DNA of 64,000 nucleotides, taken from positions 1 through 64,000 of the forward strand of contig NZ_CANBCA010000003.1 of assembly GCF_947367035.1 (NCBI RefSeq). The letters are read 5' to 3'. The first letter of the stretch is position 1, and each line of letters opens with the position of its first letter. The stretch is from an uncultured Helicobacter sp. (lineage in GTDB: Bacteria; Campylobacterota; Campylobacteria; Campylobacterales; Helicobacteraceae). Shown in pieces: positions 1-64,000 of this stretch. Below the pieces are notes generated by a model, which was not told the DNA's origin, ran no database searches, and saw only the letters and a list, made by a program, of their open reading frames with translations. The position numbers and the translations under genes are program-made.

Positions 1-1
1 A

Positions 2-97
2 AGTAAGTTTTGGTATAAAGGAGGATATTTAAAATTAATCCAAGAAATTAAACAAAGGAATCCAAAGGTTGTAATAAGCAGAATCTCTAGCAGTTAA
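2..97 (+). CDS. C-terminal tail of an unidentified protein (5' end outside window)
   Basis: An open frame runs from the left edge to a TAA at 95-97 and gives 31 residues that end in VVISRISSS. It is lysine-rich and includes aromatic residues (KFWYKGGY). The frame is open from base 2, and the segment lies directly upstream of the rnpB promoter, so it is probably the end of a real gene. The fragment is too short to assign a family. Confidence is moderate that it is coding and nil for function. Confidence 0.45.
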   Translation, partial: SKFWYKGGYLKLIQEIKQRNPKVVISRISSS

Positions 98-120
98 AAA
101 TCTTTTTATCCCACTTTTGC

Positions 121-126
121 TACAAT
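121..126 (+). promoter_or_regulatory. Extended -10 promoter of rnpB
   Basis: TACAAT preceded by TTTGC gives the extended -10 form TTGCTACAAT seen at several genes in this window (hypB, and the nap and M48 genes with TATAAT). The predicted transcription start, near 133, coincides with the folded 5' end of the RNase P RNA at about 135. No -35 box is evident, as is usual for sigma-70 promoters in Campylobacterales. Confidence 0.6.
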
Positions 127-134
127 TACAACTT

Positions 135-456
135 AGGTGTAGTAAGTGGTTGCTCTATTTTTGAGAGGAAAGTCCGAGCTGCATTGGGATAGGATTCCAT
201 TTAAAGAATGGCTAGAGCAATCTAAGGGAAAGCGCAACAGAAAACAAACCGCCACCTTATAAACTTCGTGGCAAGGGTGAAAAGGTAGGGTAAGAGCCTA
301 CCGAAAGTGTAGCAATACACTTTGCTTTGCAAGCCCAATCCGCAGCAAGAAAGGTATGGTTAATATCCCAAATTTGAATCTTTCGCTAGAGTTTTGCTGC
401 AAGGCAAAATCCAGATAAATAACCACATAAACAGAACTCGGCTTACCGCTACGCCT
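135..456 (+). ncRNA. rnpB: RNase P RNA (catalytic subunit)
   Basis: This is the RNA component of ribonuclease P, which matures the 5' ends of tRNAs. The conserved bacterial blocks are present in order: GAGGAAAGTCCGAGCT near 164-180, ACAGAAA near 237-243, AACCGCCACC near 247, GGGTAAGAGCCTACCG near 288, and CAGATAAATAACCACATAAA near 413 before AGAACTCGGCTTAC. The ends close into a P1 helix: 135-146 pairs with 442-456 apart from a two-base bulge. The length of about 322 nt fits a compact type A RNA of this class. hypE begins only 21 bases downstream. The exact ends are inferred from pairing. Confidence 0.93.
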
Positions 457-477
457 AATGACTACCAAAGGAACTTT

Positions 478-1494
478 ATGCACATTTCAGATTCTATTTT
501 ACTTAGTTATGGAAGCGGTGGTATAGAATCGCAAAGCCTTATTACAGAGCTTTTTTATCCACTTTTAGAGGGTTGTGTGATAAGCAGTGGAGAGGACGCG
601 GGAATTGGGATTTTGAAAAACTCCGATAAATTCGCCCTTAGCACTGATGGTTATATCGTCTCTCCTTTGTTTTTTGCCGGGGGAGATATTGGCAAACTCT
701 GCGTGTGTGGAAGTTGTAATGATGTCGCAATGATGGGCGCAAAAGCGCGTTATTTAAGTGCAAGCTTTATGATTGAAGAGGGATTCTTAATGAGTGATTT
801 AAAATGTATTGTAGAATCCTTTGCCAAAACTCTGCGACAAAGTGGCGCAAAACTCCTCTCTGCAGACACTAAAGTACTTCCTAGAGGAACTTTAGATAAG
901 CTATTTATTACCACGACTGCATTAGGAGAGTTTTGTTACCCCCATTTAAACTTAAGTGCATTTAAGATTCCGCAAGATTGTGCAGTTTTGGTAAGTGGAA
1001 ACATCGGTACACACGGCGCAGTGATTTATTCTAGTCGTGAGGAAATTGGATTACAAAGTGATTTACAAAGTGATTGCACCTTGCTTTATTCTATTTTAGA
1101 ACCAATCTTTCAGGCAAAACTCAAGCTTTATGCCTTGCGTGATGCCACAAGAGGTGGAATTGCAAGCGTGTTAAATGAATGGGCAAATGCTTCAAAAATT
1201 GGCATAGAGATTGACGAGGCACTTTTACCAATTCTCCCACAAGTGCGTGGAATCTGTGAATTGTTAGGATTTGAAGCTTACAATTTGGCAAACGAGGGAA
1301 TGTGTGTGCTATGTATTGCCAAAGAAGACGCAGGGGAAGCTTTAGAAATTCTACACTCCTCTGGTGCAACCAACGCTACACTCATTGGCTATACTACTTC
1401 AGAGAATGCGACAAAGGTTGTGTTAAAAACCCCTTTTGGCGCAAGGCGATTTTTGGATTACCCAAGCGGAGAATTGCTACCTAGAATCTGTTAG
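478..1494 (+). CDS. hypE: Hydrogenase maturation protein HypE (carbamoyl dehydratase)
   Basis: HypE works with HypF to dehydrate a carbamoyl group carried on its C-terminal cysteine, making the thiocyanate used for the CN ligands of [NiFe]-hydrogenase. The 338-residue product has the PurM-like AIRS fold: an N-terminal LLSYGSGGIESQ motif, a middle segment with NDVAMMGA (ATP site), a C-terminal AIRS domain with RDATRGGIASVLNE, and the diagnostic PRIC ending with the acceptor cysteine last. I chose ATG 478 because AAGGA lies just upstream. The longer frame from 394 would begin inside rnpB. hypA, hypD and hypF are not in the window. Confidence 0.95.
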   Translation: MHISDSILLSYGSGGIESQSLITELFYPLLEGCVISSGEDAGIGILKNSDKFALSTDGYIVSPLFFAGGDIGKLCVCGSCNDVAMMGAKARYLSASFMIEEGFLMSDLKCIVESFAKTLRQSGAKLLSADTKVLPRGTLDKLFITTTALGEFCYPHLNLSAFKIPQDCAVLVSGNIGTHGAVIYSSREEIGLQSDLQSDCTLLYSILEPIFQAKLKLYALRDATRGGIASVLNEWANASKIGIEIDEALLPILPQVRGICELLGFEAYNLANEGMCVLCIAKEDAGEALEILHSSGATNATLIGYTTSENATKVVLKTPFGARRFLDYPSGELLPRIC

Positions 1495-1497
1495 GAT

Positions 1498-1702
1498 TCA
1501 TAGTTTAGTCTTTATGCCACTCAACCCACCTACTCGCTTGCTAGATTCTATGTTATGAATCGCCACGAAAATTTTTTAATTTCTCTCAATGATGCAACGA
1601 TTAAATCCCAATCATTGCAAATCACACGAAGCAATCCATAATCCAAAAAATAACAAATCACAGACGATTGAATCTTATTTCAAAGATTCTACAAAGCACG
1701 AC
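1498..1702. repeat. Noncoding gap with possible degenerate dispersed repeat
   Basis: This 205-base gap lies between the convergent hypE and moeA genes and has no plausible gene. It holds an imperfect hairpin (1594-1602 with 1610-1618) and a segment, ATCATTGCAAATCACACGAA, running into GCAATCC at about 1611-1637. That segment resembles the intergenic repeat family with a CATTGCGAG...GAAGCAATCC core known from several bacterial genomes. The resemblance is from memory and only one copy is visible here. The pentamer GAATC/GATTC occurs about five times in or at the edges of this gap. Confidence 0.3.
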
Positions 1703-2929
1703 TTACAATAAAACTACTTGCACAATCTCACCAGCTTTTTTGGCACAATCTAGCACACACAATCCATTATGCACAGAATCTAGTGGGCAAAAGTTGTTTA
1801 AAATCGCACTTTGAAAGTTTTTTTTGCCCTTAAAGTCTATACTCCATTTACCCTTGATATTGCGCACATTACACACGCGAAATTCCAAGCGAGAATCTGT
1901 TTTACTAACATTTTCTTGCAATGGAATCTCCAAAGTAATCGGCTTAAAATGCGTTCCATTCAAACGCCACAAAATCCCTTTTGCAAAAAGTTCAAAAGTT
2001 ACCAATGTAGAATTTGGAAAACCGGGCAGACCAAAAAACTGCTTACCCTCAAAATGTGCATAGAGTATGTGCTGTCCGGGCTTAATTTTTACCCCTTTAA
2101 ACACAATTTCACTTACGTGTTCTTCACAAAATTTTGCAATGAAGTCGTAATCCCCCACGCTTGCCCCTCCACTACTAATGACCAAATCACATTCACTAAG
2201 AGCTAAATGGATATATTTTTCTACTTCTTTTTTATCGTCTTTTAAAATCGGGTAGAGTTTTGGAATCCCACCATTTTCTAATACCTTTGCAAAAAGCAAA
2301 TGTCCATTGGCATTATAGGTATTCGCTCCTTTTTTAGCATTTTCTCCTAACTCTAAAACTTCATTACCACTGACTAAAATCCCAACTTTTGCGCACTCAA
2401 ATACTTCCACAAATACATAATTTAAACTCGCCAAAAGCCCGATATGATTTGCATTAAGTCGCATTCCTTTGGATAAAAGTTTCTCTCCTTTTTGATAATT
2501 TGCTCCTTTTTGGCAGATAAATTCTCCTGCCTTTGGAATCTCTAAAAGGTGCAAGGTTTGAGATTCTACCCTTACCTGCTCTAATGGTACCAATGTATCT
2601 GCATTTTGCGGAATTTTTGCACCTGTGAAAGTTTTAATTGCATAGGGCTGATGAAGTGGCAAGATTAAATCTTGCGCATTGCCTGCTGGATTCTCTCCCA
2701 AGATAGTGAAGCATTGTTCTTTGGAGTTTTTCTTTAAAAACTTAGAATGGATTGCATATCCGTCCATATTGGAGTATGGGGATTGTGGCATATCTTGCAT
2801 TGCGACTATATCATATGCGAGAACGCGTCCTAAAGCTTGATGCAAGAAGACACGTTCTACGCCCAAAATCATAGTTTTTTGAGATTCTAAAATTGCTTTG
2901 GCTTCTTGATAATCAATTTTAATTTGCAT
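1703..2929 (-). CDS. moeA: Molybdopterin molybdotransferase MoeA
   Basis: MoeA inserts molybdate into adenylated molybdopterin in the last steps of molybdenum cofactor synthesis. The 408-residue length is typical. The N-terminal MoeA domain contains PQSPYSNMDGYAI near residue 50. The central MoCF-binding domain carries VISSGGASVGDYDF near 250-265 and the GLPGFPNS motif near 317. A short C-terminal beta domain follows. It sits 8 bases downstream of ribA on the same strand, probably as one transcript. The product would serve NapA, the molybdoenzyme encoded at 26.8-29.6 kb. Confidence 0.95.
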   Translation of the reverse strand: MQIKIDYQEAKAILESQKTMILGVERVFLHQALGRVLAYDIVAMQDMPQSPYSNMDGYAIHSKFLKKNSKEQCFTILGENPAGNAQDLILPLHQPYAIKTFTGAKIPQNADTLVPLEQVRVESQTLHLLEIPKAGEFICQKGANYQKGEKLLSKGMRLNANHIGLLASLNYVFVEVFECAKVGILVSGNEVLELGENAKKGANTYNANGHLLFAKVLENGGIPKLYPILKDDKKEVEKYIHLALSECDLVISSGGASVGDYDFIAKFCEEHVSEIVFKGVKIKPGQHILYAHFEGKQFFGLPGFPNSTLVTFELFAKGILWRLNGTHFKPITLEIPLQENVSKTDSRLEFRVCNVRNIKGKWSIDFKGKKNFQSAILNNFCPLDSVHNGLCVLDCAKKAGEIVQVVLL

Positions 2930-2937
2930 ATTTTTCC

Positions 2938-3522
2938 TTAAAGCAAATGTCCCATTTGGGTCTTCTTTACTTCCAAATAATGTGCATTATGGATATTACA
3001 TTGCACGATAATCGGCTCACGCGTGAGTGCAATCATTGTTTCAAAAGCACGAATTTTCGCTGGATTATTTGTGAGTAAGCGGATTTTGTGCAATTTATAA
3101 TAATCAAAAATAAATTTTACGATTCTATAATCTCGCTCGTCTTCTTTGAATCCCAAAGCAAGATTTGCTTCAATCGTATCTAAACCTTTATCTTGCAAAG
3201 CATACGCATTAACTTTGTTAAAAAGCCCGATTCCTCGCCCTTCTTGACGCAGATAAATCAACATTCCTTGCTCTTTTGCGATTCTTGATAATGCAAGGTT
3301 TAACTCGCCACCACAATCACATTTAAGGCTTAAAAGGGTATCTCCTGTTAAACATTCAGAATGCACACGCACAAGCGGATTCTCTGGAATATCAAATGTT
3401 TTAATCACTAAATGTTCTAAAAGATAAGTTTCTCCTTTGAAAGATTTTTTTTCTCTAAAAGCCTGAATTTTAAAATCTCCAAATTGTGTTGGGAGATTTG
3501 CTTGTTCTGAAATTTCTATCAT
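2938..3522 (-). CDS. ribA: GTP cyclohydrolase II
   Basis: This enzyme opens GTP to a diaminopyrimidine in the first committed step of riboflavin synthesis. The 194-residue protein has the zinc motif C-x10-C-x-C (ECLTGD...KCDCGG, near residues 57-70), the substrate loop RQEGRGIGL near 92-100 and the C-terminal LTNNPAKI block near 150. It is a stand-alone RibA with no DHBP synthase domain fused. It is the first gene of a leftward pair with moeA and is divergent from hypBC. Confidence 0.95.
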
Positions 3523-3618
3523 TTCAATTCTCTCTTAAAATTTTGTTTTAAAAACTAACAATATAACCAATTTGCAGTAAGAAGTGGTTTAAGATTTCAA
3601 ATTTCACTTTTATTTGAG

Positions 3619-3635
3619 AGCAAATTTGCTACAAT
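3619..3635 (+). promoter_or_regulatory. hypBC promoter with overlapping palindrome
   Basis: TTTGCTACAAT gives an extended -10 at 3630-3635, 24 bases before the HypB start codon. The perfect 12-base palindrome AGCAAATTTGCT (3619-3630) abuts and shares one base with the -10, which is a good place for a repressor to block RNA polymerase. The bound factor is unknown. It does not match the H. pylori NikR consensus that I recall (TATTATT and AATAATA separated by 11 bases). Confidence 0.45.
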
Positions 3636-3658
3636 GCTCTAAAAATAAAAGGTTATCA

Positions 3659-4357
3659 ATGGAAATGGAATCTCAAAAAAACATAAAAAATATTGAAATA
3701 GGACAAAGGATTCTATCTAAAAATGATAAAATTGCGGAGGAATTACGCAAAACTTATGCAAAAGAAAATCTATTTGTCATTAATCTGATGAGTTCTCCTG
3801 GTAGTGGCAAAACCACATTGCTAGAAAATATTGCTAAACACGAATTGCTAGATTTCAGTGTAGTAGAAGGGGATTTACAAACTAATCGTGATGCAGAACG
3901 CTTAAGTGCTTTTGGAATTAGCGCGTATCAGATTACTACAGGAGATGCGTGCCATTTGGAAGCAGCAATGGTGCAAGACGCATTAAAAAAATTGCATTCC
4001 CAAGGAAAATTAAAAGATTTTATGTTTATAGAAAATGTTGGTAATCTTGTTTGTCCTGCAAGTTATGATTTAGGAGCAAATATGAATATTGTTTTGCTCT
4101 CTACACCAGAGGGTGATGACAAAGTGCTAAAATATCCTACAATATTCCTATGTGCTGATGCAGTCATTATTTCCAAAGCAGACTTGATAGAAGTCTTTGA
4201 CTTTGAGGTTTCACAAGTGAAAGAAGATTTAAAAAAACTCAAAAAGGAGATTCCATTGTTTCTCATTTCTTCTAAAGATAAAGAATCTCAAAGTAAATTC
4301 TGCGCATTCCTACAACAAAACAAGGAGAAAAACTATGTGTCTAGCCATACCTTCTAA
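3659..4357 (+). CDS. hypB: Hydrogenase/urease nickel incorporation GTPase HypB
   Basis: HypB is a dimeric GTPase that, with HypA, delivers nickel to the [NiFe]-hydrogenase large subunit; in Helicobacter relatives it also helps urease. Of 232 residues, SSPGSGKTT (about 45-53) is the P-loop. GDACHLEA carries the adjacent Cys-His pair that binds metal at the dimer interface. VISKADLIE is the G4-type NKxD equivalent. It lacks the histidine-rich N-terminal stretch of nickel-storing HypBs. ATG 3659 follows AAGG and the -10; the ORF start at 3614 would lie upstream of the promoter. It overlaps hypC by 23 bases. Confidence 0.95.
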   Translation: MEMESQKNIKNIEIGQRILSKNDKIAEELRKTYAKENLFVINLMSSPGSGKTTLLENIAKHELLDFSVVEGDLQTNRDAERLSAFGISAYQITTGDACHLEAAMVQDALKKLHSQGKLKDFMFIENVGNLVCPASYDLGANMNIVLLSTPEGDDKVLKYPTIFLCADAVIISKADLIEVFDFEVSQVKEDLKKLKKEIPLFLISSKDKESQSKFCAFLQQNKEKNYVSSHTF

Positions 4358-4604
4358 AATCATTGCGATTAATACAACAGATAATACAGCCACTCTTGAT
4401 ACTTTGGGTGTAATGCGTGAAGCAAGCCTAGATTTAATGAATGATGAAGTCAATGTTGGCGATTATGTACTATTGCATATTGGCTATGTAATGGGCAAAA
4501 TTGATGAAGAGCAAGCTAAACTCTCACTAGAAACCTACGCAGAAATCATTAAAACACTTGAGGAAGAGGAGATAGAGCTGAAAGAATCCTCCTCATTATT
4601 ATAA
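4335..4604 (+). CDS. hypC: Hydrogenase assembly chaperone HypC/HupF
   Basis: HypC is a small chaperone that carries the Fe(CN)2CO group with HypD and transfers it to the hydrogenase large subunit. It has 89 residues and starts MCLAIPSKI, the family signature, with the catalytic Cys2 exposed after Met removal. The body is an OB-like beta barrel with an acidic tail (LEEEEIELKESS). The start lies inside the end of hypB after AAGGAG, so the two are translationally coupled. Its usual partner hypD does not follow; the next gene is a convergent chemoreceptor. Confidence 0.95.
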   Translation: MCLAIPSKIIAINTTDNTATLDTLGVMREASLDLMNDEVNVGDYVLLHIGYVMGKIDEEQAKLSLETYAEIIKTLEEEEIELKESSSLL

Positions 4605-4638
4605 ATATGAGAAAGACTTTTGCCCTTTGAGAAAAGAA

Positions 4639-5730
4639 TTATGCCAAAGTAGCTAACTTTTCCTCTGCTAATCCATCTAAATATTTCACAACCTCATCAC
4701 TTGCCAATTCAGCCTCTTGGAAATATTTATAGATTTCCTCTAAGCAACCCTCTGTGCTTCCATTTTGTTTCATTATTGCATATCCATTGATAATATTGTC
4801 ATGCACTCCTTGATGTGGTGCTTCAATTTTCGGATAACTTGCATATTGTGAGAAGAGTTGTTTGCCTGTGCCTGTATCATACCATTTACCTAAACGACAA
4901 TCGTGATGTCCTGCAAATTTTGCTTCCATATCTTCGTTGAAAATTGCTTTGTAACCATTGATTTTAAAGAATAAATGGTCTAGCTTTATCAAACCAACAA
5001 AAGTAATCGTTAGTATTTTGTCTGTATCATTATAAATTTGGTCAGCGGATTGATTAATATGTTCTAAAGTCTCATTTTGCGTTCCTAATTGTTCCATTTC
5101 TCTAATAATTTCATCAGAAGAAGTTTGCACTTCAGAGAAATTTTGCTGAACAACTTGGATATTCATTTCAATTTCTTTTGTTGCCTTTTGCGTTCTTTCT
5201 GCTAGCTTGCGCACTTCATCAGCTACGACCGCAAAACCTCTTCCGTGTTCTCCAGCACGGGCTGCTTCAATCGCAGCGTTGAGTGCAAGCAAGTTAGTTT
5301 GGTCAGAAATATCTGTGATCAATGCAATCACACTTGAAATGGCGTTAAAATCATTTTGCACTTGTGTAATCATATTATTAAACTCAGAAAGTTTTGCAGT
5401 CATAGTAGAGAGACCTTCTGCTAAAACATTTTGAATTTCAGTGGAGTTTTTCTTATTAGATTCCGCAATAGATTTTGCAGATCTTAGTAAATCTACCGTC
5501 TTGCTAAAATCATCTTGAAGTATTTTTAAATTTTTACCACAACCTCCTACAAGGGATAAAGTCATATCTTTGAAAGCCCCAACAGAATTTGATGTATCCT
5601 GCTCTGGGACTGCTTGGACTTTTGCTTCTAACTTCTCATTATGTCCCTTTAGCTCTTGAATCTTTGCTTTTAAAAGCTTATTTTCTTCTAGTGCGCGGTG
5701 TAATTGTTCTTTATATTGACTCCCAAACAT
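4639..5730 (-). CDS. Cytosolic methyl-accepting chemotaxis protein with CZB domain (TlpD-like)
   Basis: This chemoreceptor has no membrane segment, like H. pylori TlpD, which mediates tactic responses to oxidative and energy stress. The 363 residues run as an N-terminal coiled coil (1-45), the MCP signalling hairpin with the conserved core [20 protein letters not shown] near 155-175 that engages CheA/CheW, and a C-terminal chemoreceptor zinc-binding domain (about 255-345). The CZB ligands are visible: an early His, [10 protein letters not shown], then H in APHQGVHD. It is about 70 residues shorter than I recall for TlpD. GGAGGAA precedes the ATG. A pentanucleotide repeat lies in the putative promoter. 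Confidence 0.88.
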
Positions 5731-5806
5731 CTCTTATTCCTCCAAATTTTAATGCAACAAACTTGCTTCCTTTAGAAATATTAAAGTAGAATCAAATTTT
5801 ATAACT

Positions 5807-5833
5807 AATTAAATTAAATTAAATTAAATTATT
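5807..5833. repeat. AAATT pentanucleotide tandem repeat upstream of the chemoreceptor
   Basis: Four exact AAATT units (5811-5830) are flanked by partial units (AATT before, ATT after). Read on the minus strand, the array ends just upstream of TATAAAAT (about 5803-5796), a candidate -10 for the chemoreceptor gene that starts at 5730. The array would thus occupy the spacer and -35 region, where a change in unit number could alter promoter strength. Four copies is short for a hypervariable tract. Confidence 0.55.
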
Positions 5834-5960
5834 AATGTTGTGATTTAAATTTTTAGCTTAATTTGAATCAAATTCAACAAAACAATATTTATATTATTTT
5901 ATAAATTTAATAGATCTTTACCACAATAAAATTAACTTAAGGGTTAAACTCGAGCAATAT

Positions 5961-7472
5961 CTATTTCTCAAAATCTAATGGCTCACTAAAATACCGCTTA
6001 AATCCATAAAAAATTCCAAACATTAATAGAAATCCGATTAAATATCCAAACACAAGAGATTCAAACAAACCTGCAATCCCAAAGCTAATCAATGCCACGA
6101 ATGCAACAGAGGTAGCATAAGGTAGTTGCGTAATAAAATGACTTTGCACAGAACAACCTGCTCCTGTTGCAGATAGAATCGTTGTGTCCGAAATAGGCGA
6201 AGTATGGTCTCCATAAACTGCACCCGCAAGCACAGCAGAGATGCTTAACATCGCATCAACTCCATTAATAGAGGCAATACTTGCGCCAATGGGCAACATA
6301 ATTGCAAAAGTTCCCCAACTCGTTCCTGTGCAAAAAGCAATAAAACTTGCGCTAACAAATAAGATAATAGGCGTAACAATCTCAGCGGATAATACTCCAC
6401 TTGCTAAAAAATCCTTACTCCAATTCGCTAGATAAATGCCAGTTTGTAAATCATTTTTAATCACAGGTCCAATCGCCCACGCAAAAATCAAAATAAGATT
6501 TGCTGGTAACATTGATAAGAATCCATCTTTGATAATCAAAGGATACTCATTCCATTCAATACGATTCCACGCAAGTAACACAGAAAGAGTTAGCGCACAA
6601 ACTCCACCCCAAAAGAGTGAAAACCCTGTTTGCGCATTTGCTAACATCACAAGGAGTTCCAAACTTTGTGTTTCTTGATAACCACTATAAAAAATAAAGA
6701 ATCCTACAAAAAATATCAATGCAGCAATAGGAAGAATTAAAAGCCAAATATTCCCGCCACTATGGGGTTTAATTTCATCAAAGCTTTCTACTCCTACTCC
6801 TTGATTATGACGCATAACTGGCAGATTAATCTGCCATAAAATTGTCAAAAAAACCCCAAACAAAGCAAACCAAGCATAATAATTTCCCCAAATACTTTGT
6901 GCCAACACACTAAAGCTTGAAGTCCCCTCTATTAATCCACCCATAATGCCTAAAATATAAGCTCCCCAGCTTGAAATTGGCATAAGAATACAAATCGGTG
7001 CGGAAGTAGAATCAATAATATAAGCCAAACGTTCTCTTGTAGAATGATTTGCATCATTTAAAGGACGCGCAATTTGTCCTACCGTTAAAGCATTAAAATA
7101 ATCATCAATAAAAATAATAATTCCAGCAATAAAAGCTACAAACTCTGACCCTCTAGCACTTTTAACACGTTCCCGCGCCCAATGCACAAAAGCATTCATT
7201 CCACCAGAACACTGCATAAGTTGCGTCAAAATCCCAAGAAGAATCAAAAATCCAAAAACATATAAAGCATTAGATTGCACCTCTCCTGCACTATAAAATA
7301 CTCCAAATACTACATTAAAAATATATTTTAAAATATCAAAAACAGAATCCTTTAACATAATTCCTGCAAGTAAGATTCCAATCCATAAAGACAACACAAC
7401 TCTTCGCGTGATAAACACAAGCGCAATCACACATAATGGCACGACCAAACTTAACGCAGAATCTGCATACAT
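5961..7472 (-). CDS. nhaC: Na+/H+ antiporter of the NhaC family
   Basis: This is an inner-membrane transporter that exchanges cytoplasmic Na+ for H+. About 503 residues make up a dozen hydrophobic segments. Typical NhaC features include the FIIFIDDYFNALTVG stretch near residue 130, the CTGTSWGTFAIMLPIG block near 385 and GDHTSPISDTTILS near 430. I prefer the ATG at 7472 (MYADSALS) because AGGAG lies seven bases upstream. The longer frame to 7526 would put that ribosome site inside the gene. It reads leftward towards the chemoreceptor, 230 bases away. Confidence 0.9.
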   Translation of the reverse strand: MYADSALSLVVPLCVIALVFITRRVVLSLWIGILLAGIMLKDSVFDILKYIFNVVFGVFYSAGEVQSNALYVFGFLILLGILTQLMQCSGGMNAFVHWARERVKSARGSEFVAFIAGIIIFIDDYFNALTVGQIARPLNDANHSTRERLAYIIDSTSAPICILMPISSWGAYILGIMGGLIEGTSSFSVLAQSIWGNYYAWFALFGVFLTILWQINLPVMRHNQGVGVESFDEIKPHSGGNIWLLILPIAALIFFVGFFIFYSGYQETQSLELLVMLANAQTGFSLFWGGVCALTLSVLLAWNRIEWNEYPLIIKDGFLSMLPANLILIFAWAIGPVIKNDLQTGIYLANWSKDFLASGVLSAEIVTPIILFVSASFIAFCTGTSWGTFAIMLPIGASIASINGVDAMLSISAVLAGAVYGDHTSPISDTTILSATGAGCSVQSHFITQLPYATSVAFVALISFGIAGLFESLVFGYLIGFLLMFGIFYGFKRYFSEPLDFEK

Positions 7473-7575
7473 TAATACTCCTAAGATACAAAGGAATACA
7501 TTGTAACATATTATTTTGTGTTTCATTTCTTAAAATACTAAGAAATTTGAATAAAAATAGCAAAAATCTTAAAGT

Positions 7576-7593
7576 TTGGAATAAAATTTGCTT
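7576..7593 (+). promoter_or_regulatory. Sigma-54 (RpoN) -24/-12 promoter
   Basis: TTGGAATAAAATTTGCTT fits the -24/-12 pattern: GG at 7578-7579 and GC at 7590-7591, separated by exactly ten bases, within TTGGAA-N6-TTGCTT, the form found at H. pylori flagellar promoters such as flaB. The predicted start near 7603 leaves a leader of about 26 bases to the ATG at 7629, with AAGGA in the right place. Confidence 0.82.
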
Positions 7594-7628
7594 ATTTATT
7601 TGCATTAAACTTTTAATAAGGATAAAAA

Positions 7629-8132
7629 ATGAATGTTAATGACAAAAATAGCTCAATGTGGAATCTACTTAAGGAATCCTACACGCAGCGAAACACGCAA
7701 TCTAACAACATTTCAGGTTATTCCAATAATTCTAATTCCATTTTCAATACGCAAAACCAACAAGGCGTGAATGGAATCTCTAGTTTGTTTGATTTAGGTT
7801 CTGATACCACAACTACAAATACAGAGATTCGAGATTCATTTGAAATCAGCTCGGAGCTTTCTAAACTTCAAGACTTTGCTGAAGACTTTAGTCAAAACTT
7901 CACAAAAAACCTTGAAAGTTTGGAAAATCTAGGCAATGCAATGCAGCAAAGTGGAATCCTAAGTAAAGAAGAAAAAATTGGTTTTGATGTATTATACAAA
8001 TTCAACCCAAAACTTGATTCTGCGCAAACACAAAATATCTTACAAAATACCAATTTAAGCAAAGAAAATGCCAACTTATTAAGCCAAGTGGAGAGAAAAA
8101 TTAGTGCAGTAAGGTATTTTGGCAATTTTTAA
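7629..8132 (+). CDS. Conserved-type small protein of unknown function, RpoN promoter
   Basis: I do not recognise a family. The 167 residues fall in two parts. An Asn/Ser/Thr/Gln-rich, probably disordered N-terminal third runs to about residue 65. A mainly helical remainder includes SSELSKLQDFAEDFSQNF and a C-terminal NANLLSQVERKISAVRYFGNF. There is no signal peptide, membrane segment or cysteine. The start follows AAGGATAAAAA. The near-ideal sigma-54 promoter 36 bases upstream of the start codon places it, by inference, in the flagellar regulon. It could be a secreted flagellar component, an export chaperone or a regulator; the sequence does not decide. Confidence 0.75.
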   Translation: MNVNDKNSSMWNLLKESYTQRNTQSNNISGYSNNSNSIFNTQNQQGVNGISSLFDLGSDTTTTNTEIRDSFEISSELSKLQDFAEDFSQNFTKNLESLENLGNAMQQSGILSKEEKIGFDVLYKFNPKLDSAQTQNILQNTNLSKENANLLSQVERKISAVRYFGNF

Positions 8133-8187
8133 TGTGCCTTTCACTCTGTTTTAGGCTTTGGGAAATAAACAAGCGTAAAATAATGCT

Positions 8188-8982
8188 TTAGTCTATGAGC
8201 TTTAATTGTCCAATGCGATAAAGGGCAAAATCATATTTCACAGGGTCATTTGCATCAAATTCTTTTAGCTTATTGGTTATCTCTACGACAGCTTTGAAAT
8301 CATAAGTTTTACGCTTTAATAGCCCTAACCTCCTTGCAATTCTAAAAGTATGCGTATCTAGCGGTAAGAGCAAATCACTTCGCTTGACACTCTCCCACCA
8401 ACCCAAATCCAAACAATCTTGTCGCACAACCCAACGCAAAAAGAGATTCCACCTTTTTAGCGGTGAGTTAGAATCAAATAAGCCTAATAAAAACTTCAAT
8501 CCTCGTGTGGGCTGCTCCCCTAATCTCCCATAAAATACTCTTTGAAGTGAGCGGATTCCACCTAAAACAAAATTCCTCTTATAACCTTGATAAAAAATCT
8601 CTTGCAAGGATTCCACATTCAAGAGTGTTTCAAAAAAATATTGAATCTCGGCATTATTTTGAAAACGATAAACCTTTGAAGTGCAAAGCACAGAACCACT
8701 ACAATCACAAGACTTAGACTCCTCTAATGCACTTAAGTTACAAGAATTTAAAAACTTTAAAATAGAATGCACATTTCCATAAGCAAACAAAGCACAAAAA
8801 AGAGCCACTTTATCACTTTGAAATTGTCTTACAATTCCTAAAGGGTCTGGTAAATCTTCACAAATAGAATCTTTAGAATTAAAAAGATGATATTGTTCTT
8901 CTAATAAATGATAAAGAAACTTTTTAGATGGGTTTTTTGGGATTTTGAGTGTTTGCATAGTATTTGCTAACTTAAATTCCAT
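8188..8982 (-). CDS. TIGR02757/DUF2400 family protein
   Basis: The 264-residue soluble protein belongs to a widespread bacterial family of unknown function. Recognisable blocks are DPLGIVRQFQSDKVALFCALFAYGNV near 45-72, the Trp-rich KRWNLFLRWVVRQDCLDLGWW near 172-194, LLLPLDTHTFRIARRLGLLKRK near 205-226, and a C-terminal DPVKYDFALYRIGQ. The helical C-terminal half recalls helix-hairpin-helix glycosylase folds, but no catalytic site can be claimed. It is convergent with the RpoN-promoter gene and divergent from dnaJ. Confidence 0.8.
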   Translation of the reverse strand: MEFKLANTMQTLKIPKNPSKKFLYHLLEEQYHLFNSKDSICEDLPDPLGIVRQFQSDKVALFCALFAYGNVHSILKFLNSCNLSALEESKSCDCSGSVLCTSKVYRFQNNAEIQYFFETLLNVESLQEIFYQGYKRNFVLGGIRSLQRVFYGRLGEQPTRGLKFLLGLFDSNSPLKRWNLFLRWVVRQDCLDLGWWESVKRSDLLLPLDTHTFRIARRLGLLKRKTYDFKAVVEITNKLKEFDANDPVKYDFALYRIGQLKLID

Positions 8983-9130
8983 ATTTTGCCTTTTTAAAGA
9001 TAGAATCTTAACAAAGTTTATTTAAAATTCTCCTACTCATTTAATTAAAAGTTTCATTTAATAGCTTCTCAAACTTAATTACGATAAAATGCAGAATTTT
9101 TATTGTCTAAAATTATTGTTAGGAGTATTT

Positions 9131-10252
9131 TTGGAAGAATTTGATTATTATGAAATTTTAGAAATCAGTCGCAATGCAAGTGGAGAAGAAGTCAAAAAGG
9201 CTTACCGCAAAATGGCGCTTAAATACCACCCAGATAGAAATCCTGATGACAAAAATTCTGAAGAAATGTTCAAAAAAGTGAATGAAGCTTATCAAATCTT
9301 AAGTGACAAAGAAAAACGACAGATTTACGATACCTATGGTAAAAAGGGCTTAGAATCAAGTGGATTTGGATTTGGGGATATGGAAGGAAGTATTTTTGAT
9401 ATTTTCAACTCTGTCTTTGGCGGTGGATTTGGAGGATTTAGTAGTGGATTTGGCGCAAGAAACAAAAAGAATGAAAAATATCCACGCGATTTAGCTATTG
9501 AATTAGAACTTAACTTTCAAGAAGCAATTTTTGGCTGCAAAAAAGAAATAGAAATCCTCTATAAAAGCGCTTGTGAATCTTGTAAAGGAAGTGGAGCAAA
9601 AGATGGTAAATTGACTACTTGTAGCACTTGTAAAGGAAGTGGAAGGGAAACTTTCTCTCAGGGCTTTATGACTTTTGCTCAAACTTGCTCTAAATGCCAC
9701 GGAAGCGGAGAAATGAGTGCAGAAAAATGCGAAAAATGCTCCGGAAAAGGCTATAAAGAAGAAAAAGAGAAATTTGAAATCAAAATTCCAGAGGGCGTAG
9801 ATAACCAAAATCAAATCCGTGTGCAAGGACGTGGAAACAAAATGCCAAATGGCTTGCGTGGAGATTTATATGTAGAAATCCTTGTGCAAGAAGATGCACA
9901 TTTCATACGACATCGCAATGATATTTACCTAGAAGTGCCTGTGTTTTTTACCCTTGTAATGCTTGGAGGAAACATTAAAATTCCAGCCCTCACAAAAGAA
10001 TTAGAACTCAAAATCCCCATTGGTGTAAAAGATAAACAACAATTTGTTTTTTATGGTGAAGGAGTTAAAAGTGTCAATAGTAGCAAAAGGGGTAATTTTA
10101 TTGCAGTCGTTAATCTCACTTATCCCGATAAACTTGATGAAAAACAACGTGATTTACTTTTACAGCTCCATCAATCTTTTGGCTATGAAGAATCCAAACC
10201 GATTCATTGCCTTGAGGGCTTAGTAGATAAAATCAAAAATTGGTTTAAATAG
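9131..10252 (+). CDS. dnaJ: Chaperone DnaJ (Hsp40)
   Basis: DnaJ stimulates the DnaK ATPase and hands it unfolded clients. The product has 373 residues: J domain with YHPDRN near 33-38, a Gly/Phe-rich linker (about 75-115), four zinc-finger repeats ([32 protein letters not shown], about 150-210), then the two beta-barrel client domains. The best start is TTG 9131, preceded by AGGAG at 9121-9125. The in-frame ATG at 9089 lies directly at a candidate -10 (TAAAAT, 9085-9090). It is followed ten bases later by a transporter gene. Confidence 0.95.
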
Positions 10253-10261
10253 TGAGAAAAA

Positions 10262-11611
10262 GTGCGAAGTAAAAAAGCTCTGTGGATTATCTTTATAGAT
10301 CTTTTATTATTTGGTTTGCTTTTTACTTCTCTACCTTTCACCAAAGAAGCAAATCTTGGTATTTGCATTTTAACTTTTGTTGGGATTTTATGGGTTACAG
10401 AAGCGGTGCATACGACTATTACTGCTTTAATTATTCCTTTACTCGCAGTGCTTTTGGGATTGCAAGATGTGGCAAGTGCTCTTAGACCTTTTGCAAATCC
10501 TGTGATTTTTCTGTTTTTTGGTGGATTTGCACTTGCGAGTGCTTTGCATATTCAAGGGCTAGATCACTTGATTGCCAATCGCTTAATCCTAATTGCTAAA
10601 GGCAAAATGAGCCTAGCAATTCTTATGCTTTTTATTGTAAGCGCCCTATTGTCTATGTGGATTAGCAACACTGCCACTGCAGCCATTATGTTACCTCTTG
10701 CGCTTGGGATTCTGTCCAACTTAGACATTTCAAAGAATCGTGGAACTTTTTTATTCGTGCTTTTAGGTGTTGCTTATAGTGCAGAAATTGGAGGGTTTGG
10801 AACAATGGTGGGTAGCCCTCCAAATATCATTGCTGCTTCTTATCTTAAAATGAACTTTTTAGAATGGATGGAGATTGGGATTCCATTTATGTGCATAATG
10901 CTCCCTTTTATGATTGGGATTTTATATTTACTTCTAAAACCTAATTTAAATCAAACTTTTCAATTAAAATTAGAAAAAACGCAATGGGATTCTAAAAAAA
11001 TTATTACTCTAATTATCTTTGGAATCACTGCAACCGCTTGGATTTTTAGCACAAAACTTAGTGAGTTATTAGGAGGAATCAAAGATTTGGATTCCATTAT
11101 TGCACTTGGTTGTGCTATTAGCATAAGTGTAAGCCGTGTAGCAACTTGGAAAGAGATTCAGAGCAATACTGATTGGGGTGTTTTATTACTCTTTGGTGGA
11201 GGGCTTGCTCTAAGTGTGATTCTAAAAGATTCTGGTGCTAGTGCCGTGTTGGCAAATGGAGTTACAATGCTCTTTGGGCAGAGTAATTGGCTTGCAATTA
11301 TTATTGCAACTGCACTTTTTATCATTTTTTTGACAGAATTTACAAGTAATACTGCAAGCTCCGCATTATTAGTCCCAATCTTTGGAGTAGTAGGTGATGC
11401 ACTTGGTATGCCTCACGCAATGTTGCCTCTTGTGATTGGTTTTGGTGCAAGTTGTGCTTATATGTTACCTGTTGCAACGCCACCTAATGCGATTGTCTAT
11501 GGCACAGGTTACATTCGTCAAATAGAAATGATGAAATATGGTGCGTTTGTCAATTTGTTTTCTGTTATTCTTATTTTAGTCTTTGCGTGGTTTGTATGGC
11601 GATTTATTTGA
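10262..11611 (+). CDS. DASS/SLC13 family anion:sodium symporter
   Basis: This is an inner-membrane carrier of the divalent anion:Na+ symporter family, which takes up C4-dicarboxylates, citrate or sulfate. Its 449 residues include about eleven hydrophobic segments. Family motifs are both present: SMWISNTATAAIMLPLALGI near 131-150 (first SNT substrate motif) with MVGSPPN near 184, and TEFTSNTASSALLVP near 357-371 (second SNT) with PVATPPNAIVYG near 403. Substrate cannot be told from sequence. The start is GTG at 10262, nine bases after dnaJ, with a weak ribosome site. Confidence 0.88.
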   Translation: MRSKKALWIIFIDLLLFGLLFTSLPFTKEANLGICILTFVGILWVTEAVHTTITALIIPLLAVLLGLQDVASALRPFANPVIFLFFGGFALASALHIQGLDHLIANRLILIAKGKMSLAILMLFIVSALLSMWISNTATAAIMLPLALGILSNLDISKNRGTFLFVLLGVAYSAEIGGFGTMVGSPPNIIAASYLKMNFLEWMEIGIPFMCIMLPFMIGILYLLLKPNLNQTFQLKLEKTQWDSKKIITLIIFGITATAWIFSTKLSELLGGIKDLDSIIALGCAISISVSRVATWKEIQSNTDWGVLLLFGGGLALSVILKDSGASAVLANGVTMLFGQSNWLAIIIATALFIIFLTEFTSNTASSALLVPIFGVVGDALGMPHAMLPLVIGFGASCAYMLPVATPPNAIVYGTGYIRQIEMMKYGAFVNLFSVILILVFAWFVWRFI

Positions 11612-11648
11612 TTGATAGAAATTGCACAAAAGTTTTCCAAACCAAAAA

Positions 11649-12482
11649 TTATCGTTTAATATGACTTAGAAAATATTGCAAACGCTCATTTTTAGGAGAA
11701 TTAAAAAAGTTCTGCGGAGCGGAGTCTTCTAATATCCTTCCGCTTTCCATAAACAAAATTCTTGTTGCGACTTCTTTAGCAAACCCCATTTCGTGCGTAA
11801 CGCACACCATACTCATTCCCTCATTTGCTAAGCTTTTCATAAGTTCCAACACTCCACCCACCATTTCTGGGTCTAATGCACTTGTTGGTTCGTCAAAAAG
11901 CATCACTTCAGGTTTCATTGCAAGGGAACGTGCAATCGCTACTCTCTGCTTTTGCCCACCACTTAAGCGGGAGGGATATTCATACGCCTTATCGTATAAT
12001 CCCACACGTGCCAATAGAGCCAAAGCAGTTTCTTTTGCTTCATTGGCGGTCATTTTTCTTAATTGTATAGGAGCTAAAGTGATGTTTTCTATTACATTTA
12101 GATTGTTAAACAAATTAAAATGTTGGAATACCATACCCATTTTAGCCCGCGCCTCATTAATATCTTGGCAGTCTTTTTTATCGTATTCCTTGATAGCAAG
12201 CTGCAATTGCTTACCTTTAAGGTTGGCTAATTTAGGATACAAATCTACACTAATTTTAGAAATGCGCCGATTATCCAGCCAAATCTCACCACTATCTGGA
12301 ATCTCAAGCAAATTCAAGCAACGTAAAAAAGTGCTTTTGCCGCTTCCACTTGGTCCAATAATAACGACTTTTTCACCTCGCTTAAACTCTATGTTTAAGC
12401 CTTTTAAGACTATTTTTTCTACTTTTAACTTTTTGTTGTCATTTTCATAATATTTTTTAACTAGATTTCTAACGCTTATCAC
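11649..12482 (-). CDS. Polar amino acid ABC transporter, ATP-binding protein
   Basis: This is the ATPase of a GlnQ-type importer. The 277 residues carry Walker [10 protein letters not shown] (about 43-51), the Q-loop [10 protein letters not shown], the signature LSGGQKQR, Walker [14 protein letters not shown] and the switch His in CVTHEMG. It is about 30 residues longer than the usual 240-250. The extra length is a charged segment between Walker A and the Q-loop ([19 protein letters not shown], about 82-100). The GTG start overlaps the permease gene by 14 bases, so the two are coupled. Confidence 0.92.
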
Positions 12483-13167
12483 TTTGTCTTAGCTTCCCTT
12501 CATATTTCTTAACAATAAAGCTTGCCACCATTACAAGAAATAAATAACAAAGTGCTAAGAAAAAATATGGAATCATATACTCATAACTTGCACTTCCAAT
12601 AGTTTTAAATGCATAAGTTAAGTCATGCACGGTTACATAATTTGCCACCGAAGTTTCTTTTAATAGAGTGATAAACTCATTACCTAGGTTTGGCAACGCA
12701 TTTTTCAAAGCTTGTGGAAACACGATAAACCGCATACTTTGCTTAGAATTCAACCCAAGCGCCCTTGCTGCTTCATTTTGACCACTCTCTACACTTAAGA
12801 TTCCACCCCGGATAATTTCGCTGACATACGCACCACTATTTAAACCAAAAATCATAATAGCTACCAATAACGCACTACTCCCAGCCAAGCCAAAGAGGGG
12901 CAAAATCACAAAATAAATAAACAATAATTGCACAACAATTGGGGTTCCGCGAAAGAATCCCACATATAATTTACCCACCCATACAAGTAAGCACTCTAAA
13001 GTATTTTTTTCTTCTTTGGTAATTAAAACTGCAAGAATTGTGCCTATAAAGATTCCAATGATTAATCCACATACAGCAAGCACAATTGTAACAAGCAAAC
13101 CCTCTATAACAAGCGTATAACTCCCTTTAACAATTAACTGATTATAAAAAATTTCTATTTTATCCAT
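12469..13167 (-). CDS. Polar amino acid ABC transporter, permease
   Basis: This is the membrane subunit of the importer encoded by the three-gene leftward operon. The 232 residues form about five transmembrane helices. The HEAR-type loop that docks the ATPase is seen as [19 protein letters not shown]-like sequence ([17 protein letters not shown] near 127-143) followed by [17 protein letters not shown]. The [14 protein letters not shown] block near 72-85 is characteristic of His/Glu/Gln/Arg transporter permeases. It lies seven bases after the binding-protein gene and overlaps the ATPase gene. Confidence 0.92.
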
Positions 13168-13174
13168 ACTAGCT

Positions 13175-13954
13175 TCAATAATATTTTTTTATAATTTTGT
13201 CCAATATGCCCTCTGTTTGTAGTGTCTGCAATGTATTGTTAATAGAATCCAACAAAGCTTTATTGCCTTTTTTAACTGCGATTCCGTATCTCTCCTCTGT
13301 TAAATACGCACTCAACACCTCTGTATCCACATAATTTTTAGAAATCAAACGTGCGGGTGCTTCATCAATAATCACAATATCAATTTGTCCATTCACTAAT
13401 GCGCTTACCGCCAATGAGCCATTGACAAAAGCTTTAATTTCAGCATTTGCAAAACCTTCAAACTCCCAATCTTTATCACCTTGCGCATAAAATGCACCTG
13501 TCGTTCCTGTCTGCACACCAATCCGAATACCCTCTTTTTGCTTAATAGCTTCTACAAGTGCCACAGAATCTGAACCAACAGACTTTAATTCTAAATTAGA
13601 TTTTTTAATAATTACTACTTGATTAGCGTTATAATAAGGAATTGAAAAATCTACAACTTTTAAACGCGTTTCATTAATTGTCAAACCACTGACACCAAAA
13701 TCTACGTTTCCACTACTTACTGCACTCACAACAGAATCAAACTCCATATCTCTAATTTCTAAAGATTTATTTAAACGTTTAGCTACTTCTTGTGCAATTT
13801 CTACATCAATTCCTTTAAAATCACTGCCTTCTTTAAATTCAAAAGGAGGAAACTCCGCGGCAGTTGCCATAACAATATTTTTTTCCTCTTTGCAACCTTG
13901 AAATGAAAATATCATCAAAATTACGAATAAACTAACTTGAACAAACTTCTGCAT
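13175..13954 (-). CDS. Polar amino acid ABC transporter, substrate-binding lipoprotein
   Basis: This is the periplasmic receptor of the importer. The 259 residues begin with a lipoprotein-type signal ending FSFQGC, so Cys21 is the likely lipidated residue. Then come the two lobes of an SBP family 3 protein: AEFPPFEFKEG with GIDVEIAQEVAKRL, FGVSGLTINETRLKVVDFSIPYY, and RIGVQTGTTG. Family 3 proteins bind amino acids such as glutamine, glutamate, cystine or arginine. The ligand is not assignable here. As first gene it follows a short AT-rich gap after the radical SAM gene. Confidence 0.92.
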   Translation of the reverse strand: MQKFVQVSLFVILMIFSFQGCKEEKNIVMATAAEFPPFEFKEGSDFKGIDVEIAQEVAKRLNKSLEIRDMEFDSVVSAVSSGNVDFGVSGLTINETRLKVVDFSIPYYNANQVVIIKKSNLELKSVGSDSVALVEAIKQKEGIRIGVQTGTTGAFYAQGDKDWEFEGFANAEIKAFVNGSLAVSALVNGQIDIVIIDEAPARLISKNYVDTEVLSAYLTEERYGIAVKKGNKALLDSINNTLQTLQTEGILDKIIKKYY

Positions 13955-14013
13955 TGGGATTCCTTGCGATAAAACATTAAAACTTTAGATTATAGCAAAA
14001 TTCAACATATTTT

Positions 14014-14940
14014 TTAAGCTTTTGCCATAATCTGATAGAATTTTACACCATTATTTTCTACAATTTCCACTACATTATTTTTTAATAAATCTTGCAAAAT
14101 CTCTTGCGTAGAAAGATGCCAAAGCATTTTTATATCTTGCATACTCTGCGGACGTAAGGCGAGTGTCTTTAAAATCTCTTTACGATTCAAAATTAAATTC
14201 TCTTGCACTTTAGATTCTACCCTCTTAGCAATAAAAGTTGGAATCCCAAACGTTAAAAAAACTTCTCCTAATGATTCTAATTTCTCTCCAGAAATGCCTT
14301 TAACTTGATAAGCTGGAGGTCGGTCAATCGTTCCAATATCAAGTCTTTTAAGACGCATAGGCGCAAGAAATTTTGCCATTTTTTTTACCTCTTCTAAGGA
14401 GTCATTGATATTTTCTACAAATAAAACCTCCGCATATAACTCACCCTCAAAGTCTGCACTAAAGTGATAGATACCTTGTAAAATTTGTTGTAATTCCACA
14501 CTTCTACTCGGTCTATCAATTTTTTTAAATACTTCTTCACTGACTGCATCTAACGAAAATTTCACCTTATCAAACAATAAACAAGCCCTTGCAACACTTA
14601 TATCATATAACAAAGAACCATTGGTTAAAAGTAAAGTTTGTGTTGCCCCTTTAATATCTTCTAAACGCAACATCAATTCATATAAATAAGGATAGAGCGT
14701 AGGCTCTCCATTTGCAGTAATCGTTAAGGATTCCACGTTTGGAAAATGCTCTAAACCCTTTTTAATCTCTCCTAAAACTTCATCTACACTTAATAAGGAT
14801 TCCATAGAATCTTGTGCTTTCTTACCCTTCAATTCACAATATAAGCAATCATAATTACATTGTTTTATATGAGGGGATAAATCCACACCTAATGATTCTC
14901 CAAAACGTCTTGAATGCACAGGACCAAAAATAATATCCAT
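14014..14940 (-). CDS. Radical SAM protein of unknown substrate
   Basis: The 308-residue protein has the radical SAM cysteine motif C-x3-C-x2-C as CNYDCLYC near residues 28-35, and TITANGEPTLYP near 72-83, a SAM-binding GGE-like block. Its N-terminus, FGPVHSRRFGESLGVDLSP, is typical of the COG0731-type group that includes Fe-S oxidoreductases of undefined role. The C-terminal about 60 residues look like a small winged-helix-like domain. Reaction and substrate are unknown. It is divergent from the ferredoxin gene, a possible electron donor. Confidence 0.82.
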   Translation of the reverse strand: MDIIFGPVHSRRFGESLGVDLSPHIKQCNYDCLYCELKGKKAQDSMESLLSVDEVLGEIKKGLEHFPNVESLTITANGEPTLYPYLYELMLRLEDIKGATQTLLLTNGSLLYDISVARACLLFDKVKFSLDAVSEEVFKKIDRPSRSVELQQILQGIYHFSADFEGELYAEVLFVENINDSLEEVKKMAKFLAPMRLKRLDIGTIDRPPAYQVKGISGEKLESLGEVFLTFGIPTFIAKRVESKVQENLILNRKEILKTLALRPQSMQDIKMLWHLSTQEILQDLLKNNVVEIVENNGVKFYQIMAKA

Positions 14941-15006
14941 AAATTAACCTTTGGAAAACTCATAATTTAATTTATATTTTACACTATTTTACACATAGAA
15001 TCGTAT

Positions 15007-15036
15007 GAAATTCATCATTTTAATACAATGAATTTC
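15007..15036. promoter_or_regulatory. Inverted repeat upstream of ferredoxin gene
   Basis: GAAATTCAT (15007-15015) and ATGAATTTC (15028-15036) form a perfect nine-base inverted repeat with a 12-base loop. It lies about 70 bases upstream of the ferredoxin start, in the divergent gap shared with the radical SAM gene. Further upstream (about 14972-14993) the string TATTTTACAC occurs twice in tandem. These could be operator sites. No factor is assigned. Confidence 0.35.
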
Positions 15037-15105
15037 ATTTTTAAAGCTCCATTTTATAAAGTTTAATATATACTCATTATTTAATACAAATTTTAAGGAG
15101 AAATA

Positions 15106-15390
15106 ATGTCTGTTAAAATTACTGATATCTGTATTGCTTGTGGTGCTTGCATCGACGAATGTCCCGTAGAGGCAATCGTAGATGATGATGATAATCCAAA
15201 TGATGATGGTTGCTATTTTGTTTATAATGATAAATGCGTAGAATGCGTAGGGCATAACGATGAACCTGCTTGTGCTTCAGCTTGTCCAACAGAAGGCTGT
15301 ATTGTATGGGATTCTATTGTAGCGTCTCAACCTCACAGAGATGATATTGGCGAAGATAAAAGAAATGCGCACGCACCTGTCGTTGAGTAA
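15106..15390 (+). CDS. fdxA: 2[4Fe-4S] ferredoxin
   Basis: This is a small electron carrier for cytoplasmic oxidoreductases. The 94 residues hold two cluster motifs: CIACGACIDECP (about 9-20) and CVECVGHNDEPACASACP (about 43-60). The second has the enlarged insertion between its second and third cysteines that marks the Allochromatium-type ferredoxins found in Campylobacterales. A C-terminal extension of about 30 residues follows. The start has AAGGAG at ideal spacing. It is likely the acceptor or donor for 2-oxoacid oxidoreductases, by family knowledge rather than context. Confidence 0.93.
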   Translation: MSVKITDICIACGACIDECPVEAIVDDDDNPNDDGCYFVYNDKCVECVGHNDEPACASACPTEGCIVWDSIVASQPHRDDIGEDKRNAHAPVVE

Positions 15391-15403
15391 TCCTCATTAT
15401 CCA

Positions 15404-15419
15404 CAGCCCTTCAGGGCTG
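15404..15419 (+). terminator. Hairpin after the ferredoxin gene
   Basis: CAGCCC-TTCA-GGGCTG forms a perfect six-pair GC-rich stem with a four-base loop, 14 bases after the ferredoxin stop codon. The following sequence is T-containing but not a clean T-run, so intrinsic termination is plausible rather than certain. Confidence 0.5.
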
Positions 15420-15461
15420 AATCTTCTTAATTAAAATCCCAAAATATCTGAAGTAATATGC

Positions 15462-15490
15462 CTACCAACACAATCAAATTGTATTGGTAG
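15462..15490. terminator. Bidirectional terminator-like hairpin between fdxA and the SPOR gene
   Basis: CTACCAA-C-ACAAT, a three-base loop and ATTGT-A-TTGGTAG pair in a long stem with one mismatch. It lies five bases past the stop of the leftward SPOR gene and about 70 bases past the rightward ferredoxin gene, so it could end transcription from both sides. Confidence 0.55.
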
Positions 15491-15495
15491 AAAGA

Positions 15496-16299
15496 TTATT
15501 TAATTTCTTTAATGAAAGCATCTTTGTTAATTTTCGTACGAATTTCGCTTAATTGACTTTGTGCTTCTTGCTTGGTAGAATATGGACCAATCAATAACCG
15601 ATTATTATCGCCTGATTTTTGCATACGATAGCTAAATTTGTTATCATTGATCAACCCTAAAAGTTGTTTATTGGGAGAAAACTTACTGAAAGAACCTACT
15701 TGAACATAGAATCCTCGCACGGCTTCACTTCCTTGCAAAGTCGGATCATTAGCCTTGACATCTTTAAAGCTTTCTTTAGGACCAACTTTTGATGGTTCTT
15801 TGTTTTGAGTCTTTGAAGGAACTTGTGCGGATTGTATTGGCTGCACAGATGGTTTAGAAGATTCTGTTTTTTGTGTTGAACTAGGAGCTGTTGGTAAAGC
15901 TTGCGAAGAAGCACTATTAGATTGATTTTGTTGTGCTTTAATCTGATTAATAATCATTTGAAATTGGTCATCACTACTTGTATTATTTTGAATAGGAACT
16001 TGCCCAAAATCTGTATTTTGTTGATTTCCACTTGATGTTTGAGGAGATTTTGACTCTATACGCTCTAATGACTTTTGCATTTCAAGATTCTGCTTCTTTT
16101 CATCTTCAGAATCTCCTTGGAACAAATAAACCACCAATATAACCACTGCAAACAATAAAACACCAATTGCACTCAATAAAATTAATTTTTTATTATTTCC
16201 ACCTTTTAGTTCATCGTTCTCTCCATTGCTAATAAGTAAATCGTCCAATTCCAAATCTCGTGTTGTAGTTGTATGTTTGTCTGATTCTAATTCTGTCAT
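15496..16299 (-). CDS. SPOR-domain membrane protein
   Basis: This is a bitopic inner-membrane protein that probably binds septal, glycan-denuded peptidoglycan. The 267 residues are: acidic cytoplasmic N-terminus (1-35), one membrane helix (LILLSAIGVLLFAVVILVVYLF, about 39-60), a long Gln/Ser/Pro-rich periplasmic linker, and a C-terminal SPOR domain (about 195-267) with GFYVQVGSFSKF and LLIGPYSTKQEAQ. AAGGAGAG precedes the ATG. It is last of a leftward series (cvpA, lysS, glyA, DUF1882, this gene), the same order as HP0181-HP0185 in H. pylori. Confidence 0.85.
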   Translation of the reverse strand: MTELESDKHTTTTRDLELDDLLISNGENDELKGGNNKKLILLSAIGVLLFAVVILVVYLFQGDSEDEKKQNLEMQKSLERIESKSPQTSSGNQQNTDFGQVPIQNNTSSDDQFQMIINQIKAQQNQSNSASSQALPTAPSSTQKTESSKPSVQPIQSAQVPSKTQNKEPSKVGPKESFKDVKANDPTLQGSEAVRGFYVQVGSFSKFSPNKQLLGLINDNKFSYRMQKSGDNNRLLIGPYSTKQEAQSQLSEIRTKINKDAFIKEIK

Positions 16300-16310
16300 A
16301 TTCTCTCCTT

Positions 16311-16856
16311 TTACATATGTTTAGACCACGAAGCACCGCGTTCTTTTTTATAGACATTATAAGGCACTATTAAGATATTAAAATTTTTGGGAATATCAAG
16401 AGAAGGAAACATTTTCCATTCTGTTGGCATTTTTTGTGCAAGTTTTGCTCCAAGCATTTTGGAAATCTGACAAGCTTCTTGAAAAGTTGTGTGTCCCTTA
16501 TGCACATATAAGTGTAAATGACCTGGTGTCTTAGTCTCATAAGCAGTAAAATTAATAAAACCTTCTTCACGTAAGAGTAATTGCGCTCTATGCCAAAATC
16601 GTTCTGCATTAAACCCATTATAATCAAAAACAATATTTTCTACCTTATCATGTGCATTAATTAAAGAATGTGCAATAGTAACTTCTTTTTTAAAATGGCT
16701 TTGAAGTAAATTGCGTGTAATTGGTTCATCAACTTTTTTGAATTTGTCATAAAAAATTCTACCATTATGATGAATTTTCTGTCCGATTCCTGAAGACTTC
16801 AGCCAATAATGCGAAGTAATCATTTTGATAAGTTTTAAATCCATATCTGACACCAT
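16311..16856 (-). CDS. DUF1882 family protein
   Basis: The 181-residue soluble protein belongs to a family largely confined to Campylobacterales, with no known function. It is basic and rich in aromatic and His residues. Visible blocks are [28 protein letters not shown] (12-39), a central [53 protein letters not shown], and a C-terminal [17 protein letters not shown]. It sits between glyA and the SPOR gene, 11 bases from the latter, as in H. pylori. That position suggests an envelope or division role only by association. Confidence 0.82.
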
Positions 16857-16881
16857 TTTACCTACTCCCTTTTCTTGAATC

Positions 16882-18132
16882 TTAAAATATTGCCTTATTA
16901 TAAATAAGAAATTTTAGCGCAAGTTCTTTTAATTCACTCTTGATTTTTTCTTGTTTTTGTGTATTTGTTATATCATCTAACACATCCGCAATTTTATTTG
17001 CCACAATTTCAAACTCTACCTCCTTAAATCCTCTTGCAGTTAATGCTGGCGAACCAATGCGAACTCCACTTGTTATAAATGGACTACGTGTTTCACCTGG
17101 AACCGTATTTTTATTTACAGTGATACCAGCATTTCCTAATGCCAAGTCTGCATCTTTCCCACTATATTCCTTATCAAGTAAAGACAATAAAATTAAATGA
17201 TTATCTGTTCCATCACTCACTATCTTAAAATTTCTTTCCATTAAAACTTTTGCCAATACTCTTGCATTTGCTTTCACTTGCTTTGCATAATCTTTCCAAG
17301 CTGGCTTAAGATTCTCCCTAAAGCCTACTGCTTTACCTGCAATGACGTGCATAAGAGGTCCGCCTTGCATTCCGGGAAATACTGCTTTATCAATTTTTTT
17401 AGCATATTCTTCATTGTTCGTTAAAATTAATCCCCCCCGTGGTCCGCGCAAAGTTTTATGTGTCGTTGTTGTTACTACATCTGCATAAGGGAATGGATTA
17501 GGATACTCTTGTGCGGCAACAAGTCCAGCTACATGTGCAATATCCGCCATTAAAATTGCCCCTACACTATCTGCAATTTCCCTAAAACTTGCAAAATCCA
17601 ACTCCCTTGAATAGGCACTAAACCCACATACAATAATATCAGGCTTAACAATTTTTGCAATTTCAGCTACTTTATCATAGTTAATTCTCCCATCAAGTTC
17701 TACACCATAAAAGAAACTTTGATAAATTTGCCCCGTAATGCTTACTTTTGCGCCGTGGGTCAAATGTCCTCCGTGACTTAAATCCATACCTAAAATCTTG
17801 CTATAAGGTTTTAAAAGTGCAGAATACACTGCACAATTTGCTTGAGAACCCGCGTGGGGTTGAACATTAGCAAACGAACAACCAAAAAGCTTTTTAGCGC
17901 GATTTATTGCTAACTCCTCAATCTTATCAACAAACTCACAACCACCATAATATCGTTTATAAGGATAACCTTCAGCATATTTATTTGTTAAAATACTTCC
18001 CATTGCTTCCATAACACTTGGAAAGGTAAAATTCTCACTTGCAATCATCTCCAAATGTGTATTTTGACGTTCTAATTCTTGATTAATAAAACCTAATACC
18101 TCAGGGTCATTTTCTTCTAAAATATAACTCAT
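16882..18132 (-). CDS. glyA: Serine hydroxymethyltransferase
   Basis: This PLP enzyme interconverts serine and glycine and loads tetrahydrofolate with one-carbon units. It has 416 residues, the normal length. The PLP lysine lies in [16 protein letters not shown] near 220-236, and the N-terminal [20 protein letters not shown] block is diagnostic. It starts three bases after the end of lysS and belongs to the same leftward transcript. Confidence 0.97.
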
Positions 18133-18135
18133 TCT

Positions 18136-19638
18136 TTATCCTTTTTTGTGTAATTTTTGAGGCTTTAAAGCAGGAAATAAAATCACATCTTTGATAGTTG
18201 TATTTCCTGTTAATAACATCACTAATCGGTCAATTCCTATGCCCTCTCCAGCAGTTGGTGGCATACCATAAGAAAGGGCTGTGATATAATCTTCGTCCAT
18301 ATATTGCGCTTCTTCATCACCTGCTTCTTTTGCTCTAACCTGTTCTTTAAAACGTTCCAATTGATCTAATGGGTCGTTTAACTCACTAAAACCATTGGCA
18401 ATTTCACTCCCTCCGATAAATAATTCAAAGCGATCAGCAATTTCTGGATTCTTATCACTTCGTCTAGCAAGAGGGCTAATCGCAATGGGAAAATCTGTGA
18501 TAAAAGTTGGATTAATTAATTTTTCCTCCACAAAGGCTTCAAAGGCTTCATTTTGTAACTTTCCTAATTCTAACTTGGATTCTAATTTTACATTATTCCT
18601 TATAAGATATTCATAGAGTTTATCTGTATCATTTACTATTTCACGCGGGATTTTCCCAATCTCCACTAAGGCATCTATATAAGTGATTTCTCTAAAATTA
18701 TCAAAATGAATTTCCTGGTTATTAAAAGATAAAGTTTTAGGCAAATCCATTGCTTCTAGTAAATACCTCAATAATTCTTGTGTAATTTTAATTAAATCCT
18801 TGTAATCTTTATATGCCCAATAAAACTCAATCATTGTAAATTCTGGATTATGGGAATAATCCATTCCTTCATTGCGAAAGTTACGATTAATTTCAAAAAT
18901 TGCTTCAAACCCCCCAACTACCAGTCGCTTTAAATAAAGTTCTGGTGCGATTCTTAAATACCGCTCTACATTTAAGGCATTATGATAAGTAACAAAAGGT
19001 TTTGCATTCGCTCCACCGGGAATTGGGTGCATCATTGGTGTTTCAACTTCCAAAAAACCTTTTTGCTCAAAAAACTTTCTAACACTTGAAACAATTTTAG
19101 AACGTAATATAAAACTATCACGCACTTCCTTATTCATAATTAAATCTAAATAACGTTGTCTATAACGCAATTCAATATCCACTAATCCGTGATATTTTTC
19201 TGGTAGGGGGCTAATAGCTTTTGTTAAAAGCTTAAATTCTAAAGCGTGCAAACTTAATTCGCCCGTTTTTGTTACAAAAGGAAACCCTTTTGCCATTATA
19301 ATATCGCCTACTTCCACATATTTTTTAAACACATTAAAAGAATCGTTCAATTCATTTTTGGAGAGATACACTTGCAAGATTCCACTTACATCTTCTACTT
19401 TAATAAATGCCGCTTTGCCCATAAGTCTGATAAATTTAATGCGCCCCGCAATTTGTGCCAATTTACTTTCATCTTTTTGCTTGCCCTCTGGTAATTGCTT
19501 TAGAAAATCATAAGTTTGCAAAAACTCTTGTACGCACAACTCCTTTAGAATCCCATTAATATAAGGATTAATGCCCATTTCGCGTAGTGCATTAGCCTTT
19601 GCAATTCTGCCTAACACATAGGCATCGTTTTCAAACAT
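18136..19638 (-). CDS. lysS: Lysyl-tRNA synthetase (class II)
   Basis: This enzyme charges tRNA-Lys. The 500 residues comprise an N-terminal OB-fold anticodon-binding domain (about 60-145) and a class II catalytic core with motif 2 in [23 protein letters not shown] (about 258-280) and motif 3 in [13 protein letters not shown] near 473. Length and motifs are complete. It lies 14 bases after cvpA. Confidence 0.97.
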
Positions 19639-19652
19639 TTGTTTCCTTTTAA

Positions 19653-20189
19653 TTAAAAAATATTTTTCTGTAAATCATCAATTTTGGGTGCATTGCTTTG
19701 CACAACATCTAGCTTAATCACCGCCGCTCCTGTATCACGCAACATTGGGTAAAGATAACTTTCTTGTGTGTATTTTTCAATCAAGCTTTTAGCAAATTGA
19801 ATATTGGTTAAAGTAGCAATTAAAATTGCAAAAATCATAAAAACCTTTAATCCGCCAAAACAAAATCCCAAAATACGATTTAGCCCACCCAATGCACTTA
19901 AATGAACCAATCTTTGTATAACTTCTGCTAAAATTAATGCGATACCCCAAATCAATGCCAATAAGACCAAAAATCCAATGAGTGAAATAGCAGAGGGATT
20001 TTGGAAAGAATAAAGATTCGCACTAATCCATTCTCCCATAGTATCTCCATACACTGAAGCGCCATACACACCACCTACGATTCCAATCAATCCAAAAAAT
20101 TCACGCACAAAACCATTCAAAATACCCCGAATCGCCAAAATCAAAATTAAAGCACCCACCACTAAATCAAACAAACTAAAATCACTCAT
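19653..20189 (-). CDS. cvpA: CvpA family membrane protein
   Basis: This is a polytopic inner-membrane protein of the colicin V production protein family. The 178 residues hold four hydrophobic segments (about 8-25, 30-46, 64-86, 100-122), with the family's [29 protein letters not shown]-terminal block and a polar C-terminal tail. CvpA is linked to envelope homeostasis in other bacteria, but its biochemical role is unclear. It is first gene of the lysS-glyA transcript and is divergent from yajQ. Confidence 0.88.
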
Positions 20190-20311
20190 TGCAAACCTTA
20201 AATAAAAACTTTAATAAAAATGCGTATTTTACACAAAAGAAACCTAAAAACATTTTATGTTAAAATAAATTGTAACAAATTTAATAAAATTTTACATTTC
20301 AAGGAATCGTA

Positions 20312-20815
20312 ATGGCAACCAAAGAACATCATTTTGATATTTCAGCTAAAGTGGAGATTCAAGAGTTCAAAAATGCACTAGAGCAAGCAAAAAAAGAAAT
20401 TGAAAATCGCTTTGATTTTAAAGACGACAAAGCCAAAGAGTTAAGCTTTAATGAAAAAGATAAAACTTTAACAATCCTAGCAACAAGCCATAATAAAGCA
20501 AAATCTATCAAGGATATTTTAGATTCTAAACTGATTAAACGCAACCTTTCTTTAAAAGTTTTAAGAGAGCAAAGTATAGAATCTGCAAGTGGCGGCAATA
20601 CAAAAGCAACTTATAAATTAAATGATGTTCTAGATGATAAAAATATTAAAACTATCAATGCAACGATTAAAAATGAGAAATTCAAGGTTAGCACACAAAT
20701 TTTAGGTAATGAAATTCGTATCAAAGCTAAGGATATTGATGAATTGCAAAAGGTTATTGCACATTTGCGCAAAATAGAATTGGAAGTTTCTTTAAGCTTT
20801 GGAAATTTTTCTTAA
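20312..20815 (+). CDS. YajQ family nucleotide-binding protein (DUF520)
   Basis: The 167-residue soluble protein has the two tandem ferredoxin-like halves of the YajQ family. Family blocks are HHFDISAKVEIQEFKNALEQA at the N-terminus, NRFDFKDDKA near 32, SHNKAKSIKDILDSKLIKR, and the terminal RKIELEVSLSFGNF. Relatives bind cyclic di-GMP or tRNA/GTP; which applies here is unknown. AAGGA precedes ATG 20312. It is probably co-transcribed with lnt, which starts 14 bases later. Confidence 0.92.
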   Translation: MATKEHHFDISAKVEIQEFKNALEQAKKEIENRFDFKDDKAKELSFNEKDKTLTILATSHNKAKSIKDILDSKLIKRNLSLKVLREQSIESASGGNTKATYKLNDVLDDKNIKTINATIKNEKFKVSTQILGNEIRIKAKDIDELQKVIAHLRKIELEVSLSFGNFS

Positions 20816-20829
20816 GAAATTTTAAAATT

Positions 20830-22173
20830 ATGGAATCTCCAAAAACAAAACAACTGCAAAATACTAGCTTCAAATCATCTTTAAAAATGCTTTTTTTAAG
20901 CTCCGCAATTCCACAAAATAAATTCTTTGCTTCACTTACTGGCACTCTGTGTGCATTCTTCTTTAGTGCATTTATCTACTTGGAGCATTTTTTAGGAAAT
21001 TTTAATTTTCCAATTTTTTCTACGCTCTGTGCCATTATTGGAATCTTTTTATATTTTAAACTCTCGCGCTTTGGTGCGTTTATCTGTGGCGCATTAATTG
21101 GGATTCTGTGGTTTTATTGGGTTGGCTTTAGCTTTAGATTTTATAATTTAACTTTCTTGATTCCACTTGTTTGGATTGTATTTATTCTTATCTATGGTGG
21201 GCTTTTTTATGTTTTTTGTTTTTTTAAAAACCCTATCTATCGTATTATTTCACTCACACTTTCTTCTTTTATCCACCCCTTTGGTTTTAATTGGTTTATT
21301 TTAGAATCTATCTTAACAAAAAGCTATTTCTTTCCTTCTAAATTTACATTTTTTTTACTTTTAATTGGAGTTTTAATCTTTAGTTTAACCTTGTCAAGAA
21401 AACTTTATAAAACCAGCATAATTTGGCTAATGTTATTTTGTTTTTCTCTAGCATTGCCCTATTATATCAAGAATCCAAATTCCACCACATTAGAATCACA
21501 AAATGATTCCAAGCTAAAAATCAAAACCTTAAGCCTTGACATTCCACAAAATATTCGTTGGGACTCCAAACACCTCCACCAAATTATTGAACAAAATTAT
21601 CAGCAAATCGCAGAGGCAAAAGCACAACATTATGATTTAGTGATTCTACCTGAAACTGCTTTCCCCCTTGCATTAAATCTCTATCCAAACTTAATAGAAT
21701 CCCTAAAAGTTGCAAGCCAAGAAATTACAATTCTTACAGGTGCAATTTATCAAGAAAACAAGCACACTTTTAATAGTGCTTATTTGTTTCAAAATGGAGA
21801 GATGAAAGTCTTTCATAAATTGATTTTAGTGCCATTTGGAGAGAAAATTCCATTGCCTAGTTTTTTAGCCCATTGGGTCAATCAAAAATTCTTTAAAGGC
21901 GCAAGTGATTTTGACGCTACAATATTTAAAGCACCAAATTTTGCACTGATTGGTAATGGAAGGTTCCAAATTGCTATTTGCTATGAAGCAACACGCGAAG
22001 AGTTTTACCAAAATTTCCCACAAAACCTTATTGCCATTAGCAACAATGCGTGGTTTTCTCCAAGCATTGAGCCCACTTTACAAAAGCTTTTAATGTTGTA
22101 TTTTGCCAAAAATTATAACACAACTATTTTTCACTCCAGCAATGCTTCACCTAACTTCATCTTAACACCTTAA
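20830..22173 (+). CDS. lnt: Apolipoprotein N-acyltransferase
   Basis: Lnt adds the third acyl chain to the N-terminus of lipoproteins in the inner membrane. The 447 residues have six to seven N-terminal membrane segments (about 35-210) and then a nitrilase-like periplasmic domain. The catalytic triad is visible: Glu in VILPETAFP, Lys in LVPFGEKIPLP, and Cys in FQIAICYEATREE. The protein stops after HSSNASPNFILTP, without the final membrane helix of longer homologues. The compact Helicobacter forms are short too, so this may be natural. It has the same neighbourhood as HP0180. Confidence 0.92.
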   Translation: MESPKTKQLQNTSFKSSLKMLFLSSAIPQNKFFASLTGTLCAFFFSAFIYLEHFLGNFNFPIFSTLCAIIGIFLYFKLSRFGAFICGALIGILWFYWVGFSFRFYNLTFLIPLVWIVFILIYGGLFYVFCFFKNPIYRIISLTLSSFIHPFGFNWFILESILTKSYFFPSKFTFFLLLIGVLIFSLTLSRKLYKTSIIWLMLFCFSLALPYYIKNPNSTTLESQNDSKLKIKTLSLDIPQNIRWDSKHLHQIIEQNYQQIAEAKAQHYDLVILPETAFPLALNLYPNLIESLKVASQEITILTGAIYQENKHTFNSAYLFQNGEMKVFHKLILVPFGEKIPLPSFLAHWVNQKFFKGASDFDATIFKAPNFALIGNGRFQIAICYEATREEFYQNFPQNLIAISNNAWFSPSIEPTLQKLLMLYFAKNYNTTIFHSSNASPNFILTP

Positions 22174-22256
22174 AAACTTGAATGTAAATTTTGCGTTAAA
22201 ACCACCAATCTTTAAAATCAAATCCTATTCCTATTCATTTTTCAAGGGGTTTCTTA

Positions 22257-22371
22257 TGAAAACAAGGTTTTACTTCCGAATTTAAAGACAAAAATGCAGA
22301 GGAACTTACAGAAAAATTTATGGTTTATTCTTTGGGACGAAAGTTTAGACCAAACCATTGAAGAAATATAA
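22257..22371 (+). pseudogene. Possible coding remnant, function unknown
   Basis: The gap between lnt and the tRNA-Leu gene (22174-22520) has no proper gene. One frame over 22260-22358 reads through 33 codons (with NAEELTEKFMVYSLGRKF) but has no early start. A second frame gives ATG 22294 to TAA 22371, 25 codons ending LDQTIEEI. The two frames could be parts of one decayed gene joined by a frameshift. The composition is gene-like but the match to any family is too weak to name. Confidence that this was ever a gene is low. Confidence 0.25.
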
Positions 22372-22373
22372 TT

Positions 22374-22393
22374 GCATAAATTATAATTTATGC
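22374..22393. repeat. Perfect 20-base palindrome
   Basis: GCATAAATTATAATTTATGC is self-complementary over its full length and begins two bases after the stop of the 25-codon frame. It could be a protein-binding operator or a remnant of an element end. It lies about 130 bases downstream of the 3' end of the leftward tRNA gene. No second copy was seen in the window. Confidence 0.5.
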
Positions 22394-22520
22394 CTAGATA
22401 GTATTGATATCAAAAAGAAAGGATATATCACAAGAATAACACAAAGACAATAAAAGATTAAAGTAAAAACCCCGAATCTTAAATTCCAATGATATATGGA
22501 TTAAGAGGTAAAAAACGCAA

Positions 22521-22607
22521 TGGTGCCGAGGGTCGGAATCGAACCGACACGGGGTTGCCCCCACCAGATTTTGAGTCTGGCGCGTCTACCAATTTCACCA
22601 CCCCGGC
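22521..22607 (-). tRNA. tRNA-Leu (anticodon CAA)
   Basis: The minus strand folds as an 87-base tRNA with the CCA end encoded. The acceptor stem is GCCGGGG with CCTCGGC (one G-U pair). The anticodon stem-loop is CCAGA-CTCAAAA-TCTGG, giving anticodon CAA, which reads the leucine codon UUG. The T arm contains GGTTCGATTCC. The long variable arm (TGGGGGCAACCCCG region) marks a class II tRNA, as expected for leucine. A short T-run follows the 3' end. Confidence 0.95.
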
Positions 22608-22623
22608 AAAATTAAAAAGGTAA

Positions 22624-22629
22624 ATTATA
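22624..22629 (-). promoter_or_regulatory. -10 box of tRNA-Leu
   Basis: A perfect TATAAT on the minus strand lies 17 bases before the mature tRNA 5' end, predicting a start near 22617 and a short leader removed by RNase P. Confidence 0.5.
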
Positions 22630-22762
22630 TAGAATACTGACAAAATTTCAGCTTAAAATCTCTAAATTCAAAAGCTTTCTTTTAAGTTTCTGTTTATTTC
22701 TTACATTTTATTAAGAATCAGACCAAAAATATTCAATGTGATTCTTCCTTTTAATATTTGTT

Positions 22763-23143
22763 TTATGATTTCAAAATTTCATCTAGTGTGCTTTGCACAT
22801 CTCCACTATAAAAGATTTTTTCTGCGTTTTTTTCCCCTTGTAGGACTGCTGGAATTGTATCTTGTTTGTTAATTTCTTCACGCATTGCCTCTAATTCTGT
22901 GCTATGATAAGCATAAATCATTTGTGCGAGAATAACACCCTCAAGTCTTTCAATGCGCTTTACAATCTTAATTTCTTCCTCAATACTTTGCGATTCCAAA
23001 GTTACGATGATTTTACCACTTGCATCCTGATAATGACATTCTGCACCACTTATCATATTAATCTTCTTCCAAAGAGATTCCATATCCTGTGGGACACACA
23101 GCACAACAAGACTTGAAACATTAAAATCCTCTTGCATTTCCAT
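22763..23143 (-). CDS. napD: Periplasmic nitrate reductase chaperone NapD
   Basis: NapD binds the Tat signal peptide of NapA and helps insertion of its cofactor before export. The 126-residue cytoplasmic protein has the NapD ferredoxin-like fold: FNVSSLVVLCVPQDMESLWKKI at the N-terminus, then GKIIVTLESQSIEEEI and a GVILAQMIYAYHS strand. It carries a C-terminal extension of about 35 residues beyond compact homologues. It is the last gene of napAGHBFLD, two bases after napL. Confidence 0.9.
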   Translation of the reverse strand: MEMQEDFNVSSLVVLCVPQDMESLWKKINMISGAECHYQDASGKIIVTLESQSIEEEIKIVKRIERLEGVILAQMIYAYHSTELEAMREEINKQDTIPAVLQGEKNAEKIFYSGDVQSTLDEILKS

Positions 23144-23145
23144 TT

Positions 23146-24171
23146 TTACTCCTTAAGATTCCAAATCAAAATATTCTTACCATCTTCGCTACTAATCAAA
23201 TGAGAATCTGTGAAAATAATATTGTTCAATAAACTCATATGCCCACTTAAAAGTGCTACTTCTTGTTTATCCACAATTTGAAAAATACTAATTTCGCTTT
23301 GTTCATTTTGCATATAAGCCCCCAAAGTAGAATCTTTATTCAAACCCACACTATATACCAAGAAATTTGCGCTAATCCCGTAAGATTCCACTACATTTGT
23401 CTGTAAATTTAGCCGATACACACCAGCTTTTCTATCTTGTCCTGCGGTAATAAAAGTCATTATATCGCCTACTTTAGCTAACTTCACTTGATAAACATTG
23501 TCTCTATTTTCACCCTCCATCTCTACTAACACCTCTCCGCTCTCTATGTCGCCAAAATACAAAATTCCAGACTCACACGCTACTACATAATTTCTATTTT
23601 CAAGCTCTAATGCAAAATCTGAAAAAGAAGCTTCGGAGAGTTGCTTGCGATAAAGAATCTGATTTTTGTTTAAATCATACAGCATAATCTCATTACTCGC
23701 AAGCCCCAAAAAAATCTGTGTTTCATTCACAAAAGTCGCCTTTTTAATATTTAATGACTCAATATTTGGCAAATTCTTAAGTTTTCCCTGTGAAAGTAAA
23801 AAAAGATTTTTACTTCCATAATTCCCTTCACTATGAATAAGAATCTTATCTTCAAATTTATCTACACTATACACTTTGGGTGCGTAAGATTCTGTATAAA
23901 AATTTGCAATATTAGGGAGTTTGATTATCCGCTTTAGAGACTTTTCATACAATGTTAGTTCTAAAACTTCCCCAAAATCTGTGCCAATAAGCAAAGAATT
24001 TCCTACTAAGTTAGTAACAACAATATTGTTTTCTAATACAATCTTTTCTTTTTGCTTTCCTGCTTTAACTTCTTTTGTTTTTACTATATCTTGCAATTCT
24101 ATACTTTGTGCATATAAAGATAGAAAAATTACAAATAAAGCAATTCTAATTCTCTTTAATCTAGTCATCAT
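23146..24171 (-). CDS. napL: Nap accessory WD40-like periplasmic protein NapL
   Basis: NapL is an accessory protein of epsilonproteobacterial nap operons whose precise role is undefined. The 341 residues begin with a Sec-type signal (RIALFVIFLSLYAQS). The rest looks like a beta-propeller of degenerate WD40 repeats, for example NFLVYSVGLNKDSTLGAYMQNE and the terminal GHMSLLNNIIFTDSHLISSEDGKNILIWNL. Its place between napF and napD matches Wolinella succinogenes. Confidence 0.88.
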   Translation of the reverse strand: MMTRLKRIRIALFVIFLSLYAQSIELQDIVKTKEVKAGKQKEKIVLENNIVVTNLVGNSLLIGTDFGEVLELTLYEKSLKRIIKLPNIANFYTESYAPKVYSVDKFEDKILIHSEGNYGSKNLFLLSQGKLKNLPNIESLNIKKATFVNETQIFLGLASNEIMLYDLNKNQILYRKQLSEASFSDFALELENRNYVVACESGILYFGDIESGEVLVEMEGENRDNVYQVKLAKVGDIMTFITAGQDRKAGVYRLNLQTNVVESYGISANFLVYSVGLNKDSTLGAYMQNEQSEISIFQIVDKQEVALLSGHMSLLNNIIFTDSHLISSEDGKNILIWNLKE

Positions 24172-24177
24172 TCTTCC

Positions 24178-24729
24178 TTACTTATCTTCATAAGATTCTA
24201 ATATAATTGCTTGAGTGGGGCAAGCTCCTACACACTCACCACAACCAATGCAATTTTTTTGAATTTCTGGATAAAATAACCCTGCAAAAACAATGGCATT
24301 TTCTTTTCCTAATACACTATGACAAATATCTTTGCAAGTGTAACACAAAGTTTTTTGATAAGCCAAACACTCTAGCTCATTAATTTTTACAATAAAATTC
24401 CAATGAGGATTCTGTATTTTTGCAAGTTGCTCTTCTAATACATTCTTTTGACAAGATCTTGCACATTCTCCACACAACTTACAACCACTCTTTTCAAAGT
24501 CTATATAGACTGCATTATCCGTTACTTTTAGGATTCCGCTTTTGTTTTCTTTATTATAAATTTCCTTACAAACCTGCACACAAGGGGTTTGTCTGTCTTG
24601 AGATTCCGCAATACATTGCACACAAAATTTAGAAAAAAGAAAACGATTAGAATTATAAGGTGGAAAGGGCAAAAAGCCCTTTGATTTTGGCTTTAAGAAG
24701 GTTGTAAAAAACTCCCTACGATTTGCCAC
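24178..24729 (-). CDS. napF: Ferredoxin-type protein NapF
   Basis: NapF is a cytoplasmic iron-sulfur protein that assists NapA maturation. The 183 residues carry an N-terminal FCVQCIAESQ...CVQVC cluster motif, CKLCGECARSC (about 92-102), a shorter CYTCKDICHS motif and a C-terminal CIGCGECVGACP. Its GTG start overlaps the napB stop by one base (TAGTG), so the two genes are coupled. It has an arginine-rich N-terminus (ANRREFF) but no hydrophobic export signal. Confidence 0.9.
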   Translation of the reverse strand: MANRREFFTTFLKPKSKGFLPFPPYNSNRFLFSKFCVQCIAESQDRQTPCVQVCKEIYNKENKSGILKVTDNAVYIDFEKSGCKLCGECARSCQKNVLEEQLAKIQNPHWNFIVKINELECLAYQKTLCYTCKDICHSVLGKENAIVFAGLFYPEIQKNCIGCGECVGACPTQAIILESYEDK

Positions 24730-25256
24730 TAATTCACACCTTCATTAACAATATCCAACAGATTGGACTTTGTGTTACCATTTTCTTGACGAAAGTCTGG
24801 TGCAAATTTATTCACAACCAATGGTGCTGCATCTACTTGTGTAGCGTGGCAAATCATACAATTAAACCGATTTTCATCCATTTGTCCTTGCAAACTTGCT
24901 TTTTTGCGAAAATCATAAAAATGCGATTTTGGCATAGGTGTTGCTTTCACCGCCTCTGCAACTTCAGGTAAATGGCAAGTTGTGCAACTATTATTTTCTT
25001 TTGTAATAGGCAACATATCCTCCACAGAATGTGAAATCATAGGTGGAGCATTTTCAAATGCCCTATCAATCAACACAGACTCTCCTGCTACTTTGCCATT
25101 GTAATCAAATTTTTCAATCTTTGCATTTTCACTAAACAAAGTGCTTTTACGCAAACCAATTTCATTTTCACTATAACCAACACCACTTTGACAACCAAGA
25201 GTTATAAGCCCAATTACTGCTACACTTATAACTAACATAATTTTATTAAATTTCAT
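24729..25256 (-). CDS. napB: Periplasmic nitrate reductase, diheme cytochrome c subunit NapB
   Basis: NapB passes electrons to NapA in the periplasm. The 175 residues start with a hydrophobic export signal ending near GLITLGC. Two heme-binding motifs follow, CTTCH (about 94-98) and CMICH (about 136-140). The axial-ligand region HSVEDMLPIT and the MPKSHFYDFR stretch match the family. The start overlaps the napH stop by four bases (ATGA). Confidence 0.95.
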   Translation of the reverse strand: MKFNKIMLVISVAVIGLITLGCQSGVGYSENEIGLRKSTLFSENAKIEKFDYNGKVAGESVLIDRAFENAPPMISHSVEDMLPITKENNSCTTCHLPEVAEAVKATPMPKSHFYDFRKKASLQGQMDENRFNCMICHATQVDAAPLVVNKFAPDFRQENGNTKSNLLDIVNEGVN

Positions 25257-26059
25257 TTTTTCTCCTTTTTAAATTCCAAGAGATTAAAACTTAGCGCATT
25301 ATCCCCGCAAACTTCAATGCAACGTCCGCAACGCGTGCATTCACCGCTATTAATCGTGCCACTTTCCTTTCCAATGATTCCTAAAACCTGCTTTTGAGGA
25401 CAGATTTTTTTGCACTCCAAACAATGTGTGCAAGATTCCAAATCATATTTAACTTTCAAAATTGCAAAATGACTAATGAGGGAATAAAACGCACCCAAAG
25501 GGCAAATATACCCACAAAATGCGTGATTTGCTACAAATAAATCTAGCAAAAACACCACCAACACAGATAAAAATCCAAACCCAAGACCAAAAATGATTCC
25601 ACGATGCAACATTGCAATCGGGCTAATGGCTTCAAATGCTGCGATTCCAAACAATAAAGACAACAACAAACCCAAAAATAAAAGCACATACCGCAAAGAG
25701 TTTTTCAAGTAAATCAGACTCCCAAGTGCTTCTAAACCTAAAATACGGCGCAAAAAGGAAGCGAAATCAGTTACAAGGTTGATTGGACAGACATACGCAC
25801 AATAGGCACGCCCAACAAGCAAACCATAAAACAAAAGAATCAATAAAGCACCCACAAACGCATTTGCACCTACGATTCCACCTGCACACAATAACTGCAA
25901 TATCGCATAAGGGTCGCTTAATGGAATCACACCAAACACAAGTGAGGAGCTAAGATTGCCTTGCAAAATCTTAAAGCTTGTATAATTTCCCAATACATAC
26001 AAGACCAAAAGCCCTATTTGAATGACTCTGCGCATTAATAAATATCGGTATTTTTCCAT
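25253..26059 (-). CDS. napH: Quinol dehydrogenase membrane component NapH
   Basis: NapH is an integral iron-sulfur protein that with NapG oxidises menaquinol for nitrate reduction, replacing NapC. The 268 residues form about four membrane helices with two cytoplasmic C-x3-CP motifs (CAYVCPINL near 88 and CGYICPLGA near 177). C-terminal ferredoxin-like motifs follow: CTHCLECKKICP and CTRCGRCIEVC. One-base overlap with napG (TAATG) indicates coupling. Confidence 0.95.
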   Translation of the reverse strand: MEKYRYLLMRRVIQIGLLVLYVLGNYTSFKILQGNLSSSLVFGVIPLSDPYAILQLLCAGGIVGANAFVGALLILLFYGLLVGRAYCAYVCPINLVTDFASFLRRILGLEALGSLIYLKNSLRYVLLFLGLLLSLLFGIAAFEAISPIAMLHRGIIFGLGFGFLSVLVVFLLDLFVANHAFCGYICPLGAFYSLISHFAILKVKYDLESCTHCLECKKICPQKQVLGIIGKESGTINSGECTRCGRCIEVCGDNALSFNLLEFKKEKK

Positions 26060-26832
26060 TATAAATCTCCGCTATTTAAATAATCTTGCACTTTAGAATC
26101 CAAATTGTGTTTTAAATCTCTACTTTCAACTTCTCGCAAACGCATTTCATCTTCTGCTTCCCAACCTTTAATATAATTTGCTCCTACTTTACCAAGTGCT
26201 ATTTCACGTGGCAACACGATAATCGCCGCTTTCTCTGTGATACAAGCCTTTTCGCATTTACCGCAACCCGTGCAAACTTCACTCTCCACAACAGGCAAAA
26301 GATAGGAATGCTTCCCTGTGCGTTCGTTGCGCTTCAACTCTAGCTTAATGGCTTCGCCCAAAAGCGGACAAGCACGATAACAAGCATCGCATTGGATTCC
26401 CCAATATGCCACACAATGTTCCTTATCCACAACGGCAACGCCCATTTTCGCGAGGTTAATATCAAGCCCTTCTGCATTAGAGACTAATTTAGAATCCAAC
26501 GCGTCCGTTGGGCAAATCGGCACACAAGGAATATCCTCACACATTTCACACGGAATCCCTCTAGGCTCAAAATAAGGTGTGCCTATGGGATTCCCGCTTC
26601 CAGCGTCTGCGAGTTTTAAGGTATCAAAAGGACAAGCCTCCACGCACAAACCACATTTAATGCAAGTTTTTAAAAATTCTTTTTCACTTAAAGCTCCCGG
26701 CGGTCTTAGGATAAGAGAGTTTGCCTTGCCCTCTTGCAAAAACGCACCCCAAACCAAACCACCAAGCCCTACAAGTGCAATTGCTTGTGCGCCACTTAGT
26801 AGAAATTTACGCCGATTGGTATTTTGTTGCAT
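26059..26832 (-). CDS. napG: Quinol dehydrogenase ferredoxin subunit NapG
   Basis: NapG is the periplasmic four-cluster ferredoxin that receives electrons from NapH and passes them to NapB/NapA. The 257 residues start with a Tat signal (NRRKFLLSGAQAIALVGLGG). Cysteine clusters follow at CIKCGLCVEACP, CEMCEDIPCVPICP, CDACYRACP and CTGCGKCEKAC. It lies one base after the napA stop in the operon. Confidence 0.95.
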   Translation of the reverse strand: MQQNTNRRKFLLSGAQAIALVGLGGLVWGAFLQEGKANSLILRPPGALSEKEFLKTCIKCGLCVEACPFDTLKLADAGSGNPIGTPYFEPRGIPCEMCEDIPCVPICPTDALDSKLVSNAEGLDINLAKMGVAVVDKEHCVAYWGIQCDACYRACPLLGEAIKLELKRNERTGKHSYLLPVVESEVCTGCGKCEKACITEKAAIIVLPREIALGKVGANYIKGWEAEDEMRLREVESRDLKHNLDSKVQDYLNSGDL

Positions 26833-26833
26833 T

Positions 26834-29620
26834 TTATGCCTTATAAATTTTTACAGCACATTTTTTAAAATCTGTTTGCTTGGAAATTGGACAAGTTGCG
26901 TCTAAACAAACTTTATTAATATAGACTTTCTCATCAAACCAAGGCACATAAACAAGCCCCATTGGTGGGCGATTACGTCCGCGCATATCCACACGCGCTT
27001 TTACCTTACCGCGTCTTGATTCTACCCAAACCGCGTCATTTTGTTGCACACCAAGCTTTTTGCCATCTTCAGGATTCATATAACATAATGCTTCAGGCAC
27101 GGCACGATAGAGTTCTGGCACACGCATTGTCATCGTTCCGCTATGCCAATGCTCTAGCACACGCCCTGTGCTTAACCAAAATGGATATTCTTTGCTTGGC
27201 ATTTCGGGTGGATCCATATAAGGACGGAAGAAAATTTTTGCTTTGTTTTTGAGTGAAAATTTCTCTTGAGTTTTTGGCGTTGTCAAATCCCCGCGTGGCA
27301 ATTCTTTACCCGCTCCACCATAGAATGCAAACTCTCCATTTCCTGCTATTCTTGCATAATAGTCGTATTTTGCATTAAAACGCCATTGTGTTTCCTTGCC
27401 ATCTACAACAGGCCATCTAAGCCCACGCACCCTATGATAAGTATCAAAATCTGCTAAATCGTGTGCGTGTCCTACACCAAACTTGCGATATTCTTCCCAA
27501 AGATATTTCTGCACAAAGAATCCATAACCCTTAAATACCTCTCCATTACTGCCGACAACCTCGCGCTTATCGCCAAAGACTTCAGAATTTATCGTATCTT
27601 TTAGCATAGAATCTGTTATCTTATAATTTAATGCTTCTTTGTTTGCATACAAGACATCATAAAGTGTGGAATCTTCATTGTATCCCATTGCTTTTGCTGC
27701 TTCTAGCACATTAGGAAGTGTCAATTTATCGTTAATCTTTTTTTCACCCCAAACTTCTTTAAGTTTGAATCGTTTTGAAAATTCCATCATTTGCCAAGTA
27801 TCACTCATTGCGTTACCTTGTGGGAGAACTTGTTGTTTCCAATGCTGGGTTCTGCGCTCTGCATTCCCATAAGCACCCCATTTCTCATAAATCATCGCCA
27901 CAGGTAGAATCAAATCCGCTACTTTTGCACTAATTCCGGGATATGCGTCAGAGACTACAATGAAATTATCCATCTCCCTAGCCGCTTTAATCCAGTGGTT
28001 TGCATTCGCTGTATTCTGCCACGGATTATTGACATGTACCCACGCCCACTTGATTTTGCCATCTTCAAGATTCCGCATAATTTGCATAAAATGTGCGCCC
28101 GGTTGAGGATTGATTGTCCCATTTGGAAGCTTCCAAATCTTTTCTGCCATTGCTCTATGTTTTGGGTTTGCTACCACCATATCTGCAGGCAATCGATGTG
28201 AAAATGTCCCTACTTCCCTAGCCGTTCCGCACGCACTAGGTTGTCCTGTAAGTGAAAATGCACCACTTCCGGGTTTTGCTTGTTTGCCAAGCAGCATATG
28301 CACCATATAGCTTTGCTCATTGACCCAAGTTCCTCTTGTGTGTTGATTCATTCCCATTGTCCAAAAGCTCACAATTTTACGATTTTTGTCAATGTAATAT
28401 TGTGCAAGTTGTTTGAGTTTGGCTTTAAAAGATTCTAAATTTTCGCTTGCATCGCCTTTTGCAAGTTTTGCAACAAAATCAAGCGTGTAAGGCTCTAATG
28501 CCTTTTTAAAATCCTCAAAAGAAATTTCCCAATGGTTTCCTGCGGCTGCATTATGTTTGTTTTCCATTGTATCACCCGCTTTCATACCAAGATATGCAAG
28601 CGTTACGCCTTCGGCTTCACTGATGACTTTGGATTTTTCTTTTGCTGCAATGTCTAACTCCGCTGCACTATATTTTGCGTGTTTAATATCTGTGCGCAAC
28701 CCATAACCAATATCTGCAAAACCGGTTGTAAAGATACAATTTTTATTGACAAAATTCCAATCAATCGCCTTAGGATTGTTATAAACAATTTCGTGTGCAA
28801 TATAGTTCCAAATCGCTAAATCTGTATGTGGGGCAAAAATAATCTCAATATCTGCTAAATCTGAAGTTCTATTAGAATAAGGGGTTAGATTCACCACTTT
28901 TACTTTGTCAGGATTGGTTAATTTTCTATCTGTAACCCTTGCCCAAAGAATCGGGTGCATTTCTGCCATATTCGCCCCCCAAGTAACAATCGTATCGGTT
29001 AGTTCAATATCGTCATAGCAACCCGCAGGTTCGTCAATCCCAAAAGTTTCCATAAACCCAACAACCGCACTTGCCATACAATGACGAGCATTAGGATCAA
29101 TATTATTACTTCTAAAGCCTCCTTTAATAAGCTTGACTGCCGCATAACCCTCTTGCACGGTGTATTGTCCAGAGCCAAACACACCGATTCCGGTAGGTCC
29201 CAACTCATTGTATGCCTTTTTGAATTGCGCTTCCATTACATCAAAAGCTTTTTGCCAACTTACAGGTTCAAATTTCCCTTTTTTATCAAATTCACCTTTG
29301 GAATTTACGCGCAAAAGAGGTTGTGTTAGCCTATCTGCACCATACATAATTTTGGCATTGAAGTATCCTTTGATACAATTTAACCCACGATTCACAGGGG
29401 CTGCAGGGTCTCCTTTGATTGCAACGATTTGTTCATTTTTTGTCGCCACCATAATCCCACAACCTGTTCCACAGAATCTACAAACTGACTTATCCCATTT
29501 CCAGCCACCTTCTGCTTCTTTCGCTACTGCTAATGTTTGACTTGGCAATGCGATTCCAACTGCACTTGCTGCACTTGCTGCTGCCGCTGTTTTCAAAAAT
29601 TCGCGTCTATTGTATGCCAC
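26834..29620 (-). CDS. napA: Periplasmic nitrate reductase catalytic subunit NapA
   Basis: NapA reduces nitrate to nitrite in the periplasm using bis-MGD molybdenum and one [4Fe-4S] cluster. The 928 residues begin with a twin-arginine signal ([19 protein letters not shown]). The cluster motif CRFCGTGCG follows near 47-55, with [11 protein letters not shown] completing it. The molybdenum cysteine is in [12 protein letters not shown] near 177-188, and a molybdopterin dinucleotide-binding C-terminus comes last. The start is GTG 29620 behind AAGGAGG. It is first in napAGHBFLD; no napC is present. Confidence 0.97.
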
Positions 29621-29666
29621 AAAAGCCTCCTTAAACCTTTAATTTTTAGCATTTTAATGCTAGGTA

Positions 29667-29672
29667 ATTATA
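29667..29672 (-). promoter_or_regulatory. -10 box of the nap operon
   Basis: The minus strand reads TTGCTATAAT, an extended -10 with a perfect TATAAT hexamer. It predicts a start at about 29660 and a 40-base leader carrying AAGGAGG before the GTG of napA. There is no -35 box; its place is taken by the activator-type site centred at 29701.5. Confidence 0.65.
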
Positions 29673-29694
29673 GCAATTTAAGTATTTTTAAGAA

Positions 29695-29708
29695 TTGATT
29701 TAAGTCAA
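29695..29708. promoter_or_regulatory. FNR/CRP-family binding site for nap
   Basis: TTGAT-TTAA-GTCAA matches the FNR consensus TTGAT-N4-ATCAA at nine of ten defined positions. Its centre is 41.5 bases upstream of the transcription start predicted from the nap TATAAT box, the exact class II activator position. It differs from the Campylobacter NssR consensus (TTAAC-N4-GTTAA). The regulator is not in the window. Confidence 0.65.
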
Positions 29709-29846
29709 TATATACTTTTATATATTTCGTATTTTAGGGATTTATAGCATTCTAAAAAATTAAAAATAGACTTTCAAAATATTATATTAATCAATAAATT
29801 TATATTATTTTTATTTAATATTTATTTTTTGTTTATTTTTTGGATA

Positions 29847-29852
29847 TACAAT
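29847..29852 (+). promoter_or_regulatory. -10 box of katA
   Basis: TACAAT within GGATATACAATTC is the best -10 in the gap upstream of katA, predicting a start near 29859 and a leader of about 50 bases. The predicted start directly abuts a perfect inverted repeat. Confidence 0.45.
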
Positions 29853-29859
29853 TCAAGCA

Positions 29860-29883
29860 GAAATAATAAATGTTTATTATTTC
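29860..29883. promoter_or_regulatory. Perfect inverted repeat in the katA leader (candidate Fur/PerR operator)
   Basis: GAAATAATAAA (29860-29870) and TTTATTATTTC (29873-29883) are exact reverse complements separated by TG. The repeat starts at the predicted katA transcription start and ends 26 bases before the start codon. Its TAATAA...TTATTA core resembles Fur-family boxes (H. pylori Fur: TAATAAT-N-ATTATTA). Catalase genes of Campylobacter are PerR/Fur-controlled. The assignment to such a regulator is inference. Confidence 0.55.
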
Positions 29884-29909
29884 ATCTCAAACACTTTAAA
29901 GGATTGATT

Positions 29910-31352
29910 ATGAAAAAGATGACGAATGACTTTGGAAATATTGTAGCAGATAACCAAAATTCACTAACGGCTGGAGATAAAGGACCTCTTTTACTACAAG
30001 ATTATATTTTGCTTGAAAAGTTGGCACATCAAAACAGAGAAAGAATCCCTGAAAGAACAGTGCATGCCAAAGGAAGTGGTGCTTATGGAGAACTTAAAAT
30101 TACAGCGGATATTTCAGCTTATACAAAGGCAAAAGTTTTGCAAAAAGATGAGATAACCCCGTTATTTTTGCGTTTCTCAATCGTTATGGGTGAATCAGGA
30201 GCAGCTGATGCAGAAAGAGATGTGAGGGGATTTGCAATTAAATTTTATACCAAAGAAGGGAATTGGGACTTAGTTGGAAATAATACCCCTGTATTTTTCA
30301 TAAGAGATCCTTATAAATTTCCAGACTTTGTTCATAGTCAAAAACGCGACCCACGCACACATTTAAGAAGTAATAATGCAATTTGGGATTTTTGGACTTT
30401 GTGTCCTGAAAGCTTCCATCAAATTACCATTCTTATGAGTGATAGAGGAATCCCAGCAAGTTATCGGTATATGCACGGATTTGGAAGTCATACTTATAGT
30501 CTGATTAATGATAAGGGGGAGAGGTTTTGGGTTAAATTCCACCTTAAGAGCAAACAGGGAATCAAAAATTTAACTAATGCAGAATCAGAAGGAGTAATCG
30601 CCAAAGATAGAGAAAGTCATCAGAGAGATTTATTTGAAGCAATTGAAAGAGGTGATTTTCCAAAATGGAGTTTTAAAATACAAGTTTTAGCAGAAAATGA
30701 AATCAATAAACTTGGCTTTAATCCCTTTGATTTAACCAAAGTTTGGTCTCATAAAATTGCGCCTCTTATTGAAATTGGAGAATTGGTTTTAAATAAGAAT
30801 CCACAAAATTATTTTAATGAAGTAGAGCAAGCTGCTTTTGCACCAAGCAATGTTGTTCCAGGAATCGGATTTAGCCCAGATAAAATGCTACAAGGTAGAA
30901 TCTTTAGTTATCCAGATGCACAAAGATACCGCATAGGGACAAATTATCATCTTCTACCAATTAATCGCCCAAGAAGTGAAGCCCATACCTATAATGTTGC
31001 GGGTGCTATGAACTTTGATACCTATGAAAATGGTGGTGCTTATTATGAGCCAAATAGTTACAAATATAGCCCCAAAGAAGATAGAAAATTTTTGGAACCA
31101 GATTTAGAAATCATAGGTAATGCTCAAAGATATGAACCATCAGATGAGGATTTTTATACACAACCTAGAGCATTATTTGAACTTATGAACGAAAAACAGA
31201 AAAATCAATTATTTGATAATATTGCCTTTTCTATGCAAGAAGTGGAAACGAAGATTATAGAAAAAGCATTGAAGCATTTTGAAAAAATCTCACCACAATA
31301 TGCTAAAGGCATTCAAAATGCACTTGAAAAAAGGAATCTCTTATGCAAATAG
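29910..31352 (+). CDS. katA: Monofunctional heme catalase KatA
   Basis: KatA breaks down hydrogen peroxide. It is a 480-residue small-subunit clade catalase. The distal His is in [13 protein letters not shown] (about 45-57) and the Asn in [16 protein letters not shown] near 118-133. The proximal heme Tyr is in [21 protein letters not shown] near 330-350. The start is ATG 29910 behind AAGGA; the longer frame to 29829 begins upstream of the promoter. An ankyrin gene overlaps its end by ten bases, as next to katA in C. jejuni. Confidence 0.97.
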
Positions 31353-31828
31353 CTTTAAGTATCCAAGAAGAACAAAGATTTGATGAATTATGCCAAATGG
31401 CATTTGACTTTGCAAGAAAAGATGAATGCAAAAATCTCAAAATAATGCTTGATGCAGGTTTAAACATTAATCTTAAAACTCATAAAGGCGATACACTTTT
31501 AATGTTAGCGGCTTATAATAACTCTTTGGCTTGCGCAAAAACACTCCTACAAAGAGGAGCATTAGTTGATGAACGCAACGATAGAGGGCAAACTCCTCTT
31601 GCAGGAGTATGTTTCAAAGGATATACAAAAATGGCAAAACTCTTACTAGATTATGGTGCAAATCCGAATGCTAACAATGGTTTAGGCGCAACCCCTTATA
31701 CTTTTGCGATTCTATTTGGAAGACAAGAAATTGCAGAATTGTTATTACAATATTCTAATAAAAGTTTGTTAAAAAGAATCCCTCTAACGTTATTGCGCCT
31801 ATTTCAAGGAAATTTTCTTGACAAATAA
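31343..31828 (+). CDS. Ankyrin-repeat protein coupled to catalase
   Basis: The 161-residue cytoplasmic protein has about three ankyrin repeats: [40 protein letters not shown] and [20 protein letters not shown], each followed by a helix and an LLxxGAxx turn. It begins inside the katA end (ten-base overlap), behind AAGGAATC, so its synthesis is tied to catalase. The C. jejuni ankyrin protein Cj1386, next to katA, binds heme and helps load catalase. The same role here is a strong inference from position and family. It has only a few cysteines and histidines. Confidence 0.88.
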
Positions 31829-31834
31829 AACAAA

Positions 31835-32548
31835 TCAAGAAAAAAATTCAGCAACAAAGACTTGTTCAAATACACGTTTGCTAGGCCATTCCAAGGCGCT
31901 TAATCTTGCATTTGGTTTGCTTTGGTAATACACGCAACCCGTGTCAATTGCAGCAAAGTTTTCTGTCATTAAAACTTCTTTTTGCACATCGTGTCCGAAG
32001 ACATTAAAGACTCCATATTGTTTTTTTGCTTCTTTTTGAAAATTATGCATTTTAAGCCTGCTCCAAGTCATTGCTTGGGATTCCTTCTTTCGCATTTTAT
32101 AATAAGGCAATCCAAATCCGTGTGTAACAAACAATTTTTGTCCTTGCTCATCACAAATATCAATCTCCAAAAATCTTGGTAATTCTACAAGCCATTCTAA
32201 ATGTTCGTGAATCTTGCGCAAACCACCATATCTACGATAACTTTCCATTGTTTCATAGCCCCCATTGCTAATCCACACACTCCCCCTGCCACTACTTGGT
32301 ATCCTATGATAATATTCTAGCATTAACTCTTCGTGATTCCCAAGCACACAGGCAAAATCATTTGAAATTGCCAAATCAATCACTTCACAACTTTTATTTC
32401 CGCGATCAATTAAATCTCCCGTTAAAATAATTTGCGATTCCCATTTTTTTGGCAATTTCTCAATCAACAAGCATAGAGTATCTAAGCAACCATGCACATC
32501 ACCAATTACATATACAGGTTGCAAAAGATTAAACTTTTCTATTCCCAA
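31835..32548 (-). CDS. PPP-family metallophosphoesterase / protein phosphatase
   Basis: About 237 residues carry the complete PPP signature: GDVHG, GDLIDRG and GNHE in the first 85 residues, then VTHGFG and GHDV with two metal-binding histidines. Such proteins hydrolyse phosphoserine/threonine or diadenosine tetraphosphate. Which applies here is open. The longer frame to 32647 runs into the phosphate transporter gene. I prefer the TTG at 32548, with AGGA nine bases before it; TTG 32554 is the alternative. It is six bases from the convergent ankyrin gene and 23 after the pit gene. Confidence 0.8.
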   Translation of the reverse strand: MGIEKFNLLQPVYVIGDVHGCLDTLCLLIEKLPKKWESQIILTGDLIDRGNKSCEVIDLAISNDFACVLGNHEELMLEYYHRIPSSGRGSVWISNGGYETMESYRRYGGLRKIHEHLEWLVELPRFLEIDICDEQGQKLFVTHGFGLPYYKMRKKESQAMTWSRLKMHNFQKEAKKQYGVFNVFGHDVQKEVLMTENFAAIDTGCVYYQSKPNARLSALEWPSKRVFEQVFVAEFFS

Positions 32549-32571
32549 TCTCAAATTTCCTAATTGATAGA

Positions 32572-34164
32572 TTAAAATCCAACAGCAGAAAGAATAAAGT
32601 AACAAATAGCACTGAAGACTGCAGATACAGGCACAGTAATCAGCCACGCAGCAACAATTTTATTGATAGCAGAGCGTTTGACTAGCTCCTCTTGATAAGC
32701 TTCTTTAAGCCTTTTTGCTTCTTTTTTCTTTAATTCTGGAATATTAATATTTTGAGGAACTTTGGCTTTCTTTTTAGAATCTTTACGTTCAAGACTTTTT
32801 AAAATCGCTGTTTTTCTTCTAATGGAAGCATTACGGAACTGCTCTAAAAATTCTTTAACTTTTTCACTATCTTCCCCCTTACGAGATTCCAAAATTTTAG
32901 ACTCCATTTCTTTATATTGTCGTTTCAAATGCTCACGCAAGAAACCCACGCCAAATATCGCACCAATCGCAATATGTGTTGAACTTACAGGCATTCCTAA
33001 TTCACTTGCGACAAGCACAGTTAATGCTGCACTCATTGCGATACAATAAGCACGCATTTGATCTAACTCTGTAATTTCTCCTCCAACTGTGCGGATTAAT
33101 CTTGGACCAAAAAGCGCAAGCCCGATAGAAATTCCAAGCCCACCGATTAACATAATCCAAAATGGCACATTAGCCTTTCCGCCAAATTCAAAGCTGATTT
33201 TTAGAGCTTCATTAATAGCCGTGAGCGGTCCAATTGCATTTGCAACATCGTTTGCACCATGTGCAAAACTCAAAAGAGCCACTGCAAAAATTAATGGAAT
33301 CGTAAAAAGCTTATTGATTTCTTCTTTTTTATTTTCTAATTTTTCTAAAGCTCTTTTAATAATTGGTTTTACTATAAATAATACAATAATTGAGATTACT
33401 ATACTAAGACCAAATGCAACCATATCGTCTAACACAATAATATGTTTTAAACCTTTTTTAATCAAATACAAACTAAATGCCCAAGTCATAAAAGCAATCA
33501 AATAAGGAACAATATTTTCTGCTGAACTTTTCTTATTCTTTTTATAAGTGATAGTATGCTTAATAAAAAACAACAATGCTGCTGCAATCACTCCTCCCAT
33601 CACAGGGGAGATAACCCAGCTTCCTACAATTTCTCCAAGTGCACTCCAATTTGCCACACCAAATCCACCTGCAGCAATTCCAGAACCTAAAACACCACCA
33701 ACAATCGCATGAGTTGTAGAGACAGGAGCACCGATTATTGTAGCAATATTAAGCCAAATAGCGCCAGAAATCAATGCGGCAAGCATTAGAGTAACAAAAT
33801 GTTCAGGGTCTCCAATAGCTTCTACTGAAATAATCCCAGAACTCACAGTGCTGACAACTTCCCCTCCAGCAATTAATGAGCCTGAAATCTCACAGATTGC
33901 TGCAATAATAATTGCTCCTGTCATCGTCAATGCTTTAGAACCGACAGCAGGACCTACATTATTTGCAACATCATTTGCACCAATATTCAGCGCCATATAG
34001 CCACCTACAATAGCTGCAAATCCTAATAGAATTGGATTACTAACTTTTTCTGCAAAAGCAACCATTACAATAATTACAAGCACAAATAAAAAAATAATAC
34101 TTGCTTTTTGCAAATTTTCCTTGTTAATTTTAAACCCTCTATCAGGCTGTAAAAAACTCTCCAT
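32572..34164 (-). CDS. Inorganic phosphate transporter, PiT family
   Basis: This is an inner-membrane symporter that imports phosphate, probably as metal-phosphate with H+. The 530 residues contain the two PiT signature repeats: ALNIGANDVANNVGPAVGSKAL near 57-79 and SFAHGANDVANAIGPLTA near 300-317. The paired VSTTHAIVGG and VSSTHIAIGA motifs and about eleven membrane helices are also present. A long charged cytoplasmic loop near 415-495 is rich in Lys/Arg/Glu. The phosphatase gene follows on the same strand. Confidence 0.92.
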   Translation of the reverse strand: MESFLQPDRGFKINKENLQKASIIFLFVLVIIVMVAFAEKVSNPILLGFAAIVGGYMALNIGANDVANNVGPAVGSKALTMTGAIIIAAICEISGSLIAGGEVVSTVSSGIISVEAIGDPEHFVTLMLAALISGAIWLNIATIIGAPVSTTHAIVGGVLGSGIAAGGFGVANWSALGEIVGSWVISPVMGGVIAAALLFFIKHTITYKKNKKSSAENIVPYLIAFMTWAFSLYLIKKGLKHIIVLDDMVAFGLSIVISIIVLFIVKPIIKRALEKLENKKEEINKLFTIPLIFAVALLSFAHGANDVANAIGPLTAINEALKISFEFGGKANVPFWIMLIGGLGISIGLALFGPRLIRTVGGEITELDQMRAYCIAMSAALTVLVASELGMPVSSTHIAIGAIFGVGFLREHLKRQYKEMESKILESRKGEDSEKVKEFLEQFRNASIRRKTAILKSLERKDSKKKAKVPQNINIPELKKKEAKRLKEAYQEELVKRSAINKIVAAWLITVPVSAVFSAICYFILSAVGF

Positions 34165-34343
34165 AACCTCTCCCTTAATCTTAATCTACCCCAAATATAG
34201 AGTTTGCTTTATATTTTATCAAAACTTTAAATCAAAACAACTTATACTGAATAAATTTAGAATCCTAAAATTTTAAGGCTCTAAATATAACGCTCAAAAA
34301 CTTTACATTATCTTTAAAAAATCATATCAATCGCCTAATGATT

Positions 34344-34793
34344 TTACTCTAACAATGTTTTTAATATTTCACTAATACGCTTACTATCTGCCACTTCTCC
34401 TAATGTCTTACTTGCCGCTCCCATAATTTTACCCATATCTTTTTTGGATTTTACTCCAATCTCGTTTAAAATTTTTTCTAACGCATTGCGCAAATCTTCC
34501 TCACCCAATTGCTCGGGTAAATATTCCATAATGACTTGCATTTCAAAATTTTCTTTTTGATATAAATCCTCTCGTCCTGCCTTTTTATAAGCCTCTGCCG
34601 CTTCCAAACGTTGTTTGTAAGCTTTTTTAAGAATTAAAATAACCTCTTTATCCTCTAAGTTCTTACGTTCATCTACTTCTACTTGTTTTAATGCACTACT
34701 TATCATTCGTAGTGCATCACGTCTCTCTTTATGATTTTCCTTCATTGCCTTTTTAATATCATTTAAAATTCTTTCTTTTATAGCACTTACCAT
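34344..34793 (-). CDS. GatB/YqeY domain protein
   Basis: The 149-residue protein is of the YqeY family, which resembles the tRNA-binding tail of GatB. Blocks present are RILNDIKKAMKENHKERRDALRMI at the N-terminus, LKKAYKQRLEAAEAYKKAGREDL, QVIMEYLPEQL and GKIMGAASKTLG. A role in tRNA-dependent amidation is suspected but not shown for stand-alone forms. It is divergent from flgH, sharing an 84-base gap. Confidence 0.88.
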   Translation of the reverse strand: MVSAIKERILNDIKKAMKENHKERRDALRMISSALKQVEVDERKNLEDKEVILILKKAYKQRLEAAEAYKKAGREDLYQKENFEMQVIMEYLPEQLGEEDLRNALEKILNEIGVKSKKDMGKIMGAASKTLGEVADSKRISEILKTLLE

Positions 34794-34809
34794 TAATTAT
34801 CCTTTGATT

Positions 34810-34827
34810 TTGGAATGAGCTTTGCTT
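34810..34827 (+). promoter_or_regulatory. Sigma-54 (RpoN) promoter of flgH
   Basis: TTGGAATGAGCTTTGCTT carries GG (34812-34813) and GC (34824-34825) exactly ten bases apart, within TTGGAA-N6-TTGCTT, the same form as the site at 7576. The predicted start near 34837 gives a leader of about 41 bases to the flgH ATG. RpoN control of rod and ring genes is established in Campylobacter. Confidence 0.78.
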
Positions 34828-34877
34828 AAAGCTTTAAAAGTTAGGAATTATACCTAAAATTCACATAAGGAAATGCT

Positions 34878-35615
34878 ATGAAATTTAGAGCTATTTTTTT
34901 GAAATTATCCTTTGCTGTCGTGCCTTATTTTGCATTCGGGATTCTTTTTAGCGGTTGCGCTACAACAGAACCTCAAATCTCTTTCCGCCCCCCAGCGTAT
35001 GTAGAAGAACTACCTCCAAAAGAAGAGGAAGATAACTTTGGTAATCCAGGCAGTATTTTTGGACAAGGAGATAACTTATTGTTTTCAGACCGCCGTGCTA
35101 TGCAATTAAATGATTTAGTAACCGTCATTATCAATCAAACAGCTCAAGCAACTTCCACGGCAAACAAGAATCTTAATGAAACTTCAAATTCTAATTTAAC
35201 AGGTCCTGGAATCACTTTTGGTGGACCTAGTAGTAGTATTGGCAACTTAACAAGAACATTAAATAACTTGACAGGATTTGGCATTACAAGCGGTAACAAT
35301 ACTTCCACTTATCAAGGAGCAGGTTCGCAAAATCGTCAAGAAACTTTTTCTACAACGATTGCAGCACGTATTATTAAAGTAATGCAAAATGGAAATTATT
35401 TCATTGAAGGCAGTCGTGAAGTGCTGATTAATGGCGAAAAACAAATCATTCATTTGAGCGGGGTTGTGCGTCCAACAGATATAGCAAGAAATAACACTAT
35501 AGAATCCCAATATATTGCAGACGCGAAAATTATGTATGACACACAAGGTGAATTAAAGAAAACCACCGAAAAAGGTTGGGGAACAAAACTTATTGAATCC
35601 GTTTGGCCTTTTTAA
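34878..35615 (+). CDS. flgH: Flagellar L-ring protein FlgH
   Basis: FlgH is the outer-membrane ring of the flagellar bearing. The 245 residues begin with a lipoprotein-type signal ending FSGC (Cys28). Family blocks are RAMQLNDLVTVIINQTAQATSTANK near 73-97, a glycine/asparagine-rich middle, TFSTTIAARIIKVMQNGNYFIEGSREVLINGE near 155-187 and VVRPTDIARNNTIESQYIADAKI. AAGGA precedes the ATG. A strong sigma-54 promoter lies upstream. Confidence 0.95.
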   Translation: MKFRAIFLKLSFAVVPYFAFGILFSGCATTEPQISFRPPAYVEELPPKEEEDNFGNPGSIFGQGDNLLFSDRRAMQLNDLVTVIINQTAQATSTANKNLNETSNSNLTGPGITFGGPSSSIGNLTRTLNNLTGFGITSGNNTSTYQGAGSQNRQETFSTTIAARIIKVMQNGNYFIEGSREVLINGEKQIIHLSGVVRPTDIARNNTIESQYIADAKIMYDTQGELKKTTEKGWGTKLIESVWPF

Positions 35616-35672
35616 AGACAAATTTTGGCTTGATTTTGGTAAAATACGCAAATTTATTCATAAAGGATTTGC

Positions 35673-37139
35673 GTGCAAACACAACATTTTATTGGCACTC
35701 GTGGGGGACAAGATACCGCTTTAACTTTCAAAGATGCGGTTTTAAATCCAAATGCAGCGTTTGGGGGACTTTATACAGCCAAAAATCTTCCAAAATTTGA
35801 TGGAGATTCTATTAAAGAATTGAGTCAGTTAAATTATGAAGAATTGGCGCAAGAACTTTTTCGCCATTTAAATTTAGGTATACGTAAGGAATCTCTACAA
35901 GCTGCATTACAACTCTACCATAATTTTGATGACCCTACTACGCCCTCACCTCTTTATTCAGTGCATCCCTATTTGAATGTGCAAAAACTCTATTGCGGAC
36001 CTACGCGTGCTTTTAAAGATATGGCATTACAACCCTTTGGTTCTTTATTTAGCGATTTTTTAAAAGAATCCAAAAAAGACACAGATTATCTTATTTTAGT
36101 TGCAACAAGTGGTGATACTGGACCTGCAACTTTACAAAGCTTTGCGAACAAATCACATATTAAAGTTGTCTGCATTTATCCAGAAGGTGGAACGAGCGAT
36201 GTCCAACGTTTGCAAATGACTACGATTAATGCAGATAATATTAAAGTTTTTGGCATTAAAGGGGATTTTGATGAGGCACAAACTTTGTTAAAATCTCTTC
36301 TTAAAGACCCAAAATTTAATGCGGTTTTAAAATCTAAAAATATTGCTTTAAGTGCTGCAAATAGTGTAAATTTTGGTAGAATCGCATTTCAAATTCTGTA
36401 TCACGTTTATTCTAGTTTGCAAATCTTTAAAATCAATCATCAAAAAATCCATATCATCGTGCCAAGTGGTAATTTTGGCAATGCGCTAGGTGCATTTTAT
36501 GCTAAACTTATGGGATTCCCTATTGAGCGCATTTGGATTGCTTCTAATGCCAATAATGTTTTGACAGAATTTATCAATACAGGCATTTATGATATTTCAG
36601 AAAAATCCCTACAAAAGACTTATTCACCTGCAATGGACATTCTAAAAAGTTCCAACATTGAGCGTGTGCTTTTTACCCTCTTTGACGCACAGCGCACAAG
36701 AGAATTTATGGAATCCCTAGAGCAAATCGGAAAATATAGTCTCACAAAAGAAGAACTTGCGTGGATACATATGTATTTTAGTGCAACAAGTTGCGATGAT
36801 AATTATTGCCTTAAGACTATCAAAACCTATGCGGAAAAAGGCTATATCATAGACCCACATACAGCGTGTGGATTCAAAGCTTTTGAGGAAATCAAAGCCA
36901 AATTTCCTAACACACCTTGTGTGCTTTGTTCTACTGCAGAATGGACAAAATTTGCTCCAACTTTAGCTAAAGCACTTGGCTTAGGAGATTTAAGCGATAA
37001 AGAAGCCTTAGAGAGTATTTCTAAGACCTATAAAGTTACGATTCCTAAACAGATTTTCACTCTCTTCAATCAACCAGAAATTCATAATCAAGTTTTTGAC
37101 AAAGAAACACTTAGCCAAAAAATTTTAGAATGGTTATAA
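35673..37139 (+). CDS. thrC: Threonine synthase
   Basis: This PLP enzyme converts O-phosphohomoserine to threonine. The 488 residues include the PLP lysine in GPTRAFKDMALQPFG near 108-122, ATSGDTGPATLQSF near 146-159 and VPSGNFGNALGAFYAKLMG near 263-281. The N-terminal FIGTRGG block is also standard. The start is GTG 35673, preceded by AAAGGA and a TAAAAT -10 box at 35640-35645 placed after the flgH stop, so it may have its own promoter. Confidence 0.96.
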   Translation: MQTQHFIGTRGGQDTALTFKDAVLNPNAAFGGLYTAKNLPKFDGDSIKELSQLNYEELAQELFRHLNLGIRKESLQAALQLYHNFDDPTTPSPLYSVHPYLNVQKLYCGPTRAFKDMALQPFGSLFSDFLKESKKDTDYLILVATSGDTGPATLQSFANKSHIKVVCIYPEGGTSDVQRLQMTTINADNIKVFGIKGDFDEAQTLLKSLLKDPKFNAVLKSKNIALSAANSVNFGRIAFQILYHVYSSLQIFKINHQKIHIIVPSGNFGNALGAFYAKLMGFPIERIWIASNANNVLTEFINTGIYDISEKSLQKTYSPAMDILKSSNIERVLFTLFDAQRTREFMESLEQIGKYSLTKEELAWIHMYFSATSCDDNYCLKTIKTYAEKGYIIDPHTACGFKAFEEIKAKFPNTPCVLCSTAEWTKFAPTLAKALGLGDLSDKEALESISKTYKVTIPKQIFTLFNQPEIHNQVFDKETLSQKILEWL

Positions 37140-37148
37140 GGAATTTTA

Positions 37149-38033
37149 ATGTTATATTTTTCTGATTTACTTTTGAAATTGCAACAATTTTGGCGCAATC
37201 AAAATTGCTTGATTATTCAACCTTATGATATTCCAGCAGGTGCAGGCACTTTTCACCCTGCTACAATGCTTAGAAGTTTAGATTCTAAACCTTGGAGCGT
37301 AGCTTATGTTGCCCCATCTCGCCGACCAACAGATGGACGTTATGGGGAAAATCCTAATCGCTTAGGAAGTTATTATCAGTTCCAAGTTCTCATTAAACCA
37401 AGCCTTAATAATATCCAAGAGATTTATTTGAAAAGTTTAGAATACTTAGGTCTAAATCTTAAAGAACACGATATCCGATTTGTTGAAGATAATTGGGAAT
37501 CTCCAACGCTTGGTGCGTGGGGCTTAGGGTGGGAAGTTTGGTTAGATGGTATGGAAATAACACAATTCACTTACTTCCAACAAGTAGGTGGAATCCCTTG
37601 TGAGCCTGTGGCAGTTGAAATCACCTATGGAACAGAAAGATTAGCAATGTATTTACAAGGTGTGGAAAATGTTTTTAGTATTCAATGGAACGAACATTAT
37701 AGCTATGCAGATGTGCATTTGGAGGGGGAATATGAATTTTCAAAATATAATTTTGAAATTGCGGATACCTCAATGCTATTTGAATTTTTTGCTAAAATAC
37801 AAAATGAAGGCAATCAAGCCTTAAAAGCAGGACTGCCTTTACCCGCTTATGATTGCGCTATGCTCGCAAGTCATTTATTTAATGTATTAGATTCTAGAAA
37901 AGCAATTTCTGCAACAGAGCGTCAAAATTATATTCTAAAAATCCGAGAACTTTCTAAGGCGTGCGCAACCCTATACAAAGAGCAAGAACCTATGCGTCAA
38001 GAACGATTAGAGTGTGCAAAGCAGAAACTCTAA
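37149..38033 (+). CDS. glyQ: Glycyl-tRNA synthetase alpha subunit
   Basis: This is the catalytic half of the tetrameric bacterial glycyl-tRNA synthetase. The 294 residues include [38 protein letters not shown]-type class II sequence near 36-75, [34 protein letters not shown] near 116-149 and [14 protein letters not shown]. It is complete. The beta subunit glyS is not in the window. It starts the block glyQ, nif3, zinc ribbon, waaA, rluA that matches HP0960-HP0956. Confidence 0.97.
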
Positions 38034-38052
38034 TTGTAAAGATTGTACGAAT

Positions 38053-38799
38053 ATGGTAAATAATAAAAAATACGATATTGCTACGATTCTTAAGTTTTTG
38101 GACACTCTAAGTCCCTTTAATCTACAAGAATCTTGGGATAATTCTGGATTAATTTTAGGCACACCCCATCATTGCTTTGAAAAAGTCTATTTAAGCTTAG
38201 AAGTAACTCTTGAAGTGTTAGAGCAAATGGAATGTGATTCTTTACTCATTACGCACCACCCATTGATTTTTAATCCTCTTAAAACATTAGTCTTTGAAAG
38301 CTATCCCTCTAAGTTATTACAAATGGCTATATTAAAAAACATTCAACTCATTGCTATGCACACAAATTTTGATAAAACACATTTTGGCAAATATATCGTA
38401 AAAGAAATCCTAAAGATTCAAAAATTTGAACAAAATGACTTTATGGTGTGTTTTAGATGGTGTGATAGTTTAGAATCCCTTTGCGCGCTTATCAAGGAGA
38501 AGTTTGCCTTAAAACAACTTAAAATCACAGAATCGCAAAATAAATATTGTCAAAATATTGCCCTTGTTACAGGAAGCGGTGGGGGATTCGTTCATTCACT
38601 TGATAACATAGACTGCCTCATCACAGGTGATGTAAAATACCACGAAGCAATGGAAGCTTTGGTTAAAAATCTTCACATCATTGATTGTGGGCATTATGAA
38701 TTAGAACGTTACTTTGGTGAAATCTTGTTGCCCTTTTTGACAAATCAAGGCTATAAAGCTATAATTTTAGATTCACAAAATCCCTTTAATTTTGTTTAA
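38053..38799 (+). CDS. Nif3-like dinuclear metal center protein (DUF34)
   Basis: The 248-residue protein has the metal ligands of the Nif3/YbgI family: THHPLIF near 64, MHTNFD near 103, and the late GDVKYHEAM and DCGHYELER segments. The family forms toroidal hexamers with two metals per subunit; its activity is unsettled (GTP cyclohydrolase-like in some). ATG 38053 is preferred over the GTG at 38014, which lies within the glyQ end. Its ribosome site is weak, so reinitiation after glyQ is possible. Confidence 0.88.
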   Translation: MVNNKKYDIATILKFLDTLSPFNLQESWDNSGLILGTPHHCFEKVYLSLEVTLEVLEQMECDSLLITHHPLIFNPLKTLVFESYPSKLLQMAILKNIQLIAMHTNFDKTHFGKYIVKEILKIQKFEQNDFMVCFRWCDSLESLCALIKEKFALKQLKITESQNKYCQNIALVTGSGGGFVHSLDNIDCLITGDVKYHEAMEALVKNLHIIDCGHYELERYFGEILLPFLTNQGYKAIILDSQNPFNFV

Positions 38800-38828
38800 A
38801 TAATATTTTAATCTTTGGAGTAGCTGTT

Positions 38829-39542
38829 ATGAATAAGCATTTAAGTCAATTAATTGAAATTGCAAATCTTGATAAAGAAATTGATTCTTTTGAGCCTCGC
38901 ATTAAAGAAGTGAGAAAAGAGTTAAATCTCATTGAAGAGGAAGAAAATACGCTCAATCGTGAAGTAGAAGAGCTTGAAAGTGCAACACGTGATATTTCAC
39001 TTTCTATTGCCAAAAATGAGAATCACTTAGAAGATTTATCCTTAAAACTAGAAGAGATTGCCAACAAAACAAAACTAATTAAAACGGAAAAAGAGAGTAA
39101 AGCATTAAGCTTAGAAGAGGAACTCGCCAAAGAGCAAATTACTTTTGCTAATGAAGAAATTGCTCGCTTAAATACGCTCATAGAATCCAAAAAAGATTCC
39201 ATTAATTCTTTAAAAGAAAAAATAGATTCATTAAAAATCAGCGAAAAAGAAATTGCACAAAAGGTAGCAGTAGAAGTCCAAAAGGTAAAAGAAGAACAAA
39301 AAAAGGTTTTCACTCAAAAAGAAGAACTTGTTAGTAAAATGGACCAAAAAATTATCTCATTTTATGAAAAAATTCGCAAATGGGCAAAAAACACAAGTGT
39401 TGTGTCTATTACACGTCAAGCGTGTGGTGGTTGCTTTATTCGCATCAATGATAAGATTTATTCTGATGTTATCCGCCTTGATAATATTATCACTTGCCCT
39501 CATTGCGGTAGAATCCTTTACTTTCAAGAAGAAAATGCTTAA
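38829..39542 (+). CDS. flgZ: Coiled-coil zinc-ribbon protein (HP0958/FlgZ-like)
   Basis: The 237 residues are almost wholly an antiparallel coiled coil (about 1-175, many Glu/Lys heptads), ending in a C4 zinc ribbon with CGGCFIRIN and CPHCGRILYF. The H. pylori protein in the same gene order, HP0958, stabilises the sigma factor RpoN and binds flagellin mRNA, so mutants lack flagella. The same role here is inferred from synteny and architecture. The two RpoN-type promoters in this window (7.6 and 34.8 kb) would depend on it indirectly. Confidence 0.88.
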   Translation: MNKHLSQLIEIANLDKEIDSFEPRIKEVRKELNLIEEEENTLNREVEELESATRDISLSIAKNENHLEDLSLKLEEIANKTKLIKTEKESKALSLEEELAKEQITFANEEIARLNTLIESKKDSINSLKEKIDSLKISEKEIAQKVAVEVQKVKEEQKKVFTQKEELVSKMDQKIISFYEKIRKWAKNTSVVSITRQACGGCFIRINDKIYSDVIRLDNIITCPHCGRILYFQEENA

Positions 39543-39548
39543 TTTATA

Positions 39549-40820
39549 ATGAATCTTTTTATTAGGATTTACTATATTGTGCTTTGTATAGCACATATTT
39601 GTGCTATACCCTTTTTACTTCTTTTAAACTTTAAGTTAAAATATCGTTTCTCTCTTAAAAAACGTTTTTTTGTACCCGATTCTTTACTCCAAGATGCAAC
39701 AGGTTTCAAACTACATTGGCTACATTCCTGCTCATTTGGAGAGGTTCAATCCCTACAAAGTGTAATAGAATCTCTTATAAAACAACTCTCTAGTGATGAA
39801 AAGATTTTGCTTACTACTACTACACAAACGGGTTTCACTCTTGCTTGCAAACTTTATCCAAAGTGTATCGTGCGTTATTTGCCCTTTGAAACTTTGATTC
39901 CTTTTTGGTTGCACAAGATTAATTTGGTAAGTCTTACATTGGTAGAAGCGGAACTATGGCTTATGCCTTTAGTTTGTGCTAAATCAAAAGGTGCCAAGAC
40001 ACTACTTATTAATGCTAGAATTTCTAAACATTCTTTTCCACGTTATAAAAGATTTAGATTTTTTTATCGTAGGCTCTTTAGTCTTGTGGAAAAAATTTTT
40101 TGTCAAACACATTCTGATGAAAAATATCTTAAGATATTAGGCGCTAAAAATATTGAAGTTTTAGGGAATTTAAAATTAGCTCAAATTCCGCAAGTAAGTG
40201 TTCATTACACCTCTCCAAAGCAACCTTTATGGGTAATTGCTAGCACACATTGTAAGCATCATCAAAGTGAAGAAACCCTAATCCTAGATGCTATTTTAAA
40301 GGCATTTTTTATAGACAACCCCAATCAAAATTCCAACTTAGAATCTATGCCGCGTTTTTTATTTGCTCCTCGCCACCCAGAACGTTTTTTAGAAGTAGAA
40401 TCTCGATTAAATAAAATCTTAAAATCCCATTCCCTCCCCCTTTTAGTAAAAACTTCAAATAATGGTGTGCAAAATGCCCTCAACGCTCCCTTTATTCTGC
40501 TAGATTCTTTAGGAGAGTTGAATAATCTTTACAAAATTGCACAAGGAGTGATTCTAGGGGGAAGTTTCTTGAAAGATATTGGGGGACACAATCCAATAGA
40601 ACCCGCATTTTTTCGCACTAAACTCATTAGTGGAATTTATATTTTTAATCAAAAATCACTCTTTTTTAGCATACAAAATTATACTTTATGCTCTATTCAA
40701 AATTTGCCAAAAGCCTTGCAAAAATATAAAGTTTTAAAAAATACAAAAATTACCAAAAAACTCAATCTTAAAAAAATCATTCAAGCCATTTGCGCCAATA
40801 AGGTCATCAATGAAAAATAA
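39549..40820 (+). CDS. waaA: 3-deoxy-D-manno-octulosonic acid transferase
   Basis: WaaA attaches Kdo to lipid A precursor at the inner membrane. The 423 residues begin with a membrane anchor (YYIVLCIAHICAIPFLLLL). The GT30 N-lobe has HSCSFGEVQSL near 59-69 and LVEAELWLMPL near 134-144. The C-lobe has WVIASTHCKHHQSEE near 227 and GGSFLKDIGGHNPIEPA near 337-353. The ribosome site is weak. Its end overlaps the pseudouridine synthase gene by 11 bases. Confidence 0.94.
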   Translation: MNLFIRIYYIVLCIAHICAIPFLLLLNFKLKYRFSLKKRFFVPDSLLQDATGFKLHWLHSCSFGEVQSLQSVIESLIKQLSSDEKILLTTTTQTGFTLACKLYPKCIVRYLPFETLIPFWLHKINLVSLTLVEAELWLMPLVCAKSKGAKTLLINARISKHSFPRYKRFRFFYRRLFSLVEKIFCQTHSDEKYLKILGAKNIEVLGNLKLAQIPQVSVHYTSPKQPLWVIASTHCKHHQSEETLILDAILKAFFIDNPNQNSNLESMPRFLFAPRHPERFLEVESRLNKILKSHSLPLLVKTSNNGVQNALNAPFILLDSLGELNNLYKIAQGVILGGSFLKDIGGHNPIEPAFFRTKLISGIYIFNQKSLFFSIQNYTLCSIQNLPKALQKYKVLKNTKITKKLNLKKIIQAICANKVINEK

Positions 40821-41673
40821 AAAATTATCTAAAACTCAATCTTGCAAAAAACATTTCAAAAATAAATCCAATTTTTCTAAGCAACGAGCGACAAAATTAG
40901 ATTCAAATCAAGAATCAAAGATTCCAAAAAATGCACAAAAAGCCTACAAGCTTTTAAGCCTACAAGAAAATATTTCCAACAACGAAGCCAAAAACCTTAT
41001 TGATAGAGGATTGGTTAGTGTTAATGGCAAAAAACTACAAATTGCACGAACTCTTCTTACCTCACAAACAAAATTTGCCCTCCAAACTCCAAGCAATATA
41101 ACAGAAATCTTTAAAGATTCGCAAATCTTAGCTCTTGCAAAACCCGCGTTTTTAACAAGTGAAGAAATTGCCAAATCGTATCCAGAATGGGTTTTGCTTC
41201 ATAGGCTAGACAAAGAGACTAGTGGTGTTTTGCTATTAGTAAAAGACCAAAGCACATTTCATCTTAAAGCAAAAGAATCCTTTAAACAAATGCAAGTTAG
41301 AAAACATTATATCGCTATTGTAGAGGGCATTATAGAAGAAGAGAGCGAAATTACCGCCCCTTTACTTATCAAAAAAGGAAAATTTGCTAAAGTTACAATT
41401 AGCAAAAGTAACGAGGGGCAAAAGGCAATTACAAAAATTCGTCCTTTAGAAATTTCAGGCAAAAAAACTAAGTTAGCAGTGGAAATCAAAACAGGTAAAA
41501 CACATCAAATCCGTGCGCATTTAGCACACTTAAAACACCCAATTATTGGCGATACACTCTATGGAGCAAAACCTGCTAATCGCATTTTACTACACGCTGA
41601 ATCCATTACACTTTTAGGCTACAACTTTATTTGTCCTCCCCCGAAAGAATTTATCTTTAAAGATAATCTATAA
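40810..41673 (+). CDS. RluA-family pseudouridine synthase
   Basis: This enzyme isomerises specific uridines in rRNA or tRNA. The 287 residues have a lysine-rich N-terminus, an S4-like RNA-binding segment (ISNNEAKNLIDRGLVSVNGK near 55-75) and the catalytic Asp motif HRLDKETSGVLLL near 133-145. The KTGKTHQIRAHLAHL and HPIIGDTLYG blocks follow. The target site is not evident. It is last in the glyQ-to-rluA block. Confidence 0.92.
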   Translation: MKNKKLSKTQSCKKHFKNKSNFSKQRATKLDSNQESKIPKNAQKAYKLLSLQENISNNEAKNLIDRGLVSVNGKKLQIARTLLTSQTKFALQTPSNITEIFKDSQILALAKPAFLTSEEIAKSYPEWVLLHRLDKETSGVLLLVKDQSTFHLKAKESFKQMQVRKHYIAIVEGIIEEESEITAPLLIKKGKFAKVTISKSNEGQKAITKIRPLEISGKKTKLAVEIKTGKTHQIRAHLAHLKHPIIGDTLYGAKPANRILLHAESITLLGYNFICPPPKEFIFKDNL

Positions 41674-41738
41674 AATTGCATTACATTTTACTATTTCTTT
41701 ATACAAGATAGTCTCAGTGTGGATTTTATAAAAATATG

Positions 41739-41775
41739 ATAATTATTATTAAATTTATTATTTATTTGTTATAAT
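41739..41775 (+). promoter_or_regulatory. Ferritin promoter with AT-rich repeat block
   Basis: TTGTTATAAT gives a perfect -10 at 41770-41775, 47 bases before the ferritin ATG. Immediately upstream, 41739-41765 is a run of ATTATT/AATTATT-like units that resembles the multi-box Fur sites found upstream of H. pylori pfr. This block overlaps the expected -35 region. Fur binding is inference. Confidence 0.45.
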
Positions 41776-41822
41776 CCTCAATGTTAATTCAAATTAGCAA
41801 AATTATTTTTAGGAGTTTATAT

Positions 41823-42317
41823 ATGTTAAACGAAGAAATTGTCAAAAGGCTAAATGAGCAAGTAGCAAAAGAAATGTATGCCTCAAATCTCTATCTAAGT
41901 ATGAGTTCTTGGTGCTTTAAAAATCACTATGAAGGCGCAGGTGCTTTTTTATTTGAACACGCTGGAGAAGAAAATAATCACGCCAAAAAACTCATCACCT
42001 ATCTAAATGAGACAGATTCTATGGTTGAGATACAAGCAATCAAGAAACCTGATAATAACTTCAAAAACCTACTTGATGTGTTTGAAAAAACATATCAACA
42101 CGAATTGTCCATTACTGATTCTATTAACAATATGGTAAGCTTTATGCTTGAACATAAAGATTATTCAACTTTTAATTTCTTACAATGGTATGTAGCAGAG
42201 CAACACGAGGAAGAAGCACTTTTTAGAAACATTATTGATAAGATTAAACTAATTGGAGAACAAGCTAATGGACTTTATTTAGCAGACCAATACATTAAAA
42301 GTATTGTGGGAAAATAA
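41823..42317 (+). CDS. ftn: Non-heme ferritin
   Basis: This iron-storage protein forms a 24-subunit shell. The 164 residues include the ferroxidase ligands: Glu in AKEMYASNLYL (about 17), Glu and His in HAGEENNHAKKL (about 50-53), and Glu/Gln in the later helices (LQWYVAEQHEEEALF). ATG 41823 follows AGGAG; the frame from 41781 is a spurious extension into the leader. A strong hairpin follows the gene. Confidence 0.95.
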   Translation: MLNEEIVKRLNEQVAKEMYASNLYLSMSSWCFKNHYEGAGAFLFEHAGEENNHAKKLITYLNETDSMVEIQAIKKPDNNFKNLLDVFEKTYQHELSITDSINNMVSFMLEHKDYSTFNFLQWYVAEQHEEEALFRNIIDKIKLIGEQANGLYLADQYIKSIVGK

Positions 42318-42339
42318 TCAATTTACCTTTGTATCATTT

Positions 42340-42370
42340 GTGTGAGATTCCTTATTGCAATCTCACACAA
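42340..42370 (+). terminator. Strong hairpin after ferritin gene
   Basis: TGTGTGAGATT (42340-42350) and AATCTCACACA (42360-42370) form a perfect eleven-pair stem with a nine-base loop, 23 bases after the ferritin stop. The following sequence is only moderately T-rich. It is also 140 bases from the end of the convergent amt gene. Confidence 0.65.
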
Positions 42371-42511
42371 CCAACTAAATTTTACTAATTTCATTGTATT
42401 AACCCATCTCTTAATTTGCCTCATAATATAATCCAAAAAACCTTGTGTTAAAGTTTTCTTAATTTTCCACTTTAAAATAAAATACCCCCTTATAAATACG
42501 ATAAAGAATCC

Positions 42512-43789
42512 TTAACGATAGGCAATCTCTCCGTGCAGAGACTGGTCTAATCCATTTTCTTCTTGTGTTTCCTCTACACGCAATGACACGAAAATACTAA
42601 TTATTCTTAATACAATAAAGCTCATTAGAGCAGAGAGGGTAAAGCACGCAATAATTGCAACAATCTGCACAAATAATAAATTGAACTCTCCGCTATAAAA
42701 TAGCCCCTCTCCTGCTGCTTCTTTACAGACAATCTCATTTACAGAACTCGTAGCAAAAAGTCCTGTTGCGATTCCTCCCCATATCCCACCTATGCCATGC
42801 AAACCAAATGCGTCTAATGTATCATCATATCCAAACTTAGATTTCATAGAACCAATGGCAAAAAAACAAATAGGTGAAGCCAAAAACCCAATCACAATCG
42901 CAGAAAATGGTGTTACAAACCCGGCAGAAGGCGTGATAGCTACTAGCCCAACAACAATTCCTGTGATACTCCCTAACAATGTAGGCTTACCATATTTTGT
43001 CCATTCTATCATCATCCAAGAAATCATTGCACCCGCCACCGCAAAATTTGTCGCTAAAAACGCATTGACAGCGACAGAATTAACACTAAGCGCACTTCCT
43101 GTGTTAAATCCAAGCCAACCTATCCATAAAAAGATTGCCCCAATAAACGATAAAGGAAGGTTATGTGGGAGGATTCCTTTTTGAGACTTGCGTTTTCCAA
43201 TTAATAGACAGCCTACAAGCCCAGCCGCACCTGCTGCAATATGCACCACTCCCCCTCCTGCGAAATCCAATGAGCCTATTTTCATCAACCATCCTCCACC
43301 CCATACCCAATGTGCTAAAACATCATAAACTAAAGTGCTCCAACATAAAATAAAAATCAACAAGACGCCAAAACGTATTCTTTCTACGAATGAACCTGTA
43401 ATAATTGCCGCTCCAATTACAGCAAAGAGCATTTGAAAAAAGACAAAAAGATTTTCTGAAACTAAACCAACCATAGAATCTTGAATATTAATTAAGAAAA
43501 TATGATTTAAATTTCCAATCAACTGCCCTACATCATCTCCAAATGCAAGTGTATAGCCTACAATCACCCACTGAATGCACAACAAAGCAAAAAGTATTGT
43601 GCAATTTAGGGTTGTATTTAATACATTGCCACGATTGACCATTCCACCATAAAACATTCCTAGCGCTGGTGTCATCAACAAAACCAAACCACAACAAGCA
43701 ATTAAAAACAATGTATCCACAGCGGAAATTGTGGATTCTGCGCCAAAAGCCATATTGTTCAACGCTAAAACCAACAAGATGATTTTCAT
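42512..43789 (-). CDS. amt: Ammonium transporter Amt
   Basis: This is a trimeric membrane channel for ammonium uptake. The 425 residues start with a cleavable-looking signal (ILLVLALNNMAFGAES), followed by eleven helices. The twin pore histidines are in GGVVHIAAGAAGLVG near 180 and LDAFGLHGIGGIWGGIATG near 325. The FYGGMVNRGNVLN block near 47 is standard. It lies downstream of glnK on the same strand, the usual pairing in which GlnK plugs the channel. Confidence 0.95.
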   Translation of the reverse strand: MKIILLVLALNNMAFGAESTISAVDTLFLIACCGLVLLMTPALGMFYGGMVNRGNVLNTTLNCTILFALLCIQWVIVGYTLAFGDDVGQLIGNLNHIFLINIQDSMVGLVSENLFVFFQMLFAVIGAAIITGSFVERIRFGVLLIFILCWSTLVYDVLAHWVWGGGWLMKIGSLDFAGGGVVHIAAGAAGLVGCLLIGKRKSQKGILPHNLPLSFIGAIFLWIGWLGFNTGSALSVNSVAVNAFLATNFAVAGAMISWMMIEWTKYGKPTLLGSITGIVVGLVAITPSAGFVTPFSAIVIGFLASPICFFAIGSMKSKFGYDDTLDAFGLHGIGGIWGGIATGLFATSSVNEIVCKEAAGEGLFYSGEFNLLFVQIVAIIACFTLSALMSFIVLRIISIFVSLRVEETQEENGLDQSLHGEIAYR

Positions 43790-43843
43790 TATTTCTCCAA
43801 TCTTGAATATCCTAAATCATATTAATTCTATAATTTAGTTTTG

Positions 43844-44191
43844 TTAAATTGCGTCCTCTCCTTCTTGACCTGTGCGGATTCTAATTACATTGCTAATAGG
43901 GAGAATAATAATTTTACCATCACCTACATTACCTGTTTTTAAAGTAGTTTTTGTTACTTCAATAATCGTTTGTAATAAACTCTCTTTTGTAATAATTTCT
44001 ACACGAATTTTTGGTAGCAAATCAATGGTTATTTCATTGCCACGATACACTTCTGTTTTGCCTTTTTGGTTACCAGCTCCCATAACATTACTGACCGTCA
44101 TACCTTTGATTCCTCTTTGCGCTAAAGAATCTTTTAAAATATTTAACTTTTCTGAACGTGTGATAATTTCAACCTTATAAATCTTATCCAT
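43844..44191 (-). CDS. glnK: Nitrogen regulatory protein P-II (GlnK)
   Basis: This is a trimeric signal protein that senses ATP/ADP and 2-oxoglutarate and gates Amt. The 115 residues have the T-loop NQKGKTEVYRGNE with the uridylylatable Tyr near 51, the B-loop TGNVGDGKIIILPI near 83-96 and the C-loop VIRIRTGQEGEDAI. ATG 44191 follows GAGGAG; the extension to 44245 is not needed. Upstream of amt and 54 bases from it, it is very likely in one transcript. Confidence 0.94.
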   Translation of the reverse strand: MDKIYKVEIITRSEKLNILKDSLAQRGIKGMTVSNVMGAGNQKGKTEVYRGNEITIDLLPKIRVEIITKESLLQTIIEVTKTTLKTGNVGDGKIIILPISNVIRIRTGQEGEDAI

Positions 44192-44377
44192 TGATTCTCC
44201 TCTCAAATTTGAAAAAATTATACCAAAAATAATATTTAAATTCAAAAATTAAATTTAATATTTAAGGAAAATAAAATATTTATAAATCTAATCTCTTGTT
44301 ACGAAAACTTAGGGACATTATTATAGGCATTTGCAATAGAATCTTGAAATTTTAAAATGTAGTTTTCAATGAGTTAT

Positions 44378-45589
44378 TCAGTGCTTCTCCTTTTCTTCAA
44401 TAATATCTAACCTTTTTGCAGCAAAGCCCAAAGTCATACCCTGCACTAGCACAGAGACAAGCACCATAAAAAACACTACATTAAAAAACAGCTGGGATTG
44501 CTCCAAATCATACACGAAAGGATAAGTAGCGAGGATAATTGGCACAGCTCCGCGTAAGCCAACCCAAGATATAAATGCCTTTTCACGTTTGCTATATTTA
44601 CTCTTTGCCAAAGAAATAAACACGCCAATAGGACGCGCAAAAAACATCAGCACAAAAACTAAAATCAAAGCTTGCAAAGCAACTTCTGGAAGTTGAGATG
44701 GAAATACAAGTAATCCAAGCACCAAAAATACAAGAATTTGCATCATCCAAGCAATCGCATCGTGAAAAGCAATAATATGTGATTTATAAGGAAAAGCAAA
44801 TTTATTCGTCAAAATCCCTGCAATATAAATACTTAAATAACCATTGCCTTTTAACATCATAGAGAGTCCAAAAATCATAAAAAGCCACGCAACACTGATA
44901 AGTGGATAAAGACCAGGTTGAGAGATATTCAATCTTTCACAGATTTTTGGAAAAGTATAACCACAAAGTAATCCTACTGCGCCTCCAATAGCAAATTGTG
45001 CGACAAATTGCACAATCCATTCTGTTATAGAAGTGGCATTGCTCATCACAATCAACTGCAGCACGGTAATAGTGAGAAAAATTGCCATTGGATCATTACT
45101 CCCAGATTCTAGTTCCAAAAGCGGTTGAATATTGTGTTTTAATTTGATTTTGTGGGAGCGAAAAATCATAAACACTGCAGCTGCGTCCGTAGAAGACACA
45201 ATAGAGCCGAGCAACAAAGCTTCCAATATCGTTACATTCCACATTAAATAAATAAAACAAGCTAAAATTATTGCTGTAATCAAAACTCCAAATGTTGCTA
45301 ACATCACACCGCTGACTAAGATTGGCTTAATATGTCCCCAATGCGTATCAAGCCCTCCACTATAAAGAATAAAAATCAATGAGACTGAACCAACTGCTTG
45401 TGCCAAAAGGGCATTATCAAACTTAATTCCGACAATTCCCTCACTTCCTAATAACATTCCTAAAATCAAAAACACAAGCAATAATGGAAAACCAATTTTC
45501 TCTGAAATCTTACTCGCATAAACACTGATAAATAAAATCACTCCAATGGCTATGATATACAAATGAAGATTATCAATAATTTCCGACAA
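44378..45589 (-). CDS. NhaP2-type K+(Na+)/H+ antiporter, short form
   Basis: This is a CPA1-family cation/proton antiporter. The 403 residues cover twelve or so membrane helices with GSIVSSTDAAAVFMIFRS near 130-147 and the ion-site ELESGSNDPMAIFLT near 160-174. It ends directly after the membrane domain (RLDIIEEKEKH), without the cytoplasmic TrkA-C region of longer NhaP2 proteins. That may be a natural short form. It is followed on the same strand (leftward) by a 130-base gap before the convergent end of glnK's leader. Confidence 0.88.
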   Translation of the reverse strand: MSEIIDNLHLYIIAIGVILFISVYASKISEKIGFPLLLVFLILGMLLGSEGIVGIKFDNALLAQAVGSVSLIFILYSGGLDTHWGHIKPILVSGVMLATFGVLITAIILACFIYLMWNVTILEALLLGSIVSSTDAAAVFMIFRSHKIKLKHNIQPLLELESGSNDPMAIFLTITVLQLIVMSNATSITEWIVQFVAQFAIGGAVGLLCGYTFPKICERLNISQPGLYPLISVAWLFMIFGLSMMLKGNGYLSIYIAGILTNKFAFPYKSHIIAFHDAIAWMMQILVFLVLGLLVFPSQLPEVALQALILVFVLMFFARPIGVFISLAKSKYSKREKAFISWVGLRGAVPIILATYPFVYDLEQSQLFFNVVFFMVLVSVLVQGMTLGFAAKRLDIIEEKEKH

Positions 45590-45607
45590 AATTTCTCCTT
45601 TTAATTT

Positions 45608-46180
45608 TTAAACTTTTACTCGTGATTGTAAGGCACGAACGATAGAAAGCTGGTCAATATTTTCTAGACTAACACCTGTTGGCACACCTTGCGCAATTTT
45701 GGTAAATTGTAATCCTAAATGCTCCAATTTATCCTCTAAATACAACATTACACTCTCATTACCCAAAGAAGGGCTAAAAGCAAAAATGACTTCTTTGATT
45801 TTATTTTTTTGAATCACTTCTTCTAAATGCTTTAATTCTAGCTTTTCAAGACCTTCTATAACAAAATATTTACCCACAAACTCTCCACTTTCTTCTAGCA
45901 AAAAAATGTCCCTAGGATTTGCTACAATACACAATTCACCATTATTACGTTCATTATCACTACAAATACCACAAATCCTATCATTAGAAATTGCACCGCA
46001 CTCCTCACAAACAAGCAGCTGCTGAACACAACATTCAATATTATGTGCAAGTCTAATGGCACTGAATTTATCTTCAAATGCCAAGAAATATGCTAAACGC
46101 ATTGCGGACTTCCTGCCAATACTTGGGAGTTTTTCTAGGGATTCTACAAGTTTTGCAAAATTTTCAGGATAAGATTTCAT
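45608..46180 (-). CDS. recR: Recombination protein RecR
   Basis: RecR loads RecA at gaps with RecO/RecF. The 190 residues include a helix-hairpin-helix region (LPSIGRKSAMRLAYFLA, about 18-34). The C4 zinc motif CEECG...CGIC follows near 57-72. A Toprim domain with CIVANPRDIFLLEESGEF and the final QGVPTGVSLENIDQLSI completes it. It lies 18 bases upstream of the antiporter gene on the same strand. Confidence 0.95.
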   Translation of the reverse strand: MKSYPENFAKLVESLEKLPSIGRKSAMRLAYFLAFEDKFSAIRLAHNIECCVQQLLVCEECGAISNDRICGICSDNERNNGELCIVANPRDIFLLEESGEFVGKYFVIEGLEKLELKHLEEVIQKNKIKEVIFAFSPSLGNESVMLYLEDKLEHLGLQFTKIAQGVPTGVSLENIDQLSIVRALQSRVKV

Positions 46181-46223
46181 TAGCTAACCATTGATTTAAA
46201 TTTTCATTATTATAAATAATCTT

Positions 46224-47963
46224 TTAAGTTTTTATTTCCTCTTTCTCATCTATTCCCATTTCTTTAGACTCTTTAATCGCTTCTAATGCGAGATTTGCAA
46301 GCATTGTTGCTAATTCACGACTGCCATTAAGAACATTATAAAGCCCGATTCCTTTCAAATCTGCTTCTATCGCCTCTTCATCAGTTTGAGCGATAATTTT
46401 GACTAAATGAGAAATATCCATTATATGACGACACGCTTTTTCAATTGCCAAAGGGGATTCCACACACAAAATAACAACTTTAGACTTTTCAATCCCAATT
46501 TCTTTAAACATCATTTTATCTGTAATATTGCCATAAACAATATTAAACCCCTTTTTCAACCCCTCTTCTACACGTTCATAATTAGAATCCACTACTAATG
46601 TTGTAACATCGCAACCACTAAAAAACTCTAATACTTTCTTACCTAAAGTCCCATATCCGCAAATCACAACTTCGCAATGATATTCCACTTGTGGTTTTTG
46701 ACTCTTTCCTGCCTTACTACCAATTTTTGCAATTTTTAGTGGAATTTTAAAGATTTTTAAAGCGGATTTTACACAAAAATCTAATCGGTCTAAAATAAAA
46801 GGTGTTGCAATCATAGAAAAAATAACCATTAAGGTAAGAAATTGATAAATTTCATCAGGTGTAATAGAAGCCAAAAATTGATGCCCAAAAATCCAATTTA
46901 AGATTCCACCCTCTAATCCTAAATTTAAGATTTTATGCTGGCTTGCAAGTAGAAAGATTGCGAAAGAAAACTCCCCGATTTGCGAAAGAGAAAGTGCGAT
47001 ACGCATTGCAACTTTTGCACCTCTAAAAAGACTCAAAAACGCAAACATAATTAAAGTTTTGATAAACAACATTATCGCAACGAGTATCAGCACAACCACA
47101 AAATATTTAGCCAAAAATATCACATCTACTTGCATACCAATAGTGATAAAAAATACTCCCAAAAGTAAATCACGAAAATACACCAATACACTTGCAACCT
47201 GATATTTAAAAGGCGAATTTGAGACAATCATTCCTGCCAAAAATGCTCCAAGTGAGAGAGAAAACCCAAAATATTTACTAAGGTAGGCTGAACCCAATAC
47301 AATCAAAAACACAGTCCCAACAAAAATTTCATCTGTTTTCATTCTAGCACTAGAACGCAAGACAATTCGTGCAAAAAATCTTCCAGGCAATATCAATAAC
47401 AAAAGCACAAGAACCGCTGAAATACCTGTGCTAAATAGCATTTCTCCCATACTTAAATCTTTATTGCTTAGCAATTTAATCATTAACAAAATCGGAATGA
47501 CTGCAATATCTTGAAAAACCAGAATCCCAACTGAAGCCGTTCCATAAGGTGTTTTTGTCTGATTGGTTTCATTTAAGCTCTTTAAAACAATTGCTGTGGA
47601 AGAGAGACTTACTGCACTTGCTATAATGATAGAAGTATCAAAATTAAAGCCTAGTAAATAATAACAAATTGCAAAAAAAACAAGGATAGATAATCCAATT
47701 TGCATTCCTCCAAAAAGCAATACTTCCTGCTTCATTTGTGTGATTTTCTTGAAACTAAAATCTAATCCAATCATAAACATCAAAAAAACGATTCCAAGTT
47801 CTGCAGCTTCGTTTAAATCCACAGAATCTTGCACACGCAATCCAAAAATATAAGCAGTGAGTGTCCCTGTAATAATATACCCAATAATTGCTGGAATTTT
47901 TAGTTTATTTAAAATAATCCCAGAAACTACCGCCATAGCCAAAACATAAATAATTATAAGCAA
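46224..47963 (-). CDS. KefB/CPA2-type monovalent cation:proton antiporter with TrkA-N domain
   Basis: The 579 residues comprise twelve or so membrane helices (about 1-390) of the CPA2 exchanger family, with GLDFSFKKI, SLSSTAIVLKSL and GVLVFQDIAVIPIL-type motifs. A cytoplasmic RCK/TrkA-N domain starts at VVICGYGTLGKKVLEFF near 435 with the acidic strand end VVDSNYERV. It resembles glutathione-gated K+ efflux systems, though Helicobacter lacks canonical glutathione synthesis, so the nucleotide or redox ligand is unclear. The start is TTG 47963. Confidence 0.9.
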   Translation of the reverse strand: MLIIIYVLAMAVVSGIILNKLKIPAIIGYIITGTLTAYIFGLRVQDSVDLNEAAELGIVFLMFMIGLDFSFKKITQMKQEVLLFGGMQIGLSILVFFAICYYLLGFNFDTSIIIASAVSLSSTAIVLKSLNETNQTKTPYGTASVGILVFQDIAVIPILLMIKLLSNKDLSMGEMLFSTGISAVLVLLLLILPGRFFARIVLRSSARMKTDEIFVGTVFLIVLGSAYLSKYFGFSLSLGAFLAGMIVSNSPFKYQVASVLVYFRDLLLGVFFITIGMQVDVIFLAKYFVVVLILVAIMLFIKTLIMFAFLSLFRGAKVAMRIALSLSQIGEFSFAIFLLASQHKILNLGLEGGILNWIFGHQFLASITPDEIYQFLTLMVIFSMIATPFILDRLDFCVKSALKIFKIPLKIAKIGSKAGKSQKPQVEYHCEVVICGYGTLGKKVLEFFSGCDVTTLVVDSNYERVEEGLKKGFNIVYGNITDKMMFKEIGIEKSKVVILCVESPLAIEKACRHIMDISHLVKIIAQTDEEAIEADLKGIGLYNVLNGSRELATMLANLALEAIKESKEMGIDEKEEIKT

Positions 47964-48052
47964 ATTATCTATTACGCACCTCTAAATTAAAATTTTGAAA
48001 TTATATCAATTCTATAAAATTTCTAAAGTTAAATTCAACTAGTAATTTTCTA

Positions 48053-48081
48053 TTTTATACTATTCTTTCACAAGTATAAAA
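48053..48081. terminator. Hairpin between cysE and kefB-like gene
   Basis: TTTTATACT and AGTATAAAA form a perfect nine-pair stem around an eleven-base loop, ten bases past the leftward cysE stop. The arm bases give short T-runs on both strands, so it could end cysE transcription. It also lies in the leader region of the kefB-like gene. Confidence 0.4.
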
Positions 48082-48090
48082 ATTTATGAT

Positions 48091-48789
48091 TTAAAATTTT
48101 ACTTTCAAAAATTCTTGATACAAAATCTCTAACTTCTTACGTGATTCTATATACTCTATATTTTTTGGTGCAACAGATTCCAATAGCTCCAAACGCTTTT
48201 GCAAATAATTAAAAAGCTGATATTGAATATCTGGAATCTTATTTAAATCATCACTCATTCCCTTAATGATATTTTTTGCAGGGATTCCAACTGCTGTGGA
48301 ATTAGGCGGAACAGAGCGAATCACAACAGAATTTGCACCTATTTTAGAATGCGCTCCAATGATAATATTTCCTAGGACTTTAGCACCTGCTCCAACAATA
48401 ACATAATCCTCAATTGTAGGGTGTCTTTTAGTGCGCTCCAAACTCACACCTCCCAAGCTCACACCTTGATAAATCACAACCTCATTGCCTACTTCGGCTG
48501 TCTCACCAATCACAACCCCGTGTCCGTGGTCAATAAATACACGATGTCCAATCTTGCACGCAGGATGAATATCCACATTTGTAAGCCATTGCGTGATTCC
48601 CATAAGGATTCTAGCCAATCCTTTAAATCCTATATCGTAAATCTTATGTGCGATTCTATAATGCACCAAAGCAATCAGTCCAGGATAATTAAAAAATAAT
48701 TCAATTTTAGAATTAATTGCTGGGTCTTTTTCTAAAATTACCGCGAAATCTTCTTTAATAGTGCCAAAAAGCGTTGTGGCATAGTTCAA
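48091..48789 (-). CDS. cysE: Serine O-acetyltransferase
   Basis: This enzyme acetylates serine for cysteine synthesis. The 232 residues have an N-terminal helical domain and a left-handed beta helix of hexapeptide repeats ([31 protein letters not shown] type sequence near 90-125, with the catalytic His in DHGHG). A C-terminal tail follows. The start is TTG, sharing TTGA with the speA stop codon (four-base overlap), behind the GGAGGGG of the speA end. Confidence 0.93.
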   Translation of the reverse strand: [232 protein letters not shown]

Positions 48790-50642
48790 GACTTTTCCCC
48801 TCCATTCTTGAATACCGTCCTTAGATAACCATTCTCACTAAGCATTATATAAAGTTGTCCCAAAACTTCTTTTTTAGCATCTTCTGAAATCTCCTTGCTA
48901 TCCTCCAAACGTTGTTTTAAGGAACGTTCAATTTCTTTAGTATCATAGTCCAAGTCTTCTAATACATCTAAAATTGTTTGAGATTCTAACAAGTTTTCAA
49001 TCTTATATCCACCCTCTTCTTCGTCAAATACCACACTAAATTCTGTTGGGTGCGTGAAAAGATTATGACGCATTCCAAGCACTTCTTGATATGCACCAAC
49101 CAAAAAGAATCCTACAAAATATTCTTCTTGATTTATGTCAATATCATGTAAAAATAAAGGGGCATTTTTATCAAATGCTACTTCACCATCACTATCGCAA
49201 GTAATATCCCAAAGACTCGCAGAACGAGTGGGACGGCGATTCAATCTGTCTAATGGAATCACAGGGAATTTTTGCTCTAATCCCCAATAATCTGGCAAAC
49301 TTTGAAAAAAACTACAATTTAATAAATATCGTTCCTGCACCTGCTCTTGAATCCGAATAATATCACTATGGTTTTTGTGCTTTAAAGTCTTAATAACTTT
49401 TTTAATAATCAAATGCACAAGCACTTCTGTATTGCTACGGTCTTGTAAATCAATATAACCCAAATCAAAGAGCGTAAGTAAAGATTCCATATGCTCTAAG
49501 CTATCGTGTAAATACTCTATGGCGTAACGTTCATTGATAGTATTATACAAATCAACAAGCTCTTCTACTAAAGGGGGATTTTTATCTTTTAAATGCAAAG
49601 ATTTTTCATCATAATCTTGGGAGAATAGTTCTAATACAGGAGCGATTAACACTGCGTGGCTTGCAGAAACATAGCGTCCAGATTCTATAAAAATATTTGG
49701 TTCAGGCTCTTTTTTGTTTTTCGCAATTTCTTTTAATGTAAAAACAACATCTCCGCTAAATTCTGCAAGTGTATAATTGCGATTTTGTTGATTTTCGTGC
49801 TGTGCATATTCTACAGCAAGCCCACCACCAATATTGACATTATTTAGATTCTTTGCTCCCATTTTACGGAGCTCTGCATAGATATTTCCTGCTTCTCTTA
49901 GGGCTTTTTTTAATGGAGAAATATCACTAATTTGGCTACCAATATGGAAATGAATCATTGTGAATTTATTAAGTAGGTCATTTTTTCTTAGTAATGAAAT
50001 TGCTTCTACGAGTTCACTTGCAGTTAATCCAAATTTAGAATTAATCCCTCCACTTTTTGCCCAAATTCCAATCCCTGTGCTATGCAATCGGATTCTAAGC
50101 CCAATCTTTGGATAAGGCTTTCCTAGTGTTTTAGCAACCTCAATAATAGTTTCAAGCTCATTTAACCCCTCAATCGTTAGAGTAATATCGTGTCCCATTT
50201 TCGCAGCAATAAACCCAAGCGAAATCATTTCTTTATCTTTAAAGCCATTTACCGTAATAGGAGCATTGTCATTAGTATAAGCCATTGCAATTATAAGCTC
50301 TGATTTGCTTCCTGCTTCTAATCCATAACAACGATGGGTCGTATTTTCCATCAATGGCAAGATAAAATTAGGATAATGATTAACCTTAATCGGAAAAACT
50401 GCTTTAAATTTGCCTTTATAATGGTATTCTTTAATAGAATTTTCAAAACTTGTAAAAATCTTTTCTACCTGCTTTTTCATCAAATGAGGAAAGCGCACTA
50501 AAAGCGGACCACGATAGCCCTCTTCACGCACTTGCTTAACAATGTTAATTAACGCTGGTTTAGATTTATAATTAACCTTTACCTGCCCATCTTCAATAAT
50601 AAAGTCATCTTTTCCCCAATATTCAATCCCATAATCCACCAT
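48786..50642 (-). CDS. speA: Biosynthetic arginine decarboxylase
   Basis: SpeA is a PLP fold III enzyme that makes agmatine from arginine for polyamine synthesis. The 618 residues include the PLP lysine in FKAVFPIKVNHYPNFI near 80-95, HFHIGSQISDI near 231-241 and the NIGGGLAVEYA glycine loop near 266-276. The EPNIFIESGRYVSASHAV block is near 315. Length is complete. It is translationally coupled to cysE and lies 21 bases after the small flagellar-like gene. Confidence 0.95.
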   Translation of the reverse strand: MVDYGIEYWGKDDFIIEDGQVKVNYKSKPALINIVKQVREEGYRGPLLVRFPHLMKKQVEKIFTSFENSIKEYHYKGKFKAVFPIKVNHYPNFILPLMENTTHRCYGLEAGSKSELIIAMAYTNDNAPITVNGFKDKEMISLGFIAAKMGHDITLTIEGLNELETIIEVAKTLGKPYPKIGLRIRLHSTGIGIWAKSGGINSKFGLTASELVEAISLLRKNDLLNKFTMIHFHIGSQISDISPLKKALREAGNIYAELRKMGAKNLNNVNIGGGLAVEYAQHENQQNRNYTLAEFSGDVVFTLKEIAKNKKEPEPNIFIESGRYVSASHAVLIAPVLELFSQDYDEKSLHLKDKNPPLVEELVDLYNTINERYAIEYLHDSLEHMESLLTLFDLGYIDLQDRSNTEVLVHLIIKKVIKTLKHKNHSDIIRIQEQVQERYLLNCSFFQSLPDYWGLEQKFPVIPLDRLNRRPTRSASLWDITCDSDGEVAFDKNAPLFLHDIDINQEEYFVGFFLVGAYQEVLGMRHNLFTHPTEFSVVFDEEEGGYKIENLLESQTILDVLEDLDYDTKEIERSLKQRLEDSKEISEDAKKEVLGQLYIMLSENGYLRTVFKNGGEKS

Positions 50643-50663
50643 TTCCAGCCTTTAAATTATCTC

Positions 50664-50924
50664 TTATGCTTGAATATCCAATAACGTTTGTAAGATGGAA
50701 TCCGCAGTTTGAATGCTTTGTGCATTTGCTGCCATACCATTTTGCACAATGATTTGCCCCACTGCACTTTGTGCCAAATCTACATTTGAAGCCTCTAAAA
50801 AACCTTGTGAAATAGAAACTGCAGCTTCATTTGCAGTTTGAACATTTGCATTAATTCCACTTTGTCCATTATCAAAAGCATTAAAACCACTATAAACTCC
50901 GATATTTTGGCTACTAATTTCCAT
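50664..50924 (-). CDS. Small protein with flagellar rod/hook C-terminal-like motif
   Basis: The 86 residues end in EASNVDLAQSAVGQIIVQNG and AQSIQTADSILQTLLDIQA. These closely follow the conserved C-terminal helix of flagellar rod and hook proteins (pattern SNVDLAEEMxxMIxxQxAYxANAKxIQTADEMLxTLL). The usual rod or hook body is absent and only about 40 residues precede it. GGGAG lies before the ATG. It could be a stand-alone axial-family fragment, a secreted filler or a regulator. A flagellar link is inference from the motif. Confidence 0.7.
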   Translation of the reverse strand: MEISSQNIGVYSGFNAFDNGQSGINANVQTANEAAVSISQGFLEASNVDLAQSAVGQIIVQNGMAANAQSIQTADSILQTLLDIQA

Positions 50925-51089
50925 TTTTCTCCCTGTATTTTTTAAAGATTCTAAAACTATAACGAAAAAATCTAAAATTTATTTTTAAAATTAAAATTTT
51001 TATGGAAAGTTCTTACGAGAAATAAAATAAATTGTGATAAAAGATAGATTCAATGTAGCTGCAAATTACAAAAGAAGAGAAAGCTAGGC

Positions 51090-51105
51090 AATGGCTTACG
51101 CCATT
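51090..51105 (-). terminator. Hairpin overlapping the stop of the 61-residue gene
   Basis: On the minus strand AATGGC, a four-base loop and GCCATT form a six-pair stem that includes the stop codon. It is followed by a pyrimidine-rich stretch (CTTTCTCTTCTTTT). Weak intrinsic terminator, or an RNA-stabilising structure. Confidence 0.4.
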
Positions 51106-51281
51106 ACACTAAAACCACTAAAATAATCTGCATTTGCTACTTGTTGTGTTTGCTGATTTTGTTCTTGCATTCTTGTTTCTTGAGCTTGTTGTGCCTGTTG
51201 TGTCTGAGATTGAGATTCTAAACTTGCTTGTGAGCCATAGTTCGAATAACTTGAATAACTACTAATGCTTGTTGTATCCAT
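51096..51281 (-). CDS. Gln/Ser-rich small protein of unknown function
   Basis: I do not recognise this 61-residue protein. It is low-complexity: Ser/Tyr repeats (SSYSSYSNYGSQ) then Gln-rich stretches (QTQQAQQAQETRMQEQNQQTQQ), ending NADYFSGFSVMA. There is no signal peptide or membrane segment. It is believable as a gene because AAAGGAG sits correctly before the ATG and a TTTTGCTATAAT extended -10 lies 25 bases upstream of that codon. It sits between slt and the flagellar-like small gene. Confidence 0.6.
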   Translation of the reverse strand: MDTTSISSYSSYSNYGSQASLESQSQTQQAQQAQETRMQEQNQQTQQVANADYFSGFSVMA

Positions 51282-51305
51282 TGTTGCTCCTTTATTATTT
51301 TCATA

Positions 51306-51311
51306 ATTATA
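51306..51311 (-). promoter_or_regulatory. Extended -10 for the 61-residue gene
   Basis: The minus strand reads TTTTGCTATAAT, a perfect hexamer with the extended TGC. The predicted start near 51299 leaves an 18-base leader with AAAGGAG. The element lies in the short gap after the slt stop. Confidence 0.55.
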
Positions 51312-51323
51312 GCAAAACTTCGC

Positions 51324-53114
51324 TCAATATACTAAACTTTGCTGCAATAAATCCAACATTTTCACTTTATTGCCAAGTTTATTTTGATAGATAAAATAAT
51401 TAGCTAATACTTTCTTACCATACACGCGTGATTCCTCATAAGGAATCATCTCCATACTATACCAAGGATCTAGTGAATTATTTTTCTTAAACAAATGATT
51501 TTTTCCAAGCAATCTACGCGTAAATCCAGGACCTCCATTATAAGCATACGCTACAAAAAGCGGGTGATTAAACTCTCGCAACAATGGACGCGTAAAATAT
51601 TCCGCATAAGGCACATTTACCGCTGGGTCAAACATATCAAAATATCCTACTCTATCCTCTTCTTTTAATTCTTTAGCTATGGCTTTAACATTAAAAGGCA
51701 TTAATTGCATAAGACCTAAAGCATAAGAAGTTGAGATTGCTGTTGGGATAAATAAACTCTCTTGTCTTGCAAGAGCGTAAAGCAAAGCTTGCTTATCTTG
51801 AGGAAATCTAGAAAACACTTCTTTATAGGGCATTAAAAAATACTCGGTGTCTTTTTGACGTGCGAGCCAAATGTAATGCGCTTTTGTCTCCTCACTATCC
51901 ACCTTTGCAAGTAATTGCTGTTTGCGTGATTGCGCTTCTTTCCCCTTAAGTTTTTTAAAAGAATTGCGGATATGCTCCCATTCAAAAGGATTTTTAAAAT
52001 TCCAATTTGCATTTTTTTGCTGCGTAGAAATGTCATAGACGAGATTAAATTTCGGTTTGGCTTCTATTATCTCAAGACTTGCAAGCACATAAATATCTAC
52101 AATTTTGGAATCACTCAAAATCTGCAAATATTTTTTATCTTGACTAGCCAAATATGCCCAAAAAGTTGCGCGATTCCTATTAAAAGTATGCTTTGCCTTT
52201 TCTTTTGAATGAACAAAAAACTTAAGAGCTTGTCCATTTTTTTGATACCTCATCGCATTTAATCCTAGATAAAAGGAACTCTCCGCATCTAGTATATTTA
52301 AAACCTCCTCTAAATTCAGTGTAGTAAGCGAACGATTAAAGTTTCCTAAATTTGTATTCATAATCATACTTTTGAGTGCGCGGTTAAAAGTCTCATTGCG
52401 TTCTTTTAATAATCTTGCTAAAGTTTCTTTTGAAATAGCAAAGTTTAAATGATTACGATAATTTTGTGAAATAGCAAAATAAAAATCTCCAAAAGATTTT
52501 GCATCTTGTGTAATCAGATGGGAAAAAGGGTCTTTAGAGGCTAAAATTTGTAGATTTCTAGCAAGTTTTTGATTGTGAGGCTGCACATTATGTGAAAGCT
52601 TTTTCAAGATTTTTTTATCTAAGGATTCCGCCTTTTTAGTCGTGAGTGCTAGAGCAATGCACTTAGTATCTTCTTTTAAAAGTTTATCTAAACTCATACG
52701 TTGGCAAATTGTTTTGCGCGAAAGAGTTTTATTGCTACCTTTTTTAAAATATAATCCAAAAAGTTTTGCATTTTTACGAATTGCAAGGTCATAAGCCTCT
52801 TTAGCTTCTTTGGGGTTAATATCTTGCTGCAAAAATAACCAAATATAAAAATCACGCGAAATACCCGCTGGTTGCTTTTTAAGATAATCTAAAGTGATCT
52901 TTTGATTCAATGTAGGGGCTGTGCTTATTTTTTTGGTTTGAGTGGCTTTTGTTTTGGAATCTTTCTTATTCACATTATGCTTAGAATCCTGTTTTTTAGC
53001 TGTCTGCTGCTTACCTGAAGTTTGGGGTGAGGATTGTTTGGAGTTCTGTTCTTTTTGCACAGTTTGTGCGAAAAGTGTGCTAATAAAAATTAATAAAATA
53101 AAAAGATTTTTCAT
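51324..53114 (-). CDS. slt: Soluble lytic murein transglycosylase
   Basis: Slt cleaves peptidoglycan glycan strands to anhydro-muropeptides in the periplasm. The 596 residues comprise a Sec signal (NLFILLIFISTLFA), a Lys/Gln/Thr-rich linker (to about 80), a long helical superhelix and a C-terminal SLT domain. The catalytic Glu is in ALARQESLFIPTAIS near 450, followed by GLMQLMP and VAYAYNGGP. In H. pylori, Slt affects flagellar motor function. The order gltX2, yggT, slt matches HP0643-HP0645. Confidence 0.94.
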   Translation of the reverse strand: MKNLFILLIFISTLFAQTVQKEQNSKQSSPQTSGKQQTAKKQDSKHNVNKKDSKTKATQTKKISTAPTLNQKITLDYLKKQPAGISRDFYIWLFLQQDINPKEAKEAYDLAIRKNAKLFGLYFKKGSNKTLSRKTICQRMSLDKLLKEDTKCIALALTTKKAESLDKKILKKLSHNVQPHNQKLARNLQILASKDPFSHLITQDAKSFGDFYFAISQNYRNHLNFAISKETLARLLKERNETFNRALKSMIMNTNLGNFNRSLTTLNLEEVLNILDAESSFYLGLNAMRYQKNGQALKFFVHSKEKAKHTFNRNRATFWAYLASQDKKYLQILSDSKIVDIYVLASLEIIEAKPKFNLVYDISTQQKNANWNFKNPFEWEHIRNSFKKLKGKEAQSRKQQLLAKVDSEETKAHYIWLARQKDTEYFLMPYKEVFSRFPQDKQALLYALARQESLFIPTAISTSYALGLMQLMPFNVKAIAKELKEEDRVGYFDMFDPAVNVPYAEYFTRPLLREFNHPLFVAYAYNGGPGFTRRLLGKNHLFKKNNSLDPWYSMEMIPYEESRVYGKKVLANYFIYQNKLGNKVKMLDLLQQSLVY

Positions 53115-53129
53115 TGACTTCCTTATAAT

Positions 53130-53423
53130 TTAAATGCTATTTGCCAATCCAAAAAGTAACTTCACAGCAAATAAATCTATAAATTTCAGTGCTAAAATCA
53201 CTATGATAGGCGCAATATCAATACCTCCAATTGATGTAGGAATGACTTGACGAATCTTTGCATAAACAGGCTCAGTTAGTTTATAAAGAACCTGCACGAT
53301 AGGATTATAAGGGTCAGGACGCACCCAAGTAATCAGTGCTGCAATAATAACTACCCAAATATAGATATTTATTACCATACTTAAAATCTGCGCAAGAGCT
53401 TCAACAAATGTGCTTAAAACCAT
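53130..53423 (-). CDS. YggT family membrane protein
   Basis: The 97-residue inner-membrane protein has two hydrophobic helices (about 5-27 and 68-92) around the family motif WVRPDPYNPIVQVLYKLTEPVYAKIRQVIP. YggT proteins have been linked to osmotic tolerance and to organelle or cell division in other lineages; the molecular function is unknown. It begins one base after gltX2 ends and is followed by slt. Confidence 0.85.
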   Translation of the reverse strand: MVLSTFVEALAQILSMVINIYIWVVIIAALITWVRPDPYNPIVQVLYKLTEPVYAKIRQVIPTSIGGIDIAPIIVILALKFIDLFAVKLLFGLANSI

Positions 53424-53424
53424 C

Positions 53425-54798
53425 TTAACTCCTTACAATCTCTTTTAAATACAAACGCAAAATTGGGAATAAATCACTTAGCTCTGGACCCTGCACAAAG
53501 CCTGTGAACAAAAAACGCAAAGGCTTAAAAAACTTCTTACCTTTTAAGGCACTTTTTTGTATTGCACACTCCTTAAAGGTATCAAATGCACTTTTTGTCC
53601 AATCTTGTTCTTCTAACATTTTTAAAATAACTTTTTGCAAGCTTAAAATTTCAGCTTTAAACTCTACAACCTCAATATTTTGCGATTCTATTTCTTGTAA
53701 ATTTTTATTTTCTGCTAATTTTTGAATTTGATGCAAAAGTAATGCCTTTTTAGCAAAGATTCTATCCATTTTTTCTCTTATTTCATTTAAAGTGCTTGCT
53801 TCTTGCAAATAAATTTTTGCTAATGCCCCAATGGAAGAATCTTTATATCCTAAAAGCAATGCTAAATCTTGTTCATTTAGTCTTTTAAAATGCTCACGAT
53901 TAAGGAATTTTAGCTTATCAATATCAAAATGTGCTGGAGCTTTAGCAATCTTACAAATATCAAACCATTCTAAACATTCTTGCAAAGTAAAAACTTCACA
54001 AGGTGTTTTATTACCCATTAAAATAAGATAATTCACAATTGCTTGTGGTAAGAATCCAGAATCCAATAACCATTGCACGCTAGAAGCATTATCACGTTTG
54101 CTCATTTTTTTGCCCTCATCATTTAGCAAAATAGGCAAATGAGCAAATTTGATTTCTTTATCATAATTTAAATTTTTATGAATCAGCATTTGCTTGGGAG
54201 TATTACTCACGTGGTCTTCGCCACGCACAATAAAATCTACATCATAAAGCATATCATCTACGGCGCAAGCAAAGTTATAAGTAGGGATTCCATCTTCTTT
54301 TAATATCACAAAACTATCCACTTCATTGGGCGCAAACTGAATTTCCCCTTTAATGCAATCTACAAATTTCATTGTTACTTTAGAGCCACGCAGACGCACA
54401 ACAGGCTTAGAATTACTTCCTTTTTCTAACTCCGCCCAACCATCATCATACCGAAAAGCTTCGTGCCTTTCTCTTGCTTCATCTCGCTTTTGCTCTAAAA
54501 ACTCCTTAGTGCAATAACAATAAAACGCGCAACCCTTGGCAATTAAATATTCTGCAAATTGCCGATGACGTGGAAAATTATCACTCTGATAAACAAGATT
54601 ATCCCAAGTAATTCCAAAGAGATTTAATAAAAACATTATCTCTTTATCTTTACCCTCAATATTTCTTGCAGTATCTGTATCCTCAATACGGAGTAAAAAT
54701 TTCTCTTGTTTTTGTTTAGCTAAAATATAATTAAATACTGCTGCGCGCAAGTTTCCTGTGTGCATATCCCCTGTTGGAGAAGGTGCAAATCGTAGCAT
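53425..54798 (-). CDS. gltX: Glutamyl-tRNA synthetase, GltX2 type
   Basis: This class I synthetase has 457 residues. The HIGH-type motif reads APSPTGDMHTGNLR (HTGN) at the N-terminus, and KMSKRDNASS near 237 is complete. Its sequence and neighbours match H. pylori GluRS2 (HP0643), which specifically misacylates tRNA-Gln with glutamate for conversion by GatCAB. If this one is the same, a second GltX should exist elsewhere. It is a close match in length and motifs. Confidence 0.93.
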   Translation of the reverse strand: MLRFAPSPTGDMHTGNLRAAVFNYILAKQKQEKFLLRIEDTDTARNIEGKDKEIMFLLNLFGITWDNLVYQSDNFPRHRQFAEYLIAKGCAFYCYCTKEFLEQKRDEARERHEAFRYDDGWAELEKGSNSKPVVRLRGSKVTMKFVDCIKGEIQFAPNEVDSFVILKEDGIPTYNFACAVDDMLYDVDFIVRGEDHVSNTPKQMLIHKNLNYDKEIKFAHLPILLNDEGKKMSKRDNASSVQWLLDSGFLPQAIVNYLILMGNKTPCEVFTLQECLEWFDICKIAKAPAHFDIDKLKFLNREHFKRLNEQDLALLLGYKDSSIGALAKIYLQEASTLNEIREKMDRIFAKKALLLHQIQKLAENKNLQEIESQNIEVVEFKAEILSLQKVILKMLEEQDWTKSAFDTFKECAIQKSALKGKKFFKPLRFLFTGFVQGPELSDLFPILRLYLKEIVRS

Positions 54799-54852
54799 TT
54801 ATCCACCTTTTGATGCTTAAATTTAATAGTGGCAGATTTTAACATACACAAG

Positions 54853-54858
54853 ATTATA
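54853..54858 (-). promoter_or_regulatory. -10 box of the gltX2-yggT-slt transcript
   Basis: A perfect TATAAT on the minus strand in the 105-base gap between prmC and gltX2 predicts a start near 54846 and a leader of about 48 bases. Confidence 0.45.
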
Positions 54859-54903
54859 ATTGGCAAAAATGGCAAAGATTTTTTATTACTCTTATAAAAA
54901 CGA

Positions 54904-55758
54904 TTAAAATTCTATCATAAAACCTCTATCCAATCCTGCTAAATCTTTATAAAATTCTAGCGACTTATATGGCAAAGTTTGCAAACAAGACTCCACACTT
55001 TTTTTTTGATTATGCCCCATCTCACAAATCAAAAATGGAATTTTGCAATCAAAGCAAAGTTGGATAATCTTAAGAAGAATTTCATCACCTTTTTTACCAC
55101 CAAAAAGTGCGGTTTTAGGCTCATACTCAAGAGTTTTAGGTAAAATCTCTCCCTCTTTAATATAAGGTGGATTAGAAAGAAGTAAATCAAAAGGAATCTT
55201 TAAATTTTCATTAAACTCCAAATACGCACTTTTGTGTAATGTAAGATTATCCGCTTGAAACTTTACTTTATTCACATAAGCATTGAAGAGAGCTTCAGGA
55301 GAAATATCACTTGCGTGAAATTCTAATTTAGGATTCTTTAGCAGGTGCGATAACATAACGCTTATCGCACCACTTCCCACCCCAATTTCTGCAATTTTTA
55401 CACAAGATTTGCACACAATCCAATCCATTGCTTTTTGCACCAAAATCTCTGTTTCTGGTCTTGGAATTAGTGCGCCATAGGAGATATATAATTCTTCTCC
55501 ATAAAAGCTCACATTCTCAATCAAATATTCCATTGGCTCATAAAATCTTCTGCGCCGAATTAATCGCTTAAAAGATTCCAACCAAAAGGAATCTATGGTC
55601 ATTTCAAAATTATAATGCAAAGCAACCCTAGACTGCTTTAAAACAAATCCAAGTAAAATTTCAGATTCTAAAATAGGGCGTTCAATCCCACTTTTTTTTA
55701 ACTCTACTGCGCCATAGCCTAAAGCTTCTTTAATACTCCATAAAGGTTTGGATTTCAT
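54904..55758 (-). CDS. prmC: Peptide chain release factor N5-glutamine methyltransferase
   Basis: PrmC methylates the GGQ glutamine of RF1/RF2. The 284 residues have an N-terminal helical domain (about 1-85) and a Rossmann methyltransferase with AEIGVGSGAISVMLSHLL near 123-140. The catalytic LLLSNPPYIKEGE is near 188-200. It lies 13 bases after the M48 peptidase gene, as in H. pylori HP0382-HP0381. Confidence 0.94.
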   Translation of the reverse strand: MKSKPLWSIKEALGYGAVELKKSGIERPILESEILLGFVLKQSRVALHYNFEMTIDSFWLESFKRLIRRRRFYEPMEYLIENVSFYGEELYISYGALIPRPETEILVQKAMDWIVCKSCVKIAEIGVGSGAISVMLSHLLKNPKLEFHASDISPEALFNAYVNKVKFQADNLTLHKSAYLEFNENLKIPFDLLLSNPPYIKEGEILPKTLEYEPKTALFGGKKGDEILLKIIQLCFDCKIPFLICEMGHNQKKSVESCLQTLPYKSLEFYKDLAGLDRGFMIEF

Positions 55759-55771
55759 AGTCTTTAATCTT

Positions 55772-56977
55772 TCATCGTTTTGCCAAATCTTGACAACCCA
55801 GTGCCAATAAACGCGCCATTAATGGAGGGTGGCTATAAAAAAACCTCATATATAAGGGATGCGCCAAAGGAAAGGAATTATTCTCCTTAACAAGCACCAA
55901 TAGAGCATTTGCAAGAGACTCTGCACTAGTTAAACTTGCACCAAATCTATCAGCTGCAAACTCATTTTGACAACTTTTCCAATTCACAAGTAGCATAAAG
56001 TAAAATCCAATCGGCGCACTTAAAAGCAACAAAAAAACAATTAATGTATGCACATTTCTTTCTACATTCGCACTACTAAACAAAGATTCAGGTAAATTGG
56101 TTACCATAAATAATAGTGCACCAAAAAACCCAAGCACCAAAACCATCATTTTATAAATATCATAATGTTTAAAATGTCCTAATTCGTGTCCCAAAACAGC
56201 AAGAATAGAAGGGTGTGGAATCTTATCTAACAAAGTATCAAACAAAATCACGCGTTTTGCCCGTCCTAATCCTGCAAAATAAGCATTCAATCTCCCATCA
56301 CGTTTAGAGGCGTCCATTACAAATACTCCTTTGCTTTGAAATCCTACACGTTTTAAAAGATGATTAATTTCATCTTTTAATTCTGTATTTCGCAAGGGAG
56401 TAAATTGATTAAACATTGGTGCAATTAGTAAAGGATACAAAAAATTCACTCCAACAATCAAGACAACTCCAAAAACAAAAGCATAAACTTCCCAAAACTG
56501 CACTTCTAAAATAATCCAACTAAAAATTAGAATCAAAATTCCACCCACTACAAGCAAAAGCGCAAAAGACTTTAAATTATCCAATATAAAGAGTTTTACT
56601 CCACCTTTTGCAAAACCAAACTTTTTATCAGTTACTAAAGTTTGATAAGCTTCAAAGGGCAAATTAGCCAAAATGCCAACCACAAGAAAACAAAGCACAA
56701 AGACAACCGATTTTATAAGAGGTGAAAACTCTAATGCAGAATCCAAAGCTGACAACCCAAAAAAAATCCAAAAAATGATCAACAACATATCTACAAGGAT
56801 ACTTGCCATTGCGATTCTCTCACGCACACTTGCATAATCTGCTGCTTTCAAAAATGCTTGAGATTCCAAAATATAAGGAGTTTTTCTCCTCTCTTGCTTT
56901 AAAAAATTTATTTGCAAAAGAGATAAAGTGAATTTAGGAACACTAAAAAATAAAATGTAACACACAACAAACACCAT
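55772..56977 (-). CDS. M48 family (Ste24/CAAX-type) membrane zinc metallopeptidase
   Basis: The 401-residue protease has about seven membrane helices and the zinc motif HELGHFKH near 265-272, with the third ligand in NEFAADRFGASL near 335. The N-terminal extension and layout resemble Ste24 more than HtpX. A role in membrane protein quality control is likely from the family. ATG 56977 follows AAAGGG, and a TTTTGCTATAAT promoter lies 37-42 bases upstream of it. Confidence 0.88.
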   Translation of the reverse strand: MVFVVCYILFFSVPKFTLSLLQINFLKQERRKTPYILESQAFLKAADYASVRERIAMASILVDMLLIIFWIFFGLSALDSALEFSPLIKSVVFVLCFLVVGILANLPFEAYQTLVTDKKFGFAKGGVKLFILDNLKSFALLLVVGGILILIFSWIILEVQFWEVYAFVFGVVLIVGVNFLYPLLIAPMFNQFTPLRNTELKDEINHLLKRVGFQSKGVFVMDASKRDGRLNAYFAGLGRAKRVILFDTLLDKIPHPSILAVLGHELGHFKHYDIYKMMVLVLGFFGALLFMVTNLPESLFSSANVERNVHTLIVFLLLLSAPIGFYFMLLVNWKSCQNEFAADRFGASLTSAESLANALLVLVKENNSFPLAHPLYMRFFYSHPPLMARLLALGCQDLAKR

Positions 56978-57013
56978 ATAATAAACCCTTTATAGAATAA
57001 AATTTTTGCGCAT

Positions 57014-57019
57014 TATAGC
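57014..57019 (-). promoter_or_regulatory. Extended -10 of the M48 peptidase-prmC transcript
   Basis: The minus strand reads TTTTTGCTATAAT with a perfect hexamer; the predicted start near 57007 leaves a 30-base leader. It is 34 bases from the divergent -10 of the MreB-like gene. Confidence 0.55.
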
Positions 57020-57052
57020 AAAAAGCATTTACAAAATTATGGCTTTAGTATA

Positions 57053-57058
57053 TAATCT
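57053..57058 (+). promoter_or_regulatory. -10 box of the MreB-like gene
   Basis: TATAAT within AGTATATAATCT predicts a start near 57065 and a 32-base leader before ATG 57097. Confidence 0.5.
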
Positions 57059-57096
57059 AAAAAACTTAAAATATTGTAATTTATTGGGATTTTACT

Positions 57097-58092
57097 ATGG
57101 GAATTTTTGAACGAAATGATATTGCGATTGATTTAGGAACAGTCAATACGATTGTGCGTAACAATCTTGAAGAAGCTTTATTTTGTGAAGCAACCTGCAT
57201 TGCACTTGAAAACAAATTCACCTCTCGCCGTATTCTTGCGCTTGGCGATTCAGCAAAAAAAATGCTAGGACGCACACCTAGTGAAATAGAAGTCATTAAT
57301 CCACTTTTAAATGGAGCCATTAGTGATTTTGAAGTAACAAAAATCTTTATGAATGCCATTTTACAAAAAAGCAAAACAAGCTCACTTGCTCCACGCGTTG
57401 GCATTAGCATTCCTCAAAACCTTACCCAAGTTGAAAGACATTCCCTCTATGAAGCAACAATGCTAGCAGGTGCGAAAGAGGTCTTACTCATAGAAGACCC
57501 TTTTAGCGCGAGTGTAGGGGCTGGACTAGACATCTCCACTGCACGTGCAAAAATGATTATTGATGCGGGAGGCGGATTAGTAGAAGTTAGTATCATTTCT
57601 TTAAATGGACTTATCACAAGTGCTTTTACAAAAGAAGCAGGGGATTTTATAGACTATGCCTTAATGGAACATTGTCGCCATAACAAAAACATTGGAATCA
57701 GTAAAGAAATAGCCGAAAACCTCAAACGAAGAGTGAATGTCTTTGACAAGAATCCTACAATACATATTGGTGCAAAAAATCTTGCCAATGGTATGCCAAT
57801 AGAATGCGAACTAGATTTAGAGGAATTTAAAAATGTTATTTTAGAGAATATTTATAAAATTAAAGAGGTTATTATTGAGGCGATTCATAATGCTCCACCA
57901 CAGATTGCACCAGACCTTATTGAGGATGGAGCAACTCTTACAGGAGGATTAGCTCTCATTCCCGGACTTAAAGACTTTTTAGAAAAAGAACTTCGTATGC
58001 AAATCCATCTTTCTTCAGACCCTCTTTTAGATATTTCTAAAGGTGTTTGGCAAATTATGCAAAACTATGAAATCTACGAAAAAAGTCTCTAA
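57097..58092 (+). CDS. Divergent MreB-like actin-family protein
   Basis: The 331-residue protein is of the MreB/Hsp70 actin fold. Phosphate 1 is IAIDLGTVNTIV (about 8-19). The connecting motif LIEDPFSASVGAGL is near 131, phosphate 2 IIDAGGGLVEVSII is near 152, and the adenosine motif LTGGLALIPGL is near 288. Typical MreB has GGGTTE and LTGGGAL, so residues around both loops are altered. mreC does not follow; pgeF does, sharing one base. It may be a second, specialised MreB paralogue rather than the cell-shape protein. Confidence 0.82.
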   Translation: MGIFERNDIAIDLGTVNTIVRNNLEEALFCEATCIALENKFTSRRILALGDSAKKMLGRTPSEIEVINPLLNGAISDFEVTKIFMNAILQKSKTSSLAPRVGISIPQNLTQVERHSLYEATMLAGAKEVLLIEDPFSASVGAGLDISTARAKMIIDAGGGLVEVSIISLNGLITSAFTKEAGDFIDYALMEHCRHNKNIGISKEIAENLKRRVNVFDKNPTIHIGAKNLANGMPIECELDLEEFKNVILENIYKIKEVIIEAIHNAPPQIAPDLIEDGATLTGGLALIPGLKDFLEKELRMQIHLSSDPLLDISKGVWQIMQNYEIYEKSL

Positions 58093-58790
58093 TGAATTGC
58101 ACTTCCCCCTTTATTGAACCTATTGCCACGCCTAAGGGAATCAAAGCTTTTTTAAGCAAAGCACCTTTAAATATCGCATTTCACGCTGGAGGGGACTCTA
58201 AAGAAATCATAAAACAAAATCGTGCTCTTTGTATTACTCCTTTTGACCTCTCCTCTCTTGCTTATTGTAATCAAGTGCATAGCAAAGAAATTTTAGAGGC
58301 AAATCAAGGTGGATTATTAGGCACAGGTGATGGGATCTTAAGTATGCAAAGAAATATCATAGGACTGATTATGGTAGCAGATTGTAATCCTATTTTACTT
58401 TTTGACACCAAACACAAAGTTTTCACATTACTGCACGGAGGAAGAGTAGGCTTACAAAAAGGCATTATTCAAAACGCATTCCAGCTGATGAAAAAAGGAT
58501 TTAACACGAATGCTTCGGATTTATTTGCCTATGTTGGTCCTTCTATTCGTGCGTGTTGCTATGAAGTGGGCGAAGAAGTCTTCAGCAATTCCATTTTACA
58601 AGTCGGCAAAATTGTGCAAGGAGATAAAATTTACTTAGATTTAATTGCATTAATCCTTGAACAATTTAATAATGCAAACATTACAAATTATTACTTCTCT
58701 CCCCATTGCACTTGTTGCACATCAACTTATTTTTCTTATCGTAGAAACCCAATGTGTGGGAGATTTGGATTATTTGCTTATCTCACTTAA
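58092..58790 (+). CDS. pgeF: Peptidoglycan editing factor PgeF (YfiH/DUF152 family)
   Basis: This copper/zinc laccase-fold enzyme in other bacteria removes mis-incorporated L-serine from UDP-MurNAc intermediates. It is often annotated polyphenol oxidase or purine nucleoside phosphorylase. The 232 residues show the metal motif NQVHSKEI near 57, VADCNPILLF near 96, LHGGRVGLQKGI near 115-126, SIRACCYEVGEEV near 154-166 and PHCTCC near 213. Its ATG overlaps the stop of the MreB-like gene, linking a cytoskeletal-type protein with wall-precursor editing. Confidence 0.87.
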   Translation: MNCTSPFIEPIATPKGIKAFLSKAPLNIAFHAGGDSKEIIKQNRALCITPFDLSSLAYCNQVHSKEILEANQGGLLGTGDGILSMQRNIIGLIMVADCNPILLFDTKHKVFTLLHGGRVGLQKGIIQNAFQLMKKGFNTNASDLFAYVGPSIRACCYEVGEEVFSNSILQVGKIVQGDKIYLDLIALILEQFNNANITNYYFSPHCTCCTSTYFSYRRNPMCGRFGLFAYLT

Positions 58791-58810
58791 ATTTCAAAAA
58801 GGAGTTCTTG

Positions 58811-59539
58811 ATGATTATCATTCCTGCAAGGTTAAAATCTACTCGTTTCCCCCATAAAGTCTTAACTCAAATTTATGGAATCCCAATGGTAGTGCGTACC
58901 GCACAACTTGCAAAGGAAATTGATGATGTCATTGTTGCTTGTGATGAACCCATTATCGCGGAGGTCTGTACGCGTTATAATGTGCGCTCAATTCTGACAA
59001 GTAACACGCACGAGAGCGGGACAGATAGAATCGCAGAATGTGCCAGAATCCTAAAACTTACCAAAGAAGAAATCATTATTAATCTACAAGGAGATGAACC
59101 CTTTTTAGAGCAAGAAGTGATATTAAGCTTAAAACGTTTAATGGAGAGAGAAGCAAAAAGTCGTGGTAAAGTCCCCTTTATGGGAAGTTGTGCTAAACCA
59201 ATCACAGAAAAACAAGCAAACGACCCAAATCTTGTTAAAGTTGTGCTAAACGCCAAAAACGAAGCAATTTATTTTTCACGCTCCATCATTCCCTATAATA
59301 GAGAAAATGTTGATGGTATAGGATATTTAGGACATTTAGGAATCTATGCCTTTAGCGGAGAGAGTTTGCAAGAGTTTTGCAAACTGCCAAAATCCACTTT
59401 AGAATCCTTAGAAAAACTAGAACAACTACGCGCATTAGAGTATTCTAAAACTATCGTAATGGCAAAGGTGGAATCCCAATCCTTTGGCATTGATACCAAA
59501 GAAGATTTAGAACGTGCTTTGAAACAATTTACACACTAA
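58811..59539 (+). CDS. kdsB: 3-deoxy-manno-octulosonate cytidylyltransferase
   Basis: KdsB activates Kdo as CMP-Kdo for WaaA. The 242 residues include MIIIPARLKSTRFPHKVL at the N-terminus (nucleotide loop), DEPIIAEVC, SGTDRIAEC near 72-80, NLQGDEPF near 95 and YFSRSIIPYNRE near 156. ATG 58811 follows AGGAG. The upstream extension to 58754 lies in the pgeF end. The transferase waaA is at 39.5 kb. Confidence 0.95.
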   Translation: MIIIPARLKSTRFPHKVLTQIYGIPMVVRTAQLAKEIDDVIVACDEPIIAEVCTRYNVRSILTSNTHESGTDRIAECARILKLTKEEIIINLQGDEPFLEQEVILSLKRLMEREAKSRGKVPFMGSCAKPITEKQANDPNLVKVVLNAKNEAIYFSRSIIPYNRENVDGIGYLGHLGIYAFSGESLQEFCKLPKSTLESLEKLEQLRALEYSKTIVMAKVESQSFGIDTKEDLERALKQFTH

Positions 59540-59592
59540 ATTCTATCTTTTCAAGTGTGTTTGTTACACAAGATTACATTAAGCTTTTTTAG

Positions 59593-60831
<1,239 letters not shown>

Positions 60832-60853
60832 TAATTAATATAAAGGGAAAAGA

Positions 60854-61834
60854 ATGGCAAAAAACGAATTATTAGGTGGTGCGTTGTGGGACGCATATAG
60901 CAAAAAAGTTAGCGAGAGAATGGATAACCCAACGCATTTGGGTGTCATCACACAAGAAGAGGCAGACAAAAGAGGATTAAAACTCATTGTTGCAGACTAT
61001 GGTGCAGAAGCTTGCGGTGATGCTGTCCGTCTCTATTGGCTGATAGACAATAACGACACGATTGTAGATGCTAGATTTAAGAGCTTTGGCTGCGGAACTG
61101 CGATTGCAAGTAGTGATATGATGGTGGAACTCTGTCTTGGAAAAAAGGTGCAAGAAGCGGTAAAAATCACAAATATTGATGTAGAAAAAGCCTTGCGAGA
61201 TGAGCCAAACACCCCTGCTGTTCCTGGACAGAAAATGCATTGTTCTGTTATGGCATATGATGTGATTAAAAAAGCGGCTGCATTATATTTAGGCAAAAAA
61301 CCAGAGGATTTTGAAGATGAAATCATCGTGTGTGAATGCGCACGTGTAAGCTTAGGCACTTTAAAAGAAGTAATTAAACTAAACAACTTAAAAACAATTG
61401 AAGAAATTACCGAATATACAAAAGCGGGTGCATTTTGTAAAAGCTGTATTAAGCCCGGAGGACACGAGGAAAGAGAGCATTATTTGGTAGATATTTTACG
61501 CGAAGTGCATTCAGAAATGGAAGAGGAAAGGCTGAAAAATAAGGTGGATTTGGAATCTAAGGGGGATTTAAAATTCTCCAATATGACAATGGTGCAAAAA
61601 ATCAAAGCAATTGAAGCTGTCATTGATGAAAAAATCCGTCCAATGCTGATGATGGACGGCGGAAATATGGAGATTATTGACTTAAAAAATGCAAGTGATG
61701 GCTACAATGATGTATATATTAGGTATTTGGGTGCTTGTAGCGGGTGCGCAAGTGGATCAACTGGCACACTCTTTGCAATTGAATCTGTCTTGCAAGAGAG
61801 TCTAGACTCTAGCATTCGCGTCTTTCCTGTGTGA
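60854..61834 (+). CDS. nifU: Fe-S cluster scaffold NifU
   Basis: This three-domain scaffold has 326 residues. The N-terminal IscU-like domain has cysteines in GAEACGDAVRL, FKSFGCGTAIASSD and GQKMHCSVMA. A central [2Fe-2S] ferredoxin-like domain has IVCECARVSLG and AFCKSCIKPGGH. The C-terminal Nfu domain ends with GACSGCASGSTGTL. With nifS it forms the NIF-type assembly system used as the main Fe-S pathway in Helicobacter, needed here for NapA/F/G/H, the ferredoxin and the radical SAM protein. Confidence 0.96.
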   Translation: MAKNELLGGALWDAYSKKVSERMDNPTHLGVITQEEADKRGLKLIVADYGAEACGDAVRLYWLIDNNDTIVDARFKSFGCGTAIASSDMMVELCLGKKVQEAVKITNIDVEKALRDEPNTPAVPGQKMHCSVMAYDVIKKAAALYLGKKPEDFEDEIIVCECARVSLGTLKEVIKLNNLKTIEEITEYTKAGAFCKSCIKPGGHEEREHYLVDILREVHSEMEEERLKNKVDLESKGDLKFSNMTMVQKIKAIEAVIDEKIRPMLMMDGGNMEIIDLKNASDGYNDVYIRYLGACSGCASGSTGTLFAIESVLQESLDSSIRVFPV

Positions 61835-61854
61835 GATTCCACATTAAGGAAAAC

Positions 61855-63075
61855 CTATTCGTGGCGCAAGGCGTCAATGGGATTCAATCTTGAAGCACGC
61901 CGTGCTGGGAGATAGCCAAAAAGTATCCCCATAAAAGCAGAAAAAATAAATGCCACTAACGCAATCGTATAATCAAAGTTGAAAGGCAACTCCATAGCAT
62001 AGCAAATGCCAAATGAACCTAAAAACGCCAAAAAAACGCCTAAGATTCCACCTAATGCACTAAGCGTTAAAGCCTCTATTAAAAACTGCAACAACACTTC
62101 ACTTTGCATTGCACCAATAGCAAGACGTGTGCCAATCTCTCTTGTGCGTTCGGTTACAGAAACTAGCATAATATTCATAATCCCAATTCCACCAACAATC
62201 AAACTCACTCCGGCAATTGCTCCTAAAAAAATTGTCAAGTTTGCGGTGGTGTTTTGCATCATTTCTATGATTTGCTTTGTATCCATAATCTCAAAATCAT
62301 CTTTTTGCCCCTCTCGGACATTACGAATTTCACGCAATACACTAGAAATTTGTGTCGTGGCTTGGGTAGAATCCACATTGTCTTTAAGCGAAATCATTAG
62401 CCTTGAGATATTATACAATGTGCTAGACTTGGAAATACTGCGCTGATAAGTCTTAAGAGGAAGCAAAATCACATCATCTTGGTCATTTCCCATTGCACCC
62501 TGCCCCTTTTCCTCTAAGATTCCGATACATTCACACACGATATTTCCTAGTCGGATTCTACTTCCTAGAGGATTCGTAGAAGATTTATCAAACAAGTTTT
62601 TTTTCACACTTGCTCCAATGATACAAGTATTACTCCCTGCGCGATAGTCTTGTGTGCTAAAGGTCGTCCCAGTAGCTATATTCCAATTTGTCGCAATAAA
62701 ATAATCAAGATTTACACCTTGAATCTGTGTTTGAGTATTTTCTTGGCGAAATTGCACAAGAGCAGAAGTCATAGAAATTGGTGCAATTGCGCGTGTAATA
62801 TGCCCAACTTGGAGATTGAGTGCTTTAATATTATCTAAGCTAAAAAGCTTTCTTCCACCCCCACCGATATTTTGATTTCGTGCAGGAAAAACAAGCAAAA
62901 TATTGCTCCCTAAACTACTCATACGCTCTGTAATGACTTGTGTTGTGCCATTCCCAAGCGTAATCATAATCACCACTGCGCCCACCCCAATAATAACCCC
63001 AAGCATTGTTAAAAGTGCGCGCAAAAAATTGCGTCTAATCTGACGAAAGGCAAGAAAAAAAGCATTAAGAATCAT
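61855..63075 (-). CDS. MacB-type ABC exporter, permease subunit
   Basis: This is the membrane half of a MacAB-like tripartite efflux pump. The 406 residues include an N-terminal helix (FLRALLTMLGVIIGVGAVVIMI) and a large periplasmic MacB_PCD domain (about 45-245). Three C-terminal helices follow, including the GGIGIMNIMLVSVTERTREIGTRLAIGA block near 289-316. In E. coli the ATPase is fused; here it is the separate upstream gene, whose end overlaps this start by 11 bases. Substrate is unknown. Confidence 0.9.
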   Translation of the reverse strand: MILNAFFLAFRQIRRNFLRALLTMLGVIIGVGAVVIMITLGNGTTQVITERMSSLGSNILLVFPARNQNIGGGGRKLFSLDNIKALNLQVGHITRAIAPISMTSALVQFRQENTQTQIQGVNLDYFIATNWNIATGTTFSTQDYRAGSNTCIIGASVKKNLFDKSSTNPLGSRIRLGNIVCECIGILEEKGQGAMGNDQDDVILLPLKTYQRSISKSSTLYNISRLMISLKDNVDSTQATTQISSVLREIRNVREGQKDDFEIMDTKQIIEMMQNTTANLTIFLGAIAGVSLIVGGIGIMNIMLVSVTERTREIGTRLAIGAMQSEVLLQFLIEALTLSALGGILGVFLAFLGSFGICYAMELPFNFDYTIALVAFIFSAFMGILFGYLPARRASRLNPIDALRHE

Positions 63076-63811
63076 TGCACTCCTTTTGTATGGAATCCAC
63101 TTTTGTAGATTCTACATTTGCAGATTGCAAACTTGCAGAATCACTCTGCACTAAACCATCTAAAAACATAATTTCGCGCGTGGCATATTGCGCCATTTCC
63201 GGTTCGTGTGTAACCATCAAAATTGTAATTTTTGAATCCCGATTCAAACGTGCTAATATCTCCATAATCTCCACACTTCTTTTTGTATCCAAATTGCCTG
63301 TGGGTTCATCGGCAAGTAAAAAAAGGGGGTTAGAAGCAATTGCTCTAGCAATTGCCACGCGCTGTTGTTGCCCACCACTTAGCGCATTACTTTGGTGATT
63401 GTGCCATTTCTCTAAACCTACCATTTCAAGAGCCTGCATAGATAATTTGATACGCTCTTTTTTGGGTACTTGACGATAAAGCAAAGGAAGTTCAACATTT
63501 TCTAATGCAGTCGTGCGGGGCAAAAGATTGAATCCTTGAAAAATAAAGCCAATATAATATCGTCTTAAAAGGGCTTTTTGCTTCAAATTTAAACCGCACA
63601 CATTCACGCCACAAAACTCATAAACACCATTACTTGGGCTATCTAAACAACCTAAAATATTTGCTAAAGTGCTTTTACCACTTCCACTTGGACCCATCAG
63701 TGCAACAAATTCACCCTCTACAATCTCCAAATTAATCCCGCGTAAAGCTTCAAAAAGATTGGGTGGCTTCCCATAAGTCTTATGAATGTTTTGCAGACTG
63801 ATAAAAGGCAT
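63065..63811 (-). CDS. MacB-type ABC exporter, ATPase subunit
   Basis: The 248-residue ABC ATPase is of the LolD/MacB group: Walker [10 protein letters not shown] (about 40-48), signature LSGGQQQRVAIARAIAS, Walker B LLADEPTGNLDT and switch His in VTHEPEMAQYATREI. A Ser/Thr-rich tail of about 25 residues extends past the core. It starts one base inside the stop of the fusion-protein gene (TAATG) and overlaps the permease gene. Confidence 0.93.
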   Translation of the reverse strand: MPFISLQNIHKTYGKPPNLFEALRGINLEIVEGEFVALMGPSGSGKSTLANILGCLDSPSNGVYEFCGVNVCGLNLKQKALLRRYYIGFIFQGFNLLPRTTALENVELPLLYRQVPKKERIKLSMQALEMVGLEKWHNHQSNALSGGQQQRVAIARAIASNPLFLLADEPTGNLDTKRSVEIMEILARLNRDSKITILMVTHEPEMAQYATREIMFLDGLVQSDSASLQSANVESTKVDSIQKECNDS

Positions 63812-64000
63812 TATTTCTCTTCTTTTTGCGTGATGATAACTTGCATTCCTGTTTGTAAAGAATCGCTAAAGACTTGTGTCAAGATTCCATCGCTAATGCC
63901 TACTTCTATCGTAACTTCCCTAGGCACACCCTTTTCTAGAACCCAAATACTAGAGTTCGTCTGCGGTTTGTTGCCACCTCCTCTTGTGCGCACAGGACGC
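63811..64000 (-). CDS. MacA/HlyD-type membrane fusion protein, C-terminal end (partial)
   Basis: The frame stays open to the right edge, so the gene continues beyond the window. The visible residues are the C-terminal beta-barrel/membrane-proximal portion: TNSSIWVLEKGVPREVTIEVGISDG and SLQTGMQVIITQKEEK, as in MacA-type adaptors. With the ATPase and permease it forms one leftward operon. The outer-membrane partner is not seen. Confidence 0.82.
   Translation of the reverse strand, partial: RPVRTRGGGNKPQTNSSIWVLEKGVPREVTIEVGISDGILTQVFSDSLQTGMQVIITQKEEK

Follow-up and report, generated by a model that had tools for sequence, protein, structure and literature searches.

A cysteine-free protein family of Helicobacteraceae with a conserved sigma-54-type promoter as a candidate accessory of the flagellar regulon

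The window analyzed here is the whole 64,000-nucleotide stretch of DNA from an uncultured Helicobacter sp. (contig NZ_CANBCA010000003.1, positions 1 to 64,000), and near its beginning lies a gene of 167 codons, named the 7629 gene after its first base, with the following features.

7576..7593, plus strand: sigma-54 (RpoN) -24/-12 promoter, TTGGAATAAAATTTGCTT, of the GG-N10-GC type, assigned from sequence and conservation
7618..7623, plus strand: ribosome-binding site AAGGAT, assigned from sequence
7629..8132, plus strand: gene for a 167-amino-acid protein without cysteine, founder of a Helicobacteraceae-specific family
7659..7682, plus strand: N-terminal motif L-L-x3-Y, residues 11-18, from the family alignment
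7683..7841, plus strand: disordered Asn/Ser/Thr/Gln-rich linker, residues 19-71, from AlphaFold2, alignment, and composition
7842..8129, plus strand: helical C-terminal domain, residues 72-167, the conserved part of the family

The promoter site has the form TTGGAA-N6-TTGCTT, with its GG (7578-7579) and GC (7590-7591) separated by ten bases, and leaves a gap of 35 bases to the ATG at 7629, confirming the near-ideal RpoN site proposed in the first-pass annotation. From the position of this site, transcription is expected to start at about 7602-7603; AAGGAT is a good ribosome-binding site just upstream of the ATG. With both neighboring genes encoded on the minus strand, the 7629 gene is apparently monocistronic; a simple scan found no terminator for it. 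The window has four matches to TTGGNAN6TTGCWT, compared to 0.38 expected from shuffles. Two of the matches (8057 on the minus strand and 24929 on the plus strand) are intragenic and look like chance occurrences, and the match at 34810 sits upstream of flgH.

The 110 bases upstream of the start codon were scanned in 47 homologues. GG-N8-TTGCTT is found upstream of 44 of them and TTGGMAN6TTGCWT with at most one mismatch upstream of 39, compared to 0.4% and 0.5% of shuffled upstream regions, respectively; related species are not independent, and these percentages measure the chance rarity of the element and not a combined probability. The site is conserved across eight genera, mostly 27 to 50 bases upstream of the start codon, and is retained while the neighboring genes of the homologues vary between genera. 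Among 17 congeneric species, conservation is confined to the GGAA and TTGCTT blocks and does not extend to the flanking DNA. In genus g5, the sites read TAGGAAT-N5-TTGCTT, a form that a TGG-N10-GC pattern misses, and the element is kept there as well. Sequence comparison ties the predicted sigma-54 promoter to this gene throughout the family. A chance match is very improbable: scaling the window shuffles up to the genome gives about 10 expected matches to a looser pattern, and several matches do sit within genes, but the recurrence of the site at this distance in nearly all homologues, and its conserved core between unconserved flanks, argue against it. As to gene neighborhoods, the homologue adjoins a flavin-reductase-like gene in several genera (L039, L042, L051, L057, L058, L060, and L067; g8 and g10), and at L039 it adjoins a gene resembling rpoN itself, named by eye.

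On the comparative evidence, the open reading frame (ORF) is a real gene under purifying selection, with a dN/dS of ~0.10 against Helicobacter rodentium; the body has the lower value, and the head is fast evolving. Of the 121 Helicobacteraceae genomes searched, 65 carry a homologue, essentially in single copy; with the family profile, these span 8 of 13 genera. Carriers with a species label are H. rodentium, Helicobacter sp. MIT 05-5294, and H. turcicus. In 399 genomes of the order, the same profile gave just two matches outside Helicobacteraceae, both marginal and either short or interrupted by stops. Whether queried with the protein or with its 47-member family, Pfam, NCBIfam, and PDB sequences returned scattered subthreshold matches only, and the earlier statement that the protein has no recognized family holds for Pfam and NCBIfam, which offer none that fits.

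How does the distribution of the gene relate to that of flagella? All 65 carriers have flgH, but so do 119 of the 121 genomes, and the presence of flagella therefore does not discriminate carriers; the only near-complete genome without flgH (G100) also lacks the gene. No carriers were found among the genomes of genera g2, g7, g11, g12, and g13 or among isolated members of other genera. Genus g2 is inferred to be the H. pylori-type gastric genus, judging by its gene content, its number of species, and the size of its genomes. In the FlgH tree, it falls inside a well-supported group containing carriers (100/98), which makes loss the simpler reading for g2, and the absence of the gene from the gastric genus is apparently due to loss. 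The homologue may instead have diverged beyond recognition in g2; a displaced copy beside atpB, where g8 carries the gene, was searched for in g2 and none was found. Since flagellar genes occur without the 7629 gene in the gastric genus and in some other lineages, the product of this gene would be dispensable for the flagellum as such.

The first-pass annotation had described the protein as a disordered Asn/Ser-rich head followed by a helical body, and composition and structure prediction agree with this. N, S, T, and Q make up 58% of residues 1-65, compared to a window mean of 20%, and the AlphaFold2 model, built on four close sequences, has a pLDDT below 50 for residues 17-71 and of ~80 for residues 72-167. 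Tyr18 of the L-L-x3-Y motif is present in 91% of homologues; the linker that follows is unconserved and differs in length among species. Helices are predicted at residues ~60-92, 98-107, 113-123, 131-140, and 145-165. In the conserved C-terminal domain, Asp69 is invariant and Ser74, Glu146, Leu150, and Lys157 are nearly so. Foldseek searches with the four-sequence model gave nothing significant (best E value, 2.8), and the best VIA-align match, a chorismate mutase domain (Z score of 5.5; rmsd of 6.8 over 83 residues), is within chance for helical proteins. As modeled, the C-terminal helical domain appears to be without a recognized fold.

Not one cysteine occurs in the 7,558 residues of the family in 47 species, compared to an average of 1.56% in the proteins of the window. 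The rod proteins FlgB, FlgC, FliE, and FlgF/G of the same genome are likewise cysteine-free. Cysteine-free proteins are not rare, given that 4 of the 22 window ORFs of 120 to 260 amino acids belong to this kind; FlgE and FlgK of the same genome contain cysteine, and HP1076 has none in the host's own genus. For these reasons, the cysteine argument rests on conservation across genera.

Could the protein be one of the known small flagellar factors? FlgJ, FliK, FlgM, and HP1076 had been put forward as candidates, and all four fell away, since each is encoded by a separate gene and profile searches gave the 7629 protein no match to any of them. The rod-binding domain of FlgJ (PF10135) is absent from the Pfam matches of the 7629 protein and from those listed for the 47 members, and the FlgJ gene itself is at L010:2657-2980, behind flgI. 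The only Flg_hook (PF02120) gene found, that of FliK, is at G000:C25:21621-21854, FlgM (PF04316), followed by the FlgN-like gene and flgK, is at L016:1498-1740, and HP1076 (PF16522) is at G000:C1:137681-138031, with an hhalign probability of 0.5% between its family and that of the 7629 protein. FlgJ, FlgM, and FliK, which serve in flagellar export or assembly, resemble the 7629 protein in having disordered parts, but each has its own gene and the 7629 protein has no family match. FliE also has its own gene in the genome. For FlaG (PF03646), the 7629 protein has no Pfam match up to an E value of 10, and the 47 members have none among the matches listed. By sequence, Foldseek, and VIA-align, no homology or fold link of the 7629 protein to any flagellar protein was found.

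The genome offers a more general view of what this type of promoter serves. The pattern TGGMAYN6TGCTT has 32 sites in it, compared to 1 in a reversed control. Where a site lies ~30 to 60 bases ahead of a start codon that has a ribosome-binding site, the genes downstream are mostly flagellar, chiefly for the hook-basal body, the hook-filament junction, and the minor flagellin: HP1076, FlgH, FlgI (then FlgJ), FlgE, FlgF/G, FlgB (then FlgC and FliE), an FlgN-like gene (then FlgK), an FlgL-like gene, the flagellin FlaB, and a short flagellin-like protein; FlgL, FlgN, FlgK, and FlgC were identified by eye and from gene order. The remaining promoter-positioned sites precede the 7629 gene and a few ORFs of no known flagellar role. 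Membership of the 7629 gene in the RpoN/flagellar regulon, which had been proposed from the site in this one genome, receives strong support from the conservation of the site with the gene in eight genera and from the predominance of flagellar genes behind such sites; the gene would be an additional, unassigned member. Regulon membership is not proof of flagellar function, because other genes not annotated as flagellar share the promoter type.

Several of these other genes merit description. A 91-amino-acid, cysteine-free ORF of no known family (L012:1552-1824, L135:973-1245) starts 33 bases behind TTGGCACGCCTTTTGCTT (G000:C6:56421-56438); it is preceded by a secreted-looking protein of 163 amino acids with a GG-type motif and followed by an ORF resembling a C39-type peptidase by eye. 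This ORF of 91 amino acids would be a second sigma-54 target without an assigned role. An ORF of 371 amino acids without a Pfam family (L134:245-1357) lies 29 bases behind TTGGAATAAAATTTGCTT, identical to the window site (G000:C9:13597-13614). FliK was rejected as its identity, as it has no Flg_hook domain and the FliK gene lies elsewhere, on C25. A 269-amino-acid protein carrying a J domain (PF00226) at its C terminus (L190:623-1429) has TGGAATTAGAATTGCTT 71 bases before its start (G000:C3:78022-78038, minus strand), and sigma-54 control of it is possible. Sigma-54-type sites also precede a lipoprotein-like ORF of 107 amino acids without a Pfam family (G000:C13:38985-39001, minus strand; L204:1143-1463) and a 251-amino-acid flagellin-like protein with Flagellin_N and Flagellin_C domains (G000:C5:6029-6045; L191:1568-2320), which also matches the HP1076 family weakly.

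The 7629 protein, kept by most non-gastric Helicobacter species, is probably an accessory of the flagellum, as a part or as a passenger, and its relatives would form a new protein family of the flagellar-regulon accessory type. An axial, exported, or export-assisting role is possible. On balance, we lean toward a lineage-specific member of the flagellar regulon that the flagellar apparatus exports as an accessory substrate. Export is favored because the absence of cysteine is conserved across genera and the head is polar and disordered; the lack of a Sec signal, the disordered polar N terminus, and the lack of cysteine are traits of export substrates that are suggestive but not defining. In such a scheme, RpoN with the flagellar FlgR/FlgS activators would have the protein made at the hook-basal-body stage, and an exported accessory acting at that stage is the most likely form of the proposal. 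The disordered polar head would serve as the flagellar type III export signal, the LLxxxY motif might dock a partner such as the export gate or a chaperone, and the helical C-terminal domain would be the working part, outside the cytoplasm, either as an accessory to rod, hook, or junction assembly or as a coexported passenger. The fuller history, of a flagellum-exported family that is ancestral or early in Helicobacteraceae, kept its sigma-54 promoter in non-gastric lineages, was lost in the gastric one, and acts at the hook or junction or as a secreted non-motility factor, is tentative.

The main rival to export is a cytoplasmic export or assembly factor (a chaperone, cochaperone, or gate regulator) acting like HP1076 or FlgN but unrelated to them in sequence; it would stay in the cell, with its LLxxxY motif or helical domain binding the export gate or a substrate. 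This reading, which we consider rather unlikely, draws on a promoter class common to HP1076 and the FlgN-like gene, on a small, helical protein without a visible signal peptide, and on the common combination of a disordered head and a helical body in cochaperones too. HP1076, a FliS cochaperone in H. pylori, is likewise small, helical, and behind a sigma-54-type site; however, cysteine occurs in most genera of its family (32 in 3,737 residues), in contrast to its complete absence from the 7629 family in 47 species, the FlgN-like protein has one cysteine, and there is no profile match to HP1076.

A passenger exported through the flagellum and acting away from it, by analogy with the Fed/Cia proteins, would be a special case of the export reading, with overlapping probability, and taken by itself is doubtful. 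The absence of the gene from g2 and several other flagellated lineages, so that it is not needed for the flagellum itself, and the fast evolution of the head are consistent with it. Secreted non-motility proteins have a precedent in Fed/Cia of C. jejuni, which are secreted by the flagellum and dispensable for motility (PMC12445086), and deletion of cj0428 and cj1650, predicted sigma-54 targets of C. jejuni, caused no motility defect (PMC4626219). More improbable still is a sigma-54-driven but non-flagellar product that stays in the cell and uses flagellar timing for another purpose. Sites of the same type do front the J-domain protein, the 107-amino-acid lipoprotein-like ORF, and the 91- and 371-amino-acid ORFs, but flagellar genes are the majority behind promoter-positioned sites, and the ORFs lacking a known flagellar role may be flagellar too.

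The flagellum of Helicobacter and Campylobacter has many parts beyond the Escherichia coli plan, found mostly in H. pylori and C. jejuni. The Fed genes are sigma-28 dependent, whereas the 7629 gene has a sigma-54 site, and the likeness of an exported 7629 protein to the Fed proteins would be one of analogy. What Fed/Cia and FlaG of C. jejuni would share with it is coexpression with the flagellum and secretion through it (PMC12445086). Cj0428 and Cj1650 of C. jejuni are likewise small sigma-54-class genes of unknown role (PMC4626219), and the family profile gave no convincing relative in the sampled members of the order outside Helicobacteraceae. Neither model organism reveals the family: it is missing from the H. 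pylori-type genus, and the search outside Helicobacteraceae turned up no convincing relative. Being single-copy, conserved in its promoter, and under purifying selection, it is a candidate flagellar part or flagellum-secreted protein specific to non-gastric helicobacters.
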